This document shows positions 1 to 64,000 of a stretch of 64,000 nt of DNA, piece by piece. Location: the NCBI RefSeq assembly GCF_010731755.1, contig NZ_AP022589.1:2418001-2482000 (forward strand), written 5' to 3'. Each line of letters begins with the position of its first letter. The stretch's first letter is position 1. The translations under genes and the position numbers were made by a program. This DNA comes from Mycolicibacter minnesotensis (GTDB taxonomy: Bacteria; Actinomycetota; Actinomycetes; Mycobacteriales; Mycobacteriaceae). Below the pieces are notes generated by a model. It saw only the letters and a program-made list of their open reading frames with translations, searched no databases and was not told the origin of the DNA.

Positions 1-1017
1 GGTGAGCAGCTCGGGCCAGGCCTGGGTGAGCACCGCCGACGGTCCCGACGCGGTCAGCAGATCGACGGCCAATCGCCCGGTCTCCAGGCCGTAGTCGATG
101 CCCTCACCATTGAGCGGGTTGACGCAGGCCGCGGCATCACCGATCAACATCCAGTTGGGTCCGGCGACCCCCGAGACCGCGCCGCCCATGGGCAGCAGCG
201 CGCTCGATGGCGCGCGTACCGGGCCGTCGAATCCCCATTCTTCGCGGCGCTGGTCGGCGTAGTAGGCCATCAGCGGTCGCAGCGCCACGTCCGCGGGCCG
301 TTTGACGGTGGCCAGTGCTCCCACGCCGATGTTCACCTCGCCGTTGCCCAGCGGGAAGATCCATCCGTAGCCCGGCAGCACCGCTCCCTCGGGTGAGCGC
401 AGCTCCAGGTGCGACGTCAGCCAGGGCTCGTCGCTGCGCGGGGAGGCCAGGTAGCCGCGGGCGGCCACCCCGTAGACCGTCTCCTGGTGCCATTGGCGGC
501 CCAGCGCCCGGCCCAGCGTGGAGCGCGCACCGTCGGCAACGATCAGGGTCTGGCAGGCCACCTGCGAGCCGTCGCCCAGCACGATCGAGCGCACTCTTCC
601 CGACGCATCGTGCTGAACGTCGACCGCCTTGACGCCCAGCAGCATTCGGGCGCCGGAGTCTTCGGCGACTCTGCGGATTCGCTCGTCGAGTTCGGTGCGG
701 GGCGCGGCACTGCCGGTCGAGGGAAAGGACGGGCCCGGCCAGTCCACTTCGAGTTCGCTGCCGAAACCGGCCATCCGCAGGCCGCGGTGGCGGATGTGAC
801 CGTCGAGCCACTCGCCGAGGCCGAGCAGTTCCAGCTGCTCGACGGCGCGGGGGGTCAGGCCGTCCCCGCACGTCTTGTCCCGGGGGAATGCGGCTGAGTC
901 GATCAGCAGCACGTCGCGGCCCGCTCTGGCGGCCCAAGCGGCTGCCGCCGACCCGGCCGGTCCGGCACCCACTACCACTACCTCGGCCACCGTCTCAGCC
1001 CTGGAATTCACAGTCAC
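1..1017 (-). CDS. menJ: Menaquinone reductase MenJ, FAD-dependent (3' end cut by window)
   Basis: Geranylgeranyl-reductase-family flavoenzyme. MenJ reduces one isoprene double bond of the menaquinone side chain at the membrane. The N-terminus has the FAD dinucleotide motif VVGAGPAGSAAA, then DKTCGDGLTPRAV, typical of the family. The second FAD motif reads MLIGDAAACVNPLNGEGIDYG. The reading frame runs off base 1, so the C-terminus (about 70 residues by comparison with the usual ~410) is missing. The start is GTG at 1017; a second in-frame GTG lies 6 nt downstream. It is divergent from grcC1 with only 15 bp between the starts, so the two promoters must overlap, which fits joint control of quinone side-chain synthesis and reduction. 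The name rests on family motifs plus the menJ/grcC1/htpX synteny of M. tuberculosis (Rv0561c-Rv0563). Confidence 0.85.
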   Translation of the reverse strand, partial: MTVNSRAETVAEVVVVGAGPAGSAAAAWAARAGRDVLLIDSAAFPRDKTCGDGLTPRAVEQLELLGLGEWLDGHIRHRGLRMAGFGSELEVDWPGPSFPSTGSAAPRTELDERIRRVAEDSGARMLLGVKAVDVQHDASGRVRSIVLGDGSQVACQTLIVADGARSTLGRALGRQWHQETVYGVAARGYLASPRSDEPWLTSHLELRSPEGAVLPGYGWIFPLGNGEVNIGVGALATVKRPADVALRPLMAYYADQRREEWGFDGPVRAPSSALLPMGGAVSGVAGPNWMLIGDAAACVNPLNGEGIDYGLETGRLAVDLLTASGPSAVLTQAWPELLT

Positions 1018-1032
1018 CAGTATGTTGGAGCC

Positions 1033-2049
1033 GTGAGGACACCGGCGAGTGTGGTGGCGGGGTTGGATTTCGGCGGCCTGGGGGACCCGGATTTCGCGGG
1101 TCGGGTGCGTGACGGGGTCGCCCGCATCGAAGAGCTGATGGACACCGAGCTGCGGGGCGGCGACGGCCTGATGACCGAGGCGGTGACCCACCTGTTCGAT
1201 GCCGGCGGCAAGCGCTTCCGTCCGCTGTTCACGGTGCTGTCCGCTCAGCTCGGGCCCGAGCCCGACGCGTGGCAGGTAACGGTCGCCGGCGCGGTGATCG
1301 AGCTGGTGCACCTGGCCACGCTGTATCACGACGATGTGATGGATGAGGCGCAGATCCGCCGCGGAGCGCCGAGCGCCAATGCCCGGTGGGGCAACAACAT
1401 TGCGATTCTGGCCGGCGACTACCTGTTCGCGACCGCGTCACGCCTGGTGTCGCGACTGGGCCCGGACGCGGTGCGGATCATCGCCGAGACCTTCGCAGAG
1501 CTGGTGACCGGGCAGATGCGCGAGACCCGCGGTGCGGCCGAGGGCGCGGACGCCATCGAGCACTACCTCAAGGTGGTCTACGAAAAGACGGCCTGCCTGA
1601 TCTCGGCGTCGGGGCGGTTCGGCGCGACGTTCTCCGGTGCCGGCGATGAGCAGATCGAACGACTGGCCCGGCTGGGCGGGATCGTGGGCACCGCATTCCA
1701 GATCTCCGACGACATCATCGACATCGATTCCGACCCTGACGAGTCCGGCAAGCTGCCCGGCACCGATTTGCGTGAAGGTGTGCACACCCTGCCGGTGCTC
1801 TACGCGCTGCAGGGAACCGGAGCCGACGCCGAGCGGCTGCGCGTGCTGCTGGCCGGCCCGGTCACTGAGGACGCGGCGGTCGACGAGGCGCTGGGCCTGT
1901 TGCGGGCGTCGGCCGGCATGGTCCAGGCCAAGCAGACGGTGGCCGACTATGCGGCGCGGGCTCGCGCGGAGCTGGCCGAGCTGCCCGACTGTGTCGGCCG
2001 GGCAGCCCTGGCCAGCCTGGTCGACTACACCGTCAACCGACACGGCTGA
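1033..2049 (+). CDS. grcC1: Polyprenyl diphosphate synthase (GrcC1-like)
   Basis: 338-residue trans-polyprenyl diphosphate synthase that elongates allylic diphosphates with IPP, probably supplying the menaquinone side chain. The two Mg-binding aspartate motifs are present: DDVMD at residues 100-104 (first Asp-rich motif) and DDIID at 226-230 (second). GGKRFRP near residue 57 is the usual IPP-binding stretch. The start is a GTG; no ATG fits the family N-terminus. It is divergent from the quinone reductase menJ, which acts on the isoprenoid side chain, and is followed by htpX in the same direction. The exact chain length of the product cannot be read from the sequence. Confidence 0.85.
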
Positions 2050-2101
2050 TCGCGGTTGCGGAACTCGTGCGACCCCGGCGGCGTTTAATGAGCACGACTG
2101 G

Positions 2102-2128
2102 GGTTCTTCAAGGTTCTTCAAGGAGGAG
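2102..2128 (+). repeat. Tandem 10-bp repeat plus strong Shine-Dalgarno in the htpX leader
   Basis: GGTTCTTCAA occurs twice back to back (2102-2111, 2112-2121) and runs directly into AGGAGGAG (2121-2128), 3-4 nt before the htpX ATG at 2132. The duplication sits in the 80-bp gap after grcC1. It may be a simple duplication, or may affect leader folding or protein binding; nothing shows which. Confidence 0.6.
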
Positions 2129-2131
2129 TCG

Positions 2132-2980
2132 ATGACCTGGCACCCGCACCACAACACGGCGAAGACGTTCTTTCTGCTGTTGGTGATGTCGGCGTTGATC
2201 GTCTTGGTGGGTCGGGCCTTCGGACCGCAGATGATGTGGGTGGCGGTGCTGTTCGCCGTAGGAATGAACGCCTACACCTACTTCAACAGCGACAAGCTGG
2301 CGTTGCGGGCCATGCGTGCCCAACCGGTGACTGAGGTTCAGGCGCCGGAGATCTACCGGATCGTGCGTGAGCTGGCCACCACGGCCCACCAGCCGATGCC
2401 TCGGTTGTACGTCAGTGACACCAATGCGCCCAATGCCTTTGCCACCGGCCGGAACCCGCGCCACGCCGCGGTGTGCTGTACCAGCGGAATCCTGCGCCTG
2501 CTCAACGAACGGGAGTTGCGCGCTGTGCTCGGCCACGAGCTGTCCCACGTCTACAACCGCGACATCCTGATCTCGTGTGTCGCCGGTGCACTGGCCTCGG
2601 TGATCACCGGCTTGGCCAACATGGCGATGTTCATGGGCAACCGCCGCGACGGCAACCCGCTGGCCATGCTGCTGGTCGCCTTGGTGGGGCCGCTGGCGGC
2701 CTCGGTGGTCCGGTTGGCGGTATCGCGGTCACGCGAGTACCAGGCCGACGAATCCGGCGCCGTGCTCTCGGGCGACCCACTGGCGCTGGCCTCCGCGCTG
2801 CGCAAGATCTCCGACGGCGTGCAGGCCGCCCCGCTGCCGCCCGAGCCGGCACTGGCCAGCCAGTCGCATCTGATGATCGCCAACCCGTTCCGGGCAGGTG
2901 AAAAGGTCGGCCAGCTGTTCGCCACCCACCCCCCGATGGCTGATCGGATTCGCCGGCTCGAGGCGATGGCCCGGGGATAG
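2132..2980 (+). CDS. htpX: Membrane zinc metalloprotease HtpX
   Basis: 282-residue M48-family membrane endopeptidase involved in quality control of membrane proteins, active site on the cytoplasmic face. Two N-terminal membrane spans (about residues 11-50) precede the catalytic core. The zinc motif HELSH is at 135-139 and the third ligand is the Glu in [11 protein letters not shown]. Two further hydrophobic segments lie around 150-200. The ATG has an excellent Shine-Dalgarno (AGGAGGAG), which fixes the start; an upstream in-frame extension would have no such signal. Length and position after grcC1 match the M. tuberculosis gene. Confidence 0.93.
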
Positions 2981-2999
2981 CGGGGCCTGTCGGCTCCGA

Positions 3000-4604
3000 T
3001 CAGGCGCGTCCGTTCCTGCTCGATCCGGGAACGCCCAACGCGGGCACGTCGTTGTGGACCGCATGTGCGAGCGCTTCCGGACTCACCTCAAGCCGGACCT
3101 CCGGTGCGCAGGTCGTGCAGGAGGAGTCCGCATCCTCGCCGGACTGTCCCGGCCGCACGACGGTGCCGCCGTTGGCGCAGTGCTGCTGCTGCCAGTCGTC
3201 GAGGGCTTGTTCGGCGGCGTGATCGAGGTAGGTAGTCGAGATGTCCAGGATGACCCGGGCGCCCGCGGGAATCCGCGCCAGTACGCCGGTGAGCCTCGGC
3301 AGTGCCAGGAAGGTGCAGGCGCCGGTGATGGAAACCAGCCACGCCTCGCCGACCTGCTCGGAAGTGACTTTGACCCGGATGACTCGCCAGCCGGTCATGA
3401 CCAGCGCCAGTGCCAACCCGATCATGACCCCCTCCAGCAGGTTCAGGAAGACCACGCCGACGATGGTCACCGCATAGATGGCGATATCACCGCTGCGCCA
3501 TGCTGTTTCGACGTGAGCCAGTTTGATCAGCTGGACGCCGACGGTGATCAGCAACCCGGCCAGCGCAGCGCTCGGAATCTGCTGGATCAGACCGGCGAAC
3601 GGCAGGGCGAACAGCAGGATCCACACCCCGTGCAGGAAAGCCGACGCCCGCGATTTCGCGCCGGCACTGACGTTGGTCGCGCTGCGAACGATCACCCCGG
3701 TGATCGGCAGGCCACCGAGTAGGCCCGAGGTGACGTTCGCGGTGCCCTGCCCGATCAGTTCGCGGTTGAAGTCGGTGCGCGGGCCGTTGTGCATCCGGTC
3801 AACCGACACCGCCGAGAGCAGGCTCTCCACGCTGGCGATCAACGCCACGGTGACCACTCCGATGACGGCGGCTGCCCATTGACCGTGGGGTAGCTCAGGC
3901 AGCGCAACGGCGTCCAGCAGCGAGCCGTCGAGGGTGATGCGGCGAACATCGAGGGAGAACGTCAAGGACAGCAGCGTCGCCCCGATGATCGCCACCAGGG
4001 GGCCGGGAATCCGGCCCAGCGGACCGGGCACTGATCGCCAGGCGAGCATCGTGATGATCACCAGGATTCCCAGGAGCGGCTCAGGTCCGTTGGCGTCGAT
4101 GATCTCGCTGGGTAGGGAAGTCAGGTTCACCCAGGCTGAGCTGGCCGACTTGCCGCCCAACAGGACGTGCAGTTGTTGTAGGGCGATGGTGACGCCGATA
4201 CCGGCCAGCATCGCGTGCACCACCACCGGGGAGATGGCCAGCGCGGCTCGCGCCACCCGGCTCAGGCCGAGCAGAACTTGGAGCACTCCGGCGCCGACGG
4301 TGATAGCGCACGTCACCTTCCAGCCGAAGGTTGCCACCAGATCTGCGACTATCACCGTCAGGCCGGCCGCCGGCCCGCTCACCTGCAAGGGCGAGCCGCC
4401 GAACAGGCCGACGACGAGGCCGCCGACGATAGCGGCGATCAGGCCGGCCAGTACCGGCGCGTCCGAGGCGATGGCGATGCCCAGTGACAGCGGCAGCGCT
4501 ACCAGGAACACCACCAATGACGCCGGGAAGTCATACCGAAGGATCGATCGTGACCTGGCTGTGCGGTTGGTGATGGCATCGCCGGCTCTTCGCGCGGTCA
4601 GCAT
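3000..4604 (-). CDS. SulP-family inorganic anion transporter
   Basis: 534-residue SLC26/SulP membrane transporter, by family a sulfate or bicarbonate carrier. The family signature is visible: FPASLVVFLVALPLSLGIAIAS near the N-terminus and SGPAAGLTVIVADL around residue 78, followed by a long run of hydrophobic spans to about residue 430. The C-terminal ~110 residues form a STAS-like cytoplasmic domain (VILDISTTYLDHAAEQAL). Some mycobacterial SulP proteins carry a fused carbonic anhydrase; this one does not, and its tail contains only a CTTC pair. The start ATG follows AGGGGAG. It lies between htpX and gpsA, where M. tuberculosis has no such gene, so it is an insertion into that block. The substrate cannot be decided from the sequence. 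Confidence 0.85.
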   Translation of the reverse strand: MLTARRAGDAITNRTARSRSILRYDFPASLVVFLVALPLSLGIAIASDAPVLAGLIAAIVGGLVVGLFGGSPLQVSGPAAGLTVIVADLVATFGWKVTCAITVGAGVLQVLLGLSRVARAALAISPVVVHAMLAGIGVTIALQQLHVLLGGKSASSAWVNLTSLPSEIIDANGPEPLLGILVIITMLAWRSVPGPLGRIPGPLVAIIGATLLSLTFSLDVRRITLDGSLLDAVALPELPHGQWAAAVIGVVTVALIASVESLLSAVSVDRMHNGPRTDFNRELIGQGTANVTSGLLGGLPITGVIVRSATNVSAGAKSRASAFLHGVWILLFALPFAGLIQQIPSAALAGLLITVGVQLIKLAHVETAWRSGDIAIYAVTIVGVVFLNLLEGVMIGLALALVMTGWRVIRVKVTSEQVGEAWLVSITGACTFLALPRLTGVLARIPAGARVILDISTTYLDHAAEQALDDWQQQHCANGGTVVRPGQSGEDADSSCTTCAPEVRLEVSPEALAHAVHNDVPALGVPGSSRNGRA

Positions 4605-4674
4605 CCGGTAACTCCCCTGCTCTTCTCATAAGACGTCGCTGAGATGCAGCAAAGATATTCATCGATTATTACCG

Positions 4675-4689
4675 GTTCACCAAGTGAAC
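4675..4689. promoter_or_regulatory. Palindrome upstream of the SulP gene, operator candidate
   Basis: GTTCAC-CAA-GTGAAC is a perfect 6+6 bp inverted repeat with a 3-bp centre, about 70 bp upstream of the SulP start codon, in a locally AT-rich stretch (4640-4735) unusual for this genome. A second small palindrome, CGGTT-ACAC-AACCG, lies about 20 bp further upstream. Symmetry and position fit a dimeric repressor site; no regulator gene is adjacent, so its identity is open. Confidence 0.35.
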
Positions 4690-4733
4690 ATGTCTAGAAA
4701 GTAAACATCGGTTACACAACCGAAGGGAATTAC

Positions 4734-4768
4734 CAGGTTTCTGGCAGGTATTGACAGGTTTCTGGCAG
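4734..4768. repeat. 14-bp direct repeat next to the gpsA stop codon
   Basis: CAGGTTTCTGGCAG occurs at 4734-4747 and again at 4755-4768, period 21 bp (two helical turns), ending one base before the gpsA stop codon. Such phasing could suit cooperative protein binding, but a plain duplication is equally possible. Confidence 0.5.
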
Positions 4769-5794
4769 TTAGAAGCCCGCTCCCTCCACTTCGTGGCCCG
4801 GTGTTTCGGCGATCAGCCCGCGGTAGGCCTGCTCGACGGTGGAGCCGTGGTTGATCACACCGTCGACCTCGCGGGCGATCGGCATGCTCAGCCCGTACTG
4901 TGCGGCGAACTTCATGATCACGCTGGCGGCCCGAACGCCCTCGGCCACCTGGTTCATCGACGCGATGATCTCGTCGATGGGCTTGCCGGATCCCAGTTGT
5001 TCGCCGACGTACCGGTTGCGGCTGCGCTGGCTGGTGCAGGTGACGATCAGGTCGCCCATCCCGGCCAGACCTGCGAACGTGTCGCGGGCCCCGCCCATGG
5101 CCTCACCCAGCTTGGACATCTCCCGTACCGAGCGCGACATCACCATGGCCCGAGTGTTCTCGCCGATCCCCAGCGAGTAGCCCATCCCGACCGCGATCGC
5201 ATACACGTTCTTGAGGGCCCCGGCCATCTCGACACCGATCACGTCGTCGGTGGTGTAGACCCGGAACCGCTTGGTACGAAACAGTGACGCCAGCTCGCAC
5301 GCCAGGCTCTGATCGGGCATGGCCAGCACCGCGGCTGCGGCGTATCCTTCGGCGACCTCGCGGGCGATGTTCGGCCCGGCCAGGATGCCGGCCGGATGTC
5401 CGGGCAGTATCTCGTCGACGATCTGCGACATCCGCATGTTGGTGCCCTGCTCCAGGCCCTTGACCAGCGAGACCACCGGCACCCAGGGGCGCAGCTCGGC
5501 GGCCAGCTCTTCGAGGACTCCCCGGAATCCGTGCGAGGGAACCGCCATCACGACGACATCGGCACAGTGTGCGGCCTCGGCGAAGTCGGTGGTGGCGCGA
5601 AGCGTTTCGCTGAGCTCCACGTCGTTGCCCAGGTAGCGGCTGTTGCGGTGGTTGTCGTTGATGTCGGCGGCGGTCGATTCCGATCGGACCCATTGCAGCG
5701 TCGGCGCGCGGCGCGAGCAGATAGATGCCACGGTGGTGCCGAACGATCCGCCTCCGAGCACGACGACATTGGGTGTACGAGTAGCAGCAGGCAT
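4769..5794 (-). CDS. gpsA: Glycerol-3-phosphate dehydrogenase [NAD(P)+]
   Basis: 341-residue cytosolic enzyme that reduces dihydroxyacetone phosphate to sn-glycerol 3-phosphate, the backbone for phospholipids. The NAD-binding motif VVLGGGSFGTTVAS is at the N-terminus. SLVKGLEQGT, the catalytic Lys in GALKNVYAIAVG and the substrate-binding motif with TSQRSRNRYVG are all present. I chose the ATG at 5794 because it gives the usual short N-terminus before the Rossmann motif; an in-frame extension of 17 residues upstream has no family counterpart. It corresponds to gpdA1 of the M. tuberculosis block. Confidence 0.92.
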   Translation of the reverse strand: MPAATRTPNVVVLGGGSFGTTVASICSRRAPTLQWVRSESTAADINDNHRNSRYLGNDVELSETLRATTDFAEAAHCADVVVMAVPSHGFRGVLEELAAELRPWVPVVSLVKGLEQGTNMRMSQIVDEILPGHPAGILAGPNIAREVAEGYAAAAVLAMPDQSLACELASLFRTKRFRVYTTDDVIGVEMAGALKNVYAIAVGMGYSLGIGENTRAMVMSRSVREMSKLGEAMGGARDTFAGLAGMGDLIVTCTSQRSRNRYVGEQLGSGKPIDEIIASMNQVAEGVRAASVIMKFAAQYGLSMPIAREVDGVINHGSTVEQAYRGLIAETPGHEVEGAGF

Positions 5795-5869
5795 GAGCGA
5801 CAGCGTATTGCCGTCGCCACCGCCATACCGGCGGTTTGTGGACATGTCGCCTAAACGGCAGCCCAGCCA

Positions 5870-7345
5870 CTACCCGGCCAGCGGTATCGCCTCTCCGGCC
5901 CGCCCGAACACCATGGACTCGGTGATCTGGTCGAACCGGAAGTCCAGGGCGTCGGCGAAGTAGTTCTGCCGAACGTTCCAGGGCCGTTTGGTGCCCGAGC
6001 GCGGAAGCGCGTGTGGTGCGCGCAGCACATAGCCGGCTTGGATGTCCCAGGCCGACTTCTCGGTCATCGGCTGGTCGCCCAGGTGTGGGTAAGCATGTGT
6101 GTAGCCGCGGGAAGCCATGTAGGACAGCAGGTTGGCGGTGGCGCGCGCGGTGATGTCGGCGCGCAGCGTCCAGGACGCGTTGGTGTAGCCCACGCACCAG
6201 AACAGATTCGGTACGTCTTCGAGCATGTGCGCTTTGTAGACGAATCGGTCGGTGGGTTTGATCTCGTTGCCGTCCAGGCTGATCCGCACCCCACCGAGTG
6301 CCTGTAGCTGCAGGCCGGTGGCGGTGACGATGATGTCGGCGTCCAGGTGTGCCCCGGACTGCAACGTGATTCCGGTGGTGTCGAAGTGATCGATCCGCTC
6401 GGTGACCATCTCCACACGCCCGGCGCTGATGTGGGCGTAGAGGTCGGCGTCGGGGATCAGGCATAGGCGTTGGTCCCACGGCTGATACGGCGGTTTGAAG
6501 TGGGTGTCCACGGCGTAGCCGGGGGGAAGGTTCTGCACGGCCTCGCGACGCAGCATCCACTTCAGCAGCGGAGGCGTTTTGCGGGCCAGGAACCACACGT
6601 AGCCCTCGAAGAGCGCCATGACGAACCGAATGATCGGGTGAGCGACCTTGCGGGGAAACAGCTTCGAGACCACGTTGACGAACATGCTGTACTTGGGCGC
6701 CGAGATCAGGTAGGTCGGTGTGCGCTGCAGCAGGGTCACCCGCGCGGCAGTCTCGGCCAACGCCGGCACCAGGGACATGGCAGTGGCCCCGCTGCCGATC
6801 ACCACCACGTTCTTGTCGGCGTAGTCCAGATCTTGGGGCCAGTGCTGCGGGTGCACCAGCGTCCCGGCGAACGTCTCGGCACCGGGAAAGTCCGGGGTGT
6901 AGCCGTCGTCGTAGTTGTAGTAGCCGGACCCGAAGAACACGAACCTGCTGCGGTAAGTCCGCGGGGTGCCGTTCTCGTGCGCTGTCACCGCCCAGGTGTC
7001 GGTCGCCGAATCCCAGTCGGCCTCCAGGACGTGGTTGTTGAACCGGATGTGGCGGTCGATGCCGTGCTTGTGTGCTGCGTCGGTCAGGTAGTCGCGGATC
7101 TCGTCGCCGCCCGCGACCCGTTCCCGCCGGGTCCAGGGCTCATACGGCAGGCACAACGTGAAGATGCTGCTGTCGGAGCGCACTCCGGGATAGCGGAACA
7201 GATCCCACGTACCGCCGATCCGCTGGCGCCGTTCCAGGATGACGTAACTGGTGCCCGGGTTGCGCTCGGTGATTCGGTAGGCCGCGCCGATACCGGAGAT
7301 GCCGGCCCCGATGATGACGACGTCCACGACCTCTTCGGTAGTCAC
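5870..7345 (-). CDS. Baeyer-Villiger-type flavin monooxygenase (EthA/Rv0565c-like)
   Basis: 491-residue FAD- and NADPH-dependent monooxygenase. It has the N-terminal FAD motif VIIGAGISGIGAAY, the NADPH motif VVVIGSGATAMSLV in the middle, and between them FAGTLVHPQHWP, which fits the Baeyer-Villiger fingerprint FxGxxxHxxxWP exactly. Enzymes of this group convert ketones to esters, and mycobacterial members can activate thioamide drugs. The position between gpsA and the YajQ gene matches Rv0565c of M. tuberculosis. The natural substrate is unknown. The ATG start yields a normal N-terminus. Confidence 0.88.
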   Translation of the reverse strand: MTTEEVVDVVIIGAGISGIGAAYRITERNPGTSYVILERRQRIGGTWDLFRYPGVRSDSSIFTLCLPYEPWTRRERVAGGDEIRDYLTDAAHKHGIDRHIRFNNHVLEADWDSATDTWAVTAHENGTPRTYRSRFVFFGSGYYNYDDGYTPDFPGAETFAGTLVHPQHWPQDLDYADKNVVVIGSGATAMSLVPALAETAARVTLLQRTPTYLISAPKYSMFVNVVSKLFPRKVAHPIIRFVMALFEGYVWFLARKTPPLLKWMLRREAVQNLPPGYAVDTHFKPPYQPWDQRLCLIPDADLYAHISAGRVEMVTERIDHFDTTGITLQSGAHLDADIIVTATGLQLQALGGVRISLDGNEIKPTDRFVYKAHMLEDVPNLFWCVGYTNASWTLRADITARATANLLSYMASRGYTHAYPHLGDQPMTEKSAWDIQAGYVLRAPHALPRSGTKRPWNVRQNYFADALDFRFDQITESMVFGRAGEAIPLAG

Positions 7346-7389
7346 AATCCCAGACTAGGCACCGGGCGGGCCGGCGGGTCGGGATTGCG

Positions 7390-7881
7390 CTAGCGGTAGT
7401 TCACGAACTGCAGCGCCACATCCAGGTCGGCACCTTTGAGCAGCGCCTGGACCGCCTGCAGGTCGTCGCGCTTCTTCGACGACACCCGGATCTCCTCGCC
7501 CTGGACCTGGGACTTGACGCCCTTGGGGCCCTCGTCGCGGATCAGCTTGTTGATCTTCTTGGCGTGCTCGGAGTCGATGCCCTGCTTGAGGCTGCCGCTC
7601 ACCTTGTAGGTCTTGCCCGACGGCTGCGGGTCCCCGGCGTCGAACGCCTTCATCGAGATGTCGCGGCGGATCAGCTTTTCCTTGAAGACGTCGACGGCAG
7701 CCTTGACTCGCTCCTCGGTGGAGCTCACCAGCTCGATGGTCTCCTCGCCCTTCCAGGCGATGGTGGTGTCGGTGCCGCGGAAGTCGAACCGGGTGGCCAG
7801 TTCCTTGGCGGCCTGGTTCAAGGCATTGTCGACCTCCTGCCGATCGACCTTGCTGACGATGTCGAACGATGAGTCCGCCAC
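7390..7881 (-). CDS. YajQ-family cyclic-di-nucleotide/nucleotide-binding protein
   Basis: 163-residue small cytoplasmic protein beginning [21 protein letters not shown], the conserved opening of the YajQ (UPF0234) family, with the family stretch [10 protein letters not shown] at about residues 34-43. Members bind nucleotides; some bind cyclic di-GMP and act with transcription factors. The mycobacterial role is unknown. It lies 44 bp upstream of the monooxygenase in the same direction, as Rv0566c does, so the two may be cotranscribed. Confidence 0.85.
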
Positions 7882-7962
7882 GAGACCTGTCCTCTCTTGA
7901 TGGGTGTGCTGGCCGATTTGTGTTGTGGGTACATCCTCGTTGTAGTCTGCTAAACGCGATAC

Positions 7963-8045
7963 GGCAGGTTGCCCGAGCGGCCAATGGGAGCGGACTGTAA
8001 ATCCGTCGGCGGAAGCCTACACAGGTTCGAATCCTGTACCTGCCA
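7963..8045 (+). tRNA. tRNA-Tyr (anticodon GTA)
   Basis: An 83-nt tRNA with a 7-bp acceptor stem (GGCAGGT at 7963-7969 with ACCTGCC at 8038-8044) and discriminator A at 8045. The anticodon loop CTGTAAA gives anticodon GTA, the variable arm is long as expected for Tyr, and the T arm is AGGTTCGAATCCT. The CCA end is not encoded (ACAC follows). A strong hairpin terminator starts 5 nt downstream. Confidence 0.95.
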
Positions 8046-8050
8046 CACTG

Positions 8051-8078
8051 GTCAGGCCCCCTTTCGAGGGGGCCTGAC
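8051..8078 (+). terminator. Hairpin terminator of tRNA-Tyr
   Basis: A perfect 12-bp stem (8051-8062 with 8067-8078) closed by a TTCG tetraloop and followed by the T-rich tract TTGTTTTCG. This is an unusually clean intrinsic-type terminator for a mycobacterial genome. The stretch 8079-8363 after it shows no convincing gene or signal other than the Shine-Dalgarno of the next CDS. Confidence 0.85.
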
Positions 8079-8363
8079 TTGTTTTCGGGGTCGCGGACCT
8101 GGCGGCGAGCCTCGGCGGCTGCCCGTGGGTCAGTGCGGCTTTGACCGCCAGCAGGTCCACCCGGTGGACGCTCGGCGGTTCGGAAGTGGGCCGGCAGGCG
8201 TTCCCCCGCCTCCTGCAGTCATTAAGCCGAGGGGCCCTGGAGGAGTCAACGGTTGGACACAGGCTGCGTAAAACCTTTCCGCGCAGTCAATTCCGCGGGC
8301 TCGCATCTTCGCGTACTCGCGGCGGCTTACACTCCGGCGATGCCCGCCGAGAAGGAGCCCACC

Positions 8364-9962
8364 ATGCCCGCAGCGGATCTCGTCGTCATCGGCACGGCCC
8401 TGACGGTCAATGATGCGCAACCGACCGCCGAGGCGCTGGCTGTCACCGAGGGGCGCATCGTCGCGGTCGGCGCCCGCGCAGACATCGAGAGTCTGATCGG
8501 CCCGGACACCCAGGTGCTCGACATCGGCGACGGCTGTGTCTTGCCCGGTTTCGTCGAGGCCCACGGTCACCCGCTGATGGAGTCGGTCGTGCTGTCGGGG
8601 CGGATGGTCGACATCCGGCCCGTCACCCTGACAGACGCAGATGCCGTGGTGGATCTGGTCCGCGCAGAGGTCGCCGCGCGCGGCGCCGCGGGGGCCTACG
8701 CGATCGGCTGGGACCAGCTGCTGCAGCCGGGCCTGCCTGAGCCGACGTTGGCCTGGCTGGACGGCCTCGCACCGGACAGCCCGCTGGTGATCGTGCACAA
8801 CTCGGGACACAAGGCGTACTTCAACAGCGTGGCCGGCCGAGCGGCGGGGCTGACCCGCGACACCCCGGACCCGGTCGGGGCCAAGTATGGCCGCGACGCC
8901 GCCGGTGAACTGGACGGGACCGCGGAGGAGACCGGGGCGCTCATTCCGCTGCTGGGTGAGGCCATGCTGCCCGGAGACGCTCCGGCGATGCTGCGTGCCG
9001 AGTGTGCGCGGCTCAACCGGGCGGGGTTGACGACGATCTCGGAGATGGCGTTCTCGCCGCAGTTCCGGCCATTGGTGCAGGCACTGCATGACGAGCTGAC
9101 GGTACGACTGCGCACCTACGAGATATCCAATCCGCAGTTGCACACCGACGCCTCGCCAGGCGACGGTGACGACATTGCGCGTCAGGTCGGTATCAAGATC
9201 TGGGTGGACGGCTCGCCGTGGATCGGCAACATCGACCTGTCCTTCCCGTATCTGGACACCGAAGCCACCCGCGTCATCGGCGTCGAACCCGGATCGTGCG
9301 GGCACGCCAACTACACCGGTGAACAGTTGACCGAGATCGTCGAGGCGTATTTCCCGCACGGCTGGCAGATGGCCTGCCACGTGCACGGTGACAACGGCGT
9401 CGACACCATCCTCGACGTCTACGAAGATGTGTTGCGCCGGCACCCGCGCGACGATCACCGGCTGCGCCTCGAACACGTCGGTGCCATTCGCCCCGAGCAG
9501 TTGCGCCGTGCCGCCGCGTTGGGTGTCACCTGCAGCCTGTTCGTCGACCACCTGCACTACTGGGGGGATGTTCTGGTCGACGGGCTGTTCGGGGAGGAAC
9601 ACGGGTCACGCTGGATGCCGGCGGCCTCTGCCGTCGCGGCCGGCATTCGTATCTCCCTGCACAACGACGCGCCGGTCACCCCCGAAGAGCCGCTGCGCAA
9701 TATCAGCGTCGCCGCCACCCGGGTGGCGCCCAGTGGGCGGGTCCTGGCGCCCGAGGAGCGGCTCACCGTCGAGCAGGCGATCCGGGCGCAGACCCTCGAC
9801 GCGGCCTGGCAGCTGTTCGCCGACGACGTGACAGGTTCCCTGGAAGTGGGCAAGTATGCCGATCTGGTGGTGCTCTCGGCGGACCCGCGCACCGTCGCCC
9901 CGGAAGCGATCGCGGATCTAGAGGTGCGCGCCACCTTCCTGGCCGGTCGCCAGGTGGTCTGA
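8364..9962 (+). CDS. YtcJ-like metal-dependent amidohydrolase
   Basis: 532-residue amidohydrolase-superfamily enzyme of the YtcJ/AepA group. GFVEAHGHP is the N-terminal metal site, followed by HVHGDNG, LEHVGAIRP and LHNDAPVTPEEP, the ordered His/Asp metal and catalytic motifs of this branch, then a C-terminal beta domain ending KYADLVVLSADP. These enzymes hydrolyse amide or imine bonds of varied small molecules; the substrate is unknown. The start ATG at 8364 is preceded by GAAGGAG at 6 nt; the in-frame ATG at 8340 has no such signal. Its 3' end overlaps the convergent oxygenase gene by 45 bp. Confidence 0.85.
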   Translation: MPAADLVVIGTALTVNDAQPTAEALAVTEGRIVAVGARADIESLIGPDTQVLDIGDGCVLPGFVEAHGHPLMESVVLSGRMVDIRPVTLTDADAVVDLVRAEVAARGAAGAYAIGWDQLLQPGLPEPTLAWLDGLAPDSPLVIVHNSGHKAYFNSVAGRAAGLTRDTPDPVGAKYGRDAAGELDGTAEETGALIPLLGEAMLPGDAPAMLRAECARLNRAGLTTISEMAFSPQFRPLVQALHDELTVRLRTYEISNPQLHTDASPGDGDDIARQVGIKIWVDGSPWIGNIDLSFPYLDTEATRVIGVEPGSCGHANYTGEQLTEIVEAYFPHGWQMACHVHGDNGVDTILDVYEDVLRRHPRDDHRLRLEHVGAIRPEQLRRAAALGVTCSLFVDHLHYWGDVLVDGLFGEEHGSRWMPAASAVAAGIRISLHNDAPVTPEEPLRNISVAATRVAPSGRVLAPEERLTVEQAIRAQTLDAAWQLFADDVTGSLEVGKYADLVVLSADPRTVAPEAIADLEVRATFLAGRQVV

Positions 9963-10949
9963 CGGCCGGGATGCGGTCGGGGCCGGCGTGATCCCGTGGT
10001 GCAACGCGGCCACGTCCGGGTGTGCTCGCGTCCGCGACTTCCAGGCGTTCTGGCCGTAAGTGTTGTAGAGGGGATTGTCGGGGTCTGTCTCCACCCCGCG
10101 GGCCAGGACGGCTAGCGCGGCAGGCAGGGTGATGCGCGCGACGGTGGCATCCAGGGCCGGGTTGAGGAAGTAGGCGATCGACACTCGGTCGGTGCCGGGC
10201 CGGGGTGAGCGCACCCGGTGACGTGTGGCTCGCAGGTAGCCGTCGGTCGCGACTTCGAGCAGTTCACCGATGTTGACGATGAACGCACCCGCCACGGGAG
10301 CCACATCCACCCATTCACCGGGCGCGCTTTCCACCTGCAGGCCCTCGGAATCGGGCTCGACGAGCAGCAGGGTCAACACCCCGGAGTCCTTGTGGGCACC
10401 GACACCTTGATCGCTGTGCGCGGTACCGGGATAGCGGATCACCTTGATCAGCGTCGACGGAGCGGTGAAAGCGTCGTCGAACAGATCTTCTCCAGCGCCC
10501 AGCGAGGCCGCCCAGTGCCCGAGCAAGGTGCGGCCCACCCAGGACAGTGAGCGATCCCACGACTCGAATGCGGGTCTGAAGGCCGCCGGCTGCTGCGGCC
10601 ACAGATTCGGGCCCTGCAGGTGCCAGAAGCCCTGCGCGCCGGGCAGCGCCGGGCGTTCGGGACCGATGTCGATCTGCTCGCGCCAGTCGATGCAGCCGTT
10701 GGTCAGCTCGCCGCCCACGCGTGAATAGCCCCGGAAATGCGGGCTTTGCAACTGGCTGATCCGTTGCTTGTCCTCCTCGGGCAATCCGAAGAACTGCCGC
10801 GCCAGCTCAAGGGCCTCGGTGATCTGCGTGTCGGGCACGCCGTGACCGGTGAGATAGAAAAAGCCGTGCGTATGGGCGGCCTCCCGCAGCGCCCGGCGAA
10901 ACCCGGCAGTGTCGGTGTCGGCCTCGGACAGGTCGAGCACGGGCAGCAT
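9918..10949 (-). CDS. 2-oxoglutarate/Fe(II)-dependent oxygenase, isopenicillin N synthase-like
   Basis: 343-residue non-haem iron oxygenase. The N-terminal DIOX_N region (HTHGFFYLTGHGVP) is followed by the catalytic jelly roll with the iron ligands in GAHKDSG (His and Asp) and the distal His in RATRHRVRSP. DRVSIAYF supplies the Arg-x-Ser pair that binds 2-oxoglutarate. Plants and actinomycetes use such enzymes for oxidation of small molecules; the substrate here is unknown. The PPOX-family gene lies 21 bp upstream in the same direction, suggesting one transcript. The 3' end overlaps the convergent amidohydrolase. Confidence 0.85.
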   Translation of the reverse strand: MLPVLDLSEADTDTAGFRRALREAAHTHGFFYLTGHGVPDTQITEALELARQFFGLPEEDKQRISQLQSPHFRGYSRVGGELTNGCIDWREQIDIGPERPALPGAQGFWHLQGPNLWPQQPAAFRPAFESWDRSLSWVGRTLLGHWAASLGAGEDLFDDAFTAPSTLIKVIRYPGTAHSDQGVGAHKDSGVLTLLLVEPDSEGLQVESAPGEWVDVAPVAGAFIVNIGELLEVATDGYLRATRHRVRSPRPGTDRVSIAYFLNPALDATVARITLPAALAVLARGVETDPDNPLYNTYGQNAWKSRTRAHPDVAALHHGITPAPTASRPSDHLATGQEGGAHL

Positions 10950-10970
10950 CGCGTCGGGCTTTCGTCGTGG

Positions 10971-11402
10971 CTAGAGGTCGCCGGAGTAGTCGGCGGTCAG
11001 CCAGCGGTCGGGCCGAATGGTGAACAGCACGCTGGATTCGTCGTCCATGCTGGCGGCGAAGGCCCGTCCGCCTTCCTCTCCCAGATAGCGGATCGCGATG
11101 GCTTCACGTTGGTCCAGCGGTGCCGGCGTGGTGGTCTGGACCACGGTGCCTTCGACGATCACGTATTGGTAGGGCAGGTCTTCGTGCTGCACCACCAGTG
11201 TCACCACGCCGGCCTGCTCGATCAGCCTGGCCTTGCGTCTGCCGGCTCCGGTGTTGATGACGATGTCGCCGCCGGGGGTGTAGCCGTACCAGATCGGGAC
11301 GCTGGCCGGTGGGCGGCCGTCGGTGGCCGCAACGGACAACACCGCGACGTGCTTGTCGGCGAGGAACTGCTGGCGTTCGGTTTCGGTGAATGGCTTGGGC
11401 AT
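10971..11402 (-). CDS. PPOX-class (pyridoxamine-oxidase-fold) F420- or flavin-dependent protein
   Basis: 143-residue split-barrel protein beginning MPKPFTETERQQFLADKHVAVLSV, with the family pattern ADGRPPASVPIWYGYTPGGDIVINT and a C-terminal LFTIRPDRWLTADYSGDL. This is the group that in mycobacteria often binds coenzyme F420 or flavin/haem-type cofactors. The ATG at 11402 gives the canonical N-terminus; the open frame extends far upstream but reads antisense across the neighbouring gene. It is divergent from the methyltransferase, with the iron-box-like palindrome between them. Confidence 0.8.
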   Translation of the reverse strand: MPKPFTETERQQFLADKHVAVLSVAATDGRPPASVPIWYGYTPGGDIVINTGAGRRKARLIEQAGVVTLVVQHEDLPYQYVIVEGTVVQTTTPAPLDQREAIAIRYLGEEGGRAFAASMDDESSVLFTIRPDRWLTADYSGDL

Positions 11403-11466
11403 GTTCGGTCGAACACCGAGGGGGCCGTGGCTATTCCGGAGCCTAAAGACCTCTGGCGGCTGCGAT

Positions 11467-11485
11467 GTTGGTAAGGCTAACCTTG
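11467..11485. promoter_or_regulatory. IdeR iron-box-like sequence between divergent genes
   Basis: The core AGGCTAACCT (11474-11483) is identical to the centre and right part of the mycobacterial IdeR consensus. Over 19 positions I count 14 matches by eye, with the left arm weaker. It ends 6 nt before the methyltransferase ATG and contains TAACCT, which could serve as a -10 for a leaderless transcript. That overlap with the promoter is how IdeR represses. Binding is an inference. Confidence 0.4.
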
Positions 11486-11490
11486 GTTTC

Positions 11491-12276
11491 ATGAACCTGC
11501 CGATGCCCGACCGCAAGACCGCCGACCTGCCCGGCCACTGGCTCTTCGCCCGGCTGGGCAAACGCGTCCTGCGGCCCGGCGGGCTCGAGCTGACCCACCG
11601 AATGCTGGCCGACGCGCGCCTGACCGGCGTCGATGTGGTGGAGCTGGCACCCGGCCTGGGGCGCACGGCGACCGACATCCTGGCGCGCAACCCCGGCAGC
11701 TACACCGGCGTCGAGGCCGACACGAACGCGGCCGGCGCCGTGCGTTCGGCAATCGGCAGCCGGGGCCGAGTCGTCACCGGGGAGGCCTCGCAGACCGGTC
11801 TGGACGCCGACAGCGCCGACGTCGTGATCGGCGAAGCGATGCTGACCATGCAGACCAACGCCCACAAGGCCGACATCATCCGAGAGGCCTTCCGGGTGCT
11901 GCGTCCCGGCGGCCGCTACGCCATCCACGAGATGGTGCTTCAGCCCCACGATGTGCCGGACGCCGTCAAGGACGAGGTCCGGACCGCGCTGGCCCGCTCC
12001 ATCAAGGTCAACGCCCGTCCGCTGACCGCCGGGGAATGGACCGAGTTGCTCACCGAAGCGGGGTTCGCTGTGGAGAAGATCGGCTACGCGCCGATGGCAC
12101 TGCTGGAGCCCCGCCGGCTGGTCGCCGACGAAGGCCTGCCCGGGGCGCTGCGGTTCGTGTTCAACGTGCTGCGCGATTCCGACGCGCGGGCCCGGGTGCG
12201 CAGTATGCGTGCGACGTTCCGCCGTCACCGCGACAACATGGCTGCCATCGAGGTGATCGCCGTCAAGCCGGCCTAG
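11491..12276 (+). CDS. SAM-dependent class I methyltransferase
   Basis: 261-residue methyltransferase. Motif I is degenerate (VVELAPGLGRTATDIL), the acidic motif is GVEADTNAAG, and the post-I region DVVIGEAMLTMQTNAHKADIIREAFRVLRPGGRYAIHEM is typical of small-molecule methyltransferases. I start at the ATG at 11491 (MNLPMPDRKTADLPGHWLFARLGK). There is no clear Shine-Dalgarno; a -10-like TAACCT ends 7 nt before the ATG, so translation could be leaderless. The candidate iron box overlaps this region. Substrate unknown. Confidence 0.75.
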   Translation: MNLPMPDRKTADLPGHWLFARLGKRVLRPGGLELTHRMLADARLTGVDVVELAPGLGRTATDILARNPGSYTGVEADTNAAGAVRSAIGSRGRVVTGEASQTGLDADSADVVIGEAMLTMQTNAHKADIIREAFRVLRPGGRYAIHEMVLQPHDVPDAVKDEVRTALARSIKVNARPLTAGEWTELLTEAGFAVEKIGYAPMALLEPRRLVADEGLPGALRFVFNVLRDSDARARVRSMRATFRRHRDNMAAIEVIAVKPA

Positions 12277-12293
12277 GTTTCCCGGGCCTGCAG

Positions 12294-12355
12294 GCCGAGC
12301 CGGAATCCTGCGACGCAACACACCGTGGGAGCGTCGCCGGATTCCGACTCGCGGC
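12294..12355. repeat. Dispersed palindromic repeat, copy A
   Basis: A 62-bp near-palindrome in the gap between the methyltransferase and the DUF309 gene. The arms GGAATC..GCGACGC and GCGTCGC..GATTCC pair around a loop of about 15 nt. The first 58 bp align without gaps to 61937-61994, identical at 45 of 58 positions by my count, with matches concentrated in the arms. This is a REP-like dispersed element rather than a gene-specific terminator. Confidence 0.65.
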
Positions 12356-12366
12356 ATGATGAGCCC

Positions 12367-12843
12367 ATGACAACCCGCGACCGCGACAACTCCGGCCGCC
12401 CCCGCAACGCCCGGCCGCGGGACCGTCTGGGCCGCCCGTTGCCGCGAGGCAGCCAGGACGGTGTCCAGGGCGTTCCTGACGACCTCAACCTCCCGCCCGC
12501 GCAGATGCTCGCCTACGCGCAGCTGCTGCTGGACGACGGGCTGGCGTTCAACGCCCACGAGGTACTCGAAGCCGCCTGGAAACACCGTCCCGCCGCCGAA
12601 CGTGACCTCTGGCAGGGCTTGGCGCAGCTGGCGGTGGGCGTCACGCACGTGCAACGCGGGAACGTCAGCGGTGCGATCAGTCTGCTGCGCCGCGGCGCCG
12701 AACACCTGGCGACGGTGCCGCCCCCGGCGCCGCACGGGATCGACCTGGCCGGGCTGCGGGGCTTTGCCGCGGACCTGGCCGACGACGTGGCGGCCGGAGT
12801 CACGATCGCGCCCCAGCGGCTGCACCCGCGGCTGATCGCGTGA
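12367..12843 (+). CDS. DUF309 domain protein
   Basis: 158-residue helical protein with the DUF309 signature NAHEVLEAAWKH (about residues 60-71) and LWQGLAQLAVGVTHVQRGN, an all-alpha fold of unknown function. The first 35 residues are charged and probably disordered. It is the first gene of a three-gene set: its stop overlaps the galT GTG start (GTGA), so it is translationally coupled to galactose metabolism genes. Start ATG at 12367; the in-frame ATG at 12325 would lie inside the palindromic repeat. Confidence 0.75.
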   Translation: MTTRDRDNSGRPRNARPRDRLGRPLPRGSQDGVQGVPDDLNLPPAQMLAYAQLLLDDGLAFNAHEVLEAAWKHRPAAERDLWQGLAQLAVGVTHVQRGNVSGAISLLRRGAEHLATVPPPAPHGIDLAGLRGFAADLADDVAAGVTIAPQRLHPRLIA

Positions 12844-13934
12844 GCGCCCCGCTGCGCTGGACGCTGGCCGACGGCCGCGAGCAGCTGTTCTTCGCGTTGC
12901 CCGGCCACACGCCAGACCCGATGCCGGATCGTCGGCCGCTGCCGCCGCGCGACCCCGAGCCGTCGCAACTACGGTTCGACCGCACCACCGGCCATTGGGT
13001 GATCATCGCCGCGCAACGCCAAGACCGAACCTATAAGCCCCCTGCCGATGCCTGCCCGCTCTGCCCCGGCCCGAGCGGCCTCACCAGTGAGGTGCCGGCC
13101 GCCGACTACGACGTGGTGGTCTTTGAGAACCGGTTCCCCAGCCTCGCGGGGCCGGGGACCAGTGTGGTCACCCCGCCCGACGCCGACGGCTTCGTCACCG
13201 AGTTTGTTTCCAAGCCGGGCGTGGGGCGCTGCGAGGTGATCTGCTTCTCGCCCGATCACACGGGATCGTTCGCCGACCTGCCGCCGGCCCACGCGCTTCT
13301 GGTGGTGCAGGCCTGGCGGCATCGCACCGCCGACCTACTGAACCGGCCCGGCATCGAGCAGGTGTTCTGCTTCGAGAACCGCGGCGAGGAGATCGGGGTG
13401 ACCCTGGCCCACCCGCACGGCCAGATCTACGGCTACCCCTATCTGACCCCACGCACCGCGGCGATGCTGGCGCAGGCCCGTCAGCATCGAATTGCACATG
13501 GCACCAACCTGTTCGCCGACCTGCTGGCCGCCGAGCGCACAGACGGCACCCGAGTGGTGGCGCGCTCCGACCACTTCACCGCGTTCGTTCCCTTCGCCGC
13601 ACGCTGGCCGGTAGAGGTTCACCTCTACCCGAACCGTCGGGTGCACAACCTGACTGACCTGACCGATGACGAACTCGACGACTTCGCGCTCGTCTACCGA
13701 GACCTGTTGGGCCGCTTCGACCGGATCTACGATGCCCCGCTGCCCTACATGGCCGCCCTGCACCAATACCGCGACCGCGGCGTCCAGGCCGACGGCTATT
13801 TCCACGTGGAGTTGATGTCGATCAGACGGAGTGCGTCCAAACTGAAGTATCTGGCGGCCTCGGAGTCGGCGATGGATGCGTTCATCGCCGACGTCACCCC
13901 GGAGGCTGTGGCGGCTAGGCTGCGTGACTTGTGA
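12840..13934 (+). CDS. galT: Galactose-1-phosphate uridylyltransferase
   Basis: 364-residue Leloir-pathway enzyme that exchanges UMP between UDP-glucose and galactose 1-phosphate. The zinc-type CPLC motif is at residues 72-75, and the active-site HPHGQ is at 191-195, where the second His is uridylylated. The C-terminal HIT-like half ends in the family pattern [20 protein letters not shown]. It starts with GTG overlapping the DUF309 stop and ends in a GTGA overlap with galK. In M. tuberculosis galT is annotated as two pieces; here the frame is uninterrupted, so the pathway is likely functional. Confidence 0.93.
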
Positions 13935-15010
13935 TCACCTACTCTGCGCCGGGGCGGGTCAACCTGATCGGCGAACACACCGACTACAACGGTGGTTTCG
14001 CACTGCCTATAGCGTTGCCGCAGCGCACGCATGTCACGTTCACCCCGGACGATGCCGACACGCTCACCGTGCTCAGCGACCGCGCCGACACGCCGGTGAC
14101 CATCGCGCTGGACACCAGTCCCGGCCGGATCCACGGCTGGGGTGCCTATGTCGCGGGAGTGGTCTGGGCGTTGCGCGACAGCGGATTCGCCGTCCCCGGG
14201 GGCTCGATGACCATCAGCAGTGACGTGCCGATCGGTTCGGGCCTGTCGTCCTCGGCGGCTCTGGAATGCGCGGTGCTCGGTGCGCTGAGCACCGCAGCGG
14301 GTCTACAACTCGACCGGATCGATCAGGCCCGGATCGGCCAACGCGCCGAGAATGACTATGTCGGTGCGCCAACGGGTCTGCTGGATCAGCTGTCGTCACT
14401 GTTCGGTGAGGTGTCCCATGCCCTGCTGATCGACTTCCGGGACGTCACGGTGCACCCGACACCGTTTGACCCCGATGCTTCCGGGGTGACCCTGCTGCTG
14501 CTGGACTCCGGCCAGCGGCATGGCCACGTGGACGGCGAATACGCCGCACGGCGAGCATCGTGTGAACGGGCAGCCGCCGAAATGGGGGTGGCGTCGTTGC
14601 GCGACGTTCAGCATCGGGGCGTGGAAGCGCTGAGCGCACTGCATGACCCGGTCGACGCCCGGCGTGCCAGGCATGTGCTCACCGAGAATGATCGGGTGCT
14701 GGATTTCGTCGCCGCGTGCGCGGAGCTGGACTTCGCGGCTGCCGGAGCGCTGTTCAACTCCTCGCACGCCTCGATGCGCGACGACTTCGAGATCACCACC
14801 GAGCACATCGATCTGATCGCCGACAGTGCGGTGGCCGCCGGCGCCCTCGGTGCCCGGATGACCGGCGGCGGGTTCGGCGGCTGCGTGATCGCGCTGGTGC
14901 CCACCCAGCTCACCTTGAAGGTGGGTGACGCGGTGCGCGCCGCGGTCACCGACGCCGGCTATGCCGAACCCGAGGTCAGCCGGGTGTATGCCGCGGCGGG
15001 GGCGGGATAG
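13931..15010 (+). CDS. galK: Galactokinase
   Basis: 359-residue GHMP kinase that phosphorylates galactose at C1. The galactokinase signature [15 protein letters not shown] is near the N-terminus, the ATP loop [13 protein letters not shown] is around residue 97, and [12 protein letters not shown] is near the C-terminus. The GTG start overlaps the galT stop by 4 nt. It is convergent with the next gene, 9 bp away, with no clear hairpin between them. Confidence 0.94.
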
Positions 15011-15019
15011 CGTTGTAGC

Positions 15020-17386
15020 TCAGATCATGTCGTTCTCGGTCAGCCATCGCATCACCGGCCAGCCGATGAACACCGGCAGCCAGCAGGTCAACACCCGGTA
15101 GAGCAGTACCGAGGGGACCGCCAGCGCGGCGGGCACGCCGAACGCGGCCAGCCCACCGATCAGGGCGGCCTCCACCGCTCCCACCCCGCCCGGTGTCGGT
15201 GCGGCAGAGGCCAGCGTGCCGCCGACCATCGTCACCACCGTGACGGTCACAAACGAGGTGTTGCCGCCGAAGGCCTCCACGCTGGCCCACAGGGCCAGCG
15301 CCGCACCGAGGGTGGTGCCGGCGGCGCCCAGCACGATCAACGCCAGGCGTCTGGGCTCGCGGGCGAGCTCCACCAGGTCCCCGGTTACTTCGGTCAGGCG
15401 CGGACGCAGCGCAGTGGTCAGCCAGCGCCGCAGGTTCGGAACCAGCAGCACGATTCCGGCCAGGCCGAGCGCCACGCCGGCGATCAGATAGAGCAGGGTG
15501 GCGCCGGGCACGAAGTGGGACAGATCCATCGAGGCGCCCGCGGCGGTGGTGAAGATGACCAGCAGGATCACGTGCACGATCACCTGCACCGACTGCTGCA
15601 ACGCGACGGCGGCCGTCGCGCGCAGGGTGCTCAGGCCCCCCTTCTGCAGGAACCGGGTGCTCAGCGCCAGGCCACCGACGCCAGCCGGGGTGGTGGTGGC
15701 CGCGAAGGTGTTGGCCACCTGCATGATCGCCAGATCTCGAAACCGGACCAAGCCGTTGGCGCAAGCCCAGAGGGCACCGGCGGCGCCGACATAGGTCAGC
15801 GACGAGACGATCAGCCCAACCATCGCCCAGGCCCAGTTCGCCTGCCTCAGTTGGGAGAAGAACGTGGGCACCTGGCTGATGAACGGGTAGGCGACATAGA
15901 CCAGGGCAACGAGCAAGACCAGCTGGATCAACTGGCTGCGGGTGAACCGGGTGATGGTCTTGGTCTGGATCTGATCGGTACCGGTCTGGCGCTTGACCTC
16001 CTCGCGAGCGGCGGCGATCACGGTGCCGACGTCGGGCACGGCGCTGCGCAGGCGCGCGGGTACCGCCGATTTGGTGAGGCGGCGCGAGGCGGCCAGCACC
16101 GCGGTGCGGCCGAAGTACTCGATGGCCGCCTCCACTGCCGCGGCCGGTTCGTAGAGCCACGACGTCGTCACCAACAACTGGGCGATATCGGACTGCAGTT
16201 GGGTGTCGGTGGCGCCGTACTCGGCGTTGCCGAAGCCGCCGAACAGCACGGTGCCGCCGTCGACGGTCATCTCCTTGCTGCGCAGGTCGCCGTGCGAGAT
16301 CTGTTGATCGTGCAGATGCCGCAGGGATTCCCAGGATTTGCTCACCGGAGTGGTGGCGGTGCTATTGGCGAGCGGAGTTCCGCGGGGCGGGGTATGGGCG
16401 TAGAGCGTCCAGCCTCGGTCCAGGGAGGCGACCGCGACGGTCTTGGTGTTGGCGAACCCGGTATCGCCGATGCAGATCGCCATCAGCCCGCGGTGCTCCA
16501 CCGCGCGGTGCAGCGAGGCATGCAGTGGCGCGGTTTCGGTGGTGCGTAGCCGGAATTTGCGCCAGAGCTGGCGCAGGGCGCCTCCGCTGCGCTGGTTGGG
16601 GCCGTACAACTCGATGATCGCCGGGTGTTCGCCGACGGTGGACAGCACCAGGGGGCCGGGGCCGGCGGGCCGGATGACCGCGAGTTCGGTGACGGCGTGA
16701 CCCCGGCGCGCCAGGGTGCGCACGGCGGCGTCCAGCGGCACCTCCAGCGCCGGGGTACCGACGATCAGGATCACCAGCGCGCCGACGAACCAGCCGACCG
16801 CCAGACCCAGCAGCGAGCGGGCCGGCACGATCGCGCTGACCACCAAGTGGATGGGCACGAAGGCCAGCAGTAGCGCCCACCACCAGCGCCGCCAGCGGGC
16901 CGGCAGCCACGGCCCGGAGACGGTGAGCATCGCGGCGAGCATGGCGATCCACCGCGGATCGTCGAGGAACTGCGCCAGGGTGGTGGCCAGCCGGTCGGAG
17001 AGATCGAAATGCCAGTTGGGTGCCGCCATGCCGGTGCTGCGAATGGACAGTGACACCACCGCGAGCAGCCCGGCCACGGCATAGGCCCCGAGCAGTTTCC
17101 ACTGCCGGGAGACCACCAGCCCGATCAGGATCGCGAACGGCAACACCAAGATCGCGATGCCGTAGGCCAGGTAGACCAGGTTGGCGTGGACGGGGGAGAG
17201 CACCCCCACGATCTGCGATACCGACCGCTCCAGGGCCACCCATTCGTAGCGGGTGACCAGCGAGCTGGTGATGACGGTGGCGAGAAAGAGCGTGGCCAAC
17301 ACCAGACGCAGAATGTCGTTGGTGCGTCGGGTCAGCGGCTGCAGCAGGTTGCCGGTGACGGCGACGTCGCGCCCCTCAACTCGCAT
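15020..17386 (-). CDS. Flippase-like membrane protein (UPF0104/YbhN type) with degenerate kinase-like domain
   Basis: 788-residue multi-domain membrane protein. An N-terminal set of about six hydrophobic spans (residues 27-210) is followed by a soluble domain (about 215-440). The C-terminal ~310 residues are the lysylphosphatidylglycerol-synthase/UPF0104-type membrane domain with VGGLALSTRFLQKGG and the APTPGGVGAVEAALIGGL signature. The soluble domain looks like an aminoglycoside/Ser-Thr kinase-type fold: HGDL at 365-368 takes the catalytic-loop place, but GGFG at 383-386 replaces DFG and no Asn follows HGDL, so phosphotransfer is unlikely. Similar proteins are thought to move or flip lipid-linked molecules. 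Start: ATG at 17386. Confidence 0.75.
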   Translation of the reverse strand: MRVEGRDVAVTGNLLQPLTRRTNDILRLVLATLFLATVITSSLVTRYEWVALERSVSQIVGVLSPVHANLVYLAYGIAILVLPFAILIGLVVSRQWKLLGAYAVAGLLAVVSLSIRSTGMAAPNWHFDLSDRLATTLAQFLDDPRWIAMLAAMLTVSGPWLPARWRRWWWALLLAFVPIHLVVSAIVPARSLLGLAVGWFVGALVILIVGTPALEVPLDAAVRTLARRGHAVTELAVIRPAGPGPLVLSTVGEHPAIIELYGPNQRSGGALRQLWRKFRLRTTETAPLHASLHRAVEHRGLMAICIGDTGFANTKTVAVASLDRGWTLYAHTPPRGTPLANSTATTPVSKSWESLRHLHDQQISHGDLRSKEMTVDGGTVLFGGFGNAEYGATDTQLQSDIAQLLVTTSWLYEPAAAVEAAIEYFGRTAVLAASRRLTKSAVPARLRSAVPDVGTVIAAAREEVKRQTGTDQIQTKTITRFTRSQLIQLVLLVALVYVAYPFISQVPTFFSQLRQANWAWAMVGLIVSSLTYVGAAGALWACANGLVRFRDLAIMQVANTFAATTTPAGVGGLALSTRFLQKGGLSTLRATAAVALQQSVQVIVHVILLVIFTTAAGASMDLSHFVPGATLLYLIAGVALGLAGIVLLVPNLRRWLTTALRPRLTEVTGDLVELAREPRRLALIVLGAAGTTLGAALALWASVEAFGGNTSFVTVTVVTMVGGTLASAAPTPGGVGAVEAALIGGLAAFGVPAALAVPSVLLYRVLTCWLPVFIGWPVMRWLTENDMI

Positions 17387-17546
17387 GATCTCTTTCGGTC
17401 CGTCTCATGCCGCATCGCATGGCGGCTCGCCACAACTTAACCGGTGAGCTGGGGTATCACGGTGGTTTGTTCGTGAGATACGGCCGCGTCGCCCCGCCTG
17501 AGTCCCATCCGTCACAGTTGTCACTGGCTGGTAGGGGTGTCGGGTA

Positions 17547-17588
17547 TGCCCGCCTCTGAGCGACAACCGCCTCGCCGCCGGCTCAGAG
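17547..17588. repeat. Dispersed CTCTGAGCGACAA-type element, copy 1
   Basis: A 21-bp stretch (17547-17567) containing CTCTGAGCGACAA is identical to 51115-51135. It forms an inverted repeat with GCTCAGAG (17581-17588), which overlaps the stop codon of the adjacent SDR gene. The rest of this 17387-17582 gap shows only a weakly AT-rich patch and no gene. Confidence 0.6.
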
Positions 17589-18458
17589 CGGGTAGCTGAC
17601 CCCGGTCATCTTCTCTGACTCCTCCCAGAGCCGCAGCCACAACTGCCGGTCGTTCGACAGTTTGTTGGAGGGGCAGGGCCCCACCGGGCCGCGGGACTGG
17701 TTCAGTTTCATGGGTCCCCAGTAGATGTCCGGGTCGGCATCGGGGACGGTGGCCGCGAACAGGGTGGACTCGGCGCCCCGCTCCGGCGGCTGGCCCACCA
17801 GGTATAGGCCGTACTTGGCGATCAGACCGACAACGGTCTTGTCGTTGTTGAACAGCTCGGTGCTCGACACCCCGGGGTGTACTCCATAGGAGCGCACCGG
17901 CGAACCGGCCGCCACGAGCCTGCGCTGCAGTTCGCGGGCGAACATCAGATTGGCCAGCTTGGACTGCGCGTAGGCCAGGTTGCGCTGGTAGGGACGGTGC
18001 TCGTAGTTGAGGTCGTCGACCCAGAACTTCGGCGTCTGCTTGTGCGCGATGCTCGCCACGGTCACCACCCGGTCGCTGATCCGATCCAGGAGCAGGCCGG
18101 TCAGTGCGAAGTGGCCCAGGTGGTTGACCCCGAACTGCACCTCGAAGCCGTCCACGGTCCGCCGTTTCGGGATGTTCATGATCCCGGCGTTGTTGATCAG
18201 CACGTCGAATCCGCCTTGCTGGCCGGCGAACTCGCGCACCGACTCCAGGCTGCCCAGGTCCAGCGCCGCCACCGTCACGTCGCCGTCGATGCCGTCGGCG
18301 ATCTCCTGGGCCTTGGCGGTGTTACGGCAGGCCATCACCACCGCAGCGCCCTTGGCGGCGAGGGTGCGGGTGATCACCACGCCCAGACCACCGTTGGCGC
18401 CGGTCACCACGAAGGTGCGGCCGGACTGATCGGGGGTGTCAGTGATTCGGAAAGACAT
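17583..18458 (-). CDS. Short-chain dehydrogenase/reductase, retinol-dehydrogenase-like
   Basis: SDR of about 291 residues. The cofactor motif TGANGGLG, NNAGIMNIP, the catalytic Ser region (VASIAHKQT) and YAQSKLAN (catalytic Tyr and Lys) are all present. The insert and C-terminus (SNDRQLWLRLWEESEKMTGV) are those of the protochlorophyllide-reductase/RDH-like SDRs common in mycobacteria. I chose the ATG at 18458; a GTG three codons upstream (18467) has a slightly better-placed GGCAGG and cannot be excluded. Substrate unknown. Confidence 0.82.
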   Translation of the reverse strand: MSFRITDTPDQSGRTFVVTGANGGLGVVITRTLAAKGAAVVMACRNTAKAQEIADGIDGDVTVAALDLGSLESVREFAGQQGGFDVLINNAGIMNIPKRRTVDGFEVQFGVNHLGHFALTGLLLDRISDRVVTVASIAHKQTPKFWVDDLNYEHRPYQRNLAYAQSKLANLMFARELQRRLVAAGSPVRSYGVHPGVSSTELFNNDKTVVGLIAKYGLYLVGQPPERGAESTLFAATVPDADPDIYWGPMKLNQSRGPVGPCPSNKLSNDRQLWLRLWEESEKMTGVSYPL

Positions 18459-18495
18459 GCTGGTCACCGTACCTGCCGGTGCTGGTGGTCGGCGT

Positions 18496-18798
18496 CTACA
18501 CCCAGTGCAGGACTTGGGTGACGATCACCGGCGGGAGGACGGCGAGGGCAATGGTCAGGGGTGTCGCCAGACAGCCGATGAGGATGCCCAAGCCCACTTG
18601 GGCTGTTCTGACGCCACCGGTCTGCCACATGAAGAAGCCGGTGGGTACCAGGATCGCTGTGGCGATGCCGAGCAGGTAGAGCTGCAGGATCCAATAGGGG
18701 AATAACGTCCACGTCGCGGCTTCGACTACCGCGATGGTGGCCACTGCGGCGACAAAACCGTACGGGCCGTAGCGATCCTTGGCAGGTGGGGCGCTCAT
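18496..18798 (-). CDS. Small membrane protein, unknown
   Basis: 100 residues with three hydrophobic spans (about 13-35, 38-58, 66-95). I recognise no family. Its ATG overlaps the stop codon of the preceding membrane protein gene by one base (TGATG), so the two are translationally coupled and probably form a complex. Third gene of a three-gene operon (20434 to 18496). Confidence 0.65.
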   Translation of the reverse strand: MSAPPAKDRYGPYGFVAAVATIAVVEAATWTLFPYWILQLYLLGIATAILVPTGFFMWQTGGVRTAQVGLGILIGCLATPLTIALAVLPPVIVTQVLHWV

Positions 18799-19142
18799 CA
18801 GGGCCGCAATACGGTCAGGAAAGCCAGGACGAAAGACAAGCCGACCGCGGCCACAGCCACTGCGGCTCCGCCGAGGGCAAAGCCCAGGCCGTGCCGGCGC
18901 GGCGATTCCGCGCACAGCAGTCTTGCGGCCAGCACGACCGAGGCATCAGTGGTGATGGTGGTGGTGACCACGACCAAGAGGGAAATCCGGGCATCAGTGT
19001 TGATCGGAAAGCGGGCCAGTAACCAGCCGATGCCTAACGCTGCTGCGAACACACCTTGGACGACGAGCGGTGCCGCCCAGGTGGCGGTGCGCCACACCTC
19101 GGGGCTGCTGCCGCGGATGCGGCTCGGAAGTGCGACAAGCAT
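18798..19142 (-). CDS. Small membrane protein, unknown
   Basis: 114 residues with three predicted spans (about 22-42, 51-72, 84-111); no recognised family. It follows the 423-residue hypothetical gene after 20 bp and shares one base with the next membrane gene. The two small membrane proteins are of similar size and span pattern, but I see no clear sequence similarity between them. Confidence 0.65.
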   Translation of the reverse strand: MLVALPSRIRGSSPEVWRTATWAAPLVVQGVFAAALGIGWLLARFPINTDARISLLVVVTTTITTDASVVLAARLLCAESPRRHGLGFALGGAAVAVAAVGLSFVLAFLTVLRP

Positions 19143-19162
19143 CTAGGCGCTCCTCTCGGTGG

Positions 19163-20434
19163 TCACGCGGGGACACCGCCGGGCCTACCCGAGGCCGACG
19201 ATACCGACGGCGGTGCGGTGGTCGGCCCGAAATCGGTGGCGGGGATCGGGGTCCGGACGTCGAAGCGCGGATTCCAGGATCCGCCGTGATCGAATGGCGC
19301 AAAGGCTGTGCCCCCAGCGCCGATGTCATGGTGGAACGGCAGGTTGAACATCGGTGCGTGGCTGCCACCGGACTGCGCGGGGTCGATCAATACGGTCCGG
19401 GTGCTGCCGCCGGGCAGATCCTGGTAAACCTCCAGCGACGGGTAGTCAGTTCGGGTGCCGTCGACGTGGACCCCGCCCGGGCCGGGGGTGAACACCAAGT
19501 CGCCGTTGACGCTCAGGCGGTGGCTGCCCAGCGGTCCGTGAGCGTCGGTCGAGGGGCTCATCGCCAGGGGGTTGCCCGCGTCGTACCTGATCCGTACCGA
19601 ACCGTCCGAAGCTTGCGTCACGCTGCCTTGGGGGACACCGGTTTTCACCTGAAGTGCGGAGCCGTCGGAATCGAGTTCGATGGAGGGATTCTGGCGCATC
19701 ACCACGATGCCGTTGTCGTAGTCGATGTAGGCGGTGACCTTGGTGTCCTCGGGGTCGAAGTCCTTCGTTGCGCCCCTGCCGTTGCCTGCGTCGCGTGCGC
19801 TCAACCGATGCACCCACGGCTGTTCGATCCACTGCGATGTGCGCACCACGCCCTGCCCGGCCACCGGATCGATCTTGACCACCCGAACTTGGGAGTGCAC
19901 ACCATGGAACTCCGGGTTGTAGGTGTGCGCGTCGAGCGCGGCGGCGGTGGTCCAGTCGGATGCCGACGTCGGCGCCCGGCCGAAGACCTCCCGGAACGCG
20001 TCGACCTGATTCCGCCGTCGCTCGTCATCGGTGGCCGGGCCTCGTTTGTGGTCGACGGCCTGGATGCTCGGCCGCTGCCGATCCTCGGTCGAATAACCGC
20101 CTCCCAGAGCCCGAGTCGCCCGCGCGCGGGCCCGACTGTCGGCCACGGTGTCGGCGATCACCTGGTGGATATCGCAGGTCTTGGCGGTCAGGAAACGCTG
20201 GAACTGGCGGGCGCCGACGGGTGTGTCCAACGTCGCGCGATGCTGTGCCACTGCGTGGCGTATCTCGGCTTCGATGCTGTCGAGCCGCCGACGGCCCGCA
20301 ACGGTGACCTGGGCTGCGTCGTGCAGGGTGGCCACAAAGGCCCGATCGGTGTGCACCGACCGTTGCAGCCGCCGCGCCAGTGCGGCCTCGCGTGTGCGCG
20401 CGGCGTCGGCGTGGGCGCCGAGTTCCTCGGGCAT
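19163..20434 (-). CDS. Mycobacterial two-domain hypothetical protein (DUF4226-like N-terminus)
   Basis: 423 residues. The first ~115 are a charged helical domain (ARTREAALARRLQRSV ... HAVAQHRATLDTPVGARQFQRFLTAKTCDIHQVI) that resembles the DUF4226/ESX-associated helical proteins of mycobacteria. A linker (115-145) leads to a beta-rich C-terminal domain of about 270 residues (FGRAPTSASDWTTAAALDAHTYNPEFHG onward), reminiscent of the Rv3899c/Rv0026 family. I compare these from memory; no signal peptide or catalytic motif is visible. It heads an operon with two small membrane proteins, so export or envelope function is possible. Confidence 0.6.
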   Translation of the reverse strand: MPEELGAHADAARTREAALARRLQRSVHTDRAFVATLHDAAQVTVAGRRRLDSIEAEIRHAVAQHRATLDTPVGARQFQRFLTAKTCDIHQVIADTVADSRARARATRALGGGYSTEDRQRPSIQAVDHKRGPATDDERRRNQVDAFREVFGRAPTSASDWTTAAALDAHTYNPEFHGVHSQVRVVKIDPVAGQGVVRTSQWIEQPWVHRLSARDAGNGRGATKDFDPEDTKVTAYIDYDNGIVVMRQNPSIELDSDGSALQVKTGVPQGSVTQASDGSVRIRYDAGNPLAMSPSTDAHGPLGSHRLSVNGDLVFTPGPGGVHVDGTRTDYPSLEVYQDLPGGSTRTVLIDPAQSGGSHAPMFNLPFHHDIGAGGTAFAPFDHGGSWNPRFDVRTPIPATDFGPTTAPPSVSSASGRPGGVPA

Positions 20435-20491
20435 AGCCGGGACGCTAGTTCAACGGTGGCCGCAGCGGTATTCACCCTGACCCGGCCGGCG

Positions 20492-21334
20492 TCAGTCCTT
20501 GAAATACACCAGCTGATGGGTGCTGGTCAGCAACCGGCCTGCACGTGACCACAAGTGCGCGCTCTGGTCGAAGTAGCCGCGCGAGAACCGGTTGGCGTGC
20601 GCGCTGGCCAGCAGGTAATCACTTCCGACAGCGTCGATTTCGCTGTGGTCGACGTGAAAATAGGTGGTCAAGGTGATGGTTCCGGCGGGCAGGAAACGCC
20701 CGCGGCGCAAGAACACACGAGGAAAGAACACGTCCGACAGGCAGGCCAACGCGGCGAAGTCGAGCATGCGGTCCTGGGCGTCGCGCACCCACAGTGTGGT
20801 GGTCGAGGAGGGACTGGGCTCACCGGCCCCAAGCGGCACCGGGCCGTCGGTGAAGCGCATGTCGTAGCGCTTGGCCCAGACGATCGCGTCGACGAACGAA
20901 CCCGGCTCGACCTCTTCGGGCGCGGTGACACTCGGCGGGCGGCTTTCGTCGTCGGCCCAGGTGTCGCGGTGTAGACCGAACAGTGCGGTTGCGGTGGTCT
21001 TGACCTCGTCGTCCTGGCGAAGTTCCAGCAGCCAGTGCTGGTTGCTGCGGTTGGTCCGGGCGGCGCGCAGGCAGATCTCGAACGCGCCGTCGGTGATCGG
21101 GGCGGCGAAGTTGACGGTCAGCGCCAACGGATCGCCGATCCGATCGGGGTGAGATTCGACGGCGCGCAACAGGACGGCCGCGGTGATCCCCCCGAATGGC
21201 CCGACCATGTTGGCCCACTCGGGATCGGTGGCGCCGCGAACGGTACCGGCGTCGACGGTCTTGAGCCGCATGGCGCGGTCGAAGGGGTGCGAGGAGGCGG
21301 TCACGGTGCTCCTATGAGGTGGGCGGAACGACAT
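20492..21334 (-). CDS. Acyl-CoA thioesterase, double hotdog type
   Basis: 280-residue TesB-like thioesterase. The N-terminal hotdog has MVGPFGGITAAVLLRAVESHP (the helix over the active site), and the second repeat has LDFAALACLSDVFFPR and TITLTTYFHV, with SRGYFDQSAHLWSRAGRLL near the end. Such enzymes hydrolyse acyl-CoA esters. It starts 3 bp after the stop of the methyltransferase gene, so they form one operon. An in-frame GTG ten codons into the protein is an alternative start. Confidence 0.78.
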   Translation of the reverse strand: MSFRPPHRSTVTASSHPFDRAMRLKTVDAGTVRGATDPEWANMVGPFGGITAAVLLRAVESHPDRIGDPLALTVNFAAPITDGAFEICLRAARTNRSNQHWLLELRQDDEVKTTATALFGLHRDTWADDESRPPSVTAPEEVEPGSFVDAIVWAKRYDMRFTDGPVPLGAGEPSPSSTTTLWVRDAQDRMLDFAALACLSDVFFPRVFLRRGRFLPAGTITLTTYFHVDHSEIDAVGSDYLLASAHANRFSRGYFDQSAHLWSRAGRLLTSTHQLVYFKD

Positions 21335-21337
21335 CGG

Positions 21338-22183
21338 TCACGCTATCGCGGTGACCAGCCAGGTACGGCCCGGGAACTTCACGACCCCGTCGACCCGCAG
21401 CCGGCGCAGCTCATCACGCAACTCGTCGACGGCTGCGGCCCAACCGTCGTCGCCCAGCCGCTCCTGCAACTCGGCGCGAGCCTGCTGTCCGGTGCGGTTG
21501 GCCAGGATCAACCTCACCCGTTCCTCGACACCGTCGCTGTCGCCGATACCGAAGTCACACACCCCGTCGAATGCTTCGAGTGCCACGTCGCCCCAGCCGG
21601 CGTCGGCCAGTACCGCCCGCACTCGATCGGGATCGCCGAAGGCCAGCGGCCCGGGCAGCGTGGGGTCCAGCGCCGGGGGCGGCGATTCCAATTTGGCGGC
21701 CAGCACGTCGATGCCTGTGGTGAACATCGGATTTTCACCGTCGCGCCAGCACACGAACACCAGCCGGGCTCCCGGGGAGGCCGCCTGGCGGATGTTGGTG
21801 AACGCGGCCACCGGGTCGTCGAAGAACATCACCCCGAACCGGGAGATCACCCGGTCGAACGAGGCCCCGCCAACGGCCGCCTGCAGGTCCATGGTCTGGG
21901 CGTCGCCGAGGCTGACCGTGGCCTCGGGCACCTGCCGGCGGGCCGCCTGCACCATCGGCTCGGAGATGTCCACCCCGACCGGGATGGCGCCCAGGGCCGC
22001 CGAACGCTGCAGCAACGCCCCGGAACCACAGCCGATATCCAGGACCCGCGCACCGGCCCGGATGTCGGCGGAGCGGATCACCGCGTCGGCGAATGGCGCC
22101 AGGACGGCCTCGAAGATCGCCGCGTTCTCGACCCAGTCGATGCCCTGGGCTGCCCAGGCGTGCTGCTGTTCCTCATTCGCCAT
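21338..22183 (-). CDS. SAM-dependent methyltransferase, class I
   Basis: 281-residue methyltransferase with motif I VLDIGCGSGALLQRSA, GVDISEPMVQAARR, the post-I motif SLGDAQTMDL and FDRVISRFGVMFFDDPVAAFTNI. This resembles the UbiE/SAM_MT group acting on small or lipid substrates. Start ATG at 22183 (MANEEQQHAW); the upstream in-frame extension is His/Pro-rich and unlikely. First gene of an operon with the thioesterase. Divergent from the carboxylase gene, about 100 bp away. Confidence 0.8.
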   Translation of the reverse strand: MANEEQQHAWAAQGIDWVENAAIFEAVLAPFADAVIRSADIRAGARVLDIGCGSGALLQRSAALGAIPVGVDISEPMVQAARRQVPEATVSLGDAQTMDLQAAVGGASFDRVISRFGVMFFDDPVAAFTNIRQAASPGARLVFVCWRDGENPMFTTGIDVLAAKLESPPPALDPTLPGPLAFGDPDRVRAVLADAGWGDVALEAFDGVCDFGIGDSDGVEERVRLILANRTGQQARAELQERLGDDGWAAAVDELRDELRRLRVDGVVKFPGRTWLVTAIA

Positions 22184-22284
22184 GCCCCGAGCGTAGGGCC
22201 GAGGACCGGGGTGGACGTGTCGCGGCCCATGATGGTGGCTTACGTCCACACCACGGCGTCAACGCCACGGCGAAGGAATGCCCG

Positions 22285-23853
22285 ATGCCCGATGCTCCGC
22301 TGCGTGACGATCACCTCGAGCTCCTGCGCCGGCGCGCGCTGACGCAGGACGCGGCCCGCCCGCACGCGGTGCAACGCCGGCACGACGCCGGCGGGCGCAC
22401 GGCCCGGGAGAACATCGCCGACCTGGTCGATCCGGGCACGTTCGTGGAGTACGGGCGGTTCGCGATCGCGGCCCAACGCGCCCGGCGCGCCATGGACGAC
22501 CTCATTGCCAACACTCCCGGCGATGGCCTCCTCGGCGGAACGGCGACCATCAACGGTGCGCTGTTCGGCCCCGAACGCGGCGCCTGCGCGGTGTTGTCCT
22601 ACGACTACACCGTGCTGGCCGGAACGCAGGGCGCGATCGGTCACTTCAAAAAGGACCGGCTGTTCGAGCTGATCGAGCGGCTGCGCTTGCCGACGGTGTT
22701 CTTCGCCGAGGGCGGCGGCGGACGGCCCGGGGACACCGACTACCCGACGGTGTCCTCGCTGGACGTGCCGGCTTTCGCCCTGTGGGCGAAGCTCTCCGGT
22801 CTGGTGCCGCGTATCGCGGTGGTCAACGGCCGCTGCTTCGCAGGTAATGCCGTGATCGCCGGGGCCTCGGATCTGATCATCGCCACCGCCAACACCTCGA
22901 TCGGGATGGCGGGACCGGCGATGATCGCCGGCGGCGGCCTGGGCCAGGTCGCCCCCGACGACGTGGGACCCCTGTCGGTGCAGGCCCCCAACGGGGTCGT
23001 CGACATCGTGGTGGCCGATGAAGCCGAAGCGGTCGTGGTCACCAAACGGGTGCTGGGCTATTTCCAAGGCTGCACCGCTGCAGGAACCGCGCCAGAGCAG
23101 AACGCGTTGCGCACCATGATCCCCGAGCGGGCACGACGCGCTTATCCGCTCAAGCCGATCATCGAAACCTTGGCAGACACCGACTCGGTGACGTTTCTGC
23201 GGGAGAAGTTCGCACCGGAGATGGTCACCGCGCTGGCGCGGATCGAGGGCCGCCCGGTCGGCATCATCGGCAACAACACCATGGTGATGGCGGGCGCCAT
23301 CACCGCAGCCGCCTCAGACAAGGCCGCGCGGTTCCTGCAGCTGTGCGACGCCTTCGGGCTGCCCATCGTGTCCTTGGTGGACTGCCCGGGTTACATGGTG
23401 GGCCCCGCTGCCGAAGCGGAGGCCTTGGTGCGGAGGGCATCTCGGCTGCTGGTGGCCGGCGCCGCGCTGCGGGTGCCACTGGTGGCGGTCATCCTGCGGC
23501 GCGGCTATGGTCTGGGTGCTCAGGCCATGATGGGCGGCAGTCTGCATGAGCCGGTACTCACCGTGGCCTGGCCCAGCGCGCACCTGGGTCCGATGGGCCT
23601 TGAAGGGGCCGTCCGGTTGGGCCTGCGCAAGGAGCTGGAGGCCATCGTCGATGCCGAGGAACGTGAGGAACGCGTCCGTCAGGCCACCGCGATCGCGCAG
23701 GAGAACGCCAAAGCGCTCAACGCCGCAACGCTTTTCGAGATCGACGACGTTATCGATCCCGCCGATACCCGAAGCCTGATCGCCGCAACGCTGGCGGCGT
23801 CCGTCCGATTCGGACAGGATGTGCCGCCGCGTCGTTTCGTCGACACGTACTAA
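22285..23853 (+). CDS. Acyl-CoA carboxylase carboxyltransferase (beta) subunit
   Basis: 522-residue biotin-dependent carboxyltransferase, a crotonase-fold protein with N- and C-terminal halves. It transfers carboxyl from carboxybiotin to an acyl-CoA. Visible landmarks are GHFKKDRLFELIERLRLP, the oxyanion-forming Gly-rich stretch AGPAMIAGGGLGQ, and in the second half VDCPGYMVGPAAEAEALVRRASRLL and GYGLGAQAMMGGS. No biotin carboxylase/BCCP gene is next to it, so it must pair with an alpha subunit encoded elsewhere. Start ATG at 22285, with GAAGGA 7 nt upstream; the out-of-frame ATG at 22278 is excluded. Its end overlaps the convergent membrane gene by 4 bp. Confidence 0.85.
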   Translation: MPDAPLRDDHLELLRRRALTQDAARPHAVQRRHDAGGRTARENIADLVDPGTFVEYGRFAIAAQRARRAMDDLIANTPGDGLLGGTATINGALFGPERGACAVLSYDYTVLAGTQGAIGHFKKDRLFELIERLRLPTVFFAEGGGGRPGDTDYPTVSSLDVPAFALWAKLSGLVPRIAVVNGRCFAGNAVIAGASDLIIATANTSIGMAGPAMIAGGGLGQVAPDDVGPLSVQAPNGVVDIVVADEAEAVVVTKRVLGYFQGCTAAGTAPEQNALRTMIPERARRAYPLKPIIETLADTDSVTFLREKFAPEMVTALARIEGRPVGIIGNNTMVMAGAITAAASDKAARFLQLCDAFGLPIVSLVDCPGYMVGPAAEAEALVRRASRLLVAGAALRVPLVAVILRRGYGLGAQAMMGGSLHEPVLTVAWPSAHLGPMGLEGAVRLGLRKELEAIVDAEEREERVRQATAIAQENAKALNAATLFEIDDVIDPADTRSLIAATLAASVRFGQDVPPRRFVDTY

Positions 23854-24305
23854 AGGGCAGGGGCGTCATGCTGCCGCTCCCGTGACGGCACCCACCCGAT
23901 GTAGGTCAGATACAGCCCGATCAGCGCGAACAGGGCGTACAGCACGCGGGTCCACCCCTCGGCCCGCATCGCGAAGCTCGCCGCAGACATGCCACTGTCG
24001 GGAAAGACGGTCAACGCGAGTCCCTTGAGGGTGGTGATCCAGCCCGTGGCCGAGACGAAGATCGCCGCAGGCCCGCGCCAATAGGGGTGCAACGCCACCA
24101 CGATCAAGCCGATCAACAGCGTGAATGCCCCGGTCGCCCACAGCGCCAACGGGTCGGTCCCGTAGTTCTCGACGTCTGCCCACACCTGCGGCGCGCGGAA
24201 AATCGCCGCCGCGGTGACGATGAACAGGAATGGACCCAGCACCCGGGCGAACATGCGTGTCCGGGCCTGGGCTGCGACGGTCAGACGGTGTTCTGAAGTA
24301 ACCAT
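23850..24305 (-). CDS. Small integral membrane protein, unknown
   Basis: 151 residues with four hydrophobic spans (about 20-40, 53-73, 80-100, 125-145). I recognise no named family. Start ATG at 24305 follows GGAGG by 8 nt; a GTG one codon upstream would have only 5. Single gene between convergent accD and the protease gene, which lies downstream in the same direction after a 77-bp gap. Confidence 0.65.
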   Translation of the reverse strand: MVTSEHRLTVAAQARTRMFARVLGPFLFIVTAAAIFRAPQVWADVENYGTDPLALWATGAFTLLIGLIVVALHPYWRGPAAIFVSATGWITTLKGLALTVFPDSGMSAASFAMRAEGWTRVLYALFALIGLYLTYIGWVPSRERQHDAPAL

Positions 24306-24382
24306 CACTGCACCCTCCTAGCGTTATTCCCCCAGGTTACGAGCGTGTCGGGGGCGCCGCCATCACTCGCGCAAAACGGCGA

Positions 24383-25177
24383 TTAGGCCGGCTCGCGGCC
24401 GGTGGCGGTGTCCAGCGTCAGATCCCACGCCGACAGCCACGGGGTGATGGTCTGGGCGATCGAGAACGGGTGCGGGTCTTCGCACTTGGGCTCGGAGTAG
24501 TTGCCGTCGGAGACCGCGACGTAGATTCCCACGGCTTCGGCGCTACCGTCCTCGCGCAGTCGGTACACCGGTCCGCCGGAGTCGCCGCAGGTACCACCGG
24601 TTTGGAAGCGAACCTTGTTCACCTCACTGGCCACCACCGGTCCGCATAACGCACCGCCACTACGGATCCCGTAGTGGCACAACACATCACCGACAGCCAC
24701 CGATTCAGCGATCCCGGTCACCGGATGACCGTCGACCATCGACGTCAGTGGGATCTTGCCCGGATCATCCAGGCTGATCAGCCCGATGTCATAGTCGTCC
24801 CAATCGCTGCCGTCATGGACGGTCTCGGTGAACGTGCCGATTGTGCGATAGGCGAAGGCGCCGCCGTGACGGATCTCCACCGCGCCGTGACCGCCGCCCG
24901 GATTGCAGTGTCCAGCCACCAGTAGTCCGGGGCGGCCGTCGCGGTCGCGCACCAGGAATCCGGTGGTGCAGCTGGCACCGGCTTCGTCGCCGACAGGCTC
25001 GATGTTGATGCCGATACCGGGGCCGATCGCGTGGGCCATCGGGATCGGCGTCTGCGGGTGTATCGGGTACGCGCGGTTCACCAGGTACAACCCGACGAAG
25101 ATCGCGGTGACCACCACGGCGGTCCCGATCCGCCACGCCGCGGTCCTCACCCTGTCCCCGCGGTCGCGTCCCGTCAC
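24383..25177 (-). CDS. Membrane-anchored trypsin-like serine protease
   Basis: 264-residue chymotrypsin-fold (S1) protein. An N-terminal transmembrane anchor (about 16-34) is followed by an extracytoplasmic protease domain. The triad is complete: His90 in VAGHC, Asp130 in YDIGLI and Ser200 in GTCGDSGGP. Paired Cys (70/91, 167/178/197) would form disulfides outside the membrane. I start at the GTG at 25177; the frame stays open far upstream but only as antisense to selO. A paralog at 38091-38864 has the same layout but lacks the Asp and Ser. Confidence 0.8.
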   Translation of the reverse strand: MTGRDRGDRVRTAAWRIGTAVVVTAIFVGLYLVNRAYPIHPQTPIPMAHAIGPGIGINIEPVGDEAGASCTTGFLVRDRDGRPGLLVAGHCNPGGGHGAVEIRHGGAFAYRTIGTFTETVHDGSDWDDYDIGLISLDDPGKIPLTSMVDGHPVTGIAESVAVGDVLCHYGIRSGGALCGPVVASEVNKVRFQTGGTCGDSGGPVYRLREDGSAEAVGIYVAVSDGNYSEPKCEDPHPFSIAQTITPWLSAWDLTLDTATGREPA

Positions 25178-25219
25178 CGACGCAACGGTAGCGGCAGCGC
25201 CCTTGCGTAGGCTTGGCAG

Positions 25220-26647
25220 ATGGCGTCCCCGACTCTGACCGCCGACTTCGCCCACCAGTTCCCCGAACTCGCGAAGTCCTGGCAGGCCGCCACGCCACCG
25301 GAACCGAGGCTGCTGGTCCTCAACGAGAAACTGGCAGGTGAGCTGGGATTGGATCCGGCTTGGTTGCGCAGTCCCGACGGACTGGCGCTGTTGACCGGCG
25401 CCGACGTCCCCGATGGCGCTGCCCCGGTGGCGCAGGCCTATGCCGGACACCAGTTCGGCAACTACGTGCCGCTCCTCGGCGACGGCCGCGCGCTGCTGCT
25501 CGGCGAACTCGCCGGCGATCACCTCCGCGACATCCACCTCAAGGGCTCCGGGCGGACACCATTCGCCCGAGGAGGCGACGGGCTGGCCGTGGTCGGCCCG
25601 ATGCTGCGCGAGTACGTGATCAGCGAAGCCATGCACGCCCTGGGCATCCCCACCACCCGTTCGCTGGCCGTGGTGGCCACCGGAGCGCTGGTGCAGCGGG
25701 AGACCCCGCAACCCGGCGCGGTGCTGACCCGTATCGCCGCCAGCCACCTGCGGGTGGGCAGCTTCCAACTGGCCGCCCAGCAGGCGCATGCCACAGGCGA
25801 CCTGGGGCTGCTGCGCCGGCTGGCCGACTATGCGATCGCCCGGCATTACCCCGATGCCAGACAAGCCGAAAACCCCTACCTCGCACTGCTTGCGGCGGTG
25901 ATCGAGGCCCAGGCGTCGCTGATCGCGGACTGGATGCTGGCCGGATTCGTGCACGGGGTGATGAACACCGACAACATGACCATCTCCGGGGAGACCATCG
26001 ACTACGGGCCGTGCGCCTTCATGGAAGCCTACGATCCGGCGACAGTGTTCAGCTCCATCGATTACGCCGGTCGGTACGCCTACGGCAATCAGCCCCTGGT
26101 CGCCCAGTGGAACCTGGCCCGGTTCGCCGAGACCGTCCTGCCACTGCTGGCCGCCACCGAGGAGTTGGCATTGGCCGTGGCGGTAGAGACCCTCGAGGGA
26201 TTCATGCCGCGCTATCACGGGCTGTGGTCTGCCGGCATGGTCGCCAAGTTCGGGCTGGCGGCCAGTGTGGAGTCCATCGCCCTGGTCGACCAGGCGTTGG
26301 CGCTCATGACCGAGCACCAGGTGGACTACACCTCGTTCTTCCGCCGGCTGGCGCACGCGGGGCGTGGTGACACCGCGGCACTGCCCGCGGTGTTCGGCGA
26401 TTGGCTGCCGCGCTGGCGGGCCATGAACCCCGACATCGACGCGATGGAGTGCGTGAACCCGGTCTACATCCCGCGTAATCACCTGGTGGAGCAGGCATTG
26501 ACCGCCGCGATGCGGGGCGACCTCGCGCCGGTGGACCAGTTGCTGGGCGTGATCACCGACCCGTTCCGGCAGCGTGCTGGCCTGGCGGACTACGAGTCCC
26601 CGGCGCCACCGGAATTCGGTGCTTACCGCACTTTCTGCGGGACCTGA
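25220..26647 (+). CDS. selO: SelO-type protein adenylyltransferase (YdiU family)
   Basis: 475-residue SelO/UPF0061 pseudokinase, a family that transfers AMP from ATP to Ser/Thr/Tyr of proteins. Motifs: [33 protein letters not shown] (nucleotide-binding Lys), [32 protein letters not shown] (catalytic Asn-containing loop) and DYGPCAFME. The C-terminus is FCGT, the Cys version of the redox motif that carries selenocysteine in other lineages. It is divergent from the protease gene (42 bp between starts), and its 3' end overlaps the convergent MMPL gene by 25 bp. Confidence 0.9.
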
Positions 26648-28947
26648 TCCCCGGCCCGATGCGCACCGTGACCGGCCGGCACCTGGGGGGCTTTCAGTCC
26701 CGGCGGGGCGGCATGGCGACCCGTTGACACCCTGCCGTTCTCGCTGATCTCGAAACGCCGTGCCAGCCACGCCAGCGGCCCGGGCGCCCACCAATTCCAT
26801 CGGCCCATCAGGTGCATGAACGCCGGCACCAGCACCATCCGGATCAGGGTGGCATCCACCAACACTGCCAGGGTCAGACCGAGCCCCAGCATCCGCATGA
26901 ACGACACCTGCGCGGCGATCAGTGCCGCGAACGAGATGGACATGATCAGTGCCGCGGCGGTGATCACCCGGGCGGTGTGCGCCAGCCCCAGAGCCACACT
27001 CTCGTCGTTGTCGGCGCGGGTGCGCCCCGAGGCCAGCCAGTATTCCCGGATGCGGGACACCAGGAACACCTCGTAGTCCATCGAGAGCCCGAACGAGATG
27101 CAGAACAGCAACACCGGCACGTTGGCGACCAGCATCCCGGTGGGCGTCGTCCCCAGCGCACCGAGATGCCCGTCCTGAAAGATCCAGACCAGTGCGCCGA
27201 AGGCGGCCGACAGCGACAAGATGTTGAGGATCAGCGCTTTGATCGGCAACACCACACTGCCGGTCAGCAGGAACAGCAGCCCGAAGGTGATGGCGGCGAT
27301 CAGCCCCAGCACCTGGGGCAGTCGGTCGGTGATCGCGTTGACGCTGTCCCGGTTGATCTGCGCCAGCCCACCCATCTGGACCGGCTGGCCGGCTGGTCCC
27401 GGTACCTCGTGCAGCCGATCGAGCTGGGCTTCGGAGGCATCCGAGAACAGCGGGGCGGTGCCGGCGACCGTCAACAGCACCGTGTCGTCGTTGATCCCGG
27501 TGGCCGCCGAGGGTTCACCCACCCGGTTGCCTGAGACGAAGGTGCCGGTGGGCGCCGACACCGAGGACACCCCCGACACCCGGGACAGCTCGGCGGCGTA
27601 GCGATCCAGCTCCTCGGGTGCGATCGCGTGGGCGTCGCGCACCACGATCGGCACCGCCCGGTCGGAGTCGTCGGCGAACTTCTCGCGCAGCGCGTCGCCC
27701 ACCTGGTGCGCGGACGCCGATTGTGGCAGCACCCGGTCATCCGGGTAGCCCCACTTCACCCCGAGAAACGGCAGCCCGACCGACACCAGCAGCGTGACCA
27801 CCACCAGACCGATCGGCACCGCGTGGCGGGCGACGAAGCTCGTTGACCGGTACCAGAATCCCTCTTCGATCGGTCGTGCCACCGGTTCGGGACGCCGCAA
27901 CAGCCGGCGCAGCCCGCGCCGCAGATCCAGTGCGTCCAGCCGCGGGCCCAGCAGGGCGATCGCCGCCGGTGTGACCACGATGGCGGCCAGTGCCACGAAC
28001 GTCACGGTCGCCACCCCGGCGTAGGCGAACGATTTGAGGAAGTACATCGGGAACAAGACCATGGCCGCCATCGACAGCGCGACGGTGATCGCCGAGAACA
28101 GCACGGTGCGGCCCGCGGTGGTCATGGTCCGGACCAGGGCCTCGTCGGGCGCGGCGCCTTCGGCGAGCTCGTCGCGGTAGCGGCTGATGATCAACAGGGT
28201 GTAGTCGATGGCCAGCGCCAATCCCAGCGCGGTGGTCAGGTTCATCGCGAAGATCGACACGTCCGTGCTCAACGTGATCAGCCGCAGCACGGCCATCGAC
28301 CCCACAATCGCCAGACCGCCGAGCGCGATCGGCAATGCCGCCGCCAGCAGGCCGCCGAAAACCCACACCAGCACCGCGAAACTCAACGGGATCGCAATCG
28401 ATTCCATCAGCAGCAGGTCGTGTTGATTCTGATTGTTGATCTGCGCGTAGATCATCGCGCCGCCACCGGCTCGGACGGTGACGCCATCGCGGTCGTGGGC
28501 TAGCTGGTCGGCAAGCGTGCGGGCGTACTTCTGCGCGTCGTTCTCGCCGCCCTTGAGGTTGGCCACGATCAGACCGGCAGTCCCATCGGTGCTTTTCAGG
28601 CGGGCGGCCGCCGACGGCGGATCCGTCCACGGCGAGGCGACGTTGAAGACAAACGGCGACTGCCGCAGTGCCGCAGCGATCTCGGTGCCGACGGCGCGTC
28701 CCTTCGCGCTGTCGGCGCCGTCGGGTGCGCTCACCAGAATCAGCAGCTGTTGGTCGCTCTGGCCGAAGGTGTCGGTCAACAACTGGGTGGTCTGGGCGGA
28801 CTCCGAATGGGGGTCCTGGAATCCGCCCGCGGACAGACTGTCTGCCACCGGGATTCCGAATACCGCTGCGGCCACCATGACCAGCCCGGCGAGGGCAAGG
28901 ACACGGCGCGGAGCGGAGAGGGCCAACACGGCGATCCGGTGCAGCAC
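26623..28947 (-). CDS. MMPL/RND-family transporter
   Basis: 774-residue RND-type membrane exporter with two repeats of six spans. The N-terminal span is followed by a large periplasmic loop (about 60-190), the second periplasmic loop is near 400-530, and Asp-Tyr pairs occur in the membrane ([16 protein letters not shown] and [16 protein letters not shown]), the proton-relay motifs of MmpL proteins. Mycobacterial members export envelope lipids or siderophores. I start at the GTG at 28947 because GGAAGG lies 7 nt upstream; a TTG 27 nt earlier has no such signal. Shorter than typical MmpL3-12. Cargo unknown. Confidence 0.87.
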
Positions 28948-29057
28948 GTAGTGACCTTCCGCCTCAAGGGTCAAACGAGGGTGCGGAGGGCACCCCTACC
29001 GACAACATACGTAGTCCACGGCCCGCACGTTCACCATTTGCGAGCGTGCCGCGCCGT

Positions 29058-29085
29058 TGAACCACAGTCCCGCCCGCACCGTGAT
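29058..29085 (+). promoter_or_regulatory. SigL-like promoter for the reductase gene
   Basis: TGAACC (29058-29063), 16 bp, CGTGAT (29080-29085). The -35 and spacer equal those of the three promoters at 34.7, 36.0 and 38.0 kb; the -10 keeps the CGT core but differs in its last two bases. It lies in the 266-bp gap between the divergent MMPL and reductase genes, giving a leader of about 120 nt. Confidence 0.5.
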
Positions 29086-29213
29086 CTCGACATGGGCAAC
29101 ACTGCGACCGGGGCCGTGGATGCTGCGCAATCCCCTTGCCGTTGCTTCGCCCTGGCCAACACAGCGGAAGTGCGGGAACGTATTCGGATGGACAACGTCG
29201 CGCTGGGGTGTCG

Positions 29214-30230
29214 GTGACCGGCTTCGACGCCGACCTGCTGGTGGTCGGCGGCGGACCCGGCGGCCTGGCCGCGGCGTTGTCTGCGCGCCAGCACGGGTTG
29301 TCGGTGATCGTCGTCGATCCGCGGGCCGGGCCGATCGACAAGGCCTGCGGGGAGGGGCTGATGCCGGGCGGGCTGGCCGTGCTGAAGGCGCTCGGGGTGG
29401 ACCCCGACGGTATGGCGCTGCACGGCATCACCTACCTCGACCACCAGCGCCGGGCCCAAGCGTCCTTCCGCGATGGTGCGGGGCGCGGGGTACGACGCAC
29501 CACATTGCATGCCGCGCTGGCCGATGAGGCCAAGCGCAACGACGTTGACTGGATCCATACGCGGGTGGGCGACGTGGTCCAAGACGCGGCCGGAGTCACG
29601 GCGGGCGGTGTTCGAGCCCGATGGCTCATCGGCGCCGACGGACTGCACTCCACGGTCCGCCGCGCCGTCGGGATCGCCAGCGTCGCAGGAAATCCACGGC
29701 GCTACGGGGTGCGGTCGCACTACCGGATTGCGCCGTGGTCGCCGTTCGTGGAGGTGTACTGGTCACGCTGGGGTGAGGCATATGTGACGCCGGTGGAACC
29801 CGGTCTGGTGGGGGTTGCCGTCTTGTCGCCGCAGCGTCCGCAGCTCGACTGGTTTCCTGCCCTGACCGCTCGGCTCGGCGACGCCGAAAACGGCCCGTCG
29901 CGCGGCTGCGGCCCGCTGCGGCAGGTGGTTTCGCGGCGCGTCGCCGGCCGGGTGCTGCTGGTCGGTGACGCCGCCGGATACGAGGACGCGCTGACCGGAG
30001 AGGGCATCAGTCTGGCCGTCAAGCAGGCCACAGCCGCCGTCGCGGCGATCGTCGACGACAACCCGCAGGCCTACGAGCGCCAATGGCGGACGATCACGCG
30101 CCGCTATCGGCTGCTCACCCGCGGTCTGGTGCTGGCCAGCGCGTGGCAGCCGACCCGACGTGCTGTGGTCCCGGCCTGTCGGGCGCTGCCGGCGGTGTTT
30201 GACCGCGCGGTGCATCTGCTGGCCCACTGA
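29214..30230 (+). CDS. FAD-dependent oxidoreductase, geranylgeranyl-reductase family
   Basis: 338-residue flavoprotein. The FAD motif VVGGGPGGLAAALSARQ is at the N-terminus, followed by KACGEGLMPGGLAVL (family Cys-Gly-Glu-Gly pattern), LIGADGLHSTVRRAV and VLLVGDAAGYEDALTGEGISLAVK. These enzymes reduce isoprenoid double bonds or hydroxylate small molecules, and often occur beside ketosynthase-type genes. The start is GTG at 29214 or GTG at 29208. Its last 116 bp overlap the 3' end of the convergent aminotransferase gene. A SigL-like promoter upstream links it to that operon. Confidence 0.75.
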   Translation: MTGFDADLLVVGGGPGGLAAALSARQHGLSVIVVDPRAGPIDKACGEGLMPGGLAVLKALGVDPDGMALHGITYLDHQRRAQASFRDGAGRGVRRTTLHAALADEAKRNDVDWIHTRVGDVVQDAAGVTAGGVRARWLIGADGLHSTVRRAVGIASVAGNPRRYGVRSHYRIAPWSPFVEVYWSRWGEAYVTPVEPGLVGVAVLSPQRPQLDWFPALTARLGDAENGPSRGCGPLRQVVSRRVAGRVLLVGDAAGYEDALTGEGISLAVKQATAAVAAIVDDNPQAYERQWRTITRRYRLLTRGLVLASAWQPTRRAVVPACRALPAVFDRAVHLLAH

Positions 30231-31266
30231 GGGCCCGCTCGACGACGGCCAGAACCCTCTGGGAGGAGCCGCGGGAGTCGACGGTGATGCGCACCGAACC
30301 GTCGGGATAGTTGCGGACCTGTAGCCCACTGGCGTCGAAGATCTCGCTCCATGATCGGCCCGCCGCCGGCAGGTAGACGAAGTTCGCGTGGGAATCGGTG
30401 GTGTAGGCACCGGCGGCGCGCAGCCGTGCACTCAGATAGCTGCGCTCGGCGACGATGTGCGCGATGCGCTGCTCCAGTTGGGCGTGGGCGGCGTAGGAGG
30501 CGGCCACCGCCACCGTGCAACCGGCATTGATGCCGAACGGCAGCTGCAAAGACCACAGCAGTTCGGCCAATTCCGGTGCCGCCAATGCGTATCCGATACG
30601 CAGACCCGCCAGGCCATAGGCCTTGGAGAACGTGCGCAGCACCACGACGTTCGAGAAGCGCTCGATGAGCCGGTGGACGTCGACGCGCCGGGCGGTGGCG
30701 ACGAACTCGATGTAGGCCTCGTCGAGCAGCACGATGGTGTCGGTGGGCACCTCGCTGATGAACCGCTCGACGTCGCCAACGGACTCCAGGGTGCCGGTCG
30801 GATTGTTGGGCCGGCACAGCACCACCACCCTCGCGTCCTGGGCGGCATGGGCCATCGCGGCCAGGTCATGATGGCCGTAACTGTCGAGGGGAACGTGGAC
30901 CGCAGCCAGCCCCGCCATCCGGGCGAACGCGAGATACCCCTCAAAGATGGGCATACTCAGCACGATCCGGTCGCCGGGTACCGCTGCGGCCTGCAGCAGT
31001 CGCAATGCCAGCCCGGAGGCCCCGGGACCGATGGCCACCTTCTCCTGCGGCACCCCGAGGTGTTCGGCGACCAGGCCGCGCAACCGCGTCGGCAGGAACT
31101 CCGGATAGCGGTTGGCCGCACCGATGAAGTCGGCCAGTGCCGCGCGCACCGCCGGCAGTGGTGGTAGCGCGCTCTCGTTGAGTGACAATGCGCAGGGGTC
31201 GACCGCAGGCGGGAGGATGGCGCGAAGCCGGCTGTTCGCCGAATCCTGCTGCGCCGCCGAGGTCAT
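30115..31266 (-). CDS. PLP-dependent class I/II aminotransferase (HisC-like)
   Basis: 383-residue fold-type I aminotransferase. LSLNESALPPLP at the N-terminus, RPNNPTGTLES, LLDEAYIEF, the PLP lysine in RTFSKAYGLAGLRIGY, and the substrate Arg region SVRITVDSRGSS all match histidinol-phosphate aminotransferase-like enzymes. The last 45 residues (after AVVERAL) are Pro/Arg-rich, unlike the family, and are encoded where the gene overlaps the convergent reductase gene. Its ATG overlaps the KAS III-like stop (ATGA). Last gene of the operon. It probably aminates a keto intermediate made by the upstream genes; substrate unknown. Confidence 0.8.
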   Translation of the reverse strand: MTSAAQQDSANSRLRAILPPAVDPCALSLNESALPPLPAVRAALADFIGAANRYPEFLPTRLRGLVAEHLGVPQEKVAIGPGASGLALRLLQAAAVPGDRIVLSMPIFEGYLAFARMAGLAAVHVPLDSYGHHDLAAMAHAAQDARVVVLCRPNNPTGTLESVGDVERFISEVPTDTIVLLDEAYIEFVATARRVDVHRLIERFSNVVVLRTFSKAYGLAGLRIGYALAAPELAELLWSLQLPFGINAGCTVAVAASYAAHAQLEQRIAHIVAERSYLSARLRAAGAYTTDSHANFVYLPAAGRSWSEIFDASGLQVRNYPDGSVRITVDSRGSSQRVLAVVERALSGPADAPRGQTPPAAPDRPGPQHVGSAATRWPAPDRG

Positions 31267-32294
31267 TGCGGACGTCCGCCCCACCGGAAGGCCGCCGCAC
31301 CGGCGAAGTCCCCGGCGTGCGCGAAGCCGGCCATCACCACAACCTCACCGGGCTGCACCCGGTTCTCGCTGATGGCCCGATCCAGATTGATCGGGATACC
31401 GGCGCCGAACAGGTTGCCGCACTCGTCAAAGGTGTCGACGTGTCGGGATTCGGGCAACTCCAGGGCCTCGCGCCAGTTGCGCAGGAAGACCCGGTTGGGC
31501 TGGTTGGTCACCAGCAGTCCGATATCGGCGGGTGACAGGTGATTACGGTGGCAGACCGCGAGCGCGACTTCGGGGACCTGCCGATTGCCGCGGGCGAGCA
31601 CCTTGGTGATCTTGTCCTCGGTGAAACCGATGTAGCCGGCGCCGGGGCCCGGCTCCCACCATTTGCGGGGCGGATCGATGGTGTAGGTCATGTCGCCGGC
31701 GTACTGGCCGTAGGTGCGGCATTCGACGTCGATGATCGGGGACTGATCAGACAGGGTCAGCAGCCCGACCGCGGCACCGTCACCGGGAACCGAAGCCTGC
31801 GACTTGCTGCGTACGGCGGGCTGATCGAAGACCTGGCCCGCCGCGTTCTGGGCGATCGCGATCAGCGCGCTGCGCCCGGCGCCGGCGGCCAACAGCTGCC
31901 GGGCAAGGTTGATCCCCAGCACGAACGCCGCGCAGCCCCCGTTGTGCAGATCCAGCACCGTGCTCGGTCGCATCCCCAGTCGGTGGGCGATACCGCCGCC
32001 CGAGCCGCAGAACGGGATGTCGGGCAACTGGGTGTGGGTGATCAGGATGTCGACGTCTTCCAGGGTGTCTTTACCGTGGCGCTCGAGGATTCCCTGTGCC
32101 GCCCTTTCAATCATGTCGACCGCGGACTCGTCGGTAGCCACATGATGACGGAATCGAGGCGCACGGAACATCAGATTGTCGCGCAACGCATCGGATTCGG
32201 CGTACTGCGTGTAGTAGTCGGCGGGGACGGGCTCGCCGGGAAGGTAGCTGGAGACGTCGATCAGGCTTACTGCGGGTCGACTCGGCTGGTTCAT
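31263..32294 (-). CDS. KAS III-like acyltransferase lacking the catalytic His
   Basis: 343-residue thiolase-fold protein of the FabH family. The nucleophile Cys121 is in LHNGGCAAF, and GNLFGAGIP carries the catalytic Asn (Asn294). In FabH the third residue is a His in a PHQAN-type motif 30 residues before that Asn. Here the motif reads TNQPN, with Asn264 at exactly this spacing (codon at 31503-31505). Decarboxylative condensation is therefore doubtful; acyl transfer to an O or N nucleophile, as in other divergent KAS III enzymes, is plausible. It sits 9 bp after the SRPBCC gene and overlaps the aminotransferase start by 4 nt. Confidence 0.75.
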   Translation of the reverse strand: MNQPSRPAVSLIDVSSYLPGEPVPADYYTQYAESDALRDNLMFRAPRFRHHVATDESAVDMIERAAQGILERHGKDTLEDVDILITHTQLPDIPFCGSGGGIAHRLGMRPSTVLDLHNGGCAAFVLGINLARQLLAAGAGRSALIAIAQNAAGQVFDQPAVRSKSQASVPGDGAAVGLLTLSDQSPIIDVECRTYGQYAGDMTYTIDPPRKWWEPGPGAGYIGFTEDKITKVLARGNRQVPEVALAVCHRNHLSPADIGLLVTNQPNRVFLRNWREALELPESRHVDTFDECGNLFGAGIPINLDRAISENRVQPGEVVVMAGFAHAGDFAGAAAFRWGGRPQ

Positions 32295-32303
32295 CGTCTC
32301 GCC

Positions 32304-32969
32304 TCACTGCATCCAGGCCGGCGTGACCGGCAGGCCGTTGTGGTGGCGGTATTCCGCGATCGCCTTGAGGTTCTTCAGTTCCAGTAGGTGCCCGGCCCCG
32401 AACATGTCCCAGAAGTCGCCCACCCAGACCGGGCGCTCCGGCGGTGCGGTGTCCGGATAGGGGTTCTCGTCATAGAACGGGTGGTGGCAATTGGTCCACA
32501 GCACAACCGATCCGGGCTTGTTGAACACCAGCTGCGCGTCGACCACCCGGATCAGGTAGATCATCCACAAGTGGTCGGGCTGGTCCCAGGCGCAGTGATA
32601 GTCGACGGTGCGGGCTTCCCGATTGAACTCGGTGCGGGTGTAGATCTTGGTCTCCGAGCCCAGCCGGTCATAGGCCAGCCAGAGGCCTGCCTCGTCGGTG
32701 GGGGTGAAGCCGCGCAGGCTGTAGGTCCATTCCTCCAGGCTGCGGGTGTCGGCGAGGTAGTCGAACAATTCGTCGGGCGGGCAGTCGATGTAGTCGTTGA
32801 CGGTGCAGTAGTTGCCGAAGACCACATCGTGGGGGTAGACCGAGCGCATCATCTCCATGATGATCGGCGTGGCGACCTCGCGCGGGCTGGTCTCGACTCG
32901 GATCAATCCATCGAGAGACCCGGGCGTACCGGTGTGGTCGTTGATATCAGCGAGGGCTGGCAGCGACAT
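32304..32969 (-). CDS. SRPBCC-fold protein (cyclase/START-like)
   Basis: 221 residues. After a 50-residue N-terminal stretch, VNDYIDCPPDELFDYLADTRSLEEWTYSLRGF is the typical first strand and helices of SRPBCC proteins, a fold used for binding hydrophobic ligands and in polyketide aromatases/cyclases. The remainder (ETKIYTRTEF, VDYHCAWDQPD, VVLWTNCHHPFYDENPYP) is rich in His, Trp and Tyr; the CHH pair may bind metal or ligand. Strong AAGGAGG 9 nt before the ATG. Its start lies inside the 3' end of the ThDP enzyme gene (23-bp overlap). Function unknown. Confidence 0.6.
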   Translation of the reverse strand: MSLPALADINDHTGTPGSLDGLIRVETSPREVATPIIMEMMRSVYPHDVVFGNYCTVNDYIDCPPDELFDYLADTRSLEEWTYSLRGFTPTDEAGLWLAYDRLGSETKIYTRTEFNREARTVDYHCAWDQPDHLWMIYLIRVVDAQLVFNKPGSVVLWTNCHHPFYDENPYPDTAPPERPVWVGDFWDMFGAGHLLELKNLKAIAEYRHHNGLPVTPAWMQ

Positions 32970-34692
32970 CGAGGTGATCCTCCTTGTGTATGGACTCTTG
33001 GTCGTGATGCCCTACGGGGGCAGTGGCTTTCGGTGAATCGGTGGCGGACAGGAACGGTGCGAACGGCGGTATCTCGTCAGCGGCACATTCGACGCTGATC
33101 ACCGAGGGCCCGTCGTGGTCCAACGCGGCTGCCAGGGCCGCGCGAAATGCGTCGGCGTCATCGACGTCGATCGCCTTCAGGCCTGGGAACATCGCGGCCA
33201 GCCCGGCACCGAGGTGGCTGGGGGAAAAGCGGTTGTAGCTGTAGAAGCCTTGGTAGAACAACTGCTCACGGGTGACGCACATGGCGTGCGCGTTGTTGTT
33301 CATCAGGACGAACAGAATGGGGAGCCGGTACTGCACGGCGGTGTGGATCTCCATGCCATGCATGAAGAACGAACCGTCGCCGGCGATCACCACGGTGCGC
33401 CGCCCGCGGCCCAGGGCCATGCCGATGCCGGCCCCGAAGCTGTATCCCATGCCGCCCATCCCCAGGGCCACCAGGAAGCGCCCTCCAGCGCGTGGCGGCA
33501 GGTAGTGAATGGCCGCCGCTCCGGTGTTGCCCGCGTCGACGACGACGTCGACCTCTGCGGGCAAGGCCCGGTCCAGCTCTGCCATCGCCTCGCGATAGCG
33601 CACCCCCGGGCCGGTGTGGGCGGGTGGTTGCAACTCGGTGTGCGGCACCGTTTCGGGCACCCGCAGCCACCTGGGGCGCCCCTCGCCGGAGAGATCCCGA
33701 ACGAGGGCCCGCAGCGACTGCCGCAGATCGTCAGTGTGCACATGCGTGCACGCAACGTAGGGGGGTGCCGAACCGATCGACACGGTGCGGACCGCACTCA
33801 GGGCCTCTTCGAGGCCGGCGCGTGCGGTCAACGACAACCGGGTACCCACCACCAGGCACACCGCGCTGGTGGCCAGTGCCTCAGCGGCCGAAGGATGGCC
33901 CATGATGCCGGCCACCCCGAGTGCCGACGACGATCCCAAACCCGATGTGCCGGAGACGTCCTTGGCGTCGGGCACGCACACCACCCGGGCGCGCAGCAGG
34001 GCACGCAGTTCCTCAAGTTCGGTGCGGGCGTCGTCGCGGGCCACCTGCTCACCGGCGATGATCGTGACCGGTCCGCGAGCATGGCGCAGCGTCTGCACAA
34101 TCGGGTGCGGGTCGCTGATCAGTGGGCGATCGGCCGCGCCGTTGCGCGAAATCGGCCCGCTGGCGACATGGCCTTGCTGAATGTCCTTGGGCAGCAACAG
34201 CACTGCGGGTCCACCGGCGCGGGCGGCGGCGATGGCCCGGGGCAGGGCCGCCACGATGCCCTCCGGGGAGAGCACCCGCTCGCAGAACACCGACACCGCT
34301 GAGAACAGGGCCGCAGCATCGATCGCGCCGTTGCGGCCGCTGGTGTCCTGAAAGCTGCCGCGGCCGTCCAAGATGCTCGGCGCCTGACCCACCAGCGCCA
34401 GCACCGGGACCCTGCTGGCCAACGACTCGCCCAGGCCGGCAACCAAGTTCAGTGCACCGCCCCCCGAAGTCGCGGCCACCACGCCCAGTCCCGCACCGCT
34501 GCGGCTGTAGCCGTCGGCCATCGTGGCGGCCGAGAACTCATGTTTGGCCAGGACTGCGGTGATCTCCGGGTGGAAATACGCTGCGTCGTAAAGATCTTCG
34601 ATATTCGCGCCGTCGACCCCGAAGAGGTGGCTGACTCCCCGTGCCGCCAGTTGGGCGACGATGAAATCGGCCACCGAAACGATCCTGGACAT
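32947..34692 (-). CDS. Thiamine-diphosphate-dependent enzyme (acetolactate synthase-like)
   Basis: 581-residue ThDP enzyme with three domains. The activating Glu52 is in LAKHEFSAATMADGYSR, the central domain spans about 190-320, and the cofactor motif GDGSFFMHG...NNNAHAM is in the C-terminal domain. GMGGMGYSFGAGIGMALG is also typical of decarboxylase/acyloin synthases. It would decarboxylate a 2-keto acid or join two keto compounds. The last ~30 residues are charged and atypical. The ATG at 34692 is preceded by a G-rich Shine-Dalgarno, and a SigL-like promoter sits 32 nt upstream. First gene of the four-gene operon. Confidence 0.8.
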   Translation of the reverse strand: MSRIVSVADFIVAQLAARGVSHLFGVDGANIEDLYDAAYFHPEITAVLAKHEFSAATMADGYSRSGAGLGVVAATSGGGALNLVAGLGESLASRVPVLALVGQAPSILDGRGSFQDTSGRNGAIDAAALFSAVSVFCERVLSPEGIVAALPRAIAAARAGGPAVLLLPKDIQQGHVASGPISRNGAADRPLISDPHPIVQTLRHARGPVTIIAGEQVARDDARTELEELRALLRARVVCVPDAKDVSGTSGLGSSSALGVAGIMGHPSAAEALATSAVCLVVGTRLSLTARAGLEEALSAVRTVSIGSAPPYVACTHVHTDDLRQSLRALVRDLSGEGRPRWLRVPETVPHTELQPPAHTGPGVRYREAMAELDRALPAEVDVVVDAGNTGAAAIHYLPPRAGGRFLVALGMGGMGYSFGAGIGMALGRGRRTVVIAGDGSFFMHGMEIHTAVQYRLPILFVLMNNNAHAMCVTREQLFYQGFYSYNRFSPSHLGAGLAAMFPGLKAIDVDDADAFRAALAAALDHDGPSVISVECAADEIPPFAPFLSATDSPKATAPVGHHDQESIHKEDHLDVAASPR

Positions 34693-34723
34693 CTGCCCCC
34701 ACCTAACTCCCGACGATGTCTGT

Positions 34724-34751
34724 GACACGGTGTGCGTCTGGCGTTGGTTCA
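34724..34751 (-). promoter_or_regulatory. SigL-like promoter for the biosynthetic operon
   Basis: Reading the minus strand: TGAACC (34751-34746), 16 bp, CGTGTC (34729-34724). This is a full match to the SigL promoter form I recall (TGAACC-N16-18-CGTgtc). It sits just after the anti-sigma stop codon and about 30 nt before the ThDP enzyme ATG. Confidence 0.7.
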
Positions 34752-34755
34752 GGCC

Positions 34756-35466
34756 CTACAGCGTGCGCTCCAGCAGGACTTGGCCGTTGACGGCGGAGAC
34801 CACCTGCACCGCGGCGATCTGATCGGCCGGTGTCGAGATGCTGGCGGCCGGTGTCGCGGTGTGTCCGGGTTCGGCGACCCAGGTCGCCAGCCGGGTCTGG
34901 CTGCCGTCGCGGCCCACGACCACCAGTGCCAGCGTGTCGTGGTGGGCGTTGACCGGTGCCAGGCAGACGCAACTCAAGTCGATGTGACTTCCCCAGGACT
35001 GGCTGCTGACCATGACCGTGGAGGCCAGTGCGGTGGTGCCGACCTGCGCCATCGGTACCGCCTCGTGATGAGGGGAGTGGGCAGGGGAGGAGCTGATGCC
35101 GATCAGCACGCCGATTCCGAGCACGGCGGCCGCCGCGGCCGACGCCGTCCACGCCATGATCCGGGTCCGCCGGCGCCGCCGGTGCACCTCGGCCAACAGT
35201 GCCGGCAGCAGGCTGGCCGGGGGCTGCGGTGGGTCGGATTCGTTGATCGCGGCCACACAGTCACTGTCGAGCTGCGACAGCAGCGCGGGAACGCCGCTGA
35301 TCTCGGTGACGGCGTCCCGGCATTGGGGGCAGCCGGCCAGGTGTCCCTCGAACTCCCGGCGATCGGCCGCAGACAGGGAGCCGAGCACGTAGGCGGCATC
35401 CCACATGGCGTAGGGATGCTGGTCTTCGACCGGCCACGCGGGGCCGGCGTCTCGCGGCGACATCAT
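34756..35466 (-). CDS. rslA: RslA-like zinc anti-sigma factor
   Basis: 236-residue membrane protein. The N-terminal cytoplasmic zinc anti-sigma domain has His42-x3-Cys46-x2-Cys49 (HLAGCPQC), preceded by WDAAYVLGSLSAADRREFEGH. One transmembrane helix at about 105-126 leads to an extracytoplasmic domain of about 110 residues. In M. tuberculosis RslA holds SigL through sigma region 4 and releases it on oxidation of the zinc site. The ATG overlaps the sigma gene stop by 4 nt. The anti-sigma domain is paralogous to the N-terminus of the dioxygenase fusion at 36071-37690 (shared WDAAYVLGSLSAA). Confidence 0.82.
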   Translation of the reverse strand: MMSPRDAGPAWPVEDQHPYAMWDAAYVLGSLSAADRREFEGHLAGCPQCRDAVTEISGVPALLSQLDSDCVAAINESDPPQPPASLLPALLAEVHRRRRRTRIMAWTASAAAAAVLGIGVLIGISSSPAHSPHHEAVPMAQVGTTALASTVMVSSQSWGSHIDLSCVCLAPVNAHHDTLALVVVGRDGSQTRLATWVAEPGHTATPAASISTPADQIAAVQVVSAVNGQVLLERTL

Positions 35467-35996
35467 CGGGTCACCCCCATCTCCTGCAGAGCCAGGCGCA
35501 GAGCCCGCACTGCGTAGTGCAGGCGTGATTTCACCGTTCCCTCTGCGATGCCAAGATCGTGTGCCGTCTGTCCCGTGGTCCAGCCACGGTAGTAGGACCG
35601 TTCGATCACCGCGCGATGCTCCGGTGACAGGTTGGCCATGGCGTCGGCGATCAACATCCGGTCCAGGGCGGTGTCCACCTCGTCGCGGGTGGGTTGGTCG
35701 GGTGCGGTGGTCTCGTCGAAGGAGGCGACGACGTTGCGGAATTTGGGGCTGCGCCGTTCGTCGATGATCATGTTGCGCGCCACGGTGCACAGCCAGGCCC
35801 GCGGGGAACGCTCGGTGTCATCGATCACCTCGGGGTGCTGCCAGGCGCGCAGCAGCGTCTCCTGAACCACGTCCTCGGCGCGGCTGGCGTCGCCGGTCAG
35901 GCGCATGGCGTAGCGCCACAGCACGGCGGCGTGTTCGTCATACAGCGCTTTCATCAGCGCGGCTTCGTGGTCAGGCGGGATGCCGATACGAGGCAA
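35463..35996 (-). CDS. sigL: ECF sigma factor, SigL-like
   Basis: 177-residue ECF sigma factor. Region 2 spans about residues 12-75 (ALYDEHAAVLWRYAMRL, EDVVQETLLRAWQH, RAWLCTVARNMIIDERR), and region 4 about 110-172 with the HTH TTGQTAHDLGIAEGTVKSRLHYAVRAL. I start at TTG 35996 because AGGAGG (36010-36005) lies 8 nt upstream; the GTG at 36005 overlaps that Shine-Dalgarno and could not use it. The resulting 177 residues equal M. tuberculosis SigL as I remember it. A promoter of SigL type lies directly upstream, implying autoregulation. The cognate anti-sigma gene follows with a 4-nt overlap. Confidence 0.82.
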   Translation of the reverse strand: MPRIGIPPDHEAALMKALYDEHAAVLWRYAMRLTGDASRAEDVVQETLLRAWQHPEVIDDTERSPRAWLCTVARNMIIDERRSPKFRNVVASFDETTAPDQPTRDEVDTALDRMLIADAMANLSPEHRAVIERSYYRGWTTGQTAHDLGIAEGTVKSRLHYAVRALRLALQEMGVTR

Positions 35997-36017
35997 GCTG
36001 ATCACCTCCTGCCTAGT

Positions 36018-36045
36018 GATACGACGTAGCGGCCCGGTGGGTTCA
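36018..36045 (-). promoter_or_regulatory. SigL-like autoregulatory promoter of the sigma gene
   Basis: Minus strand: TGAACC (36045-36040), 16 bp, CGTATC (36023-36018); one base differs from CGTGTC. The predicted transcript start is just before the Shine-Dalgarno, giving a very short leader, the same arrangement as at 37972-37999. Confidence 0.65.
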
Positions 36046-36070
36046 TGCTCGTTGCGGATACCCCGACGAG

Positions 36071-37690
36071 TCAGCCGGGAATCCAGCTCCCGTGAAAGCC
36101 GTGCGGCACGCGCCGGGGCAGCTGCACCCGGGCGACCGGTTCGGCGTCGAACTCCGATGCGCTGATGATCACCAGTTCGCTGCAGTGGCGCACCGGACTG
36201 TAGACGTAGGTCAGATACCAGCCGGCCGATTCGTCGGTCTGCCCCGGAGCCGGGGCGAACACCGCCTCGTCTGGTGCGCCGGCGGTGCCGTTGACACCGA
36301 ACCGGTACACCTGGGCACTGTCGCGTGCCAGGTCGTAGCGGACCAGGCCCTCTTTGCCGACGGTGACGGCGTAGCGGGCGTCGGTGCCCACCCGCCGGTC
36401 ATCCACCCGAGGAAACTCGATGTCCCGGTCGTCGAGCTGAACCTCACGCACCGCTCCGGCCGCCAGATCGATGGTCCAACGCCACAGCGAAGCATCGGTC
36501 TCGAAGTCGCTGTTGTCGCGCCAGATCTCTGGGTAGCGAACCACCTGAATCACAATCGACTCGCCCTGCGGCCCGGAAACGTCGAACGCGTTGGCGATGT
36601 GGAACACGTAGCACGGTTCGATGTCGAACCAGCGGATCGGCCCGAAGGGGTCATCGCGGCGCAGCACTCCCAGGCGGGCGGCGTAGCCGTCATCCCAGCG
36701 GTAGGGCAGGTCACGGTCGACCGGCCCGGTCAGCGCCACTTGCGGGTTGAACACCACGGGCAGGTCCAGGAACACCACGTGGTCTGCGGTCAGCGCGAAG
36801 TCGTGCATCAATGTCATCGCGGGAACGTCGATCGGTCGCCGGATCGCCACGGTGCCGTCGGCACCGGCACGGTAGTAGGTGATGTGTGGGTGGGCGAAGT
36901 CGCCGTAGCCGAAGAAGTGCAGCTCGCCGGTCTTGGGACACACCTTGGGGTGCGGGGCCATCGAATCGACCAGCTTGCCTGCGAAGTCGTAGGCGCCCAG
37001 GGTGTCGAGCTCACGGCTGATCTCGTAGGGCAGGGAGGCATCCATCAGTGCCAGGGTCTTGCCGGCGTGCTGGATCACGTGGGTGTTGGCGGCGCTGGCG
37101 TGCAGGTTGCGGCTGCCGTCGGGGCGCAGTCGCGGCAGCGGCTGATCGAAGCTTTCGGTACGCACCCAGCGGTTGCGGTACCAGGCGGCCCGGCCGTGGT
37201 GCAGCCGGACACCGTGCACCATGCCGTCGCCGGTGCACCAATGCCCGCCCGCCGATCGAGGGTTGGGGCCGTTGCGCAGGTACCAGCCGTCGAGCTCCGG
37301 CGGAATGCTGCCCTGCACCGGTAGATCGAACGCGGTGAGCTCGTCGGCGACGGGGGAGTAGTTGCTGGGACGAAAGACCGAGAAGACGGTCTCTGGGGCC
37401 TGCAGGACCGCCACCGGCGTGCCCGACGCCGGCAGATCCGCGGTGCCGTTGACCTGCCGGGTGGCGCCGTGGTGTTCGGGGGCGACTGCCGCGTGGGGTT
37501 GGTCGACGGTGAAGTCGCTGCGATCCAGCAGGGACAGCGCCACCAGTGTTTCGGACAACTCGGCGACGGCGTCCTGGCACAGCCCGCAGTGGTCCAGGTG
37601 GGTCTGGAACTCGAGGTGCTCGGCTGCCGACAGGGATCCCAGCACGTAGGCGGCATCCCAGGCGGCGTACTCGCGGTGCGAGGTCGTCAT
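36071..37690 (-). CDS. Fusion of zinc anti-sigma domain and carotenoid cleavage dioxygenase
   Basis: 539 residues. Residues 1-55 are a zinc anti-sigma domain (WDAAYVLGSLSAAEHLEFQTH, His31-x3-Cys35-x2-Cys38), closely similar to the adjacent RslA. A linker (56-100) leads to a complete carotenoid oxygenase of about 435 residues. All four iron-binding His are visible: His247 (APHPK), His296 (LMHDFAL), His364 (YVFHIANAF) and His533 (GFHG). Such enzymes split a polyene or stilbene double bond with O2. There is no transmembrane helix, so unlike RslA it is cytosolic. The ATG overlaps the stop of the region-4-only sigma gene by 4 nt. I know of no characterised protein with this fusion. Confidence 0.85.
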   Translation of the reverse strand: MTTSHREYAAWDAAYVLGSLSAAEHLEFQTHLDHCGLCQDAVAELSETLVALSLLDRSDFTVDQPHAAVAPEHHGATRQVNGTADLPASGTPVAVLQAPETVFSVFRPSNYSPVADELTAFDLPVQGSIPPELDGWYLRNGPNPRSAGGHWCTGDGMVHGVRLHHGRAAWYRNRWVRTESFDQPLPRLRPDGSRNLHASAANTHVIQHAGKTLALMDASLPYEISRELDTLGAYDFAGKLVDSMAPHPKVCPKTGELHFFGYGDFAHPHITYYRAGADGTVAIRRPIDVPAMTLMHDFALTADHVVFLDLPVVFNPQVALTGPVDRDLPYRWDDGYAARLGVLRRDDPFGPIRWFDIEPCYVFHIANAFDVSGPQGESIVIQVVRYPEIWRDNSDFETDASLWRWTIDLAAGAVREVQLDDRDIEFPRVDDRRVGTDARYAVTVGKEGLVRYDLARDSAQVYRFGVNGTAGAPDEAVFAPAPGQTDESAGWYLTYVYSPVRHCSELVIISASEFDAEPVARVQLPRRVPHGFHGSWIPG

Positions 37691-37953
37691 GGCAGTGTTC
37701 TCGCCGCGCGCAGGCTCTGCTGCAGGGCCCGCAGCGCGTAGTGCAGTTGTGTTTTCACGCTGACTTCCGCCATTTCCCGATCGGCTGCGATCTGCTGGGT
37801 GCTCCAGCCGTCGTAATAGGCACGGCGTAGCAGGGCGCGTTGTTCAACCGAGAGCTGAGTCAGTGCAGCGGCCACGTCAGCCCGGCTGGGTGCGCGGTCG
37901 CGGCGTGCGGGCGCCATCGCCTGGCGACTTGCCGGGGGTGTTCCTTTATCCAT
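37687..37953 (-). CDS. Stand-alone sigma region 4 protein
   Basis: 88 residues: about 25 disordered residues, then an ECF region 4 (ALTQLSVEQRALLRRAYYDG, HTH STQQIAADREMAEVSVKTQLHYALRAL), closely parallel to region 4 of the SigL-like protein at 35463. There is no region 2. The start is certain: GGGGAGG lies 7 nt before the ATG and a SigL-like promoter ends about 18 nt before it, so this is not the 3' remnant of a longer sigma gene. It could occupy anti-sigma domains and so release SigL, or act as a DNA-binding cofactor. Coupled to the fusion gene by a 4-nt overlap. Confidence 0.75.
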   Translation of the reverse strand: MDKGTPPASRQAMAPARRDRAPSRADVAAALTQLSVEQRALLRRAYYDGWSTQQIAADREMAEVSVKTQLHYALRALQQSLRAARTLP

Positions 37954-37971
37954 GCACCGGCCTCCCCGAGT

Positions 37972-37999
37972 GACACGCTGCGGCGGCCTGGCCGGTTCA
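37972..37999 (-). promoter_or_regulatory. SigL-like promoter of the sigma-4/dioxygenase operon
   Basis: Minus strand: TGAACC (37999-37994), 16 bp, CGTGTC (37977-37972), a full match. The start codon at 37953 follows after a leader of about 12 nt that carries part of the GGGGAGG Shine-Dalgarno. Confidence 0.7.
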
Positions 38000-38090
38000 C
38001 CTCTGATCCCCCGGAACCGGTCGTGGCCCGTTGGTTCAGTCTGGCCCGCGCGCGGCGGCAGGGGAAGGGGTTCGTTGTGGCGTGCTGTTT

Positions 38091-38864
38091 TTACGAGGTG
38101 CTGGTGACCAGTTCCAGATCCCAGGCCTGCAGCCACGGCTTGATCAGCTGCGCGACCGAGGACTCCTGCGTGCCCTTGCACACCGCGTCGGGATCTTGGC
38201 CGTCGGACACCACGCTCAGGATGCCGACCGCTTCGGCGGTGCCGTCGGGCCGGACCCGGTATGCCGGGCCGCCGGCATCGCCGCAGGTACCGGCCGCGGT
38301 GAAGCGCACCGAGTCCCGCTCGCCGGCGACCACTGTGCCGCACATCGGCTCACCGCTGCGCACCCCCAGGTGGCAGAGCTCGTCGCCGATCTCCACGCTG
38401 TCGGCCACCCCGGTCACCGGGCGACCGTCGACCTCGGAGGACAGCGGGAACTTGTCGTGGCGGTCCAGAACGATAAGCCCGATATTGGAGTCGCCCCAGC
38501 GGTCGCCGTCATAGACGCTCTGGGTGAACCCGCCGACGGTGGGGTAGAGGGCGCCGTGGTGGATGGCCACCTCACCGGACCCGCCCGGCTTGTTGCAATG
38601 CCCCGCGGACAGCAGGCCCGGCTGCCCGGTGTTGGTGCGGACCAAGAACCCCGCGGTGCAGCTGGTGGACTCCGAACGTCCGGTGCCGGACACGTTGATA
38701 CCGACGCCGGGACCGATCGCCTCGGCAGCCGGCAGTGGGATCAACTGCCGCACCGGTTGGGCACGGGTGGCCCAGACGATGCCGGCCAGGACTGTGAGCG
38801 CGCCGGCCACGATGGCCAGGCGCTTAAGCAGGGTTCTGGGCGGGAGTCGTCGAATGGCGTCCAC
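38091..38864 (-). CDS. Trypsin-like pseudoprotease, membrane-anchored
   Basis: 257 residues with the layout of the protease at 24383-25177: N-terminal transmembrane anchor (about 15-32), then a chymotrypsin fold. His89 is kept (SAGHC), but the Asp position is Asn127 (SNIGLI) and the nucleophile position is Ala197 (GTCGDAGGP; codon GCC at 38274-38276, one base from TCC for Ser). With two of three triad residues gone it cannot be a serine protease. The cysteines and overall fold are conserved, so it is probably a binding or regulatory protein, not a decaying gene. No neighbour is obviously linked to it. Confidence 0.82.
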   Translation of the reverse strand: MDAIRRLPPRTLLKRLAIVAGALTVLAGIVWATRAQPVRQLIPLPAAEAIGPGVGINVSGTGRSESTSCTAGFLVRTNTGQPGLLSAGHCNKPGGSGEVAIHHGALYPTVGGFTQSVYDGDRWGDSNIGLIVLDRHDKFPLSSEVDGRPVTGVADSVEIGDELCHLGVRSGEPMCGTVVAGERDSVRFTAAGTCGDAGGPAYRVRPDGTAEAVGILSVVSDGQDPDAVCKGTQESSVAQLIKPWLQAWDLELVTSTS

Positions 38865-39044
38865 TCAGACAACGCTACCGACGTTTTTTTGCGGGTTTGT
38901 GGGCGAGCGGGTTACGTGGGGATGAACAGGGGGAGTGGGGAATGTCACGGTGGGGGGGAGTGGGTGCTGGCGTCGCATGAAGTATCTGTGCCGGTGACAA
39001 CCATCTGGCTGGTCCCATTGATTTACCGTTGCCGCAGGGCCATT

Positions 39045-39299
39045 GTGCGCAAGTTGGAACGCGGGACACAGGACGTAAAGCCGCACAGCTCCGAGGTCGA
39101 TTGCTATTTCCAGGTCGTGGACGATGCAGATGGGACTCGGCTGCTTCACCTGAGCACATTCGGTTCGGACGGCCGGGCATCGGCGCCGAAGAGTAGTCAG
39201 TCGATCCAGATTGATGAAGAGATGGCACACCAATTAGTGGCCCTCTTAGTTGAGACATTCCCACGGGCGCAGCCGGACGTCCTTCGCGGCGAGGCCTAG
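39045..39299 (+). CDS. Small conserved-looking protein, unknown
   Basis: About 84 residues: EVDCYFQVVDDADGTRLLHLSTFGSD, then PKSSQSIQIDEEMAHQLVALLVETFP. The LHLSTFGSD...PKSSQSIQ pattern resembles a small widespread bacterial family of unknown function, as I remember it. The GTG at 39045 has a GCAGGG-like Shine-Dalgarno; a GTG at 38994 would add 17 residues of less convincing sequence. The surrounding 38900-39420 is clearly lower in GC than its neighbours, which suggests recent acquisition. Confidence 0.5.
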   Translation: MRKLERGTQDVKPHSSEVDCYFQVVDDADGTRLLHLSTFGSDGRASAPKSSQSIQIDEEMAHQLVALLVETFPRAQPDVLRGEA

Positions 39300-39474
39300 G
39301 CCCTTTCAAATCCTGCTGGAAAGAATCTAATTCGGGACCGCGTAGGTGGCACTCGGGACCTCGCAGCACGGGCCAATAGGTTCGTCTTCGTCAACTCCAC
39401 GGCGACACCCGCCAGAACGCCATCCAGGTCCTGGCACGCCCCATCCCCCTCCCGCCCCCTGAGACCATGTACCG
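39300..39474 (+). other. Leader region of the ABC-F gene with a three-codon upstream ORF
   Basis: This 175-bp gap holds no gene. Just before the ABC-F start, ATG-TAC-CGA-TGA (39467-39478) forms a three-codon reading frame whose stop overlaps the ABC-F ATG (ATGA). No Shine-Dalgarno is seen for either. ABC-F resistance genes are often controlled by ribosome stalling in the leader, so this may matter, but chance is possible. Confidence 0.3.
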
Positions 39475-41139
39475 ATGACCGCAACGCTCGTCGCCAAGAA
39501 CATCGCTGGCGGTTTCGCGCACCGCACACTGTTCGAGGGCCTTGACCTGACCGTGGCACCGGGGGACGTCATCGGCGTCGTGGGCGCCAACGGCGCCGGC
39601 AAGAGCACCCTGTTGCAGATCCTGGCCGGCGATCTCGAGCCGCTCGAGGGCGCGGTCAGCATCGCGCCGGCCGATGGGTTTGTCGGGTGGCTGCCGCAGG
39701 AGCACGAGCGGGTGGAAGGCGAGACCGTCGCCGCCTATATCGCCCGCCGGACCGGCTGCGCGCAGGCGTCGCAGGCCATGGACGCTGCGGCGGCAGCCCT
39801 GGCTGATCCGGATCAGGCTCCCGCGAGTATCGATCCGGCCGACGCCTACTCGGTGGCGCTGGACCACTGGCTGGCCACCGGTGCGGCCGACCTCGACGAA
39901 CGGGTGCCAGCGGTGCTGGCCGACCTGGGCCTGGACTCCGAGGCGGTGCAGCCCGAATCGACGCTGATGACCGGGCTGTCGGGTGGGCAGGCCGCCCGGG
40001 TGGGTTTGGCCGCGCTGATGCTTTCGCGGTTCGACATCGTCCTGCTCGACGAGCCGACCAACGATCTCGACCTGGACGGGCTGGCCCGGCTGGAGCAATT
40101 CGTCCGGGATCTACGCGGCGGAGTGGTGCTGGTCAGCCACGATCGGGAGTTCTTGGCCCGCAGCGTCACGCGCGTCCTGGAATTGGACCTGGCCCAGAAC
40201 ACCACGACGGTCTTCGGCGGCGGATACGACAGCTACCTCGAAGAACGAGAGATCAACCGCCGGCACCGGCGCGAGCAGTACGAGGAGTTCGCCGAGAAAA
40301 AAGCCGACCTGGTCGCCCGCGCCCGCACGCAGCGGGAATGGTCGAGCCAGGGCGTCCGCAATGCCATGCGCAAGGCGCCGGACAACGACAAGATCCGCCG
40401 ACGCGCCGCCACCGAATCCAGCGAGAAACAGGCGCAGAAGGTGCGTCAGATGGAGAGCCGGATCGCCCGCCTGGAGGAGGTGGTCGAACCCCGCAAGGAA
40501 TGGACCCTGCAATTCAGCATCGGGGCTGCGCCACGGTCAAGCTCGGTGGTCGCAACGCTCGACAATGCCGTGGTGCGCCAAGGCGATTTCACCCTCGGAC
40601 CGGTGTCGCTACAGGTGGATGCGGGCGAACGGATCGGCATCGTGGGCCCCAACGGGGCGGGAAAGTCGACGTTGCTGCGACTGCTGCTCGGCCGCCAGCA
40701 GCCCGATGCGGGCCGGGCCAGCTTGGGAGCCAATGTCGCGATCGGTGAAATCGATCAGGCGCGGGCCGATTTCACCGGTTCCGCCCGTCTCGTCGACCGC
40801 TTCGAGCAGCGGGTGCCGGACTGGTCGACCGCCGACGTGCGAACCCTGCTGGCGAAGTTCGGGCTGACCGCCGACCATGTGGAACGCGCGGTCGACGACC
40901 TCTCACCCGGGGAGCGGACCCGCGCCGGCCTGGCGCTGCTGCAAGCCTGCGGCACGAACGTGCTGGTCCTGGACGAACCGACCAACCATCTCGATCTGCC
41001 CGCCATCGAACAGCTGGAGCAGGCGCTGGAAACCTACGACGGCGCGCTGTTGCTGGTGACTCACGACCGCCGGATGTTGCAGAACGTCCGATTGGACCGC
41101 TCCTGGCGAGTCGAGAACGGGCGCGTCACAGAGTTGTAG
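39475..41139 (+). CDS. ABC-F family ribosome-acting ATPase (Rv1473-like)
   Basis: 554-residue soluble protein with two ABC domains and no membrane spans. First Walker A GANGAGKST, signature LSGGQ and Walker B VLLDEPTND; second GPNGAGKST, LSPGE and VLVLDEPTNHLD. The interdomain linker (about 240-345) is long, basic and helical, as in ABC-F proteins that reach into the ribosomal E site. Closest in my memory to mycobacterial Rv1473, a member of the WhiB7 antibiotic-response set. I see no convincing WhiB7-type promoter here. Function: translation rescue or protection from ribosome-targeting drugs. Confidence 0.87.
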   Translation: MTATLVAKNIAGGFAHRTLFEGLDLTVAPGDVIGVVGANGAGKSTLLQILAGDLEPLEGAVSIAPADGFVGWLPQEHERVEGETVAAYIARRTGCAQASQAMDAAAAALADPDQAPASIDPADAYSVALDHWLATGAADLDERVPAVLADLGLDSEAVQPESTLMTGLSGGQAARVGLAALMLSRFDIVLLDEPTNDLDLDGLARLEQFVRDLRGGVVLVSHDREFLARSVTRVLELDLAQNTTTVFGGGYDSYLEEREINRRHRREQYEEFAEKKADLVARARTQREWSSQGVRNAMRKAPDNDKIRRRAATESSEKQAQKVRQMESRIARLEEVVEPRKEWTLQFSIGAAPRSSSVVATLDNAVVRQGDFTLGPVSLQVDAGERIGIVGPNGAGKSTLLRLLLGRQQPDAGRASLGANVAIGEIDQARADFTGSARLVDRFEQRVPDWSTADVRTLLAKFGLTADHVERAVDDLSPGERTRAGLALLQACGTNVLVLDEPTNHLDLPAIEQLEQALETYDGALLLVTHDRRMLQNVRLDRSWRVENGRVTEL

Positions 41140-41183
41140 GCGAGCTGGCGCGTTCACGCGACTGGCATTTTCCTTAGAGATAT

Positions 41184-41229
41184 GATGTGGTGTAGACCAC
41201 GTTAGAAACTCTGATGTGACGTAGACCAC
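41184..41229. promoter_or_regulatory. Paired operator-like repeats upstream of a small membrane protein
   Basis: Two 17-bp direct repeats, GATGTGGTGTAGACCAC (41184-41200) and GATGTGACGTAGACCAC (41213-41229), differ at two positions with a 29-bp period. The first contains the inverted repeat GTGGT-GTAG-ACCAC. The pattern TGGTnnnnACCA is like GntR/FadR-type operators. It overlaps the Shine-Dalgarno region of the 41243 gene and may govern it and what follows. Confidence 0.45.
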
Positions 41230-41242
41230 AGGAGCCGATGTA

Positions 41243-41377
41243 ATGACCGCTTTCTTGACTGGCTTGGGCGTCACGGCAGCCACCGCGACCACCGCCGCCG
41301 GCATGATGGGCCACGCCACCGTGGCACTGTGCGTCGGTCTGGTATCGGCGGCCTTCTTCGCCGGCCAGATCTGCTGA
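41243..41377 (+). CDS. Small hydrophobic protein (44 aa)
   Basis: 44 residues, almost entirely one or two hydrophobic helices rich in Ala, Gly and Thr (MTAFLTGLGVTAATATTAAG ... GLVSAAFFAGQIC). ATG with AGGAG 8 nt upstream; an ATG 5 bases earlier is followed at once by a stop. The reading frame, Shine-Dalgarno and upstream paired repeats support a real small gene. No family recognised. Confidence 0.55.
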   Translation: MTAFLTGLGVTAATATTAAGMMGHATVALCVGLVSAAFFAGQIC

Positions 41378-41389
41378 AAAGCCCCCTGA

Positions 41390-41944
41390 ATGGCGGCACC
41401 TGAGCCGCCGAAATCCGCATCGGGTGCCCCTAGGGTGACGCTGGACGCCGACAACTATCGTCGAGCGATGACCCCCGAGGAGCGGCTGACCGCGCTCGAA
41501 CACATCGAGGCGATCAAAGCCCTCAAACACCGCTACTTTCGGGCCTGCGATGCCAAAGACCCCGAAACCTTCCGGGCCTGCTTCATCGCCAATGGCGCCG
41601 ACATCCACTACGGCGCATTGGGCGGGTTCGACGATGCCGACAAAATCGCCGCGGTATTCACCAAGATCGCGCTGCACACCGTGGACGGCAAACCGGTGAT
41701 CCTGGACATGCACCACGGCATGCACCCCGACATCGCCCTCACCGGCCCCGGCACGGCCACCGGCCACTGGACGCTGAAGTTCCGCCAGCTCAACATGATC
41801 GAGCGCACCGAACGCCTGCTCACCGGTGAGTACGACGACGACTACCGGATCGAGGACGGGGCCTGGAAGATCGCCCGCAGCCACTTCCGCCAGCTCTGGG
41901 CCATCACCCGGCCCCTGGGCGATGACGCCATCGTGGAGGTTTAG
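41390..41944 (+). CDS. SnoaL/NTF2-like domain protein
   Basis: Up to 184 residues. The core from about residue 27 (MTPEERLTALEHIEAIKALKHRYFRACDAKD, then FDDADKIAAVFTKIAL, MHHGMHPDI and a terminal W-K-I-ARSHFRQLW) is an NTF2/SnoaL-like fold, used by small dehydratases and isomerases. The start is uncertain: ATG 41390 and GTG 41435 have weak signals, and ATG 41468 begins exactly at the domain. It is followed after 4 bp by an SDR gene, so they probably act on one substrate. Confidence 0.7.
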   Translation: MAAPEPPKSASGAPRVTLDADNYRRAMTPEERLTALEHIEAIKALKHRYFRACDAKDPETFRACFIANGADIHYGALGGFDDADKIAAVFTKIALHTVDGKPVILDMHHGMHPDIALTGPGTATGHWTLKFRQLNMIERTERLLTGEYDDDYRIEDGAWKIARSHFRQLWAITRPLGDDAIVEV

Positions 41945-41948
41945 GGCG

Positions 41949-42785
41949 ATGAGTACACCGATCGCCTTGGTCACCGGCGCCAGCCGCAGCGTCGGCAAGG
42001 GCATCGCGCTGGCCCTGGGCTCGCACGGCTGGACCGTCTACGTCACCGCACGCGGTGAGGTCGGTGCCGACGGGCCACTGGATGAGACCGCCCGCGAGGT
42101 CACGCAGCGCGGTGGGCGCGGCATCGCCGTGCAGTGCGATCACCGCGACGACGCGCAGATCGCGACGCTGTTCGCTCGCATCGCCGAGGAGCAGGACGGC
42201 CGGTTGGATCTGCTGGTCAACAATGTCTGGGCCGCGCCCAAGGGCTTCGCCGGGTTCACCGAGAAGTTCTGGCAGCGCCCGCTGTCGGACTGGGACACCC
42301 TGATCGGGGTGGGCCTGCGCACCCACTACGTCGCCTCGGTGTACGCCGCGCAGCTGATGGTCCCGCGCGGGGCGGGCCTGATCGCCAACATCTCCTCATT
42401 CGGCGCCCGCGGACACCTGCACTCGGTGCTCTACGGCATGTCCAAGGCCGGGCTGGACAAGATGACCGCCGACATGGCCGTGGAGCTCACCGGTACCGGG
42501 GTGAGCGCGGTGTCGCTCTGGCCGGGCCTGGTGAAAAACGAAGTGATGCAGGGCTTCATGGATCGCGGCCTGGACAACTTCCAGGGCTTCCCGCTGGCCA
42601 ACGCCGAAACGCCGGAGTTCATCGGCCGCGTCATCGCCGCCCTCGCCGTGGACCCCGACCTCGCCGCCCGCAGTGGACACACCCTGATCACCGCCGAGAC
42701 CGCGCTGGATTACGGCATCACCGACCTGGCCGGTAACCAGCCCGATTCGCACCGGAGCCTGTTCGGCGGCGGCCCGCTGTATTGA
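41949..42785 (+). CDS. Short-chain dehydrogenase/reductase
   Basis: 278-residue SDR with ALVTGASRSVGKGIALALG (cofactor motif), VNNVWAAPKG, ANISSFGARG (catalytic Ser) and LYGMSKAGLDKM (Tyr-x3-Lys). It resembles DHRS1-type SDRs in its length and the LWPGLVKNEVMQGF insert. ATG at 41949. In an operon with the NTF2-like gene immediately upstream. Confidence 0.82.
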   Translation: MSTPIALVTGASRSVGKGIALALGSHGWTVYVTARGEVGADGPLDETAREVTQRGGRGIAVQCDHRDDAQIATLFARIAEEQDGRLDLLVNNVWAAPKGFAGFTEKFWQRPLSDWDTLIGVGLRTHYVASVYAAQLMVPRGAGLIANISSFGARGHLHSVLYGMSKAGLDKMTADMAVELTGTGVSAVSLWPGLVKNEVMQGFMDRGLDNFQGFPLANAETPEFIGRVIAALAVDPDLAARSGHTLITAETALDYGITDLAGNQPDSHRSLFGGGPLY

Positions 42786-42806
42786 CGCTGCGGCTAATTT
42801 CAGCTG

Positions 42807-43193
42807 CTAGCCGTGGCGCCACACCCGCAGCGCCGCGGTGACCATCGGAATCTGCAACGGCAGACGCGCCAGCGTCGCGGCCCGCAACCACGGCTTGTCC
42901 CAGAACAGCCGGACGCTGTTGAGGTTTCCCGGGTACACGGCGACGAACAGCGCGGCGGCGGCCAGTCCGGCCCGCCTGCGGGTGCTAGGCACCAACAGCA
43001 GCGCCCCGATCACCACCTCGGCGACTCCCGAGGCGTAGGTGTAGAACCGGGCGCTGCCGGGCAGTTCGACCGGAATGATGCTGTCGAAGGGCTTGGGCCA
43101 GGCGAAATGGGCGGTCCCGATACCGAGCAGCATGCCGGCGAGCCAGCGAGCACGGGTAATCGCGGAGCGCTGCTGCACTGTGGTGGTCGTCAC
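42807..43193 (-). CDS. DoxX-like membrane protein
   Basis: 128 residues with four hydrophobic spans. RWLAGMLLGIGTAHFAWPKPFDSIIP and YASGVAEVVIGALLLVP are typical of DoxX/DoxD-related small membrane proteins, some of which take part in oxidative-stress complexes. GTG at 43193; the longer open frame upstream has no membrane-protein character. Convergent with the SDR gene at 42785. Role unknown. Confidence 0.65.
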   Translation of the reverse strand: MTTTTVQQRSAITRARWLAGMLLGIGTAHFAWPKPFDSIIPVELPGSARFYTYASGVAEVVIGALLLVPSTRRRAGLAAAALFVAVYPGNLNSVRLFWDKPWLRAATLARLPLQIPMVTAALRVWRHG

Positions 43194-43215
43194 GCCCCGA
43201 GTGTAGCTGCGGCGG

Positions 43216-44634
43216 CTACCAGTTACTGGGGACGTAATCCTTGAGGAAGCAGCCATAAAGGTCCTCGCCGGCTTCCCCGCGCACGATCGGGTCATAGACC
43301 CGCGCGGCGCCGTCGACCAGATCCAACGGCGCGTGGAAACCCTCCTCGGCCAGGCGCAACTTGGTGGGGTGCGGACGCTCATCGGTGATCCAGCCGGTGT
43401 CCACCGCGGTCATCAGGATGCGATCGTTCTCCAGCATCTCGGCCGCACTGGTGCGGGTCAGCATGTTCAGCGCGGCCTTGGCCATGTTGGTGTGCGGATG
43501 CCCAGGGCCTTTGTACTGGCGGCTGAACTGGCCCTCCATCGCCGACACGTTGACGACGTACTTGCGGCGGGCGGTCGCTGCCGCCATCGCCGGGCGCAGC
43601 CGGCTCACCAGGATGAACGGGGCGGTCTGGTTACAGAGTTGCACCTCGAGCAGCTCCAAGGCGTCGACCTCGTGCACCCGCTGGGTCCAGCTGTTCACCG
43701 AAGCGGTGTCGGGCAACAGTCCGCCGGCATCGATCGCGGTGCCGGCGGCGATCCGCTCCGGGGAGGCGCTGCGCGCGGTCAGGGCCAGCTCGGTCAGGGC
43801 GTGCGGCTCCTGGTGCGCGGCGAGGCTGCCGGCCAGCGCCGCGGGATGGGCGTCGCTGACATGGTCGAAGGTGATGACGTCGACGAGCTCGTTGGCCGGA
43901 GTGCGCTCGGCCTGCACCAGGGCCGCATACGAGCCCGGCGCGCGCCGCACCGTTTGCGCCGCGTTGTTGATCAGGATGTCCAACGGGCCCTGGGCGGCCA
44001 CCGTGTCGGCCAACGCCACCACCTGAGCCGGATCACGCAGGTCGATGCCCACCACCTGCAGCCGATGCAGCCAGTCGGCGCTGTCGGGCATCGCGGCGAA
44101 CCGGCGCACCGCATCGTTGGGGAAACGGGTGGTGATGGTGGTGTGCGCACCGTCGCGCAGCAGCCGCAGCGCGATGTACATGCCGATCTTGGCCCGCCCG
44201 CCGGTGAGCAGGGCGCGTCGGCCAGACAGGTCGGTGCGGGCGTCACGCTTGGCCCGGCTCATGGCCGCACAGTCCGGGCAGAGCTGGTGATAAAACGCGT
44301 CGACCTGCGTGTAGTGCGTCTTGCAGATGTAGCAGGCCCGCGAGCGCAGCAGGGTGCCCGCCGAGGCCCCGACGGCCGCAGACACCAGCGGGATGCCCTG
44401 CGTCTCGTCGTCGATACGTCCCGGCGCTCCGGTGGCCGTGGCGGCGATCACGGCCTTATCGGCGGTGGCCACGGCGTCGCGCTTGGCGCTGCGGCGAGCC
44501 TTCTTGACCGCTTTGAACATGCGCGCGGTGGCCCGGCGCACCGCCACGGCGTCGGGGTGCTCGGGCGGCAGCGCATCGATCTCGGCCAGCACCTGTAGGC
44601 AGGTGGCGAGCCTTTCGGAGTCGATCGCGGTCAC
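43216..44634 (-). CDS. SDR-fold protein with N-terminal zinc ribbon and no catalytic Tyr
   Basis: 472 residues. An N-terminal helical segment (1-95) is followed by a Cys-x2-Cys...Cys-x2-Cys ribbon (Cys101, Cys104, Cys119, Cys122) and then an SDR Rossmann domain (TGGRAKIG at 144-151, INNAAQTV near 222). The usual catalytic Ser is present (Ser364 in VNVSAMEG) and so is Lys386, but the Tyr four residues before that Lys is Thr382 (HTNMAKAAL). Either another Tyr (Tyr374) substitutes or it is not a normal reductase. Role unknown. Divergent from prfC. Confidence 0.72.
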   Translation of the reverse strand: MTAIDSERLATCLQVLAEIDALPPEHPDAVAVRRATARMFKAVKKARRSAKRDAVATADKAVIAATATGAPGRIDDETQGIPLVSAAVGASAGTLLRSRACYICKTHYTQVDAFYHQLCPDCAAMSRAKRDARTDLSGRRALLTGGRAKIGMYIALRLLRDGAHTTITTRFPNDAVRRFAAMPDSADWLHRLQVVGIDLRDPAQVVALADTVAAQGPLDILINNAAQTVRRAPGSYAALVQAERTPANELVDVITFDHVSDAHPAALAGSLAAHQEPHALTELALTARSASPERIAAGTAIDAGGLLPDTASVNSWTQRVHEVDALELLEVQLCNQTAPFILVSRLRPAMAAATARRKYVVNVSAMEGQFSRQYKGPGHPHTNMAKAALNMLTRTSAAEMLENDRILMTAVDTGWITDERPHPTKLRLAEEGFHAPLDLVDGAARVYDPIVRGEAGEDLYGCFLKDYVPSNW

Positions 44635-44705
44635 GTCTGGAAGGGTATCGGGCCTGGTGCCCGATTATTGAATTGCTCAAGATCGCCCATACACTCAGCG
44701 ACGCA

Positions 44706-46346
44706 ATGACCGACAACGCCCTGGACTCGCCGGTGGTCGCCGCCGCGCCGCAAAGTGGCCGGATCTCCGCCGAGGCAGCCCGCCGCCGAACCTTCGCCGT
44801 CATCAGCCATCCCGACGCCGGCAAATCCACCTTGACCGAGGCCTTGGTGCTGCATGCCAAGGCCATCACCGAGGCCGGCGCGGTGCACGGCAAGTCCGGT
44901 CGGCGCGCCACCGTGTCGGACTGGATGGAGATGGAGAAGGCCCGCGGTATCTCCATCACCTCGACCGCGCTGCAGTTTCCCTACCGCACGGCCAAGGGCC
45001 AGGACTGCGTTATCAACCTGCTCGACACCCCCGGCCACGCCGACTTCTCCGAAGACACCTACCGGGTGCTGACCGCCGTCGACTCCGCGGTCATGCTCAT
45101 CGACGCCGCCAAGGGCCTCGAACCCCAGACCCTCAAGCTCTTCCAGGTGTGTCGGCACCGCCGGATCCCGATCATCACCGTGATCAACAAGTGGGACCGG
45201 CCCGGTCGGCATGCCCTGGAATTGATGGACGAGATCGCCGACCGGATCGGATTACGTCCCACGCCGTTGACCTGGCCGGTCGGCATCGCCGGAGAATTCG
45301 ACGGGGTTCTGGACCGCCGTTCGGGAGACTTCATCCGGTTCACCCGTACCGCCGGCGGCGCCACCGCCGCGCCCGAGGAGCACATCGCCGCCGCCGACGC
45401 CCATGCCGCGGCCGGCGCCGACTGGGACACCGCGGTCGAAGAGTGCGAGCTGCTGTCTGCTGATGGATCCGATTTCGACCGCGAGGCGTTCCTGGACTGC
45501 TCGGCCACCCCCGTGCTGTTCACCTCGGCGGCGCTGAACTTCGGGGTGAACCAGCTGCTGGATGTGCTCACCGAGTTGGGACCGGCGCCCAGTGGTGCGC
45601 TTGACGTCGAGGGCGGCCGGCGCGCCACCGGCGCCCCGTTCAGTGCGTTCGTGTTCAAGGTGCAGGCCGGCATGGACTCCGCCCACCGCGACCGGATCGC
45701 GTTCGCGCGGGTGTATTCGGGCACCTTCGAGCGCGGTGATGTGCTGACCCACGCCGCGACCGGCAAGCCCTTTGTCACCAAGTACGCCCAGTCGGTGTTC
45801 GGCCAGCAGCGCTCCACCTTGGACACCGCCTGGCCCGGTGATGTGATCGGGCTGGCCAACGCCGCCGCCCTGCGTCCCGGCGACACGCTGTATTGCGATG
45901 TGCCGGTGCAATACCCGCCGATCCCGAGTTTCTCCCCGGAGCATTTCTCCGTAGCCCGCAACGTCGACCCCAGCAAGCACAAGCAATTCCGCCGCGGCAT
46001 CGAGCAGTTGGATCAGGAAGGCGTGGTGCAGGTGCTGGTCTCCGATCGCCGCGGCGAGCAGGCCCCGGTGCTGGCCGCCGTCGGCCCCATGCAGTTCGAG
46101 GTGGCTGCCCACCGCATGGCCCGTGAGATGGGGGCGCCGATCACGCTGGAGCCGTTGCCCTATCAGGTCGCTCGGATCGTGGATGCCGCCGACGTCGACT
46201 TCGTCAGCAAGCAGTCCTTGGCGGAGGTCATGACCCGCACCGACGGCGTGCACCTGGTCTTGTTCTCCAACGCCTGGCGCCTGCAGGGCTTCCAGCGTGA
46301 CAACCCCGACATCACGCTGCGATCGCTGGTGGCCGCGGAGAGCTGA
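44706..46346 (+). CDS. prfC: Peptide chain release factor 3
   Basis: 546-residue translational GTPase that recycles RF1/RF2 after termination. G1 SHPDAGKSTLTEA, G2 with KARGISITSTALQF, G3 DTPGHADFSEDTYR, G4 NKWD and G5 are all clear, and domains II and III follow (VGPMQFEVAAHRM is typical of RF3). ATG at 44706; the TTG 33 nt upstream has no better signal. RF3 is not universal in bacteria. The long, complete frame indicates a functional gene. Confidence 0.93.
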   Translation: MTDNALDSPVVAAAPQSGRISAEAARRRTFAVISHPDAGKSTLTEALVLHAKAITEAGAVHGKSGRRATVSDWMEMEKARGISITSTALQFPYRTAKGQDCVINLLDTPGHADFSEDTYRVLTAVDSAVMLIDAAKGLEPQTLKLFQVCRHRRIPIITVINKWDRPGRHALELMDEIADRIGLRPTPLTWPVGIAGEFDGVLDRRSGDFIRFTRTAGGATAAPEEHIAAADAHAAAGADWDTAVEECELLSADGSDFDREAFLDCSATPVLFTSAALNFGVNQLLDVLTELGPAPSGALDVEGGRRATGAPFSAFVFKVQAGMDSAHRDRIAFARVYSGTFERGDVLTHAATGKPFVTKYAQSVFGQQRSTLDTAWPGDVIGLANAAALRPGDTLYCDVPVQYPPIPSFSPEHFSVARNVDPSKHKQFRRGIEQLDQEGVVQVLVSDRRGEQAPVLAAVGPMQFEVAAHRMAREMGAPITLEPLPYQVARIVDAADVDFVSKQSLAEVMTRTDGVHLVLFSNAWRLQGFQRDNPDITLRSLVAAES

Positions 46347-46361
46347 CCGAACCGGCGGCGC

Positions 46362-47840
46362 TCAGTCGCGCAATGCGGTAAGCAGTTCCGGCAGCGGCAC
46401 CGTGGCGATCCCGATGGCGGCGTCGCCGATACCGTACGGCAGGACCAGGGTGTTGGCGTGCACCAGCGCGCCGCAGGAGTAGACGACGTTGGGCACGTAG
46501 CCGTTCTGCTCGTCGTCGGCAGGGCTCAGCAGCGGTTGGCGCAGCCGACCGACCAGCCGAGTCGGATCGTCGAGGTCAAGCAGAATCGCTCCGATGCGAT
46601 AGGTGCGCATCGGGCCTACGCCGTGGGTGAGCACCAGCCAGCCGGCCTCGGTTTCGATGGGCGAACCGCAGTTCCCGAGCTGCAGGGCCTCCCAGGCCTG
46701 GGCCGGTCGCTGGACGGGAACCGCGCTCGGCCACACCGACAAGTGATCGGAGTAGGCGATCGCATTGGATTCGCGGTCCGCTCTCGACATGGCCGCGAAC
46801 CGGCCACGGATCCGGCGCGGAAACAACGCCAGGCCCTTGTTGGCCGCGGCGCGGCCGACGATGGGCGTGGACGTGAACGACCGGAAATCCGTTGTCTCCA
46901 AGAGCTGTTGGCTGATGTGGGATCCGCTGTAGGCGGTGTAAGTGGCAAGCCACCTGACGGACCCGTCGTCGTCGGTGAAGCGGACGAATCGGGCGTCCTC
47001 CATCCCGGCCCCCTCAGCTTCCGTCGAAGGCCACAGCACCCGCTCGGTCAGCGGGATGTCCTCGGAGAAATCGACGCGGTACGACCGCTCGGCGATCGCG
47101 CGGATCTCTGAGATCGTCTCTTCGGCGCGTCCACGGGTACGCAGATGGGTGTGCAGCTTTGCAAGTTGGCTGTTCAGGTCAGCCTGGGTGAAACGGTCTC
47201 CGAGGGCGTTGAGGACGTAGTCGGTGGCCTCGCCGGTGTTGTCGAGACGGGCGAGCTCACCGCGAAAGACGGCTGAGTCCAGCAGGGTTGGGGTGGCGGC
47301 GCCGACGGTGGCGAAGGGGCCCCGGCCATCGATCGTGGCGCGGCCCGCCGCGTCGACGACGCCGGTGCGGAACCCGATCGAGGACCGATGTCCTTCTCCG
47401 ATGCCCCGCACGCTCATCACGAAACGCAACTCACCGGCTGCCGTGCCCGCCTGGTCGGGGTGCGCCACGATGCTGGGGTTGCACAACGCCGCACCCTCAA
47501 TGGCGTATTCACTGGTGAAGGCCGCACCCAACAACAGCATGCGTGTCTCGGAGAGTGCCTGGTCGGGATCCAGCCGGTCGGCAAGTTCCCGGGCGTGCCG
47601 ACCGAAGGTGCCGACCAGATCGCGGTGACGCCCGTCGAAGCGTGTCACGACATCGTCGAGCGAGGACCGCACCTCGGCCTCGTCCAGTGCCAGAATCCGT
47701 CTCAGTACCACGCCCGCGCGGGACTCCTGGTGCTCGAAACCCTCCTGGCCGGGCACGAAGAGTCGTGTGACGACGCGCGCCGGGTCGGCCGCGAGCCGCC
47801 CGGGGTTGCGCCTGCCCAGGCTGTCCTGCGCCGAAGTCAT
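46362..47840 (-). CDS. GH130-type beta-mannoside hydrolase/phosphorylase
   Basis: 492-residue five-bladed beta-propeller enzyme. GMEDARFVRFTDDDG carries the catalytic Asp/Glu region, and YTAYSG, NKGLALFPRRIRGRFAAMSRAD and GPMRTYRIGAILLDLDDP are typical of GH130. Family members phosphorolyse or hydrolyse beta-1,2- or beta-1,4-mannosides. The unusual ~130-residue helical N-terminus precedes the propeller. Third gene of an operon: its ATG overlaps the stop of the AGE-like gene by 4 nt. Confidence 0.78.
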   Translation of the reverse strand: MTSAQDSLGRRNPGRLAADPARVVTRLFVPGQEGFEHQESRAGVVLRRILALDEAEVRSSLDDVVTRFDGRHRDLVGTFGRHARELADRLDPDQALSETRMLLLGAAFTSEYAIEGAALCNPSIVAHPDQAGTAAGELRFVMSVRGIGEGHRSSIGFRTGVVDAAGRATIDGRGPFATVGAATPTLLDSAVFRGELARLDNTGEATDYVLNALGDRFTQADLNSQLAKLHTHLRTRGRAEETISEIRAIAERSYRVDFSEDIPLTERVLWPSTEAEGAGMEDARFVRFTDDDGSVRWLATYTAYSGSHISQQLLETTDFRSFTSTPIVGRAAANKGLALFPRRIRGRFAAMSRADRESNAIAYSDHLSVWPSAVPVQRPAQAWEALQLGNCGSPIETEAGWLVLTHGVGPMRTYRIGAILLDLDDPTRLVGRLRQPLLSPADDEQNGYVPNVVYSCGALVHANTLVLPYGIGDAAIGIATVPLPELLTALRD

Positions 47841-48859
47841 TGCGGCACAGTCGAGAAATTCTGAGCGTGCTGCAGGGTCGACAACACGGCCAGAGTCGAC
47901 TCGGCGCCCTGATTGCGATTCACCCCGTTGGCCTGCAGGCCGTCGAATCCGCCGCCGGTCTCGGGATCCCACATCGGTTGGCTCGCATCGTTGGCGCCCT
48001 GGAACCACGCCGCGGCCGCTCGGACACCCGCCGTCCAGATCGCACCAGCGTCAACGGCGGCGGCCCGTGCGCACGCATCCGCGAGCGTGGACACCTCGAT
48101 CGGCTGCTGGTCGAATCCGGGCCGACGGTCATCGGGGCCCCGTCCTGCCACCGGGGTGGGGGAGAGGTGCCCGTCTGCCGTTTCGTAATCCACCAGCCAC
48201 TCCAACAGATCCAGTCCGCGCTGCCACAGCGGTGGTGAGTCGAGCACCACGCCGGCCGCGATCATCGCCTCGGCGAGGACGGCATTGGCGTAGGTCAGCC
48301 GTGCTTCGGGCCATGGCCACGCGGGGTTGCTGCTCGGTTCGGTGACGGTGGCCGCGTAGTCGGTGATGAGTGCGCGCGCCGCGCGGTGGTCGGGGTCGAC
48401 GGTCAGAAGTTCCGCTGCCCCCAAAGCTGCGAACGCCATGGCGCGCGGCCAGATCGACCGTCCCTGAGCGGCACGGTCGAACTGGACTATCGCGGACTGG
48501 CGCACCCAGCCCACTTCGCTTCTCGCAGCGGCCGTCCCGAGCCCCCAGACACACCTGCCCCAGCAGTCCTCGAAGGCCGGTTCGTCGGCCCAGCGGCCGG
48601 CGACATCCATCCGATTGCGGCATGCGCCGGTGAGGGCCTGCGCCTCGTTCAGGAACCGCACCGCGACACTGGCGAGGCGGCGCACGTCCCCCTCAGTTTT
48701 GGGCTGGCGGGCGGCGACCACCAGGACGCGGCTCATGTCGTCGGCGCAATAGCCGTGCTCGGGCCGCGGATCGGCGAAACAGGCGTGCTCGAAGGTGCCC
48801 CGATGGTCGGTCATCCGCAGCAGATGGTCGAAGATCGGGGCGGGCGTGGCGGCGGTCAT
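47837..48859 (-). CDS. Alpha/alpha-barrel glycosidase-like protein (AGE/GH family unknown)
   Basis: 340 residues with the repeated helical pattern of an (alpha/alpha)6 barrel and acidic/aromatic stretches such as DEPAFEDCWGRCVWGLGTAA and DLLEWLVDYETADGHLSPTP. Similar proteins accompany glycosyltransferase and GH130 genes in actinobacteria. Catalysis is unproven. It is joined by 4-nt overlaps to the glycosyltransferase upstream and the GH130 gene downstream. Confidence 0.65.
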   Translation of the reverse strand: MTAATPAPIFDHLLRMTDHRGTFEHACFADPRPEHGYCADDMSRVLVVAARQPKTEGDVRRLASVAVRFLNEAQALTGACRNRMDVAGRWADEPAFEDCWGRCVWGLGTAAARSEVGWVRQSAIVQFDRAAQGRSIWPRAMAFAALGAAELLTVDPDHRAARALITDYAATVTEPSSNPAWPWPEARLTYANAVLAEAMIAAGVVLDSPPLWQRGLDLLEWLVDYETADGHLSPTPVAGRGPDDRRPGFDQQPIEVSTLADACARAAAVDAGAIWTAGVRAAAAWFQGANDASQPMWDPETGGGFDGLQANGVNRNQGAESTLAVLSTLQHAQNFSTVPQ

Positions 48860-50034
48860 ACCGCCGCTGGCCGCTGCACCAGATGGCGGCGCGCCAAGCT
48901 CAGATAGGTCTTGGCGACACTCGTCCAGGCCATCGTCGGAGCCAGCCGGCGCGCCTCGGCGGCCATCGAGCCGGCCACCCGCGGGTCGGTCAGCAACCGG
49001 CGCAGGGCGGCCGCCAGCGCGTCGGGGTCATCGTGCCCGACGACGATGCCCGCCCCGGTGCCCAGGAGCTCAATGGCGTGCGGGAAGGCGGTGGCGACCA
49101 CTGGCCGGCCGCACGCGATGGCATCGACCAGCACACCGGACGTGACCTGGTCGGTGGAGTCGTAGGGCAGGACGACCGCCGCAGCGGACTGGACCAGCTC
49201 AACCAGTGACGCAACGCCCCGGTAGCCGGGATCGAACGACACCGAGTCCGCGACACCGCTGCTTCGGGCCTGTTCCGCGCGGGCGTCTCGGTAGGCCTCG
49301 CCGTCGGCGGCCAGAACCTTCGGGTGCGTTCGTCCGGCTACCAGGTAGCGCGGCCGACCGGGGAGATCATGCAGCGATCCCATCACGTCGATCACCCGCT
49401 CGATGCCCTTGCCCGGCCCCAGCAGGCCCCAGGTCAGCAGGGTGGGCCTGCCGGAACGCTTCAACGAGACGCGCCCCGGTATGGTCGCGCCGTGTGGGAT
49501 CGTGGTGACCTTACGGCGATCGATGTTGAAGTCCAAGCGCAGGCGCGCATTGGCGACCTCGGACATGACGACCACCTGATCCGCCCGTGCCGCGATCGCT
49601 TCGAACACCGAACGCTGATGTGGCGTAGGGTTTTTAAGAATCGTGTGCGCGACGACGATAGCCGGGACGTGTAACCCGCCGATCAGGTCCAACACCTCTT
49701 CCCCGTCGGCGCCGCCATAGATCCCGTACTCGTGCTGGATGATCGCGACATCGCACTGATTCAGTAATTCGGAGCTGGCCGCCACCGACGTCGCTGAACC
49801 GTTGATCAGCTCTCCGACAACTCGGGAACTACTGGTCGGCGACCCGTCCGCGATGCGTACCACGCTGACCTCGGCGCCGTTGGCGGACAATCCGTCGGAC
49901 AGTGCGGCGGTGAACGTCGCCAGCCCGCACGGCGTCGGTGGATAGGTACTGAGGATGCCGATGCTGGGTGGACGCGAAAAACATTGGCCCGCAACAGGTG
50001 CGGCAAAGGACGGGTACGCGAACAGAGAATCCAT
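48856..50034 (-). CDS. GT4-type glycosyltransferase
   Basis: 392-residue GT-B glycosyltransferase. The N-terminal acceptor domain has IGILSTYPPTPCGLATFTAAL; the C-terminal donor domain has LLTWGLLGPGKGIERVIDVM, and YDSTDQVTSGVLVDAIACGRPVVAT holds the acidic donor-binding region. First gene of a tightly overlapped three-gene operon with the AGE-like and GH130 proteins. The set would build and trim a mannose-containing oligosaccharide or glycolipid; that is inference. The preceding 136-bp gap to the NYN gene shows nothing clear. Confidence 0.8.
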   Translation of the reverse strand: MDSLFAYPSFAAPVAGQCFSRPPSIGILSTYPPTPCGLATFTAALSDGLSANGAEVSVVRIADGSPTSSSRVVGELINGSATSVAASSELLNQCDVAIIQHEYGIYGGADGEEVLDLIGGLHVPAIVVAHTILKNPTPHQRSVFEAIAARADQVVVMSEVANARLRLDFNIDRRKVTTIPHGATIPGRVSLKRSGRPTLLTWGLLGPGKGIERVIDVMGSLHDLPGRPRYLVAGRTHPKVLAADGEAYRDARAEQARSSGVADSVSFDPGYRGVASLVELVQSAAAVVLPYDSTDQVTSGVLVDAIACGRPVVATAFPHAIELLGTGAGIVVGHDDPDALAAALRRLLTDPRVAGSMAAEARRLAPTMAWTSVAKTYLSLARRHLVQRPAAV

Positions 50035-50170
50035 GTTGATCCCGACAAACGGTCGTGACCGGTGTGCCCGGTGCGAGCGACTGCTCTACAAGATCAACGA
50101 CGAAACGCTGACTCATCCCGGACTGGCTCGGCTCCCAACCCTGTCGAGCGTACACCCGTTCTCTCCGGGC

Positions 50171-51055
50171 TCATCCGCGTAGCCGAACCAAGCGCGTTGT
50201 CGAACTCTCATCGAGCTCCACCAGGTCTGAGTAGGACCGGAGGAAGTCGCTGAAGGATTTGTAGCCCAGCGCTTTTTCGCTGAACGAGGGATCCATCCGC
50301 TTCATCTGCGCCTTGACCGACGAGTTGTGCAGCCACTCGACGTCGTCTTTCTCCAAGCCGATCTGCAGCGCACGGATGAGCAGCGCGGTAGCGGTGTCCT
50401 GCGGATCCGGCTGAACCTCTTCGGGTTCCTCTTTGGCCTGCCGGGAGCGCCGCTTCGGTTCGGCCTCGGTCTCGGTCTCGGGGCTGGCCGGCGCGGGCTT
50501 GAACACCGGCACGCCGGGCAGCGCGTCATAGCTGACGAAGTCGTCGCAGGCCGCCGCCAGTGCGCGGCTGGTCGAACCGGCCACGCCGATCCCGACAACG
50601 TAGCGGCCCAAGCGTTTACAGCGCTGCGCCAGGGCGATGTAGTCGGAATCGCCGGCCACGATCACCACGTGAGTCAGGTCCGGCAGCCGGAACATGTCTT
50701 CGACCGCATCGACGGCCAGCCGGATGTCGGCACCGTTCTTGCCGTAGGCCGCCGCGGGGAACAGCTGCACCAGATCGACTGCGCGCCCGACCAGTTGCTG
50801 GCGGTAGCCGGTGTTGACCTCCGCCGACCAGTCGGCATAGGCGCGGGTGAGAACCAGCGTCCCGAACGATGACGCGAAGTCGATGATCGCCCCGACGTCG
50901 ACGGTGGCTCGGGCCAACCGTTCCGGGTTCTTGGACAGGCCCTTGGACTTGTCCTTCTGAAACGAGCTTCGGCCGTTGACCTGGTCATAGCGGGAGATCA
51001 CGATGTTGTCGAAGTCGAGGTAGACCGCGACCCGGGTATCGCCGGATTCTGTCAT
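50171..51055 (-). CDS. NYN-domain RNase-like protein with OST-HTH-like C-terminus
   Basis: 294 residues. The N-terminal NYN/PIN-like nuclease domain has YLDFDNIVISRY, GADIRLAVDAVEDMF and VVIVAGDSDYIALAQRCK, which supply the acidic metal-binding residues. A charged linker (about 195-230: PETETEAEPKRRSRQ) leads to an OST-HTH/LOTUS-like domain (ALLIRALQIGLEKDDVEWLHNSSVKAQMKRM ... YKSFSDFLRSY). Such LabA-like proteins are presumed RNases acting on specific RNAs. ATG at 51055. A large inverted repeat lies just upstream. Confidence 0.78.
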   Translation of the reverse strand: MTESGDTRVAVYLDFDNIVISRYDQVNGRSSFQKDKSKGLSKNPERLARATVDVGAIIDFASSFGTLVLTRAYADWSAEVNTGYRQQLVGRAVDLVQLFPAAAYGKNGADIRLAVDAVEDMFRLPDLTHVVIVAGDSDYIALAQRCKRLGRYVVGIGVAGSTSRALAAACDDFVSYDALPGVPVFKPAPASPETETEAEPKRRSRQAKEEPEEVQPDPQDTATALLIRALQIGLEKDDVEWLHNSSVKAQMKRMDPSFSEKALGYKSFSDFLRSYSDLVELDESSTTRLVRLRG

Positions 51056-51110
51056 CGGTCCAGTGTGGCGCACCACCGGCCGCATCCCTAATGGCTTGGC
51101 GGCGACGGGG

Positions 51111-51187
51111 GAATTGCCCGCCTCTGAGCGACAACGGCGCCCGAGCGCGGCGGGGGGTGCGAATTGTCGCTCAGAGCAGGGCAATTG
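51111..51187. repeat. Dispersed CTCTGAGCGACAA-type element, copies 2 and 3 in inverted orientation
   Basis: CTCTGAGCGACAA at 51122-51134 is mirrored exactly by TTGTCGCTCAGAG at 51164-51176. Extending outward, 21 of 23 bases of each arm match (AATTGCCC flanks). The left arm shares 21 identical bases with 17547-17567. The element fills most of the gap between the NYN gene start and recD end; no gene lies in 51056-51254. Confidence 0.7.
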
Positions 51188-51254
51188 TCCGCAGGGTTCG
51201 GCGTGACGACACGCCGAAACGGCCCGGCAGCAGGGCGGAATCAGCTCGGCGTCC

Positions 51255-52994
51255 TCACGCCTCCCGCAGGCGTAGCGCCAGTCCCGACGCCCGCACCACC
51301 CGGCGACCCAGCGCGGCACGCACCGAGGCCTCGGAACCGATCACGCGCACCTTGGTCTTGGCCCGGGTCACCGCGGTGTAGAACAGCTCCCGGGTCAACA
51401 GCCGCGACTCGACGGGCGGCATCAGCACCGTCACCTCACCGGCCTGGCTGCCCTGGCTCTTGTGGATGGTCATCGCATACATGGTCTCCACCTCCGCCAG
51501 GCGGCTGGTGGCGAACTCCAGCGGCCCGGACGCCGTCGAGATCACCGCGCGCAACCCCTCGTTGCGGACCACCACCGCCCCGGTATCGCCATTGCGCAGC
51601 CCGAGCCCGTAGTCGTTCGCCGTCACCAGCAAGGGCCGTCCGGCATACCATTCGGTCCACATCGGATCACCGGTCTGCTCAGCGACGAGGCGGCGGATCT
51701 GCTGGTTCCAGTGCCGCACCCCGTACGGCCCCTCCCGGTGTGCACACAACAGCCGATGCTCATCCAGCGTCACCGCCGCCGCGGTGGCGTCACCGAGCAG
51801 CGCGGCCTGGCGCACCGCCAACGCATGGGGCACCACCAGCGCCGCCAATCGCTCGGCCACATCCCCCGCATGGTCGGTGTCGAGCCACTCCACGTGGTCA
51901 CCGCCGGCGGCCAGCAGCGTGATCGCCTTATCAGCGTCGCCGTCGCGGATCGCCAACGCCAGCGCGCCGATCGACTCGCCGAATCGGTGCGACGTCTGCA
52001 GCGTCGCCACCCGAGTGTCCGGCCGCGCCGCCAGCCCGTCCACCAGATCGGCCAGCACCGCACCGGCTTCCACCGACGCGAGCTGGTCGGCGTCGCCCAC
52101 CAGAATGAGCCGGGCATCGGGGCGCATCGCCTCCAGCAGCCGGGCCATCAGCGTCAGCGACACCATCGACGTCTCGTCGACGACGATCACGTCATGCGGC
52201 AGCCGGTTGGCCCGGTCGTGGCGGAACCGCACGGAACTGTCCGGTCGTGAACCCAGCAGCGTGTGCAGGGTGGTCGCACCCAACCCGGCGAGCCGCGCCT
52301 GATCCACCGGCTCCAGCTCGGCAACCTCGGCGGCGACCGCCTCGGTCAGCCGGGCCGCGGCCTTACCGGTCGGTGCGGCCAACGCGATCCGCAACCCGGA
52401 CGTACCCGAGCGTTCGGCATGCTCGGCCAACAGTGCCAGCAGCCGTGCCACCGTGGTCGTCTTGCCGGTTCCCGGGCCACCGGTGAGCACCGTCACCGGC
52501 TGCGACACCGCGATCTCGGCGGCCGCGCGCTGCTCATCGAATGTGCCGGGCGGAAAAAGCCGCTCAAAGGCGGGCAGCTGCGCCGGTACCGTCCCGGGCG
52601 CCGACAATGCCAGCAGGTCCGTGCAGACCTGCTCCTCTTCGCGCCAGTACCGGTCCAGGTAGAGCAGTCGGCCGTCATAGAGCCGCAGCACCTGGGCCTG
52701 CACCAGCTGACTGCCCTGCACCGCGGCCAGCCAAGCCCCCGGCTCCGGCCAGGACACCTCCGCGTCGGCGGTGTCCGCGGCCACCGAGGCCAGATCCAGG
52801 CACACCGACCCATGTCGCAGTGCGCGCACCGTCAGCGCCAGCGCCAAGCCCACCGTCTCATCGCTCTCACCGCCCAGTGCCGTGATGCGTTGGGCGGCAT
52901 GCACATCAGCGGCATCGAGCACGCCGGCCTGATTGAAGTCCCGTAACAGCCCAGTGGCGCCCGAGGCCACGCGCCACTCCAACAGCTCACTCAT
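51255..52994 (-). CDS. recD: Exodeoxyribonuclease V alpha chain (5'-3' helicase)
   Basis: 579-residue SF1B helicase subunit of RecBCD. Walker A GGPGTGKTTT is at about residue 173, Walker B VIVVDETSMV, and motif III LVGDADQLASVEAG; the C-terminal motifs YAMTIHKSQGSQ and LFYTAVTRAK are complete. ATG at 52994 overlaps the recB stop (ATGA). The three subunits are encoded as recC-recB-recD with overlaps, so they are made in fixed ratio. Confidence 0.93.
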   Translation of the reverse strand: MSELLEWRVASGATGLLRDFNQAGVLDAADVHAAQRITALGGESDETVGLALALTVRALRHGSVCLDLASVAADTADAEVSWPEPGAWLAAVQGSQLVQAQVLRLYDGRLLYLDRYWREEEQVCTDLLALSAPGTVPAQLPAFERLFPPGTFDEQRAAAEIAVSQPVTVLTGGPGTGKTTTVARLLALLAEHAERSGTSGLRIALAAPTGKAAARLTEAVAAEVAELEPVDQARLAGLGATTLHTLLGSRPDSSVRFRHDRANRLPHDVIVVDETSMVSLTLMARLLEAMRPDARLILVGDADQLASVEAGAVLADLVDGLAARPDTRVATLQTSHRFGESIGALALAIRDGDADKAITLLAAGGDHVEWLDTDHAGDVAERLAALVVPHALAVRQAALLGDATAAAVTLDEHRLLCAHREGPYGVRHWNQQIRRLVAEQTGDPMWTEWYAGRPLLVTANDYGLGLRNGDTGAVVVRNEGLRAVISTASGPLEFATSRLAEVETMYAMTIHKSQGSQAGEVTVLMPPVESRLLTRELFYTAVTRAKTKVRVIGSEASVRAALGRRVVRASGLALRLREA

Positions 52995-55900
52995 GCCGCC
53001 CGCCTTGCGTGCAACAGATCCGACAACGCCACCACCAGTGCCGTCGGTGGCCGCCAGGCGAACACCCCGGCGCGATGCCCCTCGATGACGGGCGTGTCCG
53101 GCCCGCACATCCCACGCACAAACAGATAGAGCACCCCACCCAGGTGTCGATCCGGGTCGTAGTCGGGCAGCCGCCACCGCAGGAAGCGGTGCAGCACAGC
53201 GGTATACAACAACGCCTGCAGTGGATAGTCCGAATGCAGCATCGCGGCGGTGAGCCGGTCGAAGCCATAGTCGGCGGCGGTATCGCCGAGCCGGTTGGTC
53301 TTGTAGTCGACCACCAGGAAGCGTCTCTGGGGTATCCGCAGCACCACGTCGATCGACCCGGACAGATATCCGCGCAGCGGCTGGCCGCCCAAGGCCTCGG
53401 TGGCCAGCCGGTCGGCATACGGCGCGAAGGGATCGTCGGCGGACAGGTGCTCGCGCAGCAGCGCCCCGACTTCGGCCAGCCGCACATCCGGAGCACCGCT
53501 TCGAACATCTCCGCCGGCGAGTGGGATCTCGAAATCGAGCTCCCGCAACCGGTCGCGGGTGCCGATGTCGCGCAGTGTCAGATCGTCGGCCAGTGGCCCC
53601 AGGGGAGTGTGGTGCATGGGCATCAGTGCGGCGGCCAGTGCGGAAGGCTCGGCGTCCACCGACCACCAGGCGGCGTGCAGGCGGACCTGGGTCTCCAGCT
53701 CGGCCGCCAGGTCAGCGGAGAACGGATCGGCGGTCTCCAACACGGCGTGCACCAGCGACCCGAACGCCGCTCCCGCGGGCAGCTCGGCCATCGGCGAGAT
53801 CAGATCCGCCCCGTCCGGCGGCGCCGCGACCGGCACGGGAACGTCATCGGCTTCGTCGTCGCGGGCGGCCAGCTCCGGCTCACTGTGTACCCCGGACGCC
53901 GCGCCTGCCACGTCCGCCCCGCCTTCTGAGGCATGCCGGATCAGTCCCGAATACGACGTGCGCCGCCATCCGGTGTCGATGTGCCGGTGAAAGTGCCTCG
54001 CCCCCAATTCTTCTAGCGCCTGTGACGGAGTGACCGGGGTCAGCGCCGCGATCACCGAATCCTCGATCACCAGACCGCCGGCAGTCTCCCACTCCCGGAA
54101 GCAGGCCAGGGCGTCGGCGTCCGACGGCTTGGGGTCGCAGCGATCCGGCACCGGCGCCTCGCCCTGGCGCCTACCCCGTAGCAGCCGGGACAGACCGCCG
54201 TTGGGCTCGTCATAGGACGCCGACCACCACGCCACCACCTGCGACTGCGCGCGGGTCAAAGCCACGTAGGCGAGCCGAATATCGTTGCGGGCGGCCTCGG
54301 CCAGGCTCAGTCGTTGCACGTCGGTGTGGTCGGCGCTGTCCGGTCCGCCGACGTGGCGGCAACGCACGCCGGCCTCGTGGTACAGCGGGATGGCCTCGTC
54401 GAACATGTGCCGATTGAACGCGAACGGCAGGTACACGATCGGGAACTGCAAACCCTTGGAGCCCCACACCGTCAGGATCTGCACGGCGGCGGCGTCGGAG
54501 TCCAGCCGACGATTGTGCTGCCCGCCACCGTTTCCTTCCGTGCATTGGCGGCGCAACCATTCGCGTAGTGCCGGTAGGCCCAGCCGGTCTCGATGGGCGG
54601 CCTCATGCAGCAGCTGTGCCACATGCGCCAGATCGGTCATGGTGCGTTCCCCGCCGTACTCACCGAGCAGGCGGCGCTTGAGGCCGGCCAACTGTGCCGC
54701 CTCGAAAACCGCCGCCGGCCCATGCATCCGCAGTTCATCGGCCCAGTCCCGCAACGTCGACGCCACCGTGTCGGTCAACGCGTCGCCGCCGTCGGCCAGG
54801 GCGGCGGCGCTATAGCCGAAGAACACCGTCGCCGCGGCGGCCCGCACCAATCCGGCGCGATGCGTGGCTTCGAACGCCTCCAGCAGGCACAACCAGTCGG
54901 CGGCAGCAGCCGAGGAGAACACGTCGGCGTCGCCGGTGAACACCGCGGGAATACCGGCCCGCAGCAACGCTTCCTGGCAGGCGGCCGCGTCCTTGCTGTT
55001 CTCCACGATCACCGCCACGTCGCCGGGGCTGATCGTCCTTCCGTCGAACGTGGCGCCGCTGGCCCACAAGGCCGCGACGTCCGCGGCGAGATCGTCGGGG
55101 ATATGGCGCCGCAGCTTGGGCATCGGGACGACACGCTCTGCGCTGACGCCGAAGGCCGCGCGACCGACCACCCGCAGCCGGAACGGCGCCGTGCTGGGCG
55201 CGCCCGCCAGCCGGGTTCGGCCGACCGCAGACTCCACTTCGTGGACCACGATCTGCGGATCGCCCAGCGCCGCGCCGCCCATCACCGTCTGCAATGCGCG
55301 GACCAGTGCCGCATCGCTGCGCCAGTTCACCGCCAGGGTGCGCTGCTGCCCAGCGGTGCGGGCCGCCTGCAGATAAGTGTGGATGTCGCCGCCGCGGAAG
55401 CCGTAGATCGCCTGTTTGGGGTCGCCGATCAGCACCACCGCCGAATGGCCGACGAAGCCGCGTTCGATCACCTGCCACTGAATCGGGTCGGTGTCCTGGA
55501 ATTCGTCGACCATCACGATCGGCCAGCGCTGCCGCATCCGTTCGCGGGCCGGCGAATCCTCGGGTTCCAGCGCGCCGGCGAGCCGGCGTAGCAGGTCGTC
55601 GTACCCCAGCACGCCGAGCCGGCGTTTGCGCAGCTCCAATTCCGTGCAGACCGCGTCGACGAAACGCAGCCGCACCTCGGCGACCGTGCCAGGTTCGGGA
55701 TCCTGCGGGCGCAGTTGGGCATACGGGTCGGAGACCACCACCCGGGCGAGTTTCAGCGCGTCGGCATAACTCAATGCCACCTCGTCGCGCTGCGTGCCGA
55801 ACTTCGCCAGGTACAGGTCGTCGACGACCTTGGTCACCAGGTCGTCCAGGCTATCCACCAACTCCACACCCGCACTGGTGTCACCGGCGATGCCCAGTGA

Positions 55901-56293
55901 TTTCAGCACCAGATGACAGAACTGGTGGGTGGTGGCGATGGTCGCGGCGTCAAAGCCGGCCAACGCATCACGCAGCCGGCGCCGGCGCAGCTCTCGTTCA
56001 GCTGTGCTGCCGTTGCATAGGTGCGCGACAAGATCGTTGGGTTCCTGTAAACCGATGCCGTCGAGGGCGGCCAGGGTCTCCACCAGTTGGCGACGCACCC
56101 GGTCGCGCAGCTCTCGGGTGGCGGCGCGGCTGAAGGTGATCAGCAGCATCTCGTCCAGCGTGGCGTGCCCTTCGGCCAGATAGCGGGTCACCAACCCGGC
56201 CAGGGTGAACGTCTTACCGGTTCCGGCGCTGGCCTCCAGCACGGTGGTGGTGCCGCGGGCCGGCAGCGGGCCCAGCAGATCGAAGCGTTCCAT
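52991..56293 (-). CDS. recB: Exodeoxyribonuclease V beta chain (helicase-nuclease)
   Basis: 1100-residue subunit with an N-terminal SF1A helicase (Walker A EASAGTGKTFTLAGL, VMVDEFQDTDPIQW, LIGDPKQAIYGFRGGD, LTVWGSKGLQFPIVYLP) and a C-terminal nuclease domain. The nuclease Asp and Lys are visible in GSIDVVLRIPQRRFLVVDYKTNRLG. In mycobacteria RecBCD has been linked to single-strand annealing rather than RecA recombination. The ATG at 56293 shares one base with the recC stop (TGATG); the longer open frame upstream is not family-like. Confidence 0.94.
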   Translation of the reverse strand: MERFDLLGPLPARGTTTVLEASAGTGKTFTLAGLVTRYLAEGHATLDEMLLITFSRAATRELRDRVRRQLVETLAALDGIGLQEPNDLVAHLCNGSTAERELRRRRLRDALAGFDAATIATTHQFCHLVLKSLGIAGDTSAGVELVDSLDDLVTKVVDDLYLAKFGTQRDEVALSYADALKLARVVVSDPYAQLRPQDPEPGTVAEVRLRFVDAVCTELELRKRRLGVLGYDDLLRRLAGALEPEDSPARERMRQRWPIVMVDEFQDTDPIQWQVIERGFVGHSAVVLIGDPKQAIYGFRGGDIHTYLQAARTAGQQRTLAVNWRSDAALVRALQTVMGGAALGDPQIVVHEVESAVGRTRLAGAPSTAPFRLRVVGRAAFGVSAERVVPMPKLRRHIPDDLAADVAALWASGATFDGRTISPGDVAVIVENSKDAAACQEALLRAGIPAVFTGDADVFSSAAAADWLCLLEAFEATHRAGLVRAAAATVFFGYSAAALADGGDALTDTVASTLRDWADELRMHGPAAVFEAAQLAGLKRRLLGEYGGERTMTDLAHVAQLLHEAAHRDRLGLPALREWLRRQCTEGNGGGQHNRRLDSDAAAVQILTVWGSKGLQFPIVYLPFAFNRHMFDEAIPLYHEAGVRCRHVGGPDSADHTDVQRLSLAEAARNDIRLAYVALTRAQSQVVAWWSASYDEPNGGLSRLLRGRRQGEAPVPDRCDPKPSDADALACFREWETAGGLVIEDSVIAALTPVTPSQALEELGARHFHRHIDTGWRRTSYSGLIRHASEGGADVAGAASGVHSEPELAARDDEADDVPVPVAAPPDGADLISPMAELPAGAAFGSLVHAVLETADPFSADLAAELETQVRLHAAWWSVDAEPSALAAALMPMHHTPLGPLADDLTLRDIGTRDRLRELDFEIPLAGGDVRSGAPDVRLAEVGALLREHLSADDPFAPYADRLATEALGGQPLRGYLSGSIDVVLRIPQRRFLVVDYKTNRLGDTAADYGFDRLTAAMLHSDYPLQALLYTAVLHRFLRWRLPDYDPDRHLGGVLYLFVRGMCGPDTPVIEGHRAGVFAWRPPTALVVALSDLLHARRAA

Positions 56294-59200
56294 CAGCGCC
56301 CCCGCCTCTCCGCGCGTAGCAGCGGCAGCCACAGTCGAGCCGCCAGCGCGCCCAGCCGGGTGTCCTCGCCGTCGATCTCCTCACCCGGGCGCGGGGGCAC
56401 CTGCAGCACGTCGAACGGCGCACGCGGGCCCCAGACCCGGACGCTCGCCGGCTCGGCATCCTCGCCGGGGTAGCGCTGGGTGGCCCACTTGCTGCTGGCA
56501 TACCCGACCGGGTCGCGCCCGGCGTGGCGCTTCTCGGCCCACGCGAAGGATGTCTTGATCGGCAGCGGCAGTGGTTCGCAACGCCCGATGTCATAGAGCC
56601 ACAACAGCTCCCGCAACGTTTGGGCCGGGTTGGGCGGCGCCCCGAGAACCCGCTGCAGGGCGCGTTCGCCGTCGCGGGCCCTGCCGATGCAGCGCGCGGT
56701 CCATTCGACATCGGGACGTTGGGCGGCCAACACCACCAGCGGAATCCATGCCTGCAACAAGTGGGTGTCGCGCAGCTTGGAGTAGTTGACCGACACCGTG
56801 GCGGTATCGAACACCGGAGTGACGGTGCCGGTCAGCCGGCGTCCGCCCCCGAGATCGAGATCGATGTCGTAGGTCACCGGAGGGCCGTGGCGATGCTCGA
56901 GCGCCGCGGCGGCCAAGTGCACCACACGGTCCCGGATCTGTTTCGCGGTGCGCCAGCCCAGCTGCCCGGGCGGCAGGCTGCCGCGCCGCCACTCGGCGGC
57001 GATGGCGTTGGCGGGGTCGGTCCCCCGCAGCATGTCGTGCAGCATCCGGTTGCCGACCGCCCATTCGCCAAGGGCGTCGATCTCGACGGGCATACCGTCT
57101 TCGACCTCGTCGACCTCCCACGGCAGCGTGTAGTTCAGCGCACTGAAAAATCCCTTGACCGGGTCCTTGAAGAACTTCAGCAGGTCGATGAGTGCGACAT
57201 CTCCCAGTGGCGGTGCAGCCAGCGGCTCGGTGATGAACCGCTGTGCGTCGCGGCGAGTTCCGGCGGCGGTTCTGGCTGCCAGCGGGACGGTCGGGTCGAA
57301 GGTGAACGGCACGTCGGGGATCAGCCGTCCGGGCTCGACGTTCTTGACGTCGAACGGCTGCAGCGGATGCTCCACGACAAGGTGTTCGCGTACCGGTTCC
57401 GGCGTGGTCTGATCCAGCGCGTCGATCAGCTCGGCCAAGGGGACAGCGGGCGGGCGGGGGTGGCCGCTGTGTTCGTCTGCGCCGGTGTAGGTGATCACCA
57501 GCTTGTCGGTGGCCGCGGTGATCGCATCCAGCAGCAGTTGCCGGTCCTCAGAACGGATGTCACGTTCCCCGGTCATCGGCCGTCGCGCCAGCACGTCGTC
57601 GCCGTCGGGCAGGTCCAACCGGGGGAACACGCCGTCGTCCACGCCCAAAAGGCACACCACCCGGTGCGGCACCGACCGCATCGGCACCATGGTGCACACC
57701 GTCAGTGTTCCGGTCCGGAAGTTGGCCCGATTCGGGCGCCCCGCCAGATGCCCGGCCATCAGGATGCGCACGTCGGGCAGCCGCAGCGCGGTGTCGCTGC
57801 GGTCGGCGGCGTGTTCGAGCACCTGCGTCAACTCCCGCTGCAGATGCGCGCTCTGCCAGGCCTCTGTGCCGGCGTCGGCCAGCTCGGCGACCCCGTCGCG
57901 CAGCACGGTGATCCACTCCGCCAGCGGGCGCGTGCCATCGAGCCTGTCGACGGTCGCCTGCAACCGTGCCACGAACTCGGCCAGCTTGCCGGCCAGTTCC
58001 ACCTGACTGCTGCCGACATCGTCGAGGGGCAGCGCGGTATCGAGCCAGGCCTGCGAATCATCGGACATCGCCACCCCGGTCAGGATGCGGTCCAGGCCGA
58101 ATCTCCAGGTGTTGTGCACGATGTGCGACAGCCCGTAGGGCTCGCGGGTGTGCGGATCAAAGCCCCAACGGATGTTGGCAGTACGCACCCACGTGGTGAT
58201 CTGGGACAAGTCGTTGTCGGTGAAGCCGAACCGCGCCCGCACCGGGTCGGTGTGGGCGAGGTTGAGCACCGCGGTGGCCGTAGCGCGACTGCCCGCGATC
58301 TCCAGCAGTTCGGCGGCCACCGCCAGCAGCGGATTGGTCTGGGTCAGTGCCCGGTCGGCCAGCTGCACCCGCAATCGGTGCGCCGGGTGGGTATCACCGG
58401 CCAGCTCGCCCAGTCCGAAGTCGGCGACGATCAGCGGTGCGTAGGCCTCGATGTCGGGGCACATGACCACGATGTCGCGGGGCTCGAGCGTGGGATCGTC
58501 CTGCAGCAGCCCGAGCAGGACCTCGCGCAGCACGTCGACCTGCCGGGCGGGGCTGTGACAGCTGTGCACCTGCACCGAGCGGTCAGACGCGGAAAAGCTG
58601 CGGCCCTCGGGACGCAGGGCGTTGACGCCCAGATCGGATTGCAGCCAACCCAACAGCGTGTCCGGTCGCGTTGGGGCACGCAGGTATTCGTCGCTGTCGG
58701 GCGCAGCGGGCAGGCCGCGCTGCAACTCGCGCAGATCACGGCCCAGGGTCTCCAGCACGGGATGACGTGCCCGGTGCCGGGTTTCGTCGTCGACACGTGG
58801 CACCGGGCCGTGCACGCCATGAAGCGCCTGCCACAGCGCATCAGAGGCGTGCGGAAGCCACAGGTGCAGGTCGTGATGGGTGGCCAGCGCTTGCAGCAAC
58901 TCGATGTCGGTGCACGCCAACCGGGTGTGCCCAAACAGTGAGAGGCGGGTCGGCAGCGTCTCGACGGGTGCCTGGCGCAGGCGGGCGACGGTGTCGCGGT
59001 GCCGAACGTTCGGGGGATCGATCCCGACCGCAGCCACCAGCGCGCGCCACAGCGGTGGCTGCCAGCCCAGATCGTCGTGCAACACCCCGCCGGCACCGTC
59101 AGTGGACTCGCCGTTGCTCCAGTCGATCAGCAGTTGAGGCCGCTGACGGGCGTATGAGGCGAACAATCCGGCCAGTCTCCGGGCTACCGCGTAGCGCCTG

Positions 59201-59592
59201 CCGCGGCGCAGCTCACCCTCTGGGCTGGGGTCTGCGTGGCCCACATGCCTTGCCAGCGTGGCACACCAGGGCGCATCCAGGCTCGCGTCGATCACCGCTA
59301 ACAGCGGCCAGGCCAGGGCATCCGGTGACCATGGATCGTCGTCGCCCGCGCCGGTGACCTCGGCGATCAGCGACCCCGGGCTGCGGAACTCGACCCCCGC
59401 ACACACCCCGTCCCCCGCGGGGCCGGCACCCAAAACATGCGACAGCCGCTGGGACAGCCAGCGCTCCACGCCGCGGGCCGGCACCAGCACCAGCTCGATG
59501 TCGAACGGGTCGGCCGGGGGCGTAGCCAGCAGTGCTCCCAGCCCGTCGACCAGGGTGTCGGTGCGTTCGGCGCGGTGCAGGTGAAGGCCCAT
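56293..59592 (-). CDS. recC: Exodeoxyribonuclease V gamma chain
   Basis: 1099-residue RecC with the typical opening LHLHRAERTDTLVDGLGALL, VPARGVERWLSQRLSHVLG, and the inactive helicase fold with VHSCHSPARQVDVLREVLL and VVCLLGVDDGVFPR. I use the ATG at 59592, where the family begins (MGLHLHRAERTD); an ATG four codons upstream is possible. First gene of recC-recB-recD. Divergent from the dehydrogenase gene by 53 bp. Confidence 0.93.
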   Translation of the reverse strand: MGLHLHRAERTDTLVDGLGALLATPPADPFDIELVLVPARGVERWLSQRLSHVLGAGPAGDGVCAGVEFRSPGSLIAEVTGAGDDDPWSPDALAWPLLAVIDASLDAPWCATLARHVGHADPSPEGELRRGRRYAVARRLAGLFASYARQRPQLLIDWSNGESTDGAGGVLHDDLGWQPPLWRALVAAVGIDPPNVRHRDTVARLRQAPVETLPTRLSLFGHTRLACTDIELLQALATHHDLHLWLPHASDALWQALHGVHGPVPRVDDETRHRARHPVLETLGRDLRELQRGLPAAPDSDEYLRAPTRPDTLLGWLQSDLGVNALRPEGRSFSASDRSVQVHSCHSPARQVDVLREVLLGLLQDDPTLEPRDIVVMCPDIEAYAPLIVADFGLGELAGDTHPAHRLRVQLADRALTQTNPLLAVAAELLEIAGSRATATAVLNLAHTDPVRARFGFTDNDLSQITTWVRTANIRWGFDPHTREPYGLSHIVHNTWRFGLDRILTGVAMSDDSQAWLDTALPLDDVGSSQVELAGKLAEFVARLQATVDRLDGTRPLAEWITVLRDGVAELADAGTEAWQSAHLQRELTQVLEHAADRSDTALRLPDVRILMAGHLAGRPNRANFRTGTLTVCTMVPMRSVPHRVVCLLGVDDGVFPRLDLPDGDDVLARRPMTGERDIRSEDRQLLLDAITAATDKLVITYTGADEHSGHPRPPAVPLAELIDALDQTTPEPVREHLVVEHPLQPFDVKNVEPGRLIPDVPFTFDPTVPLAARTAAGTRRDAQRFITEPLAAPPLGDVALIDLLKFFKDPVKGFFSALNYTLPWEVDEVEDGMPVEIDALGEWAVGNRMLHDMLRGTDPANAIAAEWRRGSLPPGQLGWRTAKQIRDRVVHLAAAALEHRHGPPVTYDIDLDLGGGRRLTGTVTPVFDTATVSVNYSKLRDTHLLQAWIPLVVLAAQRPDVEWTARCIGRARDGERALQRVLGAPPNPAQTLRELLWLYDIGRCEPLPLPIKTSFAWAEKRHAGRDPVGYASSKWATQRYPGEDAEPASVRVWGPRAPFDVLQVPPRPGEEIDGEDTRLGALAARLWLPLLRAERRGR

Positions 59593-59645
59593 CGCGCTCA
59601 CCATAAACCGCGGTGCCGACGGCGCGGCCTCGTAGGCTGGGACGC

Positions 59646-60812
59646 GTGAAAGCCGTCAGCTGTAGTAACGCCCAACTCGAGGTCGTCGACCTCCCGACTC
59701 CGATCCCGGCCAGCGGCCAGCTACTCATCGACGTGCTGCGCTGCGGCATCTGCGGGTCCGACCTGCATGCCCGCCAGCACTGCGACGAGGTCGCCGAGGT
59801 CATGGCCATCACCGGATATGACGGATTCATGCGCTCCGATCAGCAGGTGGTGTTGGGGCACGAGGTCTGCGGCGAAGTGCTCGACCACGGTCCCCGCACC
59901 CGCAAGGCGCCCCGCCCCGGTACCCGCGTGGTTGCCCTGCCGCTGCTGCGGCGCGGTGCCGACGTCCACGCCCTCGGGCTGTCGGTATCGGCGCCCGGCG
60001 GCTACGCCGAGCAGATGCTCGTAGAGCAGTCGCTTGCCCTGCCGGTCCCCAACGGCCTGGCTACCGAAGCGGCCGCACTCACCGAGCCCATGGCCGTCGC
60101 CTGGCATGCCGTGCGGCGCGGGGAGGTGCGCAAACGCGACATCGCGATTGTGATCGGCTGCGGACCGATCGGCCTAGCAGTGGTGTGCATGCTCAAAGCC
60201 CGCGGTGTGCGCACCGTGATCGCCAGCGACTATTCGCCCGGCCGGCGAGCATTGGCCACCCGCTGCGGCGCCGACATCGTTGTCGACCCGGCGCAGGATT
60301 CGCCGTATGCCGCCGCCGGGGGCCACGGCCACCTGGAAAAGGCACCGGATGCGCTGAGTTTGGCGGTCGGAACCGTCGAGAAGCTCTACAAGGCGCGGTT
60401 GCCCTGGTGGCATGTCTGGCGGGCCGCCGAGGCCGTCGGCGCCGCCACACCGAAGCGGCCGGTGATTTTCGAGTGCGTCGGGGTGCCCGGCGTCATCGAC
60501 AGCATCATCGCCGGGGCGCCGTTGTTCTCCCGGGTGGTCGTGGTGGGAGTCTGCATGGGAACCGACACATTCCGGCCGGCGATCGCGATCAACAAGGAAA
60601 CCGACCTGCGGTTCGTCTTGGGCTACACACCCATGGAGTTCCGCGACACCCTGCACATGATCGCCGAGGGCAAGGTCGACGTCTCGCCCCTGATCACCGG
60701 CACCGTCGGCCTGGACGGGGTGGCCAACGCGTTTGACGCCCTGGCTGATCCGGCCCGACACGCCAAGATCCTGATCGACCCCAGCAGCTCCGTGCGGGAG
60801 GTCTCCGCGTGA
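59646..60812 (+). CDS. Zinc-dependent medium-chain dehydrogenase
   Basis: 388-residue MDR-superfamily protein. CGICGSDLHA and GHEVCGEV give the catalytic zinc ligands; the four-Cys structural zinc lobe is absent. The NAD motif is VIGCGPIGLAVVCMLKARG. An insertion of about 40 residues (YAAAGGHGHLEKAPDALSL ... WWHVWRAAEAVG) lies after the Rossmann start. It resembles sorbitol/threonine-type dehydrogenases. The GTG start at 59646 is the first plausible one. It overlaps the pfkA start by 4 nt, which ties it to sugar metabolism. Confidence 0.8.
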   Translation: MKAVSCSNAQLEVVDLPTPIPASGQLLIDVLRCGICGSDLHARQHCDEVAEVMAITGYDGFMRSDQQVVLGHEVCGEVLDHGPRTRKAPRPGTRVVALPLLRRGADVHALGLSVSAPGGYAEQMLVEQSLALPVPNGLATEAAALTEPMAVAWHAVRRGEVRKRDIAIVIGCGPIGLAVVCMLKARGVRTVIASDYSPGRRALATRCGADIVVDPAQDSPYAAAGGHGHLEKAPDALSLAVGTVEKLYKARLPWWHVWRAAEAVGAATPKRPVIFECVGVPGVIDSIIAGAPLFSRVVVVGVCMGTDTFRPAIAINKETDLRFVLGYTPMEFRDTLHMIAEGKVDVSPLITGTVGLDGVANAFDALADPARHAKILIDPSSSVREVSA

Positions 60813-61921
60813 CGGCGGGTATCAGACGAATCGCGATCAGCACCGGTGGAGGTGACGCGCCCGGCCTCAACGCCGTCATCTACGCCGCCACCCTGGCCGG
60901 GCGCAGGCGCGGCTGGGATGTCGTCGGTATCCGCGACGGCTTCAACGGACTGCTGCTCGGCGACGACTACCCCGACGGCGGGTTGATCGAGCTGACCCGC
61001 AACCGGGTGCGCGGCATCATCCACCAGGGCGGAACCATCTTGGGCAGCACCAACCGCGGAAACCCGATCGCCTACCCGATGCGACAGCCCGACGGCAGCT
61101 GGACCGAACAGGACCGCACCGCGGAGCTGCTCGACCTGGTGGCCAAGCATGAGATCGACGCGGTGATCACCGTGGGCGGCGACGGCTCGCTGGCGATCGG
61201 CAACCACCTCCACGAGGCAGGGCTGCGCCTGGTCGGAGTGCCCAAGACCATCGACAACGATCTGGAAGGCACCGCCGCGACCTTCGGATTCGACAGCGCC
61301 GTCGACTTCGCCTCGGAGTGCATCGATCGATTGTTCTCCACGGCCACCTCCCACAGCCGGATCATCGTGGTGGAGGTGATGGGTCGCTACGCGGGCTGGA
61401 TCGCGCTGCACGCCGGCATGGCCTCGGGGGTGCATGCTGTGCTGCTGCCGGAGATCCCGTATCGACTCGAGTCGGTGGCGGAGCTGATCTGCGAACGCGC
61501 ACAACGTGGTTCGACGTATTCCATCGTCTGTGTCGCCGAAGGCGCCACACCGGTGGACGGCGAGCGCACCGTGGCGGGCAAGGCGGTGGGCCAGGCCGAA
61601 CGCCTGGGCGGCGTGGGCGCCAAGGTGGCCGCCGAACTCGAAGCGCTCACCGGGCGGGAGTCCCGCGCGGTGGTGCTCGGTCACCTGTTGCGCGGCGGCT
61701 CACCGACATCGGCGGATCGCCTACTGGGGCTGCGGTTCGGCGCCGCCGCGGTGCGGGCCCTCGACGAGGGCCACAGCGGTGTGATGGTGGCCCTCAATCC
61801 GCCGACGGTCAGCTACGTGCCGTTGGCGGAGGCCACCCGCCGGCTCAAGACCGTTCCACTGGACTGCGATGCCATCCAGACGGCGCGGGACCTCGGCATT
61901 CGATTCGGCGACGAGTCCTGA
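60809..61921 (+). CDS. pfkA: 6-phosphofructokinase (G-K subtype)
   Basis: 370-residue PFK. TGGGDAPGLNAV starts the fold, VGGDGSL is at 122-128, VPKTIDNDLEGT at 144-155 (catalytic Asp149), MGRYAGWIAL follows, and GHLLRGGSPTSADRLLG lies later. Gly126 (GGDGS) indicates ATP rather than PPi use, while Lys146 (PKTIDND) is the residue of PPi-type enzymes. This Gly/Lys combination is known from actinobacterial ATP-PFKs. GTG start overlaps the dehydrogenase stop (GTGA), so the two are coupled. Confidence 0.9.
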   Translation: MTAGIRRIAISTGGGDAPGLNAVIYAATLAGRRRGWDVVGIRDGFNGLLLGDDYPDGGLIELTRNRVRGIIHQGGTILGSTNRGNPIAYPMRQPDGSWTEQDRTAELLDLVAKHEIDAVITVGGDGSLAIGNHLHEAGLRLVGVPKTIDNDLEGTAATFGFDSAVDFASECIDRLFSTATSHSRIIVVEVMGRYAGWIALHAGMASGVHAVLLPEIPYRLESVAELICERAQRGSTYSIVCVAEGATPVDGERTVAGKAVGQAERLGGVGAKVAAELEALTGRESRAVVLGHLLRGGSPTSADRLLGLRFGAAAVRALDEGHSGVMVALNPPTVSYVPLAEATRRLKTVPLDCDAIQTARDLGIRFGDES

Positions 61922-61936
61922 GCCGCGGGATTCGCT

Positions 61937-61994
61937 GCCGAGCCGGAAAACCGCGACGCGACACGCCGGCGATGCGTCGTGTGATTCCGTCTCG
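61937..61994. repeat. Dispersed palindromic repeat, copy B
   Basis: 58 bp in the gap between the convergent pfkA and RES-domain genes, aligned without gaps to 12294-12351 (45/58 identical). Arms GCGACGC/GCGTCG and the flanking GAGCCGGAA/GATTCCG are kept; the loop differs, as expected of a structured element. It could also act here as a bidirectional terminator. Confidence 0.65.
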
Positions 61995-62007
61995 ACCGGT
62001 GTGCGGG

Positions 62008-62625
62008 TCAGAAGGCAACGGTAAACCCATGCCGAAAAACCAGATCCGCGGTCAGGTCCGGGCGCTCTGAGAGTGGCCAGGATTCGACGGTGAACGGTGC
62101 GGCGCCGAAGAACGCGTAATTGACCGAGGTCTCCGGGGTGGTACGCGAGCGATAGACGATGGCATCCGGGCATTCGTCGGGCTCAGGCCACCAGCGCCGC
62201 ACGGCGTCGGCCAATTGCTGGCAGGTCGCCCAGACCGCCTCGTGCTGGCCGGTGTTGATCTGGTCGTCGACGCCGAGGGCATCGAGGTTGCGTTCGGTGC
62301 GGAGGTCGAGCACCCGCAAGTGCCGTGCGGCAGAAAGGCGCACCAAGTGGTGGCGGGCGTGGTCGCCGGGGATCATCAGGCCGGTCAGTCGGTAGCGCTC
62401 CCGGAAGGCACCGACAAGATCGGTTGCCGCGTAACGCGTGCGGAATGCCGCAGACGGTGAATCGAAGCGGTAGCGCGGGTGGGTGAACCCGTCCCACGTC
62501 CACTGGTCGGGATGCTCGGCGTCGAGACGCCACAGCGGCGTCCCGGCAGTGATCCGGCGGCGGCGCAGTCCGCTGGGTCGGGTCTGGGGCAGGGGCGCCC
62601 GATACCCAGGGGGAAGCTCAGGCAC
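62008..62625 (-). CDS. RES-domain toxin candidate
   Basis: 205-residue RES-domain protein. LWRLDAEHPDQW...FTHPRYRFDSP (conserved Arg), DLVGAFRERY (Glu) and DAIVYRSRTTPE (Ser) follow the order that names the family; mycobacterial members such as MbcT degrade NAD+. I start at the GTG at 62625, which overlaps the upstream gene by 8 bp; the open frame further upstream is antitoxin antisense. The preceding gene is the expected antitoxin, making a type II toxin-antitoxin operon in the order antitoxin-toxin. Confidence 0.75.
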   Translation of the reverse strand: MPELPPGYRAPLPQTRPSGLRRRRITAGTPLWRLDAEHPDQWTWDGFTHPRYRFDSPSAAFRTRYAATDLVGAFRERYRLTGLMIPGDHARHHLVRLSAARHLRVLDLRTERNLDALGVDDQINTGQHEAVWATCQQLADAVRRWWPEPDECPDAIVYRSRTTPETSVNYAFFGAAPFTVESWPLSERPDLTADLVFRHGFTVAF

Positions 62626-63130
62626 CGAGCGCGGTGAGCAGTCGGCGTGCGTCCGCCGCGGTCTCGGGGTGGCGCAGCGCCTCGGCGATCGAGACACCGC
62701 CCAATTCATCATGGGTAAGCCGCATGATCCGGTCGGCGGCCAGCGGATCGGTGGTGAAGCGACCCAGCAGTTCCAGGATCTCGGGCAAGTCGCGGCGCAG
62801 TTGGGCGTCGTCGAATTGCCAGGCCGGAAACCAGGTCTGATTGCCCACGGCCGCGCCGATCAGCTTGCCGCGACTACGCAGCCGATGCACCGCCTGCGGC
62901 GTGCCGAGCCGCAGCAGTTCCTGGGCCTGGGGGGTGGGCAATGCCCCGGCGACGAAGTCGTCGACCAGGGCGGCGCGACGCTGATCGTTGAGTGCGTGGG
63001 CGGCGATGCGCTCCAAGGTGCCCTGCGGGACCGTGGGTGCCTCGAGCAGCGCATCGAGGACCTGGGCGAACCCGGCGTCGGTGCGGGCGCGTTCGGCTAC
63101 CTGGCGGGCGATCGGTGCGACGATGGGCAT
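62618..63130 (-). CDS. Antitoxin candidate of the RES pair (Xre/DUF2384-like)
   Basis: 170 residues. The middle contains an HTH-like segment (PTPQAQELLRLGTPQAVHRLRSRGKLIGAAVG), and the C-terminal ~50 residues (LLGRFTTDPLAADRIMRL, then LGGVSIAEALRHPETAADARRLLTAL) resemble the DUF2384 toxin-binding domain of MbcA/ParS antitoxins. ATG at 63130; a GTG 21 nt upstream is an alternative. It overlaps the RES gene, which ensures coupled expression, and is likely to repress its own promoter. Confidence 0.65.
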   Translation of the reverse strand: MPIVAPIARQVAERARTDAGFAQVLDALLEAPTVPQGTLERIAAHALNDQRRAALVDDFVAGALPTPQAQELLRLGTPQAVHRLRSRGKLIGAAVGNQTWFPAWQFDDAQLRRDLPEILELLGRFTTDPLAADRIMRLTHDELGGVSIAEALRHPETAADARRLLTALGA

Positions 63131-63178
63131 GCGATCGATACTACCCGGCACCGACCGCTATTGAAACAATCGAAACAG

Positions 63179-64000
63179 TTAGTCATGGCCGGGCCTGCGC
63201 CGGCGGGTCAGCGCCCGCCAGCCCAGCGCCCCAGCAGCTAGGGCGACGATCGCGCCCAGCAGCGGCCAGACGCCTAAGGCGTCGACCTGATCGGCCAGCC
63301 AGGACTGCACCGCGCCCGCCGCCCCGATCAGCGGATCGTCGGGGTCGGCACCGGCGAAGTACAGCCGGATCTCGTAGTAGCCGTAGTAGCTCACGTACAA
63401 CCCCGTCAGCAGCACGACCACCCCGGCGATCCGGCCCACATACGGCAGCACCCGTCGCAACGCCGAGCTTGCCGCCGAACCCGTCAGCGCCACCGCGATG
63501 GCCGCGACACCGACAGTGATGCTCATGCCGGCGGCGTAGGCGATGAATGCCAGCAGCCCGGCGAGCATCGATCCCTGCCGGAAGGTCGTGCTGATCACGG
63601 CCAGGAACGGCGCGATGGTGCACGACAGGGAGGCCACCGCATAGCCGACGCCGTAGCCGTACATCGATCCCAGGTGCGCCGTGGGAGTCCCCCCGGCCGC
63701 GGCGGGCAGCAACACGGCGAGGTCGCGGCCCGAGACCAGCCACACGCCGATGGCCAGCAGTGCCACACCGATCACCACGGTGGCGAACGGCAGATACTTC
63801 TGCGCCGAGGCGATCAACGGCGAGACCACCAACCCGAAGATCCCGAACACCGTCAAGAATCCGGTCGCCATCACGACGGTGGCCAACCCCGCCCTGGCCA
63901 GCGCGACCGGGCGCGACGTCTCGCCGCTGCTGGCGATCACCAGGCCCAGATATCCGGGCAGGAACGCAAAGCCGCACGGGTTCAGTGCCGCCACGAGCCC
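63179..64000 (-). CDS. ccdA: CcdA-like thiol:disulfide transporter (5' end cut by window)
   Basis: At least 273 residues of a polytopic membrane protein. It begins in frame at the window edge with GLVAALNPCGFAFLPGYLGL, the first-span Cys motif of CcdA; the second redox Cys lies in SLSCTIAPFLAVI. Six or so spans carry electrons from cytoplasmic thioredoxin to the outside for cytochrome c maturation or similar. A GTG at 63994 is internal to the family N-terminus, so the true start lies beyond base 64000. A hydrophilic 35-residue insertion (AGADPDDPLIG...) precedes the last span. Confidence 0.8.
   Translation of the reverse strand, partial: GLVAALNPCGFAFLPGYLGLVIASSGETSRPVALARAGLATVVMATGFLTVFGIFGLVVSPLIASAQKYLPFATVVIGVALLAIGVWLVSGRDLAVLLPAAAGGTPTAHLGSMYGYGVGYAVASLSCTIAPFLAVISTTFRQGSMLAGLLAFIAYAAGMSITVGVAAIAVALTGSAASSALRRVLPYVGRIAGVVVLLTGLYVSYYGYYEIRLYFAGADPDDPLIGAAGAVQSWLADQVDALGVWPLLGAIVALAAGALGWRALTRRRRPGHD

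What the first reader, a model, noticed from the sequence alone, without database searches (positions are those of the whole stretch)
29058..37999. Four TGAACC-N16-CGT promoters define a SigL-like regulon confined to one 9-kb block
On the minus strand at 37972-37999 and 34724-34751 the sequence is TGAACC-16 bp-CGTGTC; at 36018-36045 it is TGAACC-16 bp-CGTATC. On the plus strand at 29058-29085 it is TGAACC-16 bp-CGTGAT. All have the same -35, exactly the same spacer, and lie directly before the sigma-4/dioxygenase operon, the sigma gene itself, the ThDP operon and the convergent reductase gene. This is the SigL promoter form I recall from M. tuberculosis. Other TGAACC hits I noticed in the window (about ten, mostly inside genes) lack the -10 at that spacing. 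So one sigma factor appears to control its own gene, an antagonist operon and a biosynthetic pathway.
Basis: partly seen in the sequence, partly recalled or inferred. Interest (0 to 1): 0.82.

Follow-up and report, generated by a model that had tools for sequence, protein, structure and literature searches.

The report
SigL regulon with sigma-mimic and anti-sigma enzyme
Four matching promoters in this mycobacterial chromosome mark genes probably switched on by one stress-type sigma factor, SigL, and one of those operons encodes two unusual parts: half a sigma factor that has lost a conserved residue of its DNA-reading helix, and an anti-sigma domain fused to a carotenoid-cutting enzyme.

Summary
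The four TGAACC-N16-CGT sites are real, at the stated coordinates, and far beyond chance. The sigma gene is a sigL orthologue followed by rslA. In 15 named related loci the motif is kept, with diverged spacers, before the same operons (61 near-perfect matches versus 1 for the reversed motif), and before sigL in other mycobacteria. A SigL regulon is thus well supported, without expression data.

'Confined to one block' is wrong. The same genome has two more such sites about 1.4 Mb away, before a type III polyketide synthase-methyltransferase operon and a flavin monooxygenase operon. The reductase promoter is inherited from a longer polyketide synthase-methyltransferase-reductase operon, mostly deleted here, leaving a 41-codon scar.

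The unusual part is the fourth operon. Its large gene is an RslA-like anti-sigma domain fused to a carotenoid cleavage dioxygenase; its small gene is SigL region 4 alone. Six relatives keep a full-length second sigma there. Region 2 was lost in two separate clades, and all 14 truncated copies examined lost a recognition-helix arginine that the full-length copies keep. Best reading: a decoy for anti-sigma domains. Binding is untested. Most literature searches failed, so novelty in print is unchecked.

The parts
37972..37999 (-). SigL-type promoter (TGAACC-N16-CGTGTC) of the sigma4-only / ZAS-dioxygenase operon
   Evidence: >=11/12 in 12 of 13 relatives whose locus reaches it, the other (L020) exact with a 17-bp spacer
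37687..37953 (-). sigma4-only protein, 88 aa: SigL region 4 without region 2; stop overlaps the next start (ATGA)
   Evidence: Pfam Sigma70_r4_2 39.4 bits; PDB 3hug_A/6dv9 SigL; 49% identical to SigL over 63 aa
36071..37690 (-). RslA-like zinc anti-sigma domain (about residues 5-56) + linker + carotenoid cleavage dioxygenase (about 108-538)
   Evidence: RPE65 355 bits; zf-HC2 20.4 bits, under its cut-off of 22.2; 3hug_B RslA E 2.9e-11; 61% to own RslA over 49 aa; four Fe-ligand His and HxxxCxxC kept in 16 of 16
36018..36045 (-). SigL-type promoter of sigL-rslA (autoregulation)
   Evidence: >=11/12 in 15 of 15 named relatives, 10-17 nt before the start
35463..36005 (-). sigL, ECF sigma factor, 180 aa
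   Evidence: NCBIfam PRK09645 280 bits, cut-off 202; PDB 6dv9 SigL E 1.5e-84
34756..35466 (-). rslA, anti-sigma factor with HxxxCxxC and a likely membrane helix (by eye)
   Evidence: zf-HC2 33.4 bits; 3hug_B E 1.7e-32
34724..34751 (-). SigL-type promoter of the ThDP operon
   Evidence: >=11/12 in 12 of 14 relatives, 10/12 in the other two
32947..34692 (-). ThDP enzyme (acetolactate synthase-like)
   Evidence: three TPP_enzyme domains
32304..32969 (-). 221-aa protein without a family match, same operon
   Evidence: found in the block of relatives
31263..32294 (-). ketoacyl synthase III-like enzyme
30115..31284 (-). PLP aminotransferase (HisC-like); 3' end overlaps the convergent reductase
29058..29085 (+). 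SigL-type promoter (TGAACC-N16-CGTGAT) inherited from a PKS-ICMT-reductase operon
   Evidence: the corresponding site is CGTGAC in 11 relatives and CGTGGT in L009
29092..29217 (+). 41-codon scar ORF: start region of the type III PKS operon joined to the end of the ICMT gene
29214..30230 (+). FAD-dependent geranylgeranyl-reductase-like oxidoreductase
   Evidence: 97 bits, below the model's cut-off of 158.8

Best explanation
The four sites are promoters of the ECF sigma factor SigL. SigL, held by the zinc anti-sigma RslA, is released by a signal (thiol oxidation in the M. tuberculosis homologue) and transcribes sigL-rslA itself, a ThDP/KAS III/aminotransferase pathway, the remainder of a type III polyketide operon, a second cluster 1.4 Mb away, and an operon that looks like a duplicate of the sigL-rslA module. 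In that copy the anti-sigma domain is fused to a carotenoid cleavage dioxygenase and the sigma is cut down to region 4. The sigma4-only protein most likely acts by sigma mimicry: it occupies the anti-sigma domain of RslA and/or of the dioxygenase fusion and so tunes how much SigL is free, while the dioxygenase is a redox- or substrate-linked anti-sigma enzyme. Supported by sequence: promoter motifs and their conservation, orthology, likeness of the two modules, truncation, loss of the arginine. Inferred: SigL acting at the sites, the decoy action, the dioxygenase as sensor. My confidence is about 0.93 for the SigL promoters, 0.85 for the two-cluster regulon, 0.5 for the decoy role, 0.35 for the dioxygenase as sensor; the number below is for the whole with the decoy as favoured sub-model.
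For: SigL orthology. Footprint: 61 matches >=11/12 against 1 for the reversed motif in 15 named loci, spacers diverged. sigL promoter motif >=10/12 in 15 of 17 further genus genomes; random stretches reach 10 in 3.7%, true sites not removed. 30 exact matches against 2 in the whole genomes of 8 of the 15 named relatives. Second cluster, with matching sites in 3 of those 8. Second module and truncation; the truncated copies are not one clade, AU p 0.0038. Arginine lost in 14 of 14 truncated copies, kept in 6 of 6 full-length second copies and 20 of 20 SigL. Published: RslA co-purifies with SigL region 4 alone and is inferred to cover its DNA and RNAP faces (PMC2877774, abstract and sections 5 and 11 read).
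Against: No transcript or binding data. Genome-wide enrichment of the motif in the window's own genome is weak. In PMC2877774 region 4 alone did not bind RslA by SPR, only on co-expression. The sigma4 region is under weaker constraint than SigL region 4 (pN/pS 0.37 versus 0.16 over 66 pairs; 0.42, where L021, with a one-residue deletion, was misaligned). In 7 of 12 Mycolicibacter-type loci examined the first start after the promoter opens a separate 28-38-codon leader ORF, and sigma4 must start further on (in L016 and L023 a GTG just before would give one 132-aa ORF). The reading frame breaks at a contig end in M. nonchromogenicus. In the window and M. arupensis the first zinc-ligand His of the fusion is shifted by one residue. 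The M. arupensis assembly has a stop codon within sigL.
Confidence: 0.6

Rival explanations
1. Plain SigL regulon with a relic: the sites are SigL promoters, but the sigma4-only ORF is a decaying remnant kept only because its end is translationally coupled to the dioxygenase, which is a metabolic enzyme whose anti-sigma domain no longer matters.
For: Weaker constraint, leader ORFs, shifted zinc His in the window, break in one assembly.
Against: Region 4 is an open frame in all truncated loci read except M. nonchromogenicus, where it breaks at a contig end; pN/pS is below 1; HxxxCxxC is invariant in 16 of 16 and 23 of 23; region 2 was lost separately in a second clade by an in-frame excision that keeps promoter, start and region 4, and the same arginine changed in both clades. 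The 14 copies are related, so they are not 14 independent events.
Confidence: 0.28
2. Split sigma: sigma4-only works with a separate region-2 protein as a two-part sigma factor (as recalled for B. subtilis SigO/RsoA).
For: A free region 4 exists in the operon.
Against: The recognition-helix arginine is lost; none of the ten block proteins examined is an orphan region 2. The rest of the genome was not searched for one.
Confidence: 0.05
3. The sites are read by another ECF sigma factor (or, in genomes that have it, the second full-length SigL paralogue), not by SigL.
For: Assignment to SigL rests on position and a recalled consensus.
Against: The motif precedes sigL itself in 15 of 17 other genus genomes, none of which is among the 20 found to carry the fusion.
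Confidence: 0.05
4. Chance matches in a G+C-rich genome.
For: The short pattern is common in this genome (48 hits, 25 for the reversed pattern).
Against: Shuffles, footprint 61 versus 1, near-constant distance to the sigL start.
Confidence: 0.01

Closest known systems
SigL-RslA of Mycobacterium tuberculosis (PDB 6dv9, 3hug)
   Same: Sigma and anti-sigma match by sequence; the two genes adjoin; likely targets include a type III PKS and an ICMT-oxidoreductase set, as SigL targets pks7-pks10 and Rv1138c-Rv1139c are cited (passages of PMC13002591; what those genes encode is recalled).
   Different: An added second module (sigma4-only + anti-sigma-dioxygenase fusion), a ThDP/KAS III/aminotransferase operon as target, and in relatives a type III PKS-ICMT-reductase operon beside sigL.
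PhyR-NepR-EcfG general stress response (recalled)
   Same: A sigma-like protein that does not transcribe titrates the anti-sigma factor.
   Different: PhyR has a receiver domain; here only region 4, in one operon with an anti-sigma enzyme, with no phosphorylation domain.
SigO/RsoA two-part sigma of Bacillus subtilis (recalled)
   Same: Region 4 on its own polypeptide.
   Different: No region-2 partner seen in the block; recognition-helix arginine lost.
Mycobacterial carotenoid cleavage dioxygenase (NCBIfam NF052295)
   Same: The fusion's enzyme part aligns with it over most of its length, and the Fe-ligand His are kept.
   Different: Scores 371 bits against a cut-off of 675, and carries an N-terminal anti-sigma domain; other genus matches begin mostly at about residue 95-108 of the query, a few at 61-92.

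Membership tests
SigL (ECF sigma factor, mycobacterial) | Region 2 and region 4, above the curated cut-off of the model that fits SigL best | tested here: met
   PRK09645 280 bits versus cut-off 202 (that this model stands for SigL is inferred from its match); 6dv9 SigL E 1.5e-84 over residues 12-180
SigL (ECF sigma factor, mycobacterial) | Cognate RslA encoded directly downstream | tested here: met
   3hug_B E 1.7e-32; genes overlap
SigL promoters | TGAACC-N16-CGT motif conserved before sigL and its operons in relatives | tested here: met
SigL promoters | Transcription start at the site, dependent on SigL | not testable with these tools
   needs 5'-end mapping or in vitro transcription
Zinc anti-sigma (ZAS) protein, for the dioxygenase fusion | HxxxCxxC motif | tested here: met
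   16 of 16 fusions; 23 of 23 rows
Zinc anti-sigma (ZAS) protein, for the dioxygenase fusion | N-terminal His ligand (His25 of RslA in PMC2877774) | tested here: inconclusive
   By eye: at the RslA spacing before the conserved Trp in 14 of 16 rows, shifted by one residue in the window and L009
Zinc anti-sigma (ZAS) protein, for the dioxygenase fusion | Pfam zf-HC2 above its cut-off | tested here: not met
   20.4 bits against 22.2; the likeness to RslA itself is clear
Zinc anti-sigma (ZAS) protein, for the dioxygenase fusion | Binds and inhibits a sigma factor | not testable with these tools
   no binding data
Carotenoid cleavage dioxygenase | Four Fe-ligand histidines in a beta-propeller | tested here: met
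   His247, 296, 364, 533 lie in the conserved motifs shared with solved enzymes (that these are the Fe ligands is recalled) and are kept in 16 of 16; model of modest quality (pLDDT 63) matches CCD1 E 1.2e-29
Working ECF sigma factor, for the sigma4-only protein | Region 2 (binding of RNAP and -10) | tested here: not met
   absent; tblastn with SigL finds only region 4 there in the window, in L009 a weak extension to SigL residue 71
Sigma mimic / anti-anti-sigma | Binds the anti-sigma and raises sigma activity | not testable with these tools
   inferred only

The most novel reading that the evidence does not exclude
A self-contained sigma-mimicry circuit: SigL switches on an operon that makes a region-4 decoy, which frees SigL from RslA, together with a second anti-sigma factor whose sensor is a carotenoid-cleaving dioxygenase, so that carotenoid/apocarotenoid or oxygen status feeds back on SigL. 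The decoy arose at least twice by removing region 2 from a full sigma factor, in both clades with loss of the same recognition-helix arginine.
Probability: 0.33. Interest if true: 0.82.

Novelty: new variant of a known kind. Interest (0 to 1): 0.62.

Why it matters
It gives SigL a conserved, testable regulon in species outside the tuberculosis group, with a type III PKS-ICMT-flavin reductase core that recalls the targets cited for M. tuberculosis. It also shows an anti-sigma domain fused to a carotenoid dioxygenase and a repeated reduction of a sigma factor to its anti-sigma-binding half, a direct way to test sigma mimicry in ECF systems and to ask which signal a dioxygenase would report.

Tried and rejected
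Chance origin of the sites: rejected by shuffles and footprint. Confinement to one block: rejected. Exact genome-wide hit at C1:946952 as a promoter: set aside, it lies inside a likely gene read on the other strand, and a like site in G102 is probably the same coding stretch (inferred). The other pattern hits outside the block were judged only by ORF overlap and base composition (which listed 43 sites), so weaker targets may be missed. A single loss of region 2: rejected (AU p 0.0038). Known RNA elements: only a tRNA at 7963-8045. Rows dropped: the pN/pS counts left out L019/L020 (full-length), L022 (broken at a contig end) and, L021 (one-residue deletion); the sigma4 promoter count left out L010 and L022, whose contigs end before it; the ThDP count left out L017, which lacks the operon. 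One search was given 8 of the 15 named loci.

Paper searches and paper look-ups 55, 80 timed out. I therefore make no claim that anything here is absent from print. Papers seen: search listing; PMC13002591 passages; PMC2877774 outline with abstract and sections 5 and 11.
Full report
Observation. The four sites are present at the stated coordinates and are the only TGAACC-N16-CGT matches in the window. Dinucleotide shuffles give 0.60 on average and none of 100 reached four. Over the whole 4.22-Mb genome the short pattern occurs 48 times against 25 for the reversed control, and TGAACC-N16-CGTGTC with up to one mismatch 30 times against 20, so the bare motif carries little information; placement and conservation carry it.

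The sigma factor. The 180-aa protein at 35463-36005 (-) passes the curated cut-off of PRK09645 (280 against 202 bits) and its best solved relative is M. tuberculosis SigL (6dv9, E 1.5e-84). The next gene is RslA-like (3hug_B, E 1.7e-32). Among the loci fetched with the dioxygenase protein the nearest is Mycolicibacter arupensis (90% identity).

Footprint. Fifteen named loci were fetched with the dioxygenase protein and mapped: 13 of Mycolicibacter type and two from Mycobacterium sp. Bu41 and SM1. Scanning 608,040 positions for >=11 of 12 matches to TGAACC-N16-CGTGTC gave 61 hits and 1 for the reversed motif; three of the 61 (L009 3050, L017 2586, L021 12239) are not at a recurrent position. 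The sigL promoter reaches >=11/12 in 15 of 15, 10-17 nt before the start; the ThDP promoter in 12 of 14 (10/12 in L019 and L020); the sigma4 promoter in 12 of 13 (L020 is exact with a 17-bp spacer). Spacers differ between species. In 17 other genus genomes (the sigL loci among the 20 fetched) the best upstream match was >=10/12 in 15, and 8 and 9 in the other two; random stretches of these loci, true sites not removed, reach 10 in 3.7% and 8 in 45%.

Extent of the regulon. In the whole genomes of 8 of the 15 named relatives exact TGAACC-N16-CGTGTC occurs 30 times against 2 for the reversed pattern; by position I count 20 of the 30 in or next to the sigL block. In the window's genome it occurs four times: two in the block, one at C1:946952 inside a likely gene on the other strand, and one at C1:1032469-1032496, just before a flavin monooxygenase gene. 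In 3 of the 8 relatives (M. icosiumassiliensis, Mycolicibacter sp. MYC017, M. heraklionensis) the same gene, followed by DUF4389, methyltransferase and small-protein genes, has the same motif with another spacer, and faces an ABC-FtsX operon with a second site; the other five showed no such pair of exact sites and were not examined further. In the window's genome the facing operon starts with a site TGAACC-N16-CGTGAC at C1:1024534-1024561, an ATG 6 nt downstream, then a type III PKS gene, an ICMT gene, the ABC ATPase and FtsX, with a MarR gene divergent. So the regulon has at least two clusters about 1.42 Mb apart. Five loci also have a site before the neighbouring MMPL gene (L015, L016, L017, L018 with CGTACC, L023); the window has no TGAACC-N16-CGT there.

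The reductase promoter. In eight relatives this promoter lies 1,577-1,589 nt before the reductase, and in L016 the genes between are a type III PKS (chalcone/stilbene synthase domains) and an ICMT-family methyltransferase. In L012 and L014 the distance is 695 and 770 nt, in L009, L011 and the window 129, 75 and 156 nt; L021 has no match to the reductase in its locus. Window 29001-29137 aligns to the start of this operon in L010 and 29143-29260 to its end, leaving a 41-codon ORF (29092-29217) that ends like ICMT and overlaps the reductase start. The promoter was therefore inherited from the longer operon. SigL targets cited for M. tuberculosis include pks7-pks10 and Rv1138c-Rv1139c (passages of PMC13002591); that pks10 is a type III PKS and Rv1139c-Rv1138c an ICMT and an oxidoreductase is recalled.

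The second module. The dioxygenase gene begins with a domain 61% identical to RslA over 49 residues (RslA structure 3hug_B E 2.9e-11; Pfam zf-HC2 just below cut-off), continues with a low-confidence linker and ends in a carotenoid dioxygenase with all four Fe-ligand histidines in 16 of 16 sequences (alignment to solved enzymes). A model of modest confidence shows three helices, a disordered stretch and strands that match solved dioxygenases. The gene before it encodes region 4 of SigL only, and its stop overlaps the fusion's start. That the module is a duplicate of sigL-rslA is inferred from these likenesses.

Distribution and history. In 297 genus genomes at least 20 carry the fusion: 19 rows matched from residue 6 or before, and G340 by the wider match (the match listing is cut after its best rows). 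In a sample of 200 genomes of the order it was seen in 4, all of the genus; no listed match outside the genus began before residue 58. Of the 20 loci, 6 have a full-length second SigL paralogue before the fusion, and 14 have region 4 alone: 12 of the Mycolicibacter type and 2 others (L099, L101). In L099 and L101 the protein keeps the first residues of the full-length form (MDIPE-) and jumps to region 4, with a SigL-type site (CGTATT) directly before it. On a tree of 23 fusions and 5 standalone dioxygenases the two truncated groups lie apart, each beside full-length forms (2 changes; forcing one clade is rejected, AU p 0.0038). In the recognition helix the motif KSRLHY is kept in 20 of 20 SigL and 6 of 6 full-length second copies; the arginine is Gln in 11, His in 1 and Trp in 2 of the 14 truncated copies. 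That this arginine contacts DNA is inferred from its place in the recognition helix; I could not read the promoter-complex paper.

Mechanism. RslA binds region 4 of SigL, is inferred by its authors to cover the promoter- and RNAP-binding faces, and co-purifies with region 4 alone on co-expression, though region 4 alone did not bind by SPR; oxidation weakens the hold 8-fold (PMC2877774). A natural region-4 protein with a changed recognition helix is what one would expect of a decoy for such an anti-sigma factor, and its coupling to a gene that carries an anti-sigma domain suggests paired dosage. Whether it frees SigL, or only occupies the fusion, is open. The relic reading is the main rival: constraint on region 4 is weaker than on SigL (pN/pS 0.37 against 0.16 over 66 pairs each; the first count, 0.42 over 78 pairs, was raised by a misaligned row), and 7 of 12 Mycolicibacter-type loci examined have a short leader ORF before the region-4 ORF.

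Verdict. A well-supported sigma regulon, wider than claimed, containing one unusual operon that deserves a bench test.

Noticed in passing
window 30115-30230: The aminotransferase ORF and the convergent reductase overlap by about 116 bp at their 3' ends; a like overlap is seen in relatives such as L009.
   Followed up: no
L009 11689-12231: The M. arupensis DSM 44942 assembly has an in-frame stop codon in region 2 of sigL; it may be a real loss or a sequence error. Not mended.
   Followed up: no
L019 16689-16711 and L020 16781-16804: Two SigL-type sites on opposite strands with starts about 22 bp apart, before genes I did not identify.
   Followed up: no
L114 12580 and L116 12988, minus strand: TGAACC-N16-CGTGAC sites about 2 kb beyond the ABC operon, the form seen before the polyketide synthase in the window's genome; the genes after them were not identified.
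   Followed up: no
genome C1:9188-9212 and C1:4218545-4218569: The same TGAACC-N16-CGT stretch with an identical spacer occurs near both ends of the contig, suggesting a repeated gene or overlapping ends of a circular sequence.
   Followed up: no
window 38091-38864: A distant relative of the Rv1815 family serine proteinase (below its cut-off) lies upstream of the sigma4 operon; L018 has two side by side.
   Followed up: no
L117 3936-4445: A MarR gene is divergent from the polyketide synthase promoter of the second cluster; in M. tuberculosis a MarR gene (Rv0737) lies next to sigL-rslA and binds its promoter (PMC13002591 passages).
   Followed up: partly
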